Source: Candidatus Nanohaloarchaea archaeon
GTDB lineage: Archaea; EX4484-52; GLR71
DNA: 34,764 nt
NCBI GenBank assembly: GCA_013138765.1
Contig: WTCB01000028.1
Coordinates: forward strand, 1 to 34,764
Reading direction: 5' to 3'
Under the pieces are notes generated by a model. That model was given only the letters and a program-made list of their open reading frames with translations, was not told the DNA's origin and searched no databases. Positions within the stretch are counted from its first letter, which is position 1. Every line of letters starts with the position of its first letter. Below are positions 1-34,764 of this stretch, piece by piece. Both the position numbers and the translations under genes were made by a program.

Positions 1-290
1 TAGATTCTCTTATTCATAATATATACCACTTAAAATACCTATATATTATATAATTTATATAGATATAAAAAATTTATCCCACAAAACACACTATATCCAA
101 AAAACTAACGCCCCCTTCCCACAAACCATAACAGCGAGAACTCAACTCTTCACTCACATTCGTTCGCTTGTCCTCATTTCATTCGGAGAACATAACAAAT
201 GCTTTTAAGGTTACGCCTACGACTCCACCCAAATTAGTCCTGCGGACTAACTTCTCATAATCCAATCTGTTAAATCCAATTTCAAGTTTC

Positions 291-680
291 CTACCGAGAA
301 TACTGAGATTCATAATGTTTTAATTGTCTATAACCAAATCTATCTCCAAAATCCAAATTATCCATATTACTGGCATCTAACAATTCGATATGACGAAATC
401 CTTCATGTATTCCACTAGTTCTTTTTTCCACAAGAGTTTCATATCTTTCTAGATTTATTTTAATATGAAACCGAGTAAAAAATCCTTCTTCATTTTTTTC
501 TCCAGAAGTCTTTATTCTATCTCTCATTTCGTTATCAATAGATGCGTCTAATGAACAAGTTTTTGAAGGATTTTTAAAATTAAAATAAGTGCCTTGGATT
601 TTCTCATGCCTTAATCTTTCAATCTCATCATTCTCAAAGAATATATAGACATCATTATTTTGTCGTGTTTCTCCTAACAT
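291..680 (-). CDS. hypothetical protein (129 aa), possible gene-cassette ORF
   Basis: ORF track; no recognised family; lies between palindrome-rich non-coding segments. Confidence 0.5.
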   Translation of the reverse strand: MLGETRQNNDVYIFFENDEIERLRHEKIQGTYFNFKNPSKTCSLDASIDNEMRDRIKTSGEKNEEGFFTRFHIKINLERYETLVEKRTSGIHEGFRHIELLDASNMDNLDFGDRFGYRQLKHYESQYSR

Positions 681-786
681 AATAATATAAGTTATTACTT
701 ACTTTAATAAATTATCGGAAACTTGAAACTCCTTCGCTCCATTTCATTCCGCTAGGGCACGTTGCACTCTCGCTAACGCTCGGCGG

Positions 787-903
787 ATTTAACAAAGCTT
801 AAAGGGTTCACTCGTTGCAGTTCGCTCTCTCAAATTTTTTCTCAGCCCTCACTCACTAAGTTCGTGGAGGAAGAGAAAACTTCCCTTAAGCCCGTTGTTA
901 GGC
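787..903 (+). other. candidate integron attC-like recombination site
   Basis: R'' ATTTAAC (787-793) and R' GTTAGGC (897-903) both fit RYYYAAC/GTTRRRY; inner arms GCTTAAAGGG (797-806) and CCCTTAAGC (883-891) pair with one extra A on the 5' arm; total 117 bp. Confidence 0.5.
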
Positions 904-964
904 GAACTTTTTTTACTCGCCTACAAGCACAACATTTATTAAAACCAGATGAACAATTAATTAT

Positions 965-1249
965 ATGAAACTACACGACATAAAAATCATCAAAAAGGAT
1001 GAAAGAGGCACAATTTATGATTGTGGCAAATCTAGCTTTATTTCTAGAAAGAAAGGAACTATTAGTGCCAATCATAAACATGAGGATCCTGAAATTGTTT
1101 ATCTGATTAAGGGAGAAATAGAATTGACAATTGGTGATGAAACAAAGATAGTAAACGCGCCAGTCATGTTCAAGACTGATTCTAATGTTTATCACAAATT
1201 AGTTGCGCTAACTAATATAGAACTTGTAATCGATAGGGACGGCGAGTAA
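965..1249 (+). CDS. small cupin-fold protein (94 aa)
   Basis: HKHEDPEIVYLIKGEIELTIGDE...VYHKL resembles the cupin barrel motif. Confidence 0.65.
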   Translation: MKLHDIKIIKKDERGTIYDCGKSSFISRKKGTISANHKHEDPEIVYLIKGEIELTIGDETKIVNAPVMFKTDSNVYHKLVALTNIELVIDRDGE

Positions 1250-1294
1250 AAAAACTCAAGCTACGCTCTCACTACACTACGTTTCGTTCGGGTC

Positions 1295-1394
1295 ATATAA
1301 CAAGAGATATACGAGAAATGGCTCGGCTCGCCATTTCTCTAAATTTTTCTTTCGCTACGCTACAGAAAAACTTCATATAGCCCTGACGTTCAAC
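1295..1394 (+). other. weaker attC-like/palindromic element after cupin ORF
   Basis: ATATAAC (1295-1301), arms GATATACG/CATATAGC (6/8 paired), GTTCAAC (1388-1394); internal perfect 10-bp hairpin GAGAAATGGC-TCGGCTC-GCCATTTCTC (1313-1339). Confidence 0.3.
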
Positions 1395-1506
1395 GAAACT
1401 CGAAAGCTCGCCTACGAATTTTTCTTATTTTAAATAAGTTTTTGAATTATATTAATTCCTATTCAGTAAAAAAAGATTTATAAAGATTTCCTGATGTATA
1501 GATTAT

Positions 1507-1962
1507 ATGCCACAAAAAACAGACTCTCAAATGTATCGAGATATTATGCTTGAAACTACTGAAGGCGTTCTGTCAACCGCCAAAAATGTAGTTGAACTGA
1601 CCTTGACGAATCCACATGTTGGATACCGTTTAAATATACAAGGAGAAGTACGGCAGAACCCAGGTGATCTTTCAAAAACCATAACAGAACTCCAAAATAG
1701 CATGGAATTATATTTGTTATCTGATAAAGGCGAACTTATATTCTACGAAGGAAGCACAAATAAAGTAAACATCGCTTCTGTAGACTTAGTGGCTAATAGC
1801 ATCAAATTCTCACGACCAGAAAAAATGTTCGGTTTTAAAGTTCTTATCAAAGAAGAAGAGGGATATGGTCACAAAAAAATACCCACCGAAGATGTAATCG
1901 AAATATACGGTGAGGTATTAAAGGAATTTACAGAAGGTTTTAAAGGAAATATTTTTTCTTAA
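1507..1962 (+). CDS. hypothetical protein (151 aa)
   Basis: ORF with TATA-like ttataaag upstream. Confidence 0.6.
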   Translation: MPQKTDSQMYRDIMLETTEGVLSTAKNVVELTLTNPHVGYRLNIQGEVRQNPGDLSKTITELQNSMELYLLSDKGELIFYEGSTNKVNIASVDLVANSIKFSRPEKMFGFKVLIKEEEGYGHKKIPTEDVIEIYGEVLKEFTEGFKGNIFS

Positions 1963-1983
1963 TAATATTATGCTCTCCAACAT

Positions 1984-2030
1984 TACGGCGAGCCAAAAAA
2001 CTCTTCAGCTGCTACGGTAACCTCGCCGTA
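1984..2030. repeat. inverted repeat TACGGCGAG...CTCGCCGTA
   Basis: perfect 9-bp arms (1984-1992, 2022-2030) immediately downstream of the 151-aa ORF. Confidence 0.6.
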
Positions 2031-2154
2031 TTATACCATTGGTTAGCAGTCGCTGAACAAGTATTTTTAAGACCCCACTTTTTTTCACCCAAATTCTTGC
2101 TAACAATCAGCACAGATGAAAGACATATAAATACATAAACATCATTTTTAATCT

Positions 2155-3021
2155 ATGGAAACCTGGTTTATATTTGGCATCTTAAGTTACTTATCATATG
2201 CGATATCGACATCAATTGACAAATATATGATGAATGAAAAATATAACACAATAAAGACAAATACATTGAAGATGTTTTTTGACGGTATAATACTCTTGAT
2301 AGCAAGTTCCATATTTTTCAACATCAGCATAACCAATAACCTAATTTTTGGTTCATTGATCCTTGGAAGCATCTATGCATTCTCAGGAATTTTCTATTTT
2401 GAGACACTAAACCTTAAAGATGTCAGTTCAATTGTCCCATACTACAGCTCAGCATCATTATTGTTTATCTTTTTTGGTTCAATAATATTCTTCAACGAGA
2501 TTGTCAATATATTCAATTACATAGGCATTGCAGCAATAATGATCGGAATATACCTTGTCCTTTCAGAGACCGGTTTAAGACTGCCAAAAAAAGATAAAGG
2601 ATTGACTTATGCGACAATAGTAATCATATTTAGTGTTTCATATTCACTCCTCACCAAACTATTTTTAAATGACATAGAACCCATGGCTCTCGCAATCTGT
2701 ATGTATTTCTCAGCAACATTATTTCTGATATTATACCTACACATATTCAAGAAAGAGAACCTGAAACAGATTACACATTATAAAAGGTATAAGAAACAGA
2801 TAAAGAACATATTTATCGCATCCTTTTTCGGAGCATCAGGCACATTTCTCCTATATTATGCATTATCCGTCGGAAATGCATCAAAAGTATATCCATTAGT
2901 CGGACTCCAGATGATATTTATATTCATGATTGCCACAATTATGCTTAAAGAAAAATTCAGGTTACATAAGTTCATAGGAACCCTCATAGTTTTCATAGGT
3001 ATTTTTTTAATTTCAATTTAA
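2155..3021 (+). CDS. EamA/DMT-family transporter
   Basis: ~10 hydrophobic segments in two repeats, EamA-like pattern (ALSVGNASKVYPLVGLQMIF). Confidence 0.8.
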   Translation: METWFIFGILSYLSYAISTSIDKYMMNEKYNTIKTNTLKMFFDGIILLIASSIFFNISITNNLIFGSLILGSIYAFSGIFYFETLNLKDVSSIVPYYSSASLLFIFFGSIIFFNEIVNIFNYIGIAAIMIGIYLVLSETGLRLPKKDKGLTYATIVIIFSVSYSLLTKLFLNDIEPMALAICMYFSATLFLILYLHIFKKENLKQITHYKRYKKQIKNIFIASFFGASGTFLLYYALSVGNASKVYPLVGLQMIFIFMIATIMLKEKFRLHKFIGTLIVFIGIFLISI

Positions 3022-3136
3022 TCTGCCTAAAATCCAAAATCAACCCAAAGCTTTTTAAGCTTTTAGTTATTAACACTCTACATATTACTTACTTTGAGCC
3101 ACGTTCTCAAAAAAAATATACAGACGGTGTCATGAT

Positions 3137-3439
3137 ATGAAACTTCCGGAAGAGATTAAGAGATTCTGCCCATCCTGCAACAGCCACAACATGCACAAGA
3201 TAAAAAGGATAAAGACCGCAGGTCGTGCAAAAGCTGGCCTAAAAAAAAGAGACAGACACATCCGAGAAAAACTGCACAAAGGATACGGGGGCAGTCCAAA
3301 ACCACTCCCTGCAAACAGTAACAGATACGGTGCAAAGACAAGTCAGAAGATCATGCTAAAATTTACATGCACAAAATGCAACAAAGCACATCAGAGCACT
3401 GCTCCGAAAAGATCAAAAAAATTCGAGATTACAAGATAG
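3137..3439 (+). CDS. rpl44e: 50S ribosomal protein L44e
   Basis: MKLPEEIKRFCPSCNSHNMHKI...KGYGGSPKPLP...KFTCTKCNKAHQ; zinc-binding CxxC pairs. Confidence 0.95.
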   Translation: MKLPEEIKRFCPSCNSHNMHKIKRIKTAGRAKAGLKKRDRHIREKLHKGYGGSPKPLPANSNRYGAKTSQKIMLKFTCTKCNKAHQSTAPKRSKKFEITR

Positions 3440-3452
3440 ATGGTGAATATAT

Positions 3453-3620
3453 ATGGTAGGCACATTCATGAAAGTCAAATGTTCAAAATGTAGCAATGAA
3501 CAGAATATCTTCAGCAAAGCTGCAACTGATGTTAAATGTCTTGTTTGCGAGAGCACACTAGCAAAATCAACAGGCGGAAACTCAAAAATTAAGGCGGATA
3601 TTGTTAAAAAGCTTAAATGA
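3453..3620 (+). CDS. rps27e: 30S ribosomal protein S27e (55 aa)
   Basis: MVGTFMKVKCSKCSNEQNIFSKAATDVKCLVCESTLAKSTGGNSKI...; CxxC..CxxC; adjacent to L44e; absent from the ORF track because of length. Confidence 0.92.
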   Translation: MVGTFMKVKCSKCSNEQNIFSKAATDVKCLVCESTLAKSTGGNSKIKADIVKKLK

Positions 3621-3680
3621 TTTTTTTTTCTTTTTACAGAATGGGTGTAATGGCCCATACCTTTTTTAAAACAATTTTAA

Positions 3681-4457
3681 GTGAATATTATGCAGAGCAG
3701 CAAAAACAGACCAAAAGTCGGCGAGATAATAATAGCCGAAGTCATAAGCATAAACCCAAACAGCATATACGTCAAACTTGAAGAATACAATATGAACGGA
3801 ATGATCCATGTTACAGAACTATCAACCAGTTGGGTCAAAGACATACGTAAGATTGCAAAAAAAGGCCAAAAATTAGTTCTCAAAGTGCTTCCTTCACGAG
3901 GAGACGGAAGAATCGCCAGTCTTTCATTAAAAAGAGTAAAACCGTCACAAAAACGTGAAAAGCTGGAATTTATTAAAAACGAAAAAAGAGCTGAAAAAAT
4001 TCTTGACTTCTTGATAGAAAAATTAGAATTAAAAGACAACAAAGAAGACATCAAAAAAATAACAGACACGCTCATTGAATATTACGAAAGTCTTTACAAT
4101 GCATTCAGCTCAATTTCTGCAGAAGGTGCAGATAAAGATTTTACCAAAGACATAGGCGAAAAATGGTCAAAAGAAATAGAGATTATCGCAAAAGAAAAAA
4201 TAAGACCAAAAATACTTACTATCCGTGGAAACTTGACAATAAAAAATACCAGCGAGAATGGTCTAAAGATCATAAAAAAAGCATTAAATATAAATAATCC
4301 AAAAATTAAGATAGCATATATCAGCGCTCCAAAATACATGATTGAAATTGAAGGCAAAAATTACGCAGACATGGAAAAAGAACTGGCCAAAACCATTGAA
4401 AGCATAACAGATGCATTAAAAAGCAATAAAGGTGAATGTACATTCGCAAAGGTGTAA
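3681..4457 (+). CDS. translation initiation factor aIF2 subunit alpha
   Basis: N-terminal S1 domain (VKLEEYNMNGMIHVTELSTSWVKDIRK), aIF2-alpha C-terminal domain. Confidence 0.95.
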   Translation: MNIMQSSKNRPKVGEIIIAEVISINPNSIYVKLEEYNMNGMIHVTELSTSWVKDIRKIAKKGQKLVLKVLPSRGDGRIASLSLKRVKPSQKREKLEFIKNEKRAEKILDFLIEKLELKDNKEDIKKITDTLIEYYESLYNAFSSISAEGADKDFTKDIGEKWSKEIEIIAKEKIRPKILTIRGNLTIKNTSENGLKIIKKALNINNPKIKIAYISAPKYMIEIEGKNYADMEKELAKTIESITDALKSNKGECTFAKV

Positions 4458-4464
4458 AATCACT

Positions 4465-4656
4465 ATGACCACAATTCGCCGATGCACAGAATGCAGCAGA
4501 TACACAATGAAAGAGATATGTCCTGATTGTAGTTCAAGAACAATTGACCCGCAACCGCCAAAATTTTCACCGCAAGACAGATACGGCAATTACAGAAGAC
4601 AGATGAAGCGCGAGATTGAGATGAAAAAGGAATTGAATAAAGATGAAAACAACTGA
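4465..4656 (+). CDS. nop10: H/ACA RNP protein Nop10
   Basis: MTTIRRCTECSRYTMKEICPDC...PPKFSPQDRYGNYRR. Confidence 0.93.
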   Translation: MTTIRRCTECSRYTMKEICPDCSSRTIDPQPPKFSPQDRYGNYRRQMKREIEMKKELNKDENN

Positions 4657-5437
4657 AATAACAATATTCAAAAGACCAGAACTGAAAAACCCCATTTTTA
4701 TTGAAGGTCTACCTGGTGTGGGTTACATTGGCAGAAATGTTGCAGGATATTTAATAGATACACTTAAAGCTGAAAAATTCGCAGAATTACATTCATTCCA
4801 TTTTCCACCAGTAGCAATGCTCGATTCCGAAAAAAATGGAAAGATGAGCGCACTTAAAAACGAATTCTATTTCTACAGAGCAAAAAACAGAGATGAACAG
4901 GACATGATAATATTGATCGGTGATGCACAGAGCATGGATCCTATAGGCCATTACGAAATATCAAGAGAAGTAATAAATTTCATAAAAGAATTCAGACCAA
5001 AAATTGTAATGACTCTTGGCGGTTTTGCAACAGGTAAACTTGATAACAAAAAACAGACAGTATTTGGTGCAGCAGTAAAAGACAAGATAATCAAGATATT
5101 TGAAAAAAAAGGCATAAAATTCAAAGACACAAACATAGGCCAGATTATAGGTGCTTCAGGACTTATAGTACTTGAAGCTGAAAAAAATAATATAGATTCA
5201 GTATGTCTTATGGGAGAGACATCAGGAATGCTTCTGTCCGACCCAAAAGCGACAGAAAGTGTACTTGAATTCATCACAAAATACTTAAATTTAAAGATTG
5301 ACATGTCAAAGATTGAAGAAAAGGTCAAAGAGACAGGCGATGTCATTAAGAAAATTGAATCGCTCCAAAAGAAACTGACAACGCAGAGCACTCCAGAAAG
5401 TAGTAGTGATGATGAACATCTGGGATACATAGGTTAA
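4643..5437 (+). CDS. PAC2 family (proteasome assembly chaperone-like) protein
   Basis: PIFIEGLPGVGYIGRNVAGYLI, LGGFATG, IIGASGLIVLEA...GETSGMLLSDPKA. Confidence 0.85.
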   Translation: MKTTEITIFKRPELKNPIFIEGLPGVGYIGRNVAGYLIDTLKAEKFAELHSFHFPPVAMLDSEKNGKMSALKNEFYFYRAKNRDEQDMIILIGDAQSMDPIGHYEISREVINFIKEFRPKIVMTLGGFATGKLDNKKQTVFGAAVKDKIIKIFEKKGIKFKDTNIGQIIGASGLIVLEAEKNNIDSVCLMGETSGMLLSDPKATESVLEFITKYLNLKIDMSKIEEKVKETGDVIKKIESLQKKLTTQSTPESSSDDEHLGYIG

Positions 5438-5468
5438 ATATAAATATTTAAAAAAGACGGTGAAATCA

Positions 5469-5636
5469 ATGGAAAGATACTCAAGATTTGAAAAAGCAAG
5501 GATTATAAGCGCACGGGCATTACAGATTTCAATGGGTGCACCAAGCCTTCTTAAGAAAGCTCCCGGCAACCCGATCGAAGCTGCAAAAGAAGAATATGCA
5601 ACAGACATTATTCCGATAACAGTCATAAGACCTTAA
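5469..5636 (+). CDS. rpoK: DNA-directed RNA polymerase subunit K (55 aa)
   Basis: MERYSRFEKARIISARALQISMGAP...AKEEYATDIIPITVIRP; absent from the ORF track because of length. Confidence 0.93.
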   Translation: MERYSRFEKARIISARALQISMGAPSLLKKAPGNPIEAAKEEYATDIIPITVIRP

Positions 5637-5703
5637 ATTCTTATTTTTTTAACATTTTTTCTAAACATATATACCCAACACAACCAATTATAACAAGATA
5701 ACC

Positions 5704-6855
5704 ATGATAATTCACAGTCTTCATGCAGAAAAAATTCTTGACAGCCGTGGTAACTGGACTGTTCGCGCTTACGTCAACGGCATATCAGGCACAGCCCCAA
5801 GTGGTGCATCAACAGGCACCTATGAAGCAAAAGTAATACCAGCAGACAGAGCAGTAGACATAATAAACACAAAATTGCAACGATTGGTAGGAGAAAATTT
5901 TAATCAGATTGATGCAGACATATTGATCGAGACTATTGACGGCACAGATAATTTTGAAAAGATTGGTGGAAACACAGCAATTGCCGTATCATTTGCAGTA
6001 TTTAATGCAATCCACAACTCAACAAAGATTACAAAAAAGATATTCCCGTATCCGCTCGGAAACGTATTCGGAGGAGGCGCGCATGGTGGCGCAACATCGT
6101 TTCAAGAATTTCTCGCACTGCCGACAAAAGCAAAATCAATTTATGAAGCATTAGACTCAAATGTAGAGCTTCATCACAGATTACGGGAAACCTTAAATAA
6201 AAAGGTAAAAACAGTAGGAATAAATGACGAAGGCGCACTGACAGCAGACATAGACGACCTAAAAGCACTAGACATAATTACAGACATAGCAGAAGATGTA
6301 GGATGCAGGATCGGTCTTGATGTAGCCGCTTCAGAATTTTTCAATAAAGGACAATATACATACAGATCACTCAAAAAAACATTAAGTCCTGAAGACCAAC
6401 TTGATTTCCTGACAGAAACAGCCAAAAAATACAGATTAATATACCTTGAAGACCCTTTCGACGAAAATGATTTTAAGAACACGCAAGAACTGACAAAAAA
6501 GATAGGCAACAGGTGCTTTGTATGTGGTGATGATCTTTTTGTCACAGATGAAAAAAGACTTCAGAGAGGGATAGATACAAAAACTGCAAATTCATTGATA
6601 ATAAAACCAAATCAGGTCGGCACAGTATCACTTGCGCAAGACACAGTATCGCTTGCCAAAAAACATGATATAACACCTATAATATCACACAGGTCAGCTG
6701 AAACAGTTGACTCAACGATAAGCAGACTTGCCCTTTTCTGGAGCGCACCGATAATAAAAGCTGGCGTGATAGATATGCGCATCTCAAAATTAAATGAATT
6801 GATACGCCTCTGGAACATGGCAGAAACACCTAAAATGGCAAAACTGAATAAATAA
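5704..6855 (+). CDS. eno: enolase (short form, 383 aa)
   Basis: ILDSRGNWTV, SGASTGTYEA, GGGAHGGATSFQEF, YLEDPF, GDDLFVT, IIKPNQVGT, SHRSAETVD. Confidence 0.92.
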   Translation: MIIHSLHAEKILDSRGNWTVRAYVNGISGTAPSGASTGTYEAKVIPADRAVDIINTKLQRLVGENFNQIDADILIETIDGTDNFEKIGGNTAIAVSFAVFNAIHNSTKITKKIFPYPLGNVFGGGAHGGATSFQEFLALPTKAKSIYEALDSNVELHHRLRETLNKKVKTVGINDEGALTADIDDLKALDIITDIAEDVGCRIGLDVAASEFFNKGQYTYRSLKKTLSPEDQLDFLTETAKKYRLIYLEDPFDENDFKNTQELTKKIGNRCFVCGDDLFVTDEKRLQRGIDTKTANSLIIKPNQVGTVSLAQDTVSLAKKHDITPIISHRSAETVDSTISRLALFWSAPIIKAGVIDMRISKLNELIRLWNMAETPKMAKLNK

Positions 6856-6970
6856 ACAAAAAACAGCATACTCTATAAACCTTTAAAAAGATTTCACATC
6901 AAATACTCTTACAATTTCTTAGCATAATGCTTAAAGAAACTGATATTAAAAAATAATAAGGTGTTTATAG

Positions 6971-7630
6971 ATGACCGAAAATGCAAAAGTGGCACTGGAA
7001 CAGACAGGAGAGACAAAACTCCTACCAGCAAGCAATTACCTATCAGCAGGTATTCATATAGGTATGAAACAGAGAGTAAAAGCTATGGAACGATATATCT
7101 ACAAAGTACGTTCAGATAAATTAGCAGTATTCAATGTTCAGCTTATAGATGAACAGATACAAAATGTTGCAAACCTTCTTACACAATACAACCCAGAAGA
7201 CATTTTAGTTGTCTCAAGAAAAAAGAATGGCCACAAACCAGTTGTTAAATTCGCAGAAGCTATAGGTGGCGCAAAAGTCATATATGGACGATTTTATCCG
7301 GGAACACTTACAAACCCAAATTACGAAAAATACATGGAACCAAAAATAGTTATAGTAACTGATCCATTTTTAGACAAGCAGATCGTTTCTGAAGCCGTTG
7401 ATTCAAACGTGCCGATCATAGGTCTTTGCGACACATTCAACAACCCAAAAAACTTAGATGTTATAATTTCCATGAACAATAAGGGTAAAAAAGCGATAGC
7501 ACTTGTTTACTGGCTTCTTGCAAGAGAGATTCTTAAAAACAAAGGCGAAATCAAAGGCGACGCAGAATTCAAATTCACACTTAATGACTTTGAAATGCCA
7601 GAGTTTGAAGAAAAGGAAGAAAAAGAATAA
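6971..7630 (+). CDS. rps2: 30S ribosomal protein S2
   Basis: YLSAGIHIGMKQRVKAMERYIYKVR...GRFYPGTLTNP...VTDPFLDKQIVSEA...NVPIIGLCDT. Confidence 0.95.
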   Translation: MTENAKVALEQTGETKLLPASNYLSAGIHIGMKQRVKAMERYIYKVRSDKLAVFNVQLIDEQIQNVANLLTQYNPEDILVVSRKKNGHKPVVKFAEAIGGAKVIYGRFYPGTLTNPNYEKYMEPKIVIVTDPFLDKQIVSEAVDSNVPIIGLCDTFNNPKNLDVIISMNNKGKKAIALVYWLLAREILKNKGEIKGDAEFKFTLNDFEMPEFEEKEEKE

Positions 7631-7711
7631 GCTTAAAAAACCTTTTTTTCTCTCTTTATTTTTTTATCATATTTAATTTACTTTTTTTCTGATCTAAAAT
7701 AAATTAAAATA

Positions 7712-7726
7712 ACCACTCAAAGTGGT
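7712..7726. promoter_or_regulatory. inverted repeat ACCACTCAAAGTGGT upstream of trmB-like gene
   Basis: perfect 6-bp arms, centre ~51 bp upstream of the TATA-box centre (~7767-7774). Confidence 0.5.
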
Positions 7727-7744
7727 GATTTCACACATATAATG

Positions 7745-7757
7745 ACCCTTTAAGGGT
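7745..7757. promoter_or_regulatory. inverted repeat ACCCTTTAAGGGT upstream of trmB-like gene
   Basis: perfect 6-bp arms around a central T, just upstream of TATATATG. Confidence 0.45.
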
Positions 7758-7796
7758 TAGATAGATTATATATGCATCAAAAAACAATATACAACT

Positions 7797-8609
7797 ATGT
7801 ATAATTCAGATCAAGACTCAAATGAACTTGTAAATCAGTTTAAAGAATTCGGTTTCACACAATATGAGTCAAAAGCATATATAACCCTCGTAAATAAAGG
7901 TATACTTTCAGCCCCAGAACTTGCAAAAAAGAGTGAATTGCCAAAAAGTAAAATTTACGACACACTTGAAATACTTCTCAAAAAAAGAATAATAGAAGAA
8001 TATCCTGGTTCTCCAAGAAAATTCAAAGCAAGAACGCCATCCTTTGTCCTTGACGAAGTCATAACCAAAAAACAAGAACATCTAACACACATCGAATCAC
8101 AGGCAAAACAATTAAAGACAAAACTAAATGCAATGATAAACAATACAGAAAAGACATATATATCAAATAACTCAATCCTCTGGACTGTCAACGGTCGCCG
8201 GGGTTTCCACGAAAAATTTGCAGAGATGGGTTCAAGAGCAACAAAAGAGGTAAAAGTGATAACCCCTTATTTCTCAAGAAACACTATTTTAGAAAAAGCG
8301 ATAAGTTCATCAAGATCACGAGGTATAAAATTTACTGGCATAACGACAGTAAATAAAGAAAACAAAGACAGAGTAAGATACTACATGGAATATTTCAATA
8401 ATATATACAGATTCACAGGAGAAATACCAATGACATTAATCATAATTGATGACAAAGAATGTATGTACAGGATGAATTATGATGACAATGGTTTAAAAAA
8501 TTATATAGGTGTACATTCAACAAACGATGGACTCATAAAAGCATTCACACAATATTGGGACGGACTGATGACAAATTCAACACACATAGACAATACTGAT
8601 TCTTTTTAA
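7797..8609 (+). CDS. TrmB-family transcriptional regulator
   Basis: FGFTQYESKAYITLVNKGILSAPELAKKSELPKSKIYDTLEIL winged HTH plus C-terminal TrmB domain. Confidence 0.9.
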   Translation: MYNSDQDSNELVNQFKEFGFTQYESKAYITLVNKGILSAPELAKKSELPKSKIYDTLEILLKKRIIEEYPGSPRKFKARTPSFVLDEVITKKQEHLTHIESQAKQLKTKLNAMINNTEKTYISNNSILWTVNGRRGFHEKFAEMGSRATKEVKVITPYFSRNTILEKAISSSRSRGIKFTGITTVNKENKDRVRYYMEYFNNIYRFTGEIPMTLIIIDDKECMYRMNYDDNGLKNYIGVHSTNDGLIKAFTQYWDGLMTNSTHIDNTDSF

Positions 8610-8676
8610 AAATTATATATACTACCCGCAACAAAATTAAGAACAAGACAGATTCTTTTTATAGACAGGTGAGATT

Positions 8677-9321
8677 ATGGGATTTCTAAATAAGATAAAA
8701 ACATCCATTGGATTAAAAGCAGAACAGGATATTAAACCTGAAACAAACAATACAGATATGCCTTCACAAGATTCTAAGATAATGCAGAATTTGAACAGAG
8801 TAGATACAAAACAGGATATAGAACAACCACAAGCTATTACAGAGACTGTAAAAGGTAGTACAATAACAGACAATACAATAGAACAATCATCCAAAATACA
8901 AAATAGAATTGATGATACTGATAATATAGACAATAAACCCCAAGAAATGCCAAATTTAGACAGCCCAATAGAACCGACTCCAACAGATACGCCTATGGAC
9001 CTTGCTGATTCAGTTGAAAAATTAAAAAATATAAAAGATGAGAAAGAAAATATATCAGACCAGCTTGAAAAACTTACTGCAGAAATTGACAGCATAATAA
9101 CTAATCTGGAAAAAGAATTCAAAAATGATAAAGACACAGACAATGAAGATAATAAAGATGAAAAAAATAGACCGAGCAAAAAAGCTGATGAAAAAAAAGA
9201 GAAAAAGACAGCTAAACCTGAAATTAAAAAAGCCATAGAAGAAGAAAAGGAAGTCAGCGAAAAAGAACTTGAAGAATTTCTTTCAAAAGAAAAAATAAAA
9301 GAGATACCAAAAAGCAAATAA
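8677..9321 (+). CDS. hypothetical low-complexity/coiled-coil protein with amphipathic N-terminus
   Basis: MGFLNKIKTSIGLK..., then T/N/D-rich linker and K/E coiled coil. Confidence 0.6.
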   Translation: MGFLNKIKTSIGLKAEQDIKPETNNTDMPSQDSKIMQNLNRVDTKQDIEQPQAITETVKGSTITDNTIEQSSKIQNRIDDTDNIDNKPQEMPNLDSPIEPTPTDTPMDLADSVEKLKNIKDEKENISDQLEKLTAEIDSIITNLEKEFKNDKDTDNEDNKDEKNRPSKKADEKKEKKTAKPEIKKAIEEEKEVSEKELEEFLSKEKIKEIPKSK

Positions 9322-9404
9322 AAAAAAGATCATACCAAAAAAACACCCAATATATAGGTATAAAGATATAAACTTTACTGATAACTATAACTATATTGAT
9401 TTTT

Positions 9405-9935
9405 ATGGATTCTGAAATACTTGAAAAAATGATCGAGGAAAGAGAAAAAGGCAAGAACTTTTCTGAACTTTCTAAAAAATATGAAGTACCAAGATCTGAA
9501 ATCATAAAAAATCTGAAAAAAAAGATGGGCGACAAATTGTACTCATTAGACATAGATTATAACACAGATAACGGTGAAAAGATACAGAAGATAATGCATG
9601 ACCGAATTCTTGAATTGTTAGCTGAATACCATCCCGATGCAGAGATACCATCCACTGCACAAAAATTTGTAAAGATCCATGACGACAATATTGATTGCTG
9701 TATAGGTCTTGACATAAAAGCCACATATTATGACACAGTTGTACAATCCGCATGGAAATACAAAAAATATCACGAAAAGGTAGGTCAATTATACATATTC
9801 TTGATTTCTAGAAGATTGACAAAAGAAAAATTTGATAAGCTAATAAAAGATAAACCAGATAACGTCACCATAATCCCATATACAGACATAGAAGCAATAG
9901 AGACTATCAGAAAAAAACTTATGGCAAAAAAATAA
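9405..9935 (+). CDS. hypothetical HTH + possible PD-(D/E)xK-like protein
   Basis: N-terminal HTH (NFSELSKKYEVPRSEIIKNLKKKMG) and IDCCIGLDIKATYYDTVVQSAWKYKKY pattern; ATG at 9405 preferred over TTG at 9396. Confidence 0.55.
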   Translation: MDSEILEKMIEEREKGKNFSELSKKYEVPRSEIIKNLKKKMGDKLYSLDIDYNTDNGEKIQKIMHDRILELLAEYHPDAEIPSTAQKFVKIHDDNIDCCIGLDIKATYYDTVVQSAWKYKKYHEKVGQLYIFLISRRLTKEKFDKLIKDKPDNVTIIPYTDIEAIETIRKKLMAKK

Positions 9936-9979
9936 AAAAAATCTTTTCTTTTTTAACTTACAATTTATCAGTTTTAAGA

Positions 9980-10786
9980 TCAGATCTGTTTCCAGATAAG
10001 CTCAAATACAGACGTTGCAAAATCTTTACTGAAATGACTGCTGACAGTCCAAAAACCAGTCTGCTGGCTTTCATGAACATTTAAATCATCAGTCAGACTA
10101 AAAAGAAGTTCATTTTCATCAGAGATTATCATTTTACCGACAGGAACATCAGTCTTTAAATTGTTAAGATCTTTAATTTCAGCAATTTTTTTCAGAGATT
10201 CCATATCATCAATATTCTTATCTGAAAATGGTGCAATTATCCGTACATTTATACCTCTGCTTTTTGCTTTTGAAAGTACTGACGAATTGCTTTTCCATAA
10301 TCTGCTGATACCCTCTTCAGTTGTAATTATAGACAGACTGAATTTAGAACTCTTTATAAGATTATTAAACTGCATAGTTATGGCATGATTTCCTTTAAAT
10401 GAACCCGAAATATCAGATGGATCAATAACAGAAACACCATTTGAATAAAGACCGCTTAATTCAGAAAGGGCCTTGCTTTCAGAAAAATGTTCAACACGCT
10501 TTAAATTTAATGAATATTTATCTTCAATTATGTACCGTGTCTTATCTATAGCAACAGAAGGCTCAATTGCAACATATTTTATCGGTTTTGAATGCTGGAC
10601 CACAGCAAAACCTTTATCAGAAAGACTTTCTAAAACATCATAAGTTCTTGATCTTGGAACACCTGCAAGTTCTGCAAGCTCACCGGCAGTACCGACACTC
10701 TTAGCGAGTAATGCAACATAAATTTTTCGCTCATAAAGATTGAGTCCAATTGTTTTCAACGCATCTGATGTTTTTTGACTTATCAT
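9980..10786 (-). CDS. TrmB-family transcriptional regulator
   Basis: IGLNLYERKIYVALLAKSVGTAGELAELAGVPRSRTYDVLESLSDKGF. Confidence 0.9.
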   Translation of the reverse strand: MISQKTSDALKTIGLNLYERKIYVALLAKSVGTAGELAELAGVPRSRTYDVLESLSDKGFAVVQHSKPIKYVAIEPSVAIDKTRYIIEDKYSLNLKRVEHFSESKALSELSGLYSNGVSVIDPSDISGSFKGNHAITMQFNNLIKSSKFSLSIITTEEGISRLWKSNSSVLSKAKSRGINVRIIAPFSDKNIDDMESLKKIAEIKDLNNLKTDVPVGKMIISDENELLFSLTDDLNVHESQQTGFWTVSSHFSKDFATSVFELIWKQI

Positions 10787-10935
10787 AAATATTCACCGGT
10801 ACTTTTTCCTGTAAAGAATTATAATAAAGATTAGCTTTATAAATGTTTTGTTTATTTGTCACATTTAAGGAGTTAAATAACATAACCTCTGATAAGTACA
10901 AAAACACAAAAAAGAAAATAAAAAAATAAACGATA

Positions 10936-11688
10936 TTACTTTTTCTTAGAAGAACCATACGATTCTAATATTTCTAAAGGCAGACCCAAGACCACAGTAT
11001 TGCTCTGATCAGATGATATATCATTCAGAGTCTGAAGTGTTCTCAGATGAAGTGCACCTTTAGCTCCCGAAAGAGTCTTTGCGGCCTTTGCAAGATTAGT
11101 AGATGCAATTGTCTCACCCTCAGCTTTGATTATAACTGCCCTTTTCTCTCTTTCAGCTTCAGCCTCTTTGGCCATCATCCTTTTCATCTCATTAGGAAGC
11201 AAGATATCTTTAAGCTCAACACTGTTTACTTTTATGCCCCACGGATCAGACGCCTTATCGACAATCTCTTTTATCCTTGACGACACAGCTTCCCTGTTTG
11301 AAAGAAGCTTATCTAATGTTGTTTCCCCGACAATGTCACGCATAGTGGTCTGTGCAACCTGACTCATTGCATAGCTGAAATTTTCAACTTCAAGTATTAC
11401 GCTCTTAGCATCGGCAATCTTATAATAAAGTACAGCATTTACATTTACAGACACATTTTCCCGTGTCATTGCATCCTGACTGGGTACATCAACAGCTTTG
11501 ACCCGCATATCAACTTTTTGCATAGTATCAATTATAGGTATTATATACCTTAATCCGGGTTCAACAATACCACCATACTTCCCAAGCCGGAATCGTACTC
11601 CGCGCTCGTATTCATTCATGACCCTGAATCCTGTCATAAGAAAGACAAGAACAGGCACCAGTATAAACAATTCCACCATATCATTCAC
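10936..11688 (-). CDS. slipin/SPFH (band 7) membrane protein
   Basis: EYERGVRFRLGKYGGIVEPGLRYIIPIIDTMQKVDMRVKAVDVPSQDAMTREN. Confidence 0.93.
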   Translation of the reverse strand: MNDMVELFILVPVLVFLMTGFRVMNEYERGVRFRLGKYGGIVEPGLRYIIPIIDTMQKVDMRVKAVDVPSQDAMTRENVSVNVNAVLYYKIADAKSVILEVENFSYAMSQVAQTTMRDIVGETTLDKLLSNREAVSSRIKEIVDKASDPWGIKVNSVELKDILLPNEMKRMMAKEAEAEREKRAVIIKAEGETIASTNLAKAAKTLSGAKGALHLRTLQTLNDISSDQSNTVVLGLPLEILESYGSSKKK

Positions 11689-11818
11689 CCATAGTTTATA
11701 TTAATCTTAATTAATCTTATTTTTTAATTAATTTTATGTATATTTATATTATATTTGAATTTACTCATATTTATACTTAAGAATACTTAAGAATTTTTGA
11801 AAACAAACAATAGAAAAC

Positions 11819-11826
11819 TATATAAA
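11819..11826 (+). promoter_or_regulatory. candidate TATA box for downstream ncRNA candidate
   Basis: TATATAAA, about 25-30 nt upstream of a predicted start near 11848. Confidence 0.35.
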
Positions 11827-11847
11827 CTCAGAGATACAAAATACTTA

Positions 11848-11955
11848 AGTCCTAATTAACTTAAACATAGTTATTTACTATTAAAACCCCTTAGGACAGA
11901 TACCCTGGATTAGGTGGGGGGATGCGAAAGCTTCCACCCAACCACTTTTCTTATA
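11848..11955 (+). ncRNA. candidate structured ncRNA, class unknown (boundaries approximate)
   Basis: GC-rich island in AT-rich intergenic DNA; hairpin 11913-11943 with GAAA tetraloop. Confidence 0.4.
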
Positions 11956-11974
11956 ATAATTTATAACTAATTTA

Positions 11975-13399
11975 TCAATCAGAAGATTTACCAAATAAAT
12001 ATTTTATCTCATTCTGTCTAACTTTTTCAACAGTATTTATAGGAACAGCTTTTAGATTCTCTTCTAAACTTGTAAGTATATGAGACAAAAAATCAAACAC
12101 ACGACTTTCTAAATCATCATCTGCTCTTTCAAAGAAAGTACGATTCTCTTTTAATGTCATATCAACAAATTTACCTTTACTGTATTCTTCTTCAGGAAGC
12201 CTATACATAACCGCCACCGTTTGACCACCCACAACTTGTGCCCGAATCACACCCTGATGCATTTTACCAGTTTTAAACGATTCTACAGGCATAGTATCAA
12301 CAAATTCCTGAAGAATATAAGACCCCATCTCAACAAAAGGATATACCCTCCGTCCATAAGAATTTATCCAAGGCCAATCAAATGCACCATTTACTAAATC
12401 ATTTTTTGAAAAATTAAAGCCAGATTCATTTGCAAGCCATATTCTATTTCGAACACTCTCAAGTTGTGGATAAATATCTTTTTCAATTTCAATCATATCA
12501 TCCAATACATCCTTATTCAAAAAAGAGACATCAGTCCCATAATGAGTACACATTGGTTTTTTTACTGCAAGAAGATCAACATCATTTTCTGATAAAGAAC
12601 ACACAAATTGTTCAATTTCGTTATAAGAACTTAAACCCATACCTAAATATATTTCATTTAAGAAAATATCATCAAGATTAATATCATTACAAAAATATTT
12701 AATCAAAAGTCTCGGTGTCCATTTCGGAACAGTGACACCCAAAGATGCAGAGATTGTTTGAGTATTTATAATTTCAAATGAATCCTTATCATTTCCATTA
12801 TAACTATAAGCCAACATCTTAGGATGAAAATATAAATTATCCCCCCAATTAACAAAAAGTCCAATTTTTGCCCGAGGAATTATCTTACAATCATATCGCA
12901 TATCTTTAAAATTAAACTCTTGAAAATACATATTATCATTATCAAATTTTAAAGCCCGTCCAATATGAAAATCATCAGCCACACCATTTTGTCTTGCCGA
13001 TTTTTTTAAATAATTCACATCATTCATAATTTCAGTAGAATTACCGGTTTTATTAAAATCTTCAATCTTTTTTTGTTTATCTTTATCAGATTCAATTCGT
13101 TCAGATATCCAATCAAGATGTGAAAAACCAAAAGGAATAGATTCATAAAACTGTTTTAAAGAACGAGGCAATATATGATTATTAGATGATTTAATATCCA
13201 TAGAATAAATTATCTTATCACCATTTTGACGCATACCTTTCAAAATATCAACATATTTATAAATCCGCGAAAATCGAGGTGAATATTTTGCGCGTTCACT
13301 AAAACTTACACCATCAGTAAGCCCATGAATCTCAATAATCTTAAATTGACCACATTTAGTCTCAACAAGATCAATCCCATAATAATTTTTAAAGACCAT
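11975..13399 (-). CDS. hypothetical protein (474 aa), possible ATP-grasp-like
   Basis: YGIDLVETKCGQFKIIEIHGLTDG and QEFVDTMPVE...GVIRAQVVGGQTVAVMYRLPEEE resemble ATP-grasp strands; not decisive. Confidence 0.55.
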   Translation of the reverse strand: MVFKNYYGIDLVETKCGQFKIIEIHGLTDGVSFSERAKYSPRFSRIYKYVDILKGMRQNGDKIIYSMDIKSSNNHILPRSLKQFYESIPFGFSHLDWISERIESDKDKQKKIEDFNKTGNSTEIMNDVNYLKKSARQNGVADDFHIGRALKFDNDNMYFQEFNFKDMRYDCKIIPRAKIGLFVNWGDNLYFHPKMLAYSYNGNDKDSFEIINTQTISASLGVTVPKWTPRLLIKYFCNDINLDDIFLNEIYLGMGLSSYNEIEQFVCSLSENDVDLLAVKKPMCTHYGTDVSFLNKDVLDDMIEIEKDIYPQLESVRNRIWLANESGFNFSKNDLVNGAFDWPWINSYGRRVYPFVEMGSYILQEFVDTMPVESFKTGKMHQGVIRAQVVGGQTVAVMYRLPEEEYSKGKFVDMTLKENRTFFERADDDLESRVFDFLSHILTSLEENLKAVPINTVEKVRQNEIKYLFGKSSD

Positions 13400-13453
13400 A
13401 TATTAACCATTGACGAGTAAACATTTATAAATATTAAAATATGATACAATAAT

Positions 13454-14083
13454 ATGCTCACAATTGAAAAATTTGAAGAAAATTTTAATTCTGTATGTTA
13501 CCAACAGATATTAGAGATTTTAGAATCTAAAGCAAACTTAGCAAAACTAGAACAAGATAAATCTGAAAATAAACACAAAGATGAACCCAATCGCTATCGT
13601 GATGAACACCTTATCAGAAAAAATGTTAGCATAGACATATTTGTTGCATACATCTTAAAAGATATTGAAAACGAAGAACAGATCCGAGAAGCTGCAACAT
13701 ACCTATATCATGTAACAGAAAAGATAATGGCAGATTTTAAAAATTCTGAATTTTATGAAAAATTCAGTGAACAATATGGAATCAACATAGGATTAAATGC
13801 AATTTATGCAAACACAGACATAATAGATACATATTATGACACATTCACAGAGGATTTAAGACTTGACTTCATTGATGGCTGGAAAGACAATCCAGATTCA
13901 ATATATAGAGAATTTTTAGCTCAAACAGCAGATAATAATCTTGTGTTCATCATAAGACCTGAAGATGGAGACATAACAATATCCATACCAACAAAAGACA
14001 CATATATAGACTGGCACGGAAATGTATATGTTGATGGACACCCAGAACTCCTAATTAAACAAAATCAAATAAAAACACAATAG
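13454..14083 (+). CDS. hypothetical protein (209 aa)
   Basis: ORF track; divergently oriented from the 474-aa gene. Confidence 0.6.
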   Translation: MLTIEKFEENFNSVCYQQILEILESKANLAKLEQDKSENKHKDEPNRYRDEHLIRKNVSIDIFVAYILKDIENEEQIREAATYLYHVTEKIMADFKNSEFYEKFSEQYGINIGLNAIYANTDIIDTYYDTFTEDLRLDFIDGWKDNPDSIYREFLAQTADNNLVFIIRPEDGDITISIPTKDTYIDWHGNVYVDGHPELLIKQNQIKTQ

Positions 14084-14230
14084 TAAAATATATAAAGACT
14101 TATTCTGTATTATATGACGTATAAGAAGAAAAAATGATGTTATTTTTCTTGAAAAAGACAATATAAGATATATATATTGCACACATAAAATATTAATCAG
14201 TAATATAATTGTATAATCATCGGTGATATA

Positions 14231-14926
14231 ATGGATATGATGCCAGAACACATGGGTTACGACAGAACAATTGTTGTATTTTCTCCTGACGGAAGACTTT
14301 TCCAGGTAGAATACGCAAGAGAAGCAGTTAAAAAAGGCGCAACAGCATTTGGCCTAATATTTAATGAAGGCATAATTCTTTGTGCACAGAAAAAGGTTTC
14401 AAAACTTGTAAAATTCGCAGACAAAATATTCCAGATTGATGACCATATAGGTCTTGTAGCAACAGGGATTGTTGCAGACGCAAGGGCAATGGTTGATGTA
14501 TCAAGAGTAAAAGCGCAACAGCACAAGATGGTTTACGACACGAGCATCTCAACCGCAAGCATTGCAAAATACCTTGCAGACAGACAGCAGCTTTACACAC
14601 AGCATGCAGGAGTAAGACCTTACGGTGTTTCAATGCTGATCGGCGGAATTAATGATGAGCCAGCACTTTATGAAACAGACCCAAGCGGCATACTTATAGA
14701 ATGTCTTGCAAAAGCAGTAGGTCAAAAAGCAGACAAGATAAACAAATTTTTCGAAGAAAAATACGATAAAAAGATGAATGAGAAAGAAGCAGTCCAATTT
14801 TCAATAGATGCCCTTAAAAAACAGGGAAAGATTAAAATTGAAGGTATAAACCTTGTTGTTATAAAGAAAGATAAATACACAAAACATGACAAGGATTCAT
14901 TAAAGAGACAAGGTATAAAATTATGA
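14231..14926 (+). CDS. psmA: proteasome subunit alpha
   Basis: GYDRTIVVFSPDGRLFQVEYAREAVKKGATAFGL...HAGVRPYGVSMLIGGI. Confidence 0.97.
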   Translation: MDMMPEHMGYDRTIVVFSPDGRLFQVEYAREAVKKGATAFGLIFNEGIILCAQKKVSKLVKFADKIFQIDDHIGLVATGIVADARAMVDVSRVKAQQHKMVYDTSISTASIAKYLADRQQLYTQHAGVRPYGVSMLIGGINDEPALYETDPSGILIECLAKAVGQKADKINKFFEEKYDKKMNEKEAVQFSIDALKKQGKIKIEGINLVVIKKDKYTKHDKDSLKRQGIKL

Positions 14927-15654
14927 GTGTAGACCATATCATCGCAAAGATATCATTTCATGGCAAAGATTTCGAAATAATCGTTGATTCAGAGAAGATA
15001 AAAGATTATAAATCCGGAAAAATATCAGACATAAATGATATCTTAATTGTCGATGGAATTTTCAGAAATTTAAGAAAAGTAAAAAGCTTAGACAAAGGTA
15101 TGCTTTTCAAAGATAATAAGACAGTGTTGCGTATAGAAGATACAGAACTTAACACAGTCTTTAACACCACAGACCTTACAGCCATTGCAAAAAAAATAAT
15201 CACTGATGGTGAAATACAATACACAACAGAACAACGAAAAGAATTTCTTGAACGAAAACAAAGATCAGTCATAAACATCATTGCAAACCAGAGCATTGAC
15301 CCAAGAACAGGTGCCCCGCACACAGCAGCAAGAATTGAATCTGCAATGAAACAGGTACGAGTATCAGTAGACATACACAGATCTGCCGAGTCGCAAGTTC
15401 AAGATATAATAAGATCAATAACATCGATACTCCCAATAAAATTAGAATTCAAAGAAATTGAAATAAAGACCCCAATCAAATATGCAGGACATCTAAAAAA
15501 GATAATGCTTGATTTCGGACAGGTAAAAAACGAAAATTGGCTGGGTAACAATTACATTGCAATGATATCTATTGGTGCAGGACAAGTTGATACATTTCTT
15601 GGAAAAGTAAATGGTCTGACACATGGTGAGACCATCTGCAGAATAATAAACTAA
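14923..15654 (+). CDS. SBDS-family ribosome maturation protein (SDO1 homolog)
   Basis: KGMLFKDN region replaces canonical KG motif; FLERKQRSVINIIANQSIDPRTGAPHTAARIESAM. Confidence 0.95.
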   Translation: MSVDHIIAKISFHGKDFEIIVDSEKIKDYKSGKISDINDILIVDGIFRNLRKVKSLDKGMLFKDNKTVLRIEDTELNTVFNTTDLTAIAKKIITDGEIQYTTEQRKEFLERKQRSVINIIANQSIDPRTGAPHTAARIESAMKQVRVSVDIHRSAESQVQDIIRSITSILPIKLEFKEIEIKTPIKYAGHLKKIMLDFGQVKNENWLGNNYIAMISIGAGQVDTFLGKVNGLTHGETICRIIN

Positions 15655-15713
15655 AATAATAATAATAACAACAATATAAACTAAAAAATAGTTCATAATT
15701 AGAGGTGAAATAA

Positions 15714-16502
15714 ATGACTTCAGTAAAAATCATTCCAAAAAATGATGGAAAAACTAATAAAGATACAGAAAATATCAAGACCGATAAAGCAGATATACAA
15801 AATAAAAAACAGTCAAAAAAAATAGTATTACCCGGTGACATACTTGTAGAGAGCATTGATTTTCTTGCAGGATATGGAACATATAGAGAAGGGAAAAAAA
15901 TATATTCAAAAGTTCTTGGTCTTCTAAGAGACAAGGAACATGTAATAAGTGTAATACCTCTTGCAGGACCATATACACCAAGACCGAGAGACTTCATAAT
16001 AGGTGAAGTGACATACATTGGTTACTCAAACTGGAAAGTTAATTTCGGATATCCAAATGACGCAACATTGCCAATGTCAGGAGTACCTGAATTCATTGAA
16101 AATGGTGCCGACCTTACAAGATACTACAAACGAGGCGACTTACTTTTCGCAGCAATTGATTCAGTGACAAAAGGTGGGATCATACAGATTACAATGAAAG
16201 ACAAAAGAGCAAGAAAACTTTTCAATGGTAAGATAATAAACATATCCCCACCAAAAGTCCCAAGATTGATAGGCAAAGAAGGAACTATGATCTCTCAGAT
16301 AAAAAACAAGACTGGCTGCATAATCAATGTTGGTCAGAACGGTCGCATCTGGGTCAAGGGAGACAATGAAGCTCTTGCCACAAGAACCATAAAGATGGTT
16401 GAAAAACTCTCACACAAAAGTGGACTGACAGAGACTATTTCCAGATATCTTGATGACGGATTAAAAAAGATAGGAACTCCTGAAAAAAAGGAGAAAAAAT
16501 AA
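15714..16502 (+). CDS. rrp4: exosome complex RNA-binding protein Rrp4
   Basis: VLPGDIL, S1 and KH domain (VPRLIGKEGTMISQIKNKTGCIINVGQNGRIWV). Confidence 0.95.
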   Translation: MTSVKIIPKNDGKTNKDTENIKTDKADIQNKKQSKKIVLPGDILVESIDFLAGYGTYREGKKIYSKVLGLLRDKEHVISVIPLAGPYTPRPRDFIIGEVTYIGYSNWKVNFGYPNDATLPMSGVPEFIENGADLTRYYKRGDLLFAAIDSVTKGGIIQITMKDKRARKLFNGKIINISPPKVPRLIGKEGTMISQIKNKTGCIINVGQNGRIWVKGDNEALATRTIKMVEKLSHKSGLTETISRYLDDGLKKIGTPEKKEKK

Positions 16503-16514
16503 AAGGTGATAATT

Positions 16515-17237
16515 ATGGGATCAAATGTACCTGAAAAATACAAGACATTAATTAAAGATGATAAAAGAATTGACGGAAGAAAACTTGACGAATTACGGCC
16601 TGTAAAAATTGAGGTCGGTGTCATACCTTCTGCCAGTGGATCTGCATACATAGAAATAGGAAATACAAAAGTACTGGCAGCAGTTCATGGACCAAAAGAA
16701 ATGTTTCCAAGACACATGATTGATGAAGACAAAGCAGTATTGAATGTAAGATACGCCATGCTGCCATTCTCAACATCAGACAGAGTACGTCCTGGACCAA
16801 GCCGAAGGAGTAATGAGATATCTAAAGTTACAAGACATGCACTTGAATCAGTAATATGTCTTGAAGAATATCCTGCAATGGGCATTGACCTGACACTGGA
16901 CATCATACAGGCAGATGCAGGAACAAGAGCAACTGCAATAACTGCAGCATCAGTAGCACTCGCACACGCAGGAATACCGATGAAAGGTCTTGTCGCTGCA
17001 ACAGCAATCGGAAAGATAAATGACAAGCTAGCAGTTGACTTAAACGGTCCTGAAGACAATTTTGGTCAGACAGACATGCCTATCGCAATGATATCCACAA
17101 ACAAGAACATAACACTATTGCAGATGGATGGAGACTTCTCAAAAGAAGAATTTAAGACGGCCTTATCCATGGCAAAAAAAGCGATAGGACCATTATTTGA
17201 AGCACAGAAAGCTGCGCTTCGGAAATATTACGAATAA
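16515..17237 (+). CDS. rrp41: exosome complex exonuclease Rrp41
   Basis: DDKRIDGRKLDELRPVKIEVGVIPSASGSAYIEIGNTKVLAAVHGP; RNase PH fold. Confidence 0.96.
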   Translation: MGSNVPEKYKTLIKDDKRIDGRKLDELRPVKIEVGVIPSASGSAYIEIGNTKVLAAVHGPKEMFPRHMIDEDKAVLNVRYAMLPFSTSDRVRPGPSRRSNEISKVTRHALESVICLEEYPAMGIDLTLDIIQADAGTRATAITAASVALAHAGIPMKGLVAATAIGKINDKLAVDLNGPEDNFGQTDMPIAMISTNKNITLLQMDGDFSKEEFKTALSMAKKAIGPLFEAQKAALRKYYE

Positions 17238-17254
17238 ATCAGGAGATGATTTAA

Positions 17255-18058
17255 ATGACAATATTATATCAGAATAAACAATACATACGAGACAACATAA
17301 CAAAAAAAAGAGACGATGAAAGATCCAATGACGAATTTAGAAAAATAACTATCGAGACAGGTGTTATCGGACGGGCCGAAGGTTCTGCACGGGTAAAGAT
17401 CGGCGATACAGAGATCATAGCAGGAATAAAGATGGATATAGGTAAACCATTTCCGGACAGTCCAGCCGAAGGTGTCATAATGGTCAACTCAGAATTTTCA
17501 GCACTTGCAAGTCCTGATTTTGAAAATGGACCTCCAAGAGAAGATTCAATCGAACTTTCCCGTGTTGTTGACAGAGGAATTAGAGAATCAAAAACCCTAG
17601 ATGTTGAAAAGTTATGTGTTGAAGAAGGCGAAAAAGTATGGATGGTCTTTATAGACATAACAATTGTAAACCATGACGGAAACCTTATAGATGCAGCGGG
17701 TATCGGAGCAATAACAGCGCTTCTGACTGCCCAGATACCAAAAATCGACAAAGATGGAACAATAAACAGAGATGGCAAATTTGAAGGTGCACTTCCAATT
17801 AGAGACATACCGGTCCCTATAACATCAGGTCTTATAAACAATACAATCGTAACCGACATGAACAAAAATGAAACAGAATGTGCAGAAGCGATATTTACAG
17901 TAGCAACAATCAAGAATGAAAATTATTGCGCAATGCAGAAAGCTGGACCTTCTGAGATGACAGACGAACAGATGTTAAAGATATCCGAAATAGCACAGAA
18001 AGAAAGCAAAAAGATTAGATCTGCAATTGAGGCTGCAGTAAAAAAACACAAAGCATGA
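17255..18058 (+). CDS. rrp42: exosome complex component Rrp42
   Basis: RNase PH-like: IGRAEGSARVKIGDTEIIAGIKMDIGKPFPDSPAEGVIMVNSEFS. Confidence 0.95.
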   Translation: MTILYQNKQYIRDNITKKRDDERSNDEFRKITIETGVIGRAEGSARVKIGDTEIIAGIKMDIGKPFPDSPAEGVIMVNSEFSALASPDFENGPPREDSIELSRVVDRGIRESKTLDVEKLCVEEGEKVWMVFIDITIVNHDGNLIDAAGIGAITALLTAQIPKIDKDGTINRDGKFEGALPIRDIPVPITSGLINNTIVTDMNKNETECAEAIFTVATIKNENYCAMQKAGPSEMTDEQMLKISEIAQKESKKIRSAIEAAVKKHKA

Positions 18059-18107
18059 TATACATTTAAAAAGCTTTGTTTTAAAAAATAGAAAGAAGAT
18101 GATTGCT

Positions 18108-18371
18108 ATGGCAACAAAAAAAGTCAAATCTGCAGGTCGGTATGGCATAAGATACGGTAAAAAGATTAGAGATAAGACTGCAGCAGTTGAATCAAAATCA
18201 AGAGCGACACACAAATGTCCTTACTGTCTTAAGAAAGGATTAAAGAGACAATCTGCAGGCATATGGGAATGCAGAATATGTAACAGAAAAGTTGCAGGTG
18301 GTGCATACACCCCAAGAACTTCAGCAATGAAGATTATTGAAAATGCATTGTCCAAACTCGCAAAACAATAA
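18108..18371 (+). CDS. rpl37ae: 50S ribosomal protein L37Ae
   Basis: KSAGRYGIRYGKKIRDK...HKCPYCLKKGLKRQSAGIWECRICNRKVAGGAYTP. Confidence 0.95.
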   Translation: MATKKVKSAGRYGIRYGKKIRDKTAAVESKSRATHKCPYCLKKGLKRQSAGIWECRICNRKVAGGAYTPRTSAMKIIENALSKLAKQ

Positions 18372-18388
18372 ACATTAGGTGAAATGAT

Positions 18389-18523
18389 ATGTATATCTGT
18401 TTAAATTGTAAAAAAGCGTCGGATATGGAAGATATGACTACGACAGCCATATGTAAATACTGCTCAGGACGAGTATTCGTAAAAGAAAGATCAAAGACAG
18501 TAAGAACACAAAATACTGACTAA
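18389..18523 (+). CDS. rpoP: DNA-directed RNA polymerase subunit P (44 aa)
   Basis: MYICLNCKKASDMEDMTTTAICKYCSGRVFVKERSKTVRTQNTD; CxxC...CxxC; canonical position after L37Ae; absent from ORF track because of length. Confidence 0.88.
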   Translation: MYICLNCKKASDMEDMTTTAICKYCSGRVFVKERSKTVRTQNTD

Positions 18524-18533
18524 AGTAATTGAT

Positions 18534-18782
18534 ATGGTACAAAAAGCTATATTAACACTTGAAAACCCTAAGATGGAAACTATTGTCTCCTCCTTAGGTA
18601 AAACAGATCTTTTTAACACAGACAGGATGACCATTGAAACAAAAAACACAAAAACAGCACTTACTGTCAATATAACTGCAAAAGATCCGGTTGCATTAAG
18701 GGCCGGATTAAACAGTTTTATGAACTTATATAATCTTTCAGACAATATGATAAAAGGTATTTTAGATGGATCAAAAAAATAA
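18534..18782 (+). CDS. pcc1: KEOPS complex subunit Pcc1
   Basis: LTVNITAKDPVALRAGLNSFMNLYNLSDNM; position before prefoldin beta. Confidence 0.85.
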   Translation: MVQKAILTLENPKMETIVSSLGKTDLFNTDRMTIETKNTKTALTVNITAKDPVALRAGLNSFMNLYNLSDNMIKGILDGSKK

Positions 18783-19074
18783 TAACAGCATGATGGAAAC
18801 ACAGATGCTTCAGCAGCAGATGCAGAACCTGATGATGCAGAAAGAAAATACCAGACTGCAGCTCCTAGACCTTGAAAATGCAATAAAAGAAGTAAAGGAT
18901 GCAAAAGGAGAAGTATACAAGACATCAGGAATAGTTTTCATAAAATCTGATAAAGATAAAATCCTTAAAGATCTTGAAGAAAAAAAGAATGATCTTGACA
19001 TAAGGATGAAATCTCTTGATAAGAGAGAAGAGACATTCAAGAACCAGATTATGGACACACAACAAAAAGAATAA
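18766..19074 (+). CDS. pfdB: prefoldin subunit beta
   Basis: two coiled-coil helices flanking AKGEVYKTSGIVFIKSDKDKILKDLEEKK. Confidence 0.92.
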   Translation: MDQKNNNSMMETQMLQQQMQNLMMQKENTRLQLLDLENAIKEVKDAKGEVYKTSGIVFIKSDKDKILKDLEEKKNDLDIRMKSLDKREETFKNQIMDTQQKE

Positions 19075-19149
19075 ACACCCAACCATATATTACTTCTTTA
19101 AACCCACCACAGACAATACATTTATAATACTGATTATCTATTTTTAGAT

Positions 19150-20400
19150 ATGATTGAAAATATAATCGGCTCAAAAAGCAAGATTGCAGTTATTAAAGCA
19201 CTTTTCATGCAAGATAAAGAAAAAGGTTCAACAATACGAAAACTCGCAATAACCTCAAATACACCTTATTCTGTTGCCTATAGGGACATAACGCATTTTA
19301 TAGAAGAAAATTTCGTAAAAGTAAAAAAAGATGGTGCAAACAAGATTGTCTCATTCAATAAAGACCATAGGCTTTATCCAAAAATATCCACACTTTTATC
19401 CAAAGATGATGATGACAAAGAAGAACAAGAAACAAAACCAAAAAAGATGTTCAAACATAAAAACGGTCTGATAATAGTTCACCACAATGCAGATCCAGAT
19501 GCAATAGGAAGTGCAATCGCGCTTGCACGAGGTTTCGATCAAAGCAACCTAAAATGTGAAATATTTGCCCCGGGCGGGTTAAGTTCACAGAGCAAAAGAC
19601 TTCTTGAAAAATATCCATACCCAATAGCAAAAAAAATTAAAGAATACCCAAAATTAGTATTCATACTAGACACATCATCACCCGAACAATTAAATGGTGC
19701 AAAGATACCAAAAGACTGCAAGACAATAATTATAGACCATCACAGACCTGGAAAACTTGCAGATATGGCAGACATGAAAATAATAGACCCCTCTGCACAC
19801 TCAACAGCAATACTTGTATATGACATGTTGATTTCAGCAGGAATCCAGATTACAGCAGAGATTGCATTCTTCCTTATGGCAGCAATTGTTGCAGATACTG
19901 GCTATTTCAGACTTATCGACAGACGAGACATCAATACGATTCAAAAATTAATTGAACTTGTAGATTTAGATGATGTTTTTGCAAGTCTTTCGACAAGAAT
20001 CGACTATGACGAAAAAGTAGCAAGATTGACAGGTATGCAGAAGATAGAAGCATATAAGATAAAAGATAAGATAATTGTATTCTCAAAAGTGAATTCATTT
20101 GAATCAAGAGTCGCAAAACACATGATAACCTCATTTGCAGACATCGCAATAATTGAAAATATAAACAAAAACAGCGTAAGGATAAGTGCAAGAGCACGAA
20201 AATACCTTGAAGATACAGTTGATTTATCCCTAATATTAAAAGGTATAGGAAAAGACATCAACGGAAACGGTGGTGGTCACAGGACAGCAGCTTCCGCAAA
20301 CGGTTCAGATACAGGGAACATGGAAATTGTAAAGGACAAAATAAAAAAATACCTTGAATCAGTTTTAAATGGTCGTATCAAACAATTACCGCAATATTAA
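19150..20400 (+). CDS. DHH/DHHA1-family phosphoesterase with N-terminal winged-helix
   Basis: HHNADPDAIGSAIAL, IIIDHHRPG, NGGGHRTAASANG. Confidence 0.9.
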   Translation: MIENIIGSKSKIAVIKALFMQDKEKGSTIRKLAITSNTPYSVAYRDITHFIEENFVKVKKDGANKIVSFNKDHRLYPKISTLLSKDDDDKEEQETKPKKMFKHKNGLIIVHHNADPDAIGSAIALARGFDQSNLKCEIFAPGGLSSQSKRLLEKYPYPIAKKIKEYPKLVFILDTSSPEQLNGAKIPKDCKTIIIDHHRPGKLADMADMKIIDPSAHSTAILVYDMLISAGIQITAEIAFFLMAAIVADTGYFRLIDRRDINTIQKLIELVDLDDVFASLSTRIDYDEKVARLTGMQKIEAYKIKDKIIVFSKVNSFESRVAKHMITSFADIAIIENINKNSVRISARARKYLEDTVDLSLILKGIGKDINGNGGGHRTAASANGSDTGNMEIVKDKIKKYLESVLNGRIKQLPQY

Positions 20401-20480
20401 ATAAATTAAGAAAAAACAAAATGTTTTTATAAATATCACTGCCCATTATATCTATATTAAGATTTAATGAGGTGTTTAAT

Positions 20481-20738
20481 ATGGACATAGACAATATAGT
20501 TACAGCATTGATTGACATTAAAGAAGATAAAAGAGTACCAAGAAATGTAAGGGCATCACTCCAAGAGACAATAGGAGAACTTACATGTGACGATGAAAAC
20601 ATAACGGTAAAACTGAACACAGCAATATCCATATTAGATGAGATAAACAACGACACAAACATACAGCCATTCACAAGAACACAGATATGGAACATTGTGA
20701 CTATGCTTGAATCGTTCCAGAACGATATGGATTCCTGA
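20481..20738 (+). CDS. UPF0147 family protein
   Basis: IKEDKRVPRNVRASLQETIGELTCDDENITVKLNTAISILDEI. Confidence 0.88.
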   Translation: MDIDNIVTALIDIKEDKRVPRNVRASLQETIGELTCDDENITVKLNTAISILDEINNDTNIQPFTRTQIWNIVTMLESFQNDMDS

Positions 20739-20781
20739 TAAAAGCATTTAAATATTGCGGAACAATCATATATTATAATTA

Positions 20782-20802
20782 AGCGTTATTTTTTATAATG
20801 CT
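20782..20802. repeat. inverted repeat in sepF 5' region
   Basis: AGCGTTAT-TTTTT-ATAATGCT, 8-bp stem with one G.T pair, 18 bp upstream of the sepF start. Confidence 0.5.
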
Positions 20803-20819
20803 AAGAGGAGAAGAGTCTT

Positions 20820-21164
20820 ATGGGATTTTTAAGTAAAATGATCAGTGAACCTGAAAACGATGAAATGGCAGAAACCAATTATCTAGAGATAGACGAGATG
20901 GACCAATCAAATCACGGCAAATTTATGATTCGTGTAGAGACACTTTCTGAATTTTCAGACACAAGCATAATACAGGAATACGTGAGGAATGGAGATATCG
21001 TCTGGGTAAGGATTAAACCATTAAAAGAAAAAGATATCACAGAACTTAAAAGATCAGTTGACAGACTACGAAAGACCTGTATAGCAATAAATGGCGATGT
21101 TGCCGGGATTGATGAAGATTACCTTGTATTGACACCACCAGGTGTACACATACACAGAAGGTAA
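20820..21164 (+). CDS. sepF: archaeal SepF-like cell division protein
   Basis: MGFLSKM amphipathic start; IVWVRIKPLKEKDITELKRSVDRLRKTCIAINGDVAGIDEDYLVLTPPGVHI. Confidence 0.9.
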   Translation: MGFLSKMISEPENDEMAETNYLEIDEMDQSNHGKFMIRVETLSEFSDTSIIQEYVRNGDIVWVRIKPLKEKDITELKRSVDRLRKTCIAINGDVAGIDEDYLVLTPPGVHIHRR

Positions 21165-21201
21165 AGACATTAAAACCTTTTTCTCTTTTTTTATCTCTTT
21201 T

Positions 21202-21837
21202 TTATACGGCAATGGCATTAAAATAGAAATCAGTTATCCCACCAGTTATATACTGCACAGCGATAGCCAAAAGAATAAGCCCCATCATACGAGTTATGAT
21301 TTTAGTACCTGTAGTCCCTAAAATAGAAAATATACGCTCAGAACTCCTAAATATAGCATAAGATAACATAAATGCAACAATAACAGACACGATTACAAAA
21401 ATCTTCTGCTCAGAAGTAATGGCAGAAGAATAGAGAAGAATGCCCGTAGTTATAGCCCCGGGACCAGTCATAAGAGGTATTGCAAGAGGAGTTATAGCCA
21501 AATCATTCATAGTATCCCATTCTGCTACCTCTTCAGGCGTATGTTTTGTCTTTTGCTTCTGCCCGAAAATCATATGAAATGAAATGACACCAAGTAAAAT
21601 GCCCCCCGCAATCTTAAATGAATACAGATCAATATTTAAAAACGAGAATATTGCATTTCCAAATACTGTAAAGATAAGAAGTGATGATGTAGCGACAATT
21701 ATTGCCTTATGTATAATTTTCACTCTATCACTTTTTTTATAATCATCAAGAAGAGAACGTATTATTCCAATTGTACCGACAGGGTTTATTATTACAAAAA
21801 GAGTGAGTATAGAATAATAAAGAAAATCAAGCTCCAT
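21202..21837 (-). CDS. MarC family membrane protein
   Basis: LFVIINPVGTIGII..., ITPLAIPLMTGPGAITTGILL. Confidence 0.92.
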   Translation of the reverse strand: MELDFLYYSILTLFVIINPVGTIGIIRSLLDDYKKSDRVKIIHKAIIVATSSLLIFTVFGNAIFSFLNIDLYSFKIAGGILLGVISFHMIFGQKQKTKHTPEEVAEWDTMNDLAITPLAIPLMTGPGAITTGILLYSSAITSEQKIFVIVSVIVAFMLSYAIFRSSERIFSILGTTGTKIITRMMGLILLAIAVQYITGGITDFYFNAIAV

Positions 21838-21902
21838 AAGAACACACCAAATAAGACATAATTAATTAATAAGATAATAAAAATATAAAAGATTATATCT
21901 CT

Positions 21903-22652
21903 TTAATCTTCAACTCGTGGTGCAAGCACATAATTCAGTTCTAAGGCATCCTTCTGCCTGAATGTCAACCGAGAAGGGTAATCCTTACCGAATTCAATAT
22001 GTACCACATCTGCAAGCTTTCCAGCTTTTATGATTTTCTTAAAATAATCAAGACTGAATTTTGATGCACAAGGCTCCTTTACAGAAAAATCAAGCAGACC
22101 GCCATTACCTTTCTCAATCTCAAGCCGTACCTGATTCAGATCACCTTTAGAAGATATTATAAATTTATTTTTTTCCGCTTCAACCACAATTGTATCAGAG
22201 ACAATAGATGCATCACCGATACCATCTTCAAGAATTGATGTCTGTATATCTACATGGCCAGAGAAATCCAGATTCATCTCAGGTGTCTCGGCCTCATCAA
22301 TGACTATAAGTGGCTGTACAAATCTTCTTGTAGACCTGCCAACAAAAGTAATCTCAAGCTTTTTTGCATCATTATCAAGTGCCAAAGTAACTTTGTCTGA
22401 AGCAGAAGCTCGTTTAAGTATAGATAAAAAACTTTCCATATTGACGCTTATTTCCTGCTCTGTATCAATCTCATAACTTGCAAACTGTGTAGCTAAAAAT
22501 TTGAAATCAACTAAAACAACCATAGTTGGGTCCACAGCAGACATATATATACCATCTTTTTTAGCTTTAAATATACCCTCAGTTATAAATTCTGAGACTG
22601 CAGTCAGGGAATCCCTGAAAAGAATTACATCATCTAGTGTTGCTTTAAACAT
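21903..22652 (-). CDS. pcn: DNA polymerase sliding clamp (PCNA)
   Basis: IFKAKKDGIYMSAVDPTMVVLVDFKF...FSLDYFKKIIKA...LELNYVLAPRVED. Confidence 0.95.
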   Translation of the reverse strand: MFKATLDDVILFRDSLTAVSEFITEGIFKAKKDGIYMSAVDPTMVVLVDFKFLATQFASYEIDTEQEISVNMESFLSILKRASASDKVTLALDNDAKKLEITFVGRSTRRFVQPLIVIDEAETPEMNLDFSGHVDIQTSILEDGIGDASIVSDTIVVEAEKNKFIISSKGDLNQVRLEIEKGNGGLLDFSVKEPCASKFSLDYFKKIIKAGKLADVVHIEFGKDYPSRLTFRQKDALELNYVLAPRVED

Positions 22653-22695
22653 ATGAATAGACCTCCGATAAATATCAGTACCTATTACTTCTTAC

Positions 22696-22715
22696 TAAAC
22701 ATTTATTAATGTTTA
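22696..22715. promoter_or_regulatory. perfect inverted repeat upstream of pcn
   Basis: TAAACATT-TATT-AATGTTTA, 44-63 bp upstream of the start codon. Confidence 0.4.
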
Positions 22716-22821
22716 ATGATATCTCAAAAAATATGAAAGATAAAACTTCAAAATAAACTAATTTTTAAAAAAAAATAGGAATAAAAAATAATAGATAATA
22801 AAAGGAAAAATAATAAGGACC

Positions 22822-23151
22822 TCAACTATACTCACGCCAAGTGTGACCGCATTCAGTACACTTATAGAACCTTGTCTCTGGCTCATCACTAGACCTTGTC
22901 TGACGTGTCCACCAAAATACTTTATTATTATTGCACTTTTGACAAGGATATTCCATAATTGGAAGATTTGCTCTTTTACTTTCAATTATCTGAACATTAT
23001 CCAATGGTTCATGCTCAATCTTCTGGCTAAGTTTCAAAGAATCCATTTTTTGAACTTTTTCAATACTGCAACCATTTCCACATATAAAAACGACAGATCC
23101 ATTTTCTTTTAAAGGTCTCATCAAACTTCCGCATATTTTACATATCTGCAT
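22822..23151 (-). CDS. tfs: transcription elongation factor TFS
   Basis: N-terminal CKICG zinc ribbon; C-terminal PCQKCNNNKVFWWTRQTRSSDEPETRFYKCTECGHTWREY. Confidence 0.93.
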   Translation of the reverse strand: MQICKICGSLMRPLKENGSVVFICGNGCSIEKVQKMDSLKLSQKIEHEPLDNVQIIESKRANLPIMEYPCQKCNNNKVFWWTRQTRSSDEPETRFYKCTECGHTWREYS

Positions 23152-23357
23152 AATATTCCACCCTTTAAATCTATTTCAAATAGAACCATAAGATTTATAT
23201 AACTTATGAAAAACTACTTGATTCCTCAAAAAGATAACCAATAAATTTTTGCGGATATTTTATATCATCAGATAACTATATAAATGTTACTGTAATATCA
23301 TCAAAAACTAAAAACAGATTAATTAAAAATTAAATAAATATAGAAAAGAACAAAAAC

Positions 23358-23639
23358 TTACTTTTTAATAGCTTTCTCAAATTCAGAACCGAACTGATCA
23401 ATCTGGTCTTGAGTTCTTTTAATTGCAGCCAATATAGATTTTTTTGGATCTTTAGATTTGACGATAAGTCTCGGTGCACCTACATAAGGATGTGCTTTTT
23501 CATAAGCCGCAAGAGATACAGAAGAATCATCCCATAACGCTTTCCTTAAAAGATTAGGAAGAGTATGCTTACCATTATCAATCTCAATAATTAATGTTTC
23601 GTTATCTTGTTTTTCAATTTTAACCTGCATTGCAATCAC
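23358..23639 (-). CDS. rpoL: DNA-directed RNA polymerase subunit L
   Basis: DNGKHTLPNLLRKALWDDSSVSLAAYEKAHPYVGAPRLIVKSKD. Confidence 0.92.
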   Translation of the reverse strand: MIAMQVKIEKQDNETLIIEIDNGKHTLPNLLRKALWDDSSVSLAAYEKAHPYVGAPRLIVKSKDPKKSILAAIKRTQDQIDQFGSEFEKAIKK

Positions 23640-23787
23640 ACACCGACTAATAAATTATTATTTAATTCGTTTTAATATATATACATGTACCTTATACACA
23701 TACACATATAAATCCGTCCAATAAATTTATATATGCACGGATAAACTTTTTAAAAGTATCGCAGATACAGATATTCTAAAATCATAA

Positions 23788-24909
23788 TCAGATTCTAAAA
23801 TCATCATATATCTCAAGACTTTTAGAACTGATGCCTGGTATACTTTCATCAATCATCTGATAGAACAGCTTATTATCGATACAAAAAGAACCATTGACAA
23901 CATAATCAATAGACGCAATCTCTAAAACATTTGTCACAATACGCCGTATATCGCGGCCACTGTACTTTAAGCCACCAAGTTCTTTATCACACATATAATG
24001 CGCAATATCTGCCACCACAAGATCGGGCATATGCCCTTCAATCTGCTTATTGATCTCAAGATCAAATATGAACTCTTTCTCTTTTTTGTCAGGTGGTCCG
24101 ACATAGAGCATTGAATTGAATCTACTCAAGAGCGCACTATCTATCAGATCAGGACGATTGGTCGCAGCAATAAGGTTTATATCAGCCTTATCAATGCCAT
24201 CAATCTGCGTAAGCAATGTTGAAAGAGTCCGATTAGAGACCGGATCATTACTGTCCCGAGTCATGGAGAGCGCATCAATCTCATCAATGAAAAGCACATT
24301 ATTCTTGTTTTCCTTGACTTTTGAAAATATCTGAGACAGGTTTCTGCTCGTCTCGCCATAATATTTAGAGAGAATGTTTGATGCATCTATATAATACACA
24401 TCACCATCTGGTATCTCATTTGATAATGCCCCGATAAAAAATGTCTTGCCGCAACCGGGAGGACCATACATAAGGATAGTATTTGGAGCATTGATCTTAA
24501 AGGGCATATCACACACCATAGGATATATCATATGCACCTTAAATTTCTCCTTGATATAATCATAGCCGATTATATCATCAAACTTATGGTTTGATTTGAC
24601 AATCGACTCATTTGGCCAATCATCATCAGACATCTCCACATCTGAAACAGACCCTGAAGAACCTGAATCTGCCCCATGACCTGAATTAGCGATCATATTA
24701 AGCGCAAAATCCCATGACTCTTTCTGAAGTTCCTTATATTGAGCATATCCAGCATACCTTACATTGACATTATCTTCAAGCATGGCCCTGACAAAATAAT
24801 CTTTTGCAAGATACATAAATTTAAGGGAATGCAATGGCTCTGTGCTCCGCAGATCTTTACTTTTTAAAAGATAAGCGTTTCCTTTGTCAATAAACAGCTG
24901 TTCAAGCAC
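23788..24909 (-). CDS. Vps4/CdvC-like AAA ATPase with N-terminal MIT-like helical domain
   Basis: Walker A GPPGCGKT, SKYYGETSRNLSQIF, Walker B VLFIDEIDAL, LLSRFNSMLYVGPPD; C-terminal ESIPGISSKSLEIYDDFRI resembles the Vps4/katanin C-terminal motif. Confidence 0.85.
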   Translation of the reverse strand: MLEQLFIDKGNAYLLKSKDLRSTEPLHSLKFMYLAKDYFVRAMLEDNVNVRYAGYAQYKELQKESWDFALNMIANSGHGADSGSSGSVSDVEMSDDDWPNESIVKSNHKFDDIIGYDYIKEKFKVHMIYPMVCDMPFKINAPNTILMYGPPGCGKTFFIGALSNEIPDGDVYYIDASNILSKYYGETSRNLSQIFSKVKENKNNVLFIDEIDALSMTRDSNDPVSNRTLSTLLTQIDGIDKADINLIAATNRPDLIDSALLSRFNSMLYVGPPDKKEKEFIFDLEINKQIEGHMPDLVVADIAHYMCDKELGGLKYSGRDIRRIVTNVLEIASIDYVVNGSFCIDNKLFYQMIDESIPGISSKSLEIYDDFRI

Positions 24910-24921
24910 AGAGCATCACAT

Positions 24922-25605
24922 CTATTGGGTGGGTTCTTCAATGGGGATAACATTGACAAGACTGTAAGCATCCTGTATCTCCTGGCTGTATCCTTCAGGA
25001 TTCTTTGATATGTCAGAAAGAATACGGTCAACATCTTCATCATATATATCAAAGTCACCAATCTCCGCCTGAGCATCAAGCATGTTCTCTTTTGACATCA
25101 TATATCCTTTAAGCTGTATCGGCTCAGAGATATCATTGCCGCCCACACGCTGCTTTATCCTTTCAAAACCGGATATGACCTCGCTCAAATTAACATTCTT
25201 AATCTCAGGATTAAGGCAATTCAATGCTTTCTTATAGAGAAGGTCCTTGCGCATGACATCCACATCAATCACAAGAGGAATATACTCAAAAACTCTCTGT
25301 TTATATATCTCTTTTTCTTTAGATAACATATTTTCCTGCATCTCAAGCTTCTGCATCGATGCAATATACGACTTAGCCCGATCATCTTTACCTTCACCCA
25401 TAAGTCTCCTTACCTGAAGAAAAAGTTCCTGTTTTTCAACCACGATCTTATTTATTGCAGAATCACATACTGATGAAATCCGAGATGCATTTTTCTGCTC
25501 CATCTTGATGACCTGCATATATTTATCAAGTTCATTCACCATCTCATCAAGACTTGGTTCTGGTTCCTGCTCATTTTTTCCCATAAATCTATCAATTATA
25601 TTCAT
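24922..25605 (-). CDS. ESCRT-III/CdvB-like helical protein
   Basis: all-helical prediction by eye; VRRLMGEGKDDRAKSYIASMQKLEMQENMLSKEKEIYKQ resembles ESCRT-III helix 2; next to Vps4-like gene. Confidence 0.6.
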   Translation of the reverse strand: MNIIDRFMGKNEQEPEPSLDEMVNELDKYMQVIKMEQKNASRISSVCDSAINKIVVEKQELFLQVRRLMGEGKDDRAKSYIASMQKLEMQENMLSKEKEIYKQRVFEYIPLVIDVDVMRKDLLYKKALNCLNPEIKNVNLSEVISGFERIKQRVGGNDISEPIQLKGYMMSKENMLDAQAEIGDFDIYDEDVDRILSDISKNPEGYSQEIQDAYSLVNVIPIEEPTQ

Positions 25606-25626
25606 ATCTCATCACCCGTCTCTAAT

Positions 25627-26361
25627 TCAATAAGATGGCACATAATCCAACTCTTTCCAAAATTGTGCATTCTCAATAAGTTTATCATGTGCATCCATAC
25701 CGCGCTCTTCAGCAATTGTATACTTCTCAGCCATCTGCGCAACATTTTCAAGGGATCTGTTAACTTTGCAAAGATAGGACGCAACTATATTTTTCCGGAC
25801 CGCATACTGTTCCATATCCAAAAGTTGTGACTCATACGAATCAATAAGCTTTTTCTCACGATCATCAAGAAAATGATATGCAGAAGGACAATTATCCAGA
25901 ACTGAATCCCCCATGATTTCAGCAGGATCAGATTTGCGAGATCCAAATTTAAACATATTTTTGATTGAACTGAAAATGTTTCCTTTTTTCGTACCCTCAT
26001 CATCCGAAAACAAATTTCCAATTGCATCAGATGACCCATATTGCTTCCCAGAAGAGACATCGAAAGAGACACAGTTCAAAAACTGCTCAATCTGCGACTT
26101 ATCCTTTGCACCCACCACGAGAAGCTGTGTCTTCGAATTATAAGACACCTCAATCTCATTTATCCCTAACGGATCAAAAAACGTATACTCTTTCTTATCC
26201 ATGCCTGAAGTATTTACATCACGGCTGCAACCCCCATCATTAACCCTTAAATGTCTTGAGAACCGAGAGATGGCAGCATCAAATGCATCATTATCAATCC
26301 TGTCTGTATAGACATCCAGATCACCATACTTACAGTATCCGACAGTTTTTACGCGTAACAT
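25627..26361 (-). CDS. uncharacterised third protein of the ESCRT-like cassette (244 aa)
   Basis: first gene of a tightly spaced three-gene unit; beta-rich N-terminus, internal amphipathic NIFSSIKNMFKFGSRK, helical C-terminus. Confidence 0.7.
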   Translation of the reverse strand: MLRVKTVGYCKYGDLDVYTDRIDNDAFDAAISRFSRHLRVNDGGCSRDVNTSGMDKKEYTFFDPLGINEIEVSYNSKTQLLVVGAKDKSQIEQFLNCVSFDVSSGKQYGSSDAIGNLFSDDEGTKKGNIFSSIKNMFKFGSRKSDPAEIMGDSVLDNCPSAYHFLDDREKKLIDSYESQLLDMEQYAVRKNIVASYLCKVNRSLENVAQMAEKYTIAEERGMDAHDKLIENAQFWKELDYVPSY

Positions 26362-26387
26362 AAATACTTATTGAATTTACACCCAGC

Positions 26388-26395
26388 ATATAAAT
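26388..26395 (-). promoter_or_regulatory. candidate TATA box of the ESCRT-like cassette
   Basis: minus-strand ATTTATAT about 30 bp upstream of the ATG at 26361. Confidence 0.5.
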
Positions 26396-26430
26396 GCCCG
26401 ACCAGCAACAGAGGTGTATCTACAGAAAAT

Positions 26431-26447
26431 AACCACCGACAGTGGTT
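26431..26447. promoter_or_regulatory. inverted repeat AACCACCGACAGTGGTT upstream of the ESCRT-like cassette
   Basis: perfect 6-bp arms, ACCAC-N5-GTGGT as at 7712-7726; ~47 bp upstream of the TATA centre. Confidence 0.5.
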
Positions 26448-26483
26448 ACTGATAAAAAGGATAAAAAACGATAAAAAGAAAAC

Positions 26484-26801
26484 TTATCCGAACAGAAAAA
26501 GATAACAAGACACGAAAACCACACCAAAGAGCATCCAGATAAGATAAGTAGATAAGTCATCCTTATGCAATTTTTTTATTGCACCCATACGAAACACAGA
26601 AACTATAGTCTTATAGAACGAGGGAGATGGCACAATCTCTAGATCAGGACTGACAGACAACCCACAAGCATAAGGTTTCTTAGACGCTGAAGACACTACT
26701 GAATCAGTCTTTGCAAACCGATAAAATACATAAGTCAACACAACGGATAAAACTGAAACTGCAACCCAATCATCAACCAATAAATTTAATATTGTAATCA
26801 T
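26484..26801 (-). CDS. MbhI-like small membrane subunit
   Basis: N- and C-terminal hydrophobic helices, KPYACGLSVSPDLEIVP motif, position after the MrpD/MbhH gene. Confidence 0.55.
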   Translation of the reverse strand: MITILNLLVDDWVAVSVLSVVLTYVFYRFAKTDSVVSSASKKPYACGLSVSPDLEIVPSPSFYKTIVSVFRMGAIKKLHKDDLSTYLIWMLFGVVFVSCYLFLFG

Positions 26802-26815
26802 AAAAACACCATATC

Positions 26816-28264
26816 TTAAATCAGGCCAAGCACAGTCTTGATATAAAGTTCCCTATCAAGACCAGACCCGGCAATAATCTCCATCAATCCAGTAAAGTAT
26901 CCCTGAAAAATCCCAAGCACCACACAAAATACTGCAATTGTGACCATAATAATTTTAAGATCATAATCAATATTGACAACACCCGAATCTTTCCTGTTTG
27001 AAAAAAATATCATATTAAGCATCTTAGACGAATAAGCCAAAGTCAATACAGACACAAGCATTGCAATAAGTGTAGCAATAGGAAACACTTGAATGCCCGC
27101 CTGATATATCAAAAGCTTGCTCGAAAAACCATTAAATAAAGGAAGACCGGCCAATGCCGAAACAGCAACTAAGGCCGACCCGAAAAGTACAGGATTGCCA
27201 ACACCGAGCCCCCCCATCTTATCAAGATCACTCGTCCCGAAATGTTTTATCACGACATATGCAACAATAAAAAGAATAATATCTATCAAGACAAGATTTA
27301 TCATATGATACACAAAACCAGCATAACTTAAAAGACCAAAAGCTAAAAGGACATAACCCGTCTGTGATATCGCAGAATATGCAAGCAACTTCTTAAGGTT
27401 AGTCGTCTGCAGTGCCAAAACTGCACCGAGAACCATAGTCACAAAAGATAAGGCAATCAACATACCAGATAGATTAAGATTGCCGACAGTGACGACAAGC
27501 CTAAAAATTGCATAAAGCCCAATGATAGTGCCAGACGCTGTAAACATCAACCCTAAAGAAAGTGGTGTATCCCTTATGACCGATGGTTTCCATGCATGAA
27601 ATGGCGCAATGGCCGCCTTAAACATAAATCCTGAAATAAGAAGTCCAAAACCCAAAATAGTTGCAGTAGTTGACGACAATGCCATCTTACTTGCAATATC
27701 TGCCATGTTCAAAGTACCTAAAGACCCATAGACAAAAACAATGCCTAAAAGTATAAGTGACGTGCTGAAACTGCCCATGATAAGATATTTAATAGATGAC
27801 AAGACTGCTTTCTTCCGACCCGTATAAGACACAAGAGCATAAGATGCAATGCTGAATATCTCAAAAAATACAAAAAGATTAAATATGTCTCCAGTCATTG
27901 CCGCCCCAAAAAGCCCAAGCAAAAAAAGCATAAAGAGCGCATAGAACTCTCTTTTATCGTCACGTATCTCAGTCCTGCTTATGGCAAGAGCTGAAACTGC
28001 AACGAAAATTAAAAGAAGACACACAACATAATTTAAAAGATCAACTGAAAAAGTAATGCCTAACGGTGGCTTCCACCCCAGCTGATAATATACCATGATC
28101 TTATCAGAAACAATTTTAGAAAAATCAAGCAAAATAAATATTGCGCTCAAGACAACCCCACCTAAAGCAAAAGATAGATGATAATGTTTATGCCTACCGC
28201 TAGTGATAGTTATAAAAAATACAGCCGCAAGCAAAACAGGTACAATCATATTAAAATATGTCAT
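26816..28264 (-). CDS. mrpD: MrpD/MbhH-type proton-conducting antiporter subunit (NuoL/M/N superfamily)
   Basis: GDIFNLFVFFEIFSIASYALVSY, ISGFMFKAAIAPFHAWKPSVIRDTP, LLAYSAISQTGYVLLAFGL. Confidence 0.92.
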   Translation of the reverse strand: MTYFNMIVPVLLAAVFFITITSGRHKHYHLSFALGGVVLSAIFILLDFSKIVSDKIMVYYQLGWKPPLGITFSVDLLNYVVCLLLIFVAVSALAISRTEIRDDKREFYALFMLFLLGLFGAAMTGDIFNLFVFFEIFSIASYALVSYTGRKKAVLSSIKYLIMGSFSTSLILLGIVFVYGSLGTLNMADIASKMALSSTTATILGFGLLISGFMFKAAIAPFHAWKPSVIRDTPLSLGLMFTASGTIIGLYAIFRLVVTVGNLNLSGMLIALSFVTMVLGAVLALQTTNLKKLLAYSAISQTGYVLLAFGLLSYAGFVYHMINLVLIDIILFIVAYVVIKHFGTSDLDKMGGLGVGNPVLFGSALVAVSALAGLPLFNGFSSKLLIYQAGIQVFPIATLIAMLVSVLTLAYSSKMLNMIFFSNRKDSGVVNIDYDLKIIMVTIAVFCVVLGIFQGYFTGLMEIIAGSGLDRELYIKTVLGLI

Positions 28265-28362
28265 TTTAAAACACTTCTTAACTTCTTAAAAAAATCCAAT
28301 ATACATATAGATTTTATCCGACCCTGTTAATATAATTTTCAATAATACACACCTGACCGGAT

Positions 28363-28692
28363 TCAGGACGCTTCCAATGTCCCTATCATTTTATGATTCT
28401 TGATTATAAGCGCAAGTGCCAGTGCAGTAATTGAAAGTTCAATGACAATGGAAGTCAATACAAGAGCCTGTGGCAGTGGATCGACAGCAGTTGTTGAAAA
28501 ATATGAAAGCCCCATATTCTCTAAAAGTATAGGCGCAATACCCCCGAAACGATAACCAAGAGATATCAGCAAAAGATGTATGCCTGTCGTAAAAATACTA
28601 AGACCAATGACTTTTTTGATAAGATTTTCTTTAATTGCAATAGCATAGACTCCTATAATCACAAAAATAAGTGAAAAAACATAAGTTATCAT
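28363..28692 (-). CDS. mrpC: MrpC/MbhG-type subunit (NuoK-like)
   Basis: DPLPQALVLTSIVIELSITALALALI. Confidence 0.93.
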   Translation of the reverse strand: MITYVFSLIFVIIGVYAIAIKENLIKKVIGLSIFTTGIHLLLISLGYRFGGIAPILLENMGLSYFSTTAVDPLPQALVLTSIVIELSITALALALIIKNHKMIGTLEAS

Positions 28693-29108
28693 TTTTTCCA
28701 GGCCTCCTTCTCAATTGAATATATGATAAGTACAATAGCTGAAGAGACCATAAAAGTCCCGGCCACGTTCATTATGATTGTAAATCCACCACTCCACAGA
28801 TTGAACAATGTCTGGCTTTCAATAAGCACGGCCCTAAAAGAATAACCCATCTTCCCGATTATGAGGATCATGAAAAACCCGGCAACACTCTTTAGATCAA
28901 TAAGCTCATGCACTGTCAATTTATGTTCTACATCCTGCTCATCAAAAGCTATGACTAAAAGTGCAAATGCAGACCCGATGATCGCCCCTGCAGCAAACCC
29001 GCCACCAGGAGTCAGATGCCCATGAAGAGCAATATAAAACCCATATAAGACCATGAAAGGAAAAACAATCTTTGTAACCTGCTTAACAATCAAATCCATA
29101 CCGATCAC
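28689..29108 (-). CDS. mrpB: MrpB/MbhF-type subunit
   Basis: FYIALHGHLTPGGGFAAGAIIGSAFALLVIAF. Confidence 0.93.
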   Translation of the reverse strand: MIGMDLIVKQVTKIVFPFMVLYGFYIALHGHLTPGGGFAAGAIIGSAFALLVIAFDEQDVEHKLTVHELIDLKSVAGFFMILIIGKMGYSFRAVLIESQTLFNLWSGGFTIIMNVAGTFMVSSAIVLIIYSIEKEAWKK

Positions 29109-29431
29109 ACCTTAACCTTAACCTTTTTCTTTTTTTTAGGGACCATCCTCCGTGTAGCGAGAGCAACACCTAAAGCCGCGGTAAAAAACACAATCTCTTC
29201 ACCCATAGTATCAAAACCACGAAGGTCCCATACAATAGAATTGACAATGTTTGTAGACCCGGTAAGATTTGAACCTTCAAGAAGATACTGCTCAGAAACA
29301 CTGCCCTTTTCAATCACGCCAAACACATGAAGCCCTGAAACACTATAGAATAATACAGAAGCAAAAACAGCAAGCAAGCCAATCACAATTACTTTTTGAT
29401 CTTTAAAAGAATTATGTTGAACCGCTTTCAT
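29105..29431 (-). CDS. MbhE-type subunit
   Basis: NIVNSIVWDLRGFDTMGEEIVFFTAALGVALATR. Confidence 0.88.
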   Translation of the reverse strand: MKAVQHNSFKDQKVIVIGLLAVFASVLFYSVSGLHVFGVIEKGSVSEQYLLEGSNLTGSTNIVNSIVWDLRGFDTMGEEIVFFTAALGVALATRRMVPKKKKKVKVKV

Positions 29432-29667
29432 CTCTCAAACCTCTCCGTCTTGTGTATAGTTATAAGAAACAAAAATGTAATAAGCCCCGCACATACCGCC
29501 GCCTGGGTAAGAGCAATGTCCGGAGCAGAAAGCAAGAAAAATATTGCAGCGACCACAAGACCAAGACCTGCAAGGACCAAGACAGAATGCACCAGATCTT
29601 TAAGCTCTACTGCTATGATTGCCAAGATTATACCCAAGAAAAGCAATATCTCAATTAACATGATCAC
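29428..29667 (-). CDS. MbhD/DUF4040-type subunit
   Basis: LVHSVLVLAGLGLVVAAIFFLLSAPDIALTQAAVCAGLITFLFLI. Confidence 0.9.
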   Translation of the reverse strand: MIMLIEILLFLGIILAIIAVELKDLVHSVLVLAGLGLVVAAIFFLLSAPDIALTQAAVCAGLITFLFLITIHKTERFER

Positions 29668-29990
29668 ACCTTATCCTTTACAGCCTTGCGCCCCAAGTCA
29701 TCCTTAGAAAGATTGTCAGGTTCAATGCCCATCCTGTGTGCTGCATTGACGATTGCATGACTGCTTACTGGATTTGTCAGCGCAAAAAATATTATGATGA
29801 GCATGATCTTTACTGAATATACAGTCCCTAAATTTTCAATCGCAAGAGCGACCAGAGCAAGAATGACTCCACCAACGCTGATCATCGTAGCTGCATGTAT
29901 TCGTGTATAACAATCTTTAAATCTAAAAAGACCGAGTGCACCGATCAATGCAGATATTGATGCTATGTAAAGCAATACCTCAGACATCAT
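29664..29990 (-). CDS. mrpG: MrpG/MbhC-type subunit
   Basis: LGLFRFKDCYTRIHAATMISVGGVILALVAL...FFALTNPVSSHAIVNAAHRMG. Confidence 0.93.
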   Translation of the reverse strand: MMSEVLLYIASISALIGALGLFRFKDCYTRIHAATMISVGGVILALVALAIENLGTVYSVKIMLIIIFFALTNPVSSHAIVNAAHRMGIEPDNLSKDDLGRKAVKDKV

Positions 29991-30238
29991 CTGCCACGAC
30001 CCCCTTTAATCCATTTTGAGACCGCAACAGTCCCAATAAAAAGAAGCAATGAAAAGGTGATTGCAATATCAAGATACATAGGCATCGAATTTTCGATAGC
30101 CAAAAACACAAAAAATAGTATCATGATCTGCCCCAATACATCAAGCGCAATCATACGGTCTGCAAAGGTAGGCCCGATAAGAAACCGGACAATTACTAAA
30201 ACTGCAGAAGCGAATATAATATACCATGCAAGAATCAT
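29987..30238 (-). CDS. mrpF: MrpF/MbhB-type subunit
   Basis: VRFLIGPTFADRMIALDVLGQIMILFFVFLAI; ATG at 30238 preferred over TTG at 30241. Confidence 0.9.
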   Translation of the reverse strand: MILAWYIIFASAVLVIVRFLIGPTFADRMIALDVLGQIMILFFVFLAIENSMPMYLDIAITFSLLLFIGTVAVSKWIKGGRGR

Positions 30239-30723
30239 CAATCAAACACCCTCAACCCATATTTTGTAAACAGAGCATCAATCTTATCATTTTTCTCATA
30301 ATTAAGGCAATGGACATAAAGACTTTTGCCGATTGAGACCGAAACAGTCCCAGGAGTAAATGTTATTGAATTTGCAAGAAGGACACGACCCAGATCAGAA
30401 TTGAATCTATGAGATACCTTGACGATTGCAGGATGCACCCGACCAGTAATGATGGCCCGCGCAACCGACAGATGTGACTGTATCTCAACGATCACAAGAA
30501 CAACTAGATACACAAAAAAATTAATTGCCTTAAAAGGATTAAATATATAATTTACAATCTTAAACTCAGTATATTTATGGACAAATACAGAGACTATAAG
30601 AGAGACAACAAAACCAATTACAAGCTCCTGAACATCAAGACTGTAAGTAAAGAGGATCCATGCAATATAAAGAACGATGAATGTACCTATCTGCCTTAAA
30701 GATTGCTTCAAAAAACTGCTCAT
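30238..30723 (-). CDS. mrpE: MrpE/MbhA-type subunit
   Basis: HRFNSDLGRVLLANSITFTPGTVSVSIGKSLYVHCLNY. Confidence 0.92.
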   Translation of the reverse strand: MSSFLKQSLRQIGTFIVLYIAWILFTYSLDVQELVIGFVVSLIVSVFVHKYTEFKIVNYIFNPFKAINFFVYLVVLVIVEIQSHLSVARAIITGRVHPAIVKVSHRFNSDLGRVLLANSITFTPGTVSVSIGKSLYVHCLNYEKNDKIDALFTKYGLRVFD

Positions 30724-30810
30724 ATATAATTAATGTACTGGCTTGATACATAAAGATATCTATTTATTGACAATCAAAATAATAAGAATTAATATAAAAA
30801 ATAAAAAAAC

Positions 30811-30920
30811 ACCATTAGCTCAAAACTAACATAGTGCTTTTCCCTCTGTCCAAACCACAGAAACACCTGACCTAAACCAGATAACGCAAAATAATCTCAC
30901 AAGGCAAAAAAGCCTCTAAC
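30811..30920 (-). ncRNA. candidate small RNA transcription unit, class unknown (boundaries approximate)
   Basis: minus-strand TATA-like ATATATAC near 30940-30948, less AT-rich body, small hairpins, T-rich stretch at 30791-30809 on the minus strand. Confidence 0.3.
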
Positions 30921-31025
30921 TAACACTCGTATTAAAGAGTATATATGTATTTATGTTGTATAAGATATAGTTAAAAAAATATTGATGCAATCAAAAAAAA
31001 TATAAAAATATAAACTGAAACAGAA

Positions 31026-31721
31026 TCAATAGCTGAACCGTCTTGTCCTCTCTTCAATCACATTCAATTTTTCAATTATAAGATTTATCTGGTCTTTAAG
31101 GCCCCTTAATTCCAGACTGATATCAAGCTTTCGCATACCATCAGTGTTCGACTGCTGTATATCTGAAACAGGTGTCGGCGGTTGTGGATATTCAGGAACC
31201 CCACCGATAGCTGCTGACGGCTGAATCGGTTGAGATTGTGGTTGTTGTGGCATAACACCTTGTGTTGGTGTCTGTATTGAAGGATATGCAGCTTGAGCCA
31301 TAGCAGTCTGATCAGAGGGATATGCATTCTGTGTTGGATTCGTTTGATTGATTGTTGAATCAAGACCAATCTCAGAAGACGCAACTGGTGGCTGTTGACC
31401 GACAGGCGGCATAGGATTAGAAGCTAAAGGATCATTTGATGGCATAGGTGGCATACTTGAATCCATAGGCGGTGTATCACGTACAATCTGATTTGGAGGA
31501 TTGAGCGGTGTATTTGTAGCAACGCCTAAACCACCCGAATAATCTGCATTTTCACTTGCCTCAAGAACTTTTGAAGACATTGAAACATCAGAAGTAGGAT
31601 CCGATTTCAATATATCATCAATACCTGCATCCTTTGAAGATGACGACAGATCAGGAGAATTACCTGCTTTTGAAGGAATGTGCCCTTGAACCGTATCTTT
31701 TAGCTTGGAAAATATATCCAT
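31026..31721 (-). CDS. hypothetical P/Q/S-rich protein with amphipathic N-terminus and C-terminal coiled coil
   Basis: MDIFSKLKDTVQGHIP..., low-complexity centre, RGLKDQINLIIEKLNVIEERTRRF. Confidence 0.65.
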   Translation of the reverse strand: MDIFSKLKDTVQGHIPSKAGNSPDLSSSSKDAGIDDILKSDPTSDVSMSSKVLEASENADYSGGLGVATNTPLNPPNQIVRDTPPMDSSMPPMPSNDPLASNPMPPVGQQPPVASSEIGLDSTINQTNPTQNAYPSDQTAMAQAAYPSIQTPTQGVMPQQPQSQPIQPSAAIGGVPEYPQPPTPVSDIQQSNTDGMRKLDISLELRGLKDQINLIIEKLNVIEERTRRFSY

Positions 31722-31876
31722 AATAAATCACATATGTTTATTGATTATAAATTTATTATTGATAATATAAATAGATAACTGATTCAGACAGATTAAAGAA
31801 CAAAAATTACATCCAACATAAAGATATATATAACTGATATACATATTCTTATCATATAATCTTACAAGGTGTTCTT

Positions 31877-33232
31877 ATGGCAATAAAGACAGAAGATAAA
31901 AAAACTGCAGCAAAACCAAAAAGTGACAGACCAAAAATAAAAAAATCAGTAACTCCAAAAAAAACAGATAATGATCAAAAGACTAAAAAGACAGAGAAAA
32001 AGATGTCTAAAGAAGAAAGTCAAAAGAAACGCCTTGAAATAGCACAAGTATTTGCAAAAGAAGTCCAAAAAGAATTCAAGAGCAGCTTAAAAGCAGTCAT
32101 TGTCTACGGATCGACAGCTAAAGGAAAACACAGAGAGACTTCAGACATAGACACTTTTGTCATAATTGATGACACCAAACTTGAAAAAGACATACCAGCC
32201 GAAGTCAAAGAAAAAATAAGCGCAGACCTGAGACGTATCGGCGCAAAAATAGACAAAAACATAACGATACAGGCATTCATGTTCTTAACAGAATTCTGGG
32301 AATCAATTAGATCAGTTGAACCATTGATAATGGAGATCTTAAGATTCGGTATCCCTGTATATGATGTAGGCATATACATGCCAGCAAAAAGAATGCTCCA
32401 GAGAGGTATGCTTCCGACAACTAATGAAGCAGTCGCAAAACGGATACACATCGCGCCACAACATTTAAAAATGGCAGAATTCAGGATGAAAAGCGGTGCA
32501 CATTTCATGGAACAGGCAATGGCTGCAGCAGGACAGGCACCTCTGATGCTCATTGGCAAAGTACCGCCGGGAAAAGAAGATGTACCAAAAGAACTGATAT
32601 TCCATTTTGTTGACAAAAAACTTCTTGATGCAAAATATGGCGAGATGGCACAGAAGATACACGACTTTGCAAAAGAGATAGAACATGCAGAAAAGAAAGA
32701 GATTGAAAATTTAGGCAAAAGGACAGATGAATACCTCAAGATGACAGATAAATTCATAAAAGAGATGAAAGAACTTCTAAAAAGACTATCAGAACAAAAA
32801 GCGGACACGGTCTTGATGAACACATACAAAGCATTCCTTAAGGCAAACGTAGGCGCACTTGAACTCAAAGGAGTTAAACCCCCAGAGCACCTAAAAGATC
32901 TTCCAAAAGCCATGGCAGACCATTTCCCGGAGGTAAAAGAATTGCAAGAAGACCTTTTTGAGAGACTTGCAAAGGCACTCATAATTGCAAAGAAAGGAAA
33001 AGCAGACATGATACCTGAAAAAGAGATTTACGGTCTTAAAGAAGAGACAAAACGTTTCATATACACATTGGGCAACAGACTGAAAGAACTTAAGACAAAA
33101 GGTGAACTGAAGATTTCAGAAGACAAGCTTGAACTGCTAAAAAAGCTTAAAGAAGCGCAAGACAATTCAAAAAAAGGACATGCAGGCCATGTTACGATGA
33201 ACAGACCTTCTGAAAAGAAAAAAGAAGAATAA
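31877..33232 (+). CDS. nucleotidyltransferase-domain protein with Lys-rich N-terminal extension (451 aa)
   Basis: KAVIVYGSTAKGKHRETSDIDTFVIIDD matches the GS-x(n)-DxD NTase signature. Confidence 0.8.
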   Translation: MAIKTEDKKTAAKPKSDRPKIKKSVTPKKTDNDQKTKKTEKKMSKEESQKKRLEIAQVFAKEVQKEFKSSLKAVIVYGSTAKGKHRETSDIDTFVIIDDTKLEKDIPAEVKEKISADLRRIGAKIDKNITIQAFMFLTEFWESIRSVEPLIMEILRFGIPVYDVGIYMPAKRMLQRGMLPTTNEAVAKRIHIAPQHLKMAEFRMKSGAHFMEQAMAAAGQAPLMLIGKVPPGKEDVPKELIFHFVDKKLLDAKYGEMAQKIHDFAKEIEHAEKKEIENLGKRTDEYLKMTDKFIKEMKELLKRLSEQKADTVLMNTYKAFLKANVGALELKGVKPPEHLKDLPKAMADHFPEVKELQEDLFERLAKALIIAKKGKADMIPEKEIYGLKEETKRFIYTLGNRLKELKTKGELKISEDKLELLKKLKEAQDNSKKGHAGHVTMNRPSEKKKEE

Positions 33233-33437
33233 AACAGATCTTTTTTTCTTTTTGACATTTCTTTTTTCTTACAAAAAATAGGCAGACCAACACATAATTA
33301 TATAACAGATACACCTAAATGAATAATATTAAACCTAAAAAAGTTTCTTTATATCCTGAAACAGACTCAGAGAGATATACAAGATACATATAAAATGTAT
33401 ACAAAAAAACACAGAATAAACAAAAAAGTGATAAATT

Positions 33438-34763
33438 ATGAAATTTTATGCAATAGGCGGCTTTAAAGAAGTCGGGAAAAACATGACAGCCATAGAAGTC
33501 AATGGCGAAGTAGTAATATTTGACATGGGTGTATCGATGGAACACCTTATAGAATTAAGTGGACGGGGACTGAATTATGAAGACCTTGATGAACAGAAAT
33601 TAAGAGAGTTAGGCGTACTTCCAAATGATCTGATACTCAACACAAAAAAAGTGATAGCAATCGCAATATCACATGGGCACCTAGACCATATATCTGCAAT
33701 ACCCAAACTGATAAGACGATACAATTGTCCAATCCTTGCAACACCATACACAGCAGAAATAATAAGACGGCTTCTTAAAGACCACAGGATGGAAGACTAT
33801 CTAAAATATGTCACCCCGATGCAATACGGTGACACTGCAGATCTGTCACAAAATTTTAAGATAGAATATGTAAACATGACACACAGCATACCAGATGCAT
33901 CATTGATCGCAGCATATACGGCAGACGGTCTTGTGACTGTAGGTTTCGATTACAAGCTTGACAATACACCAACATTAGGCAATAAGCCAGATTACAGACG
34001 ATTGAAAGAATTAGGTAATGAAGGAATAAAACTTCACCTGTCTGAATGTGTCCACATTAGTGATGAACAACGATGCCCTTCTGAAAAAGTTGCAAAAGAC
34101 ATGGTATTTGATGCAATAGACAGAGCTTATCTTGACAGTTCAGCAGTGTTCATAACATCTTTTGCATCCCACATAGCAAGGATAAAAAGTATAGTTGAAG
34201 CAAACAAAGGACGAAGAGAGATAATTATATTGGGTAGATCGATGGAAAATTATCTTGAAGCCGCAAGCACGCTAGGTCTGATTGATACATCCAAATTCAC
34301 ACTTGCCGGAAGGCCAAAAACTGTTAAGAGCAACATAGAGAACCGGATAATGAAAAATCCTGAAAAATACCTTGTACTTTCAACAGGCAACCAGGGTGAA
34401 CCTAACTCAGTCCTTTCAAGGATCACAAACAAAGAATACAGATACAATTTCAGAAAAGAAGATCAGGTAATCTTTTCATCGACAGTCATACCGACACCGA
34501 TAAACAAAGCAAACAGATATGTAATAGAACGAAACATGAAAGAGCAAGGTGTACGGATATTAAAAGATGTCCACGTATCGGGCCATGCGATGAAAGAGGA
34601 CCACAGAGACCTTCTAAGGATACTGAACCCTGAAAAAATAATACCGGTCCATGGTGAGACTGAAAGGCTTGCATCTTTTGCATCATTATGCGAAGAAGAA
34701 GGATTCATAATAGGCGACACAGTCCACATAATGACAGACGGCAGATATGTGAATATCAAATAG
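33438..34763 (+). CDS. rnj: ribonuclease J-type metallo-beta-lactamase/beta-CASP nuclease
   Basis: SHGHLDHISAIPKLI, MTHSIPDA, STGNQGEP, HVSGHAMKEDHRDLLRILNPEKIIPVHGE; complete to TAG at 34761-34763. Confidence 0.93.
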   Translation: MKFYAIGGFKEVGKNMTAIEVNGEVVIFDMGVSMEHLIELSGRGLNYEDLDEQKLRELGVLPNDLILNTKKVIAIAISHGHLDHISAIPKLIRRYNCPILATPYTAEIIRRLLKDHRMEDYLKYVTPMQYGDTADLSQNFKIEYVNMTHSIPDASLIAAYTADGLVTVGFDYKLDNTPTLGNKPDYRRLKELGNEGIKLHLSECVHISDEQRCPSEKVAKDMVFDAIDRAYLDSSAVFITSFASHIARIKSIVEANKGRREIIILGRSMENYLEAASTLGLIDTSKFTLAGRPKTVKSNIENRIMKNPEKYLVLSTGNQGEPNSVLSRITNKEYRYNFRKEDQVIFSSTVIPTPINKANRYVIERNMKEQGVRILKDVHVSGHAMKEDHRDLLRILNPEKIIPVHGETERLASFASLCEEEGFIIGDTVHIMTDGRYVNIK

Positions 34764-34764
34764 G

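Follow-up and report, generated by a model that had tools for sequence, protein, structure and literature searches.

The stretch at 787–903 raises the question of whether an attC-like recombination site lies in an archaeal chromosome, and which recombinase would act on it. Integrons are defined by the integrase IntI, and the recognition of attC is credited to a domain found only in IntI. The window, that is, the whole stretch of DNA analysed here (34,764 nucleotides), is contig C28, read from base 1, of a genome assembly of 1.26 Mb in 127 contigs that is 88% complete. The contig is archaeal. S27e, uS2 (in its archaeal/eukaryotic form) and TFS exceed their NCBIfam cut-offs; L44e is recognised by Pfam, and aIF2-alpha is recognised as well.

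According to a base-by-base check, every box that the original prediction had assigned to 787–903 (site B) is found where it was placed, with a total length of 117 bp (Table 1), and the cores fit RYYYAAC/GTTRRRY. In a scan for R boxes and paired arms, site B is the top candidate of the window among the sites without R-box mismatches, with scores of 20.5 on the plus strand and 22.8 on the minus strand. Bacterial attC sites mostly score about 25–37 in the same scan, so that site B lies below most of them, and a chance match with two R-box mismatches scores 21.2. The folding energy of site B is ordinary (z −0.55 and −0.11). Because the scan score is near that of a chance match and the folding energy is ordinary, site B taken alone is unconvincing, and the site family decides. 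The minus-strand reading of site B has the slightly higher naive score, yet it was rejected, as the family alignment sets the orientation to plus. Site B has no match in Rfam, a plasmid search with it returned nothing relevant, and no second copy of the surrounding stretch was found in its own genome.

In a DNA-level search of 34 phylum genomes with the first 2.15 kb of the window, four of its noncoding blocks were found again in many genomes, mostly with 73–97% identity; a contig has several of them, spaced by about 1 kb and on a single strand. The family consensus opens with RYWTAAC-AAG, and a left arm that varies leads to a first hairpin. Next come CCCAAATT-loop-AACTTC, the right arm and a spacer, and the site closes with GTTAWRY, behind which AATT lies. 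The attC cores and the folded imperfect hairpin expected of an integron site are both present, and the family cores RYWTAAC/GTTAWRY are a Vibrio-like variant of the consensus. A covariance model with the window sites included (R1) finds sites in 25 of the 34 genomes, with E values down to 3e-16. A second model (R2) rests on 46 sites, all of them taken from other genomes than the one analysed here. R2 recovers the sites A, B and C of the window (Table 1), and also finds four sites on three other contigs of the same genome, three of the four near a contig end. As this model from other genomes finds site B (E ~2e-9), and as two more complete sites lie in the same 2.1 kb, site B was accepted as real. 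A homologue of site B is located in the genome G024 (L062:4574–4669). The site family and the archaeal genes on the same contig support the proposal that an archaeal chromosome holds an attC-like site here.

Table 1. Array end, chromosomal flank and boxes of site B. Positions are those of the window; bit scores are from the covariance models R1 and R2 (own genome left out).
Feature	Position	Strand	Sequence, score or remark
attC-like site A	190–282	+	R1 71.1 bits; R2 64.5 bits
129-aa ORF between sites A and B	291–680	−	against array direction; no family
attC-like site B (the finding)	787–903	+	117 bp; R1 67.1 bits; R2 50.5 bits, E 2.2e-9
Site B, R''	787–793	+	ATTTAAC (read base by base)
Site B, R''-side spacer	794–796	+	AAA
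Site B, L''	797–806	+	GCTTAAAGGG
Site B, inner hairpin	831 to 883	+	CAAATT (from 831) ... AACTTC (to 883)
Site B, L'	883–891	+	CCCTTAAGC
Site B, R'-side spacer	892–896	+	CCGTT
Site B, R'	897–903	+	GTTAGGC
Cupin-domain protein (Cupin_2), 94 aa, cassette between B and C	965–1249	+	
attC-like site C	1295–1401	+	R1 76.3 bits; R2 43.6 bits
151-aa ORF, cassette between C and D	1507–1962	+	
Truncated attC-like site D, array boundary	about 2052–2110	+	5' half only; BLAST
Chromosomal flank common to G022 and G023 (EamA transporter, L44e, S27e, aIF2-alpha)	2111–4457	+	homology starts at 2111

The first 2.1 kb of the window is the end of a cassette array, with three full sites and a truncated one on a single strand. 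An integron is expected to have at least two attC sites less than 4 kb apart in one orientation; here the four sites lie within 2 kb. Site C is 78% identical to a site on contig C65 of the same genome. The region 2053–2112, corresponding to site D, gives BLAST matches to sites of congeners; site D is weak in R1 (23 bits, E 0.067), and R2 gives no match to it at E 1. Of the three cassette ORFs in the window, one is reversed. The DNA of the 151-aa ORF (1472–1920) is 77% identical to a region of contig C80 of G010, a genome of another family of the phylum. No array was detected on that contig, and the homology begins at about the TATA-like promoter of the ORF. Besides the attC-like sites, perfect inverted repeats of 14 nt (908–921/1241–1254) bracket the cupin gene, and those of 12 nt (280–291/717–728) bracket the 129-aa ORF.

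A structure of 22 pairs is formed over 46 sites, with an outer core stem, an arm stem of 9 bp and two inner hairpins, and 91% of the positions are paired. The covariation score is 0.400 as compared with at most 0.10 for the slid-partner controls, and the double-change cells number 170 versus 22–39 with the partner slid; the structure was picked on the same alignment and is thus favoured over these controls, the margin being large nonetheless. The covariation stops at the core box. The six inner stem pairs tested beat all of 2000 shuffles, and the triplets outside TAAC/GTTA do not. This end of the covariation is expected if the outer ends belong to different cassettes.

On the top strand, A lies opposite C at columns 18/119 (21 of 46 sites) and 69/114 (45 of 46). 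The extra A noted on the 5' arm corresponds to column 18/119, where the remaining relatives all have G-C or A-T. The base is present in site B; the family alignment reads it better as an A.C mismatch, and a strand bias arises in another way. A top-strand A.C becomes a T.G wobble on the bottom strand, and no top-strand G.T is observed at either column pair. For this reason the bottom strand folds better: it is the more stable strand in 48 of 51 sites (p 1e-9), the sites being related and not 48 independent events. In attC, the bottom strand is the folding strand.

In the relatives, neighbouring sites lie on the same strand in all of 46 pairs, with a median period of 764 bp. The ORFs run with the array in 43 of 53 cases (p 6e-6), and of the 20 cassette ORFs sampled, 16 match no Pfam family. 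The congeners G022 and G023 are 84–85% identical to the window rightwards from 2111 (EamA, L44e, S27e and onwards). To the left of this boundary, both have attC-like sites again and otherwise no DNA similarity to the window cassettes. One locus holds differing cassettes in G022 and G023. In G022, another half site can be read in the sequence before the same boundary. In G019, similarity to the window is found only from 3043 onwards. A 555-aa ORF ends about 110 bp before L44e in this genome, and EamA and the array are absent there. The predicted reading of the array from left to right, with the head expected to the left, agrees with these results.

The original prediction also called for an integrase of the IntI type. 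No match to the IntI family (TIGR02249) was found in the own genome, and none of the 34 phylum genomes has one over the curated cut-off. In the own assembly (88% complete), XerA is likewise without a match. The XerA-type recombinases of the phylum form a largely host-congruent set and two mobile, host-incongruent clades, X and Y. Between two families of the phylum, the proteins of clade X share 82–94% identity, and their identity to Pyrococcus XerA is about 43%. The array-head recombinases score 250–266 bits against NF040815, above its cut-off, as required of XerA. This profile is that of XerA, the archaeal chromosome-dimer recombinase (PDB 4a8e, 5hxy). The array-head recombinases lack about 40 residues between conserved blocks that are present in IntI1 and VchIntIA.

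In the classic divergent layout, the array head is an X gene in G016:C82 and G004:C78 and a Y gene in G016:C50; other Y genes (G029:C43, G004:C65) are codirectional with the array. A palindrome of 10–15 bp followed by a GTTA core adjoins 9 of 13 X/Y genes versus 1 of 14 other XerA genes (Fisher p 0.001). The cores next to the palindromes are mostly GTTAWRY..AATT. The palindrome with its core is a putative attI analogue and is not of the known attI sequence type; it is absent from the contig of the window. Where at least 1 kb of contig remains, attC-like sites are found for 6 of 7 X/Y genes versus 1 of 14 others (p 0.0009); this filter was set post hoc, and the unfiltered counts are 6 of 14 versus 1 of 14 (p 0.04). 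Eight X/Y genes have no site on their contig, and in seven of them the contig ends within 0.7 kb on that side. One such contig ends exactly at GTTA, which is expected if strains differ beyond that point. The Y contig G019:C25 has no complete attC-like site in the 2.7 kb past the attI-like site. The link between XerA and arrays rests on six array-bearing contigs, and in one case a host-congruent XerA gene (G015:C45) is also near sites.

Some further arrangements were observed beside the recombinase genes. Next to the attI-like site in L126 (G019:C25, about 2550–2752) and in L111 (upstream of 6574), AACTTCTCTTAACC precedes CTAACAAAGGTTAAGAGG. This block, which is also found near L116, resembles attC halves in swapped order. 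In L114 (11593–11692) and L116 (5158–5253), an attC-like site is located only about 185–191 bp from the recombinase start, a distance too short for an ordinary first cassette gene.

Several other explanations of the sites were considered. The array may be an ordinary IntI-based integron or a CALIN, with the true IntI elsewhere or in trans and the XerA genes as bystanders. Archaeal CALINs and six archaeal IntIs have been reported (PMC9668308), and both the fit of the site B cores to the classical consensus and the Vibrio-like cores of the other sites are consistent with this. Yet 25 phylum genomes have sites and none has IntI over the cut-off. The attI-like palindromes adjoin the X/Y genes and not the other XerA genes, and the archaeal and bacterial site models fail to detect each other's sites. 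We consider an IntI-based array unlikely. When the rule for refutation attached to the original prediction is applied literally, a canonical integron would be rejected, as the own genome has no IntI match and the small bacterial attC model does not detect the site.

Dispersed repeats (MITEs or another kind of transposable element) that lie between genes by chance would likewise be short elements with inverted ends and many copies in a genome. The single orientation in each array, the spacing of about one gene, the strongly divergent sequences with preserved pairing and the single-copy surroundings of site B in its genome make such repeats a very improbable source. It is just as hard to maintain that the sites encode a structured RNA, be it a regulator or a terminator, on the bottom strand, as the covarying structure and the bottom-strand wobble pairs might suggest. 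There is no Rfam match, the neighbouring genes are mostly on the top strand so that the RNA would be antisense, the GTTAWRY core recurs at the attI-like palindromes, and the covariation ends at the core. A chance palindrome in AT-rich noncoding DNA would explain the ordinary folding energy of a single site. For site B this explanation is already refuted by the match to the model free of own-genome sequences (E ~2e-9), and with homologues across the phylum its probability is negligible.

The evidence points to an integron-like relative rather than to an IntI-type integron. We propose, with a probability of about 0.78, that 787–903 is an attC-analogue site of an integron-like array and that a XerA-type recombinase is the most likely enzyme. 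A cassette comprises roughly one gene with a single site behind it. The bottom strand of the site would fold as a stem with two inner hairpins, so that the inverted cores RYWTAAC ... GTTAWRY meet as the recombinase target. A XerA-type enzyme would insert and remove cassettes; its gene would lie at the array head next to an attI-like palindrome that shares this core. In this reaction, the attI palindrome and core would be joined at G^TT to the bottom-strand-folded attC of a circular cassette, and the array would grow reading away from attI. The window would then be the old, distal end of the array, with site D decayed. The site family with its conserved structure and strand bias, the array organisation, the differing cassettes at one locus and the recombinase genes at the array heads of relatives are observed; recombination at GTT, XerA as the enzyme and an integrase in this organism, none being assembled, are inferred. 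In the established view, IntI requires an additional domain to act on folded attC. Clades X and Y are without this domain, which argues against XerA as the enzyme. The blindness of the bacterial attC model to these sites argues against the integron-like reading.

Ghaly et al. (2022, PMC9668308) reported archaeal integrons by using HattCI/Infernal and IntegronFinder; most were CALINs, and six IntIs with the IntI domain were recovered. The present arrays are similar in that they are located in archaeal chromosomes (MAGs), short genes are arranged mostly in one orientation, the attC folds, many arrays have no detected integrase, and sites are more alike within a lineage. They differ in the array heads, which are of the XerA type, whereas the archaeal IntIs described in 2022 have the domain specific to IntI. 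Certain arrays of the present set may be among the CALINs of that study. In open-licence papers, no report of XerA-headed or other IntI-less archaeal integrons was found; the searches gave only the 2022 discovery paper and papers naming the terms in passing.

The Vibrio VCR-type integrons have similar cores (ATATAAC/ACATAAC ... GTTATGT/GTTAAGT), the same layout of spacers and arms, sites of about 90–125 bp, a single gene per cassette and the integrase at the array head. In contrast to the bacterial chromosomal integrons, the archaeal sites have a fixed second hairpin CAAATT...AACTTC, and the site profiles do not cross-detect. R2 gives no match in four bacterial integron replicons, nor in 90 kb of integron loci with the filters off. 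The bacterial attC covariance model (R3), which is small and biased to class 1 and Vibrio, detects bacterial attCs unseen in its building. R3 gives no match in the window, does not raise site B above noise with the filters off, and finds none of the archaeal family sites. The strand bias by energy, which the archaeal sites owe to the wobble positions, is absent from the bacterial sites (11 of 22). As for XerA, the array-head recombinases exceed the NF040815 cut-off and clade X resembles the Pyrococcus protein; unlike the host-congruent XerA, X and Y are additional copies that do not follow the host tree and that go with attI-like palindromes and cassette arrays.

Two other features were observed elsewhere in the window. 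A noncoding block at 11850–11960 (plus strand) is present as a single copy in all seven genomes of the genus with 86–95% identity, and more weakly outside the genus. It contains a GC-rich hairpin, has no Rfam match and is possibly a small RNA gene. A divergent pair of ORFs at 11975–13399 (minus strand, 474 aa) and 13454–14083 (plus strand, 209 aa) has no match in Pfam or PADLOC.

The system is integron-like in its presumed working, yet it lacks the defining feature, IntI. More likely than not, it is a second kind of integron, independent of IntI and native to the archaeal phylum, in which XerA-type recombinases without the extra domain of IntI capture cassettes with Y-shaped bottom-strand attC sites at a palindromic attI. 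If so, the archaeal Xer machinery would have given rise to cassette capture independently of bacterial IntI or earlier than it. Archaeal cassette arrays may be undercounted in surveys that rely on IntI and on bacterial attC models. A phylum-wide attC-like cassette system with XerA-type recombinases only would uncouple attC recognition from IntI and would give a concrete test of the origin of integrons from Xer recombinases. It would also show that small archaeal genomes commonly gain genes by the capture of cassettes.
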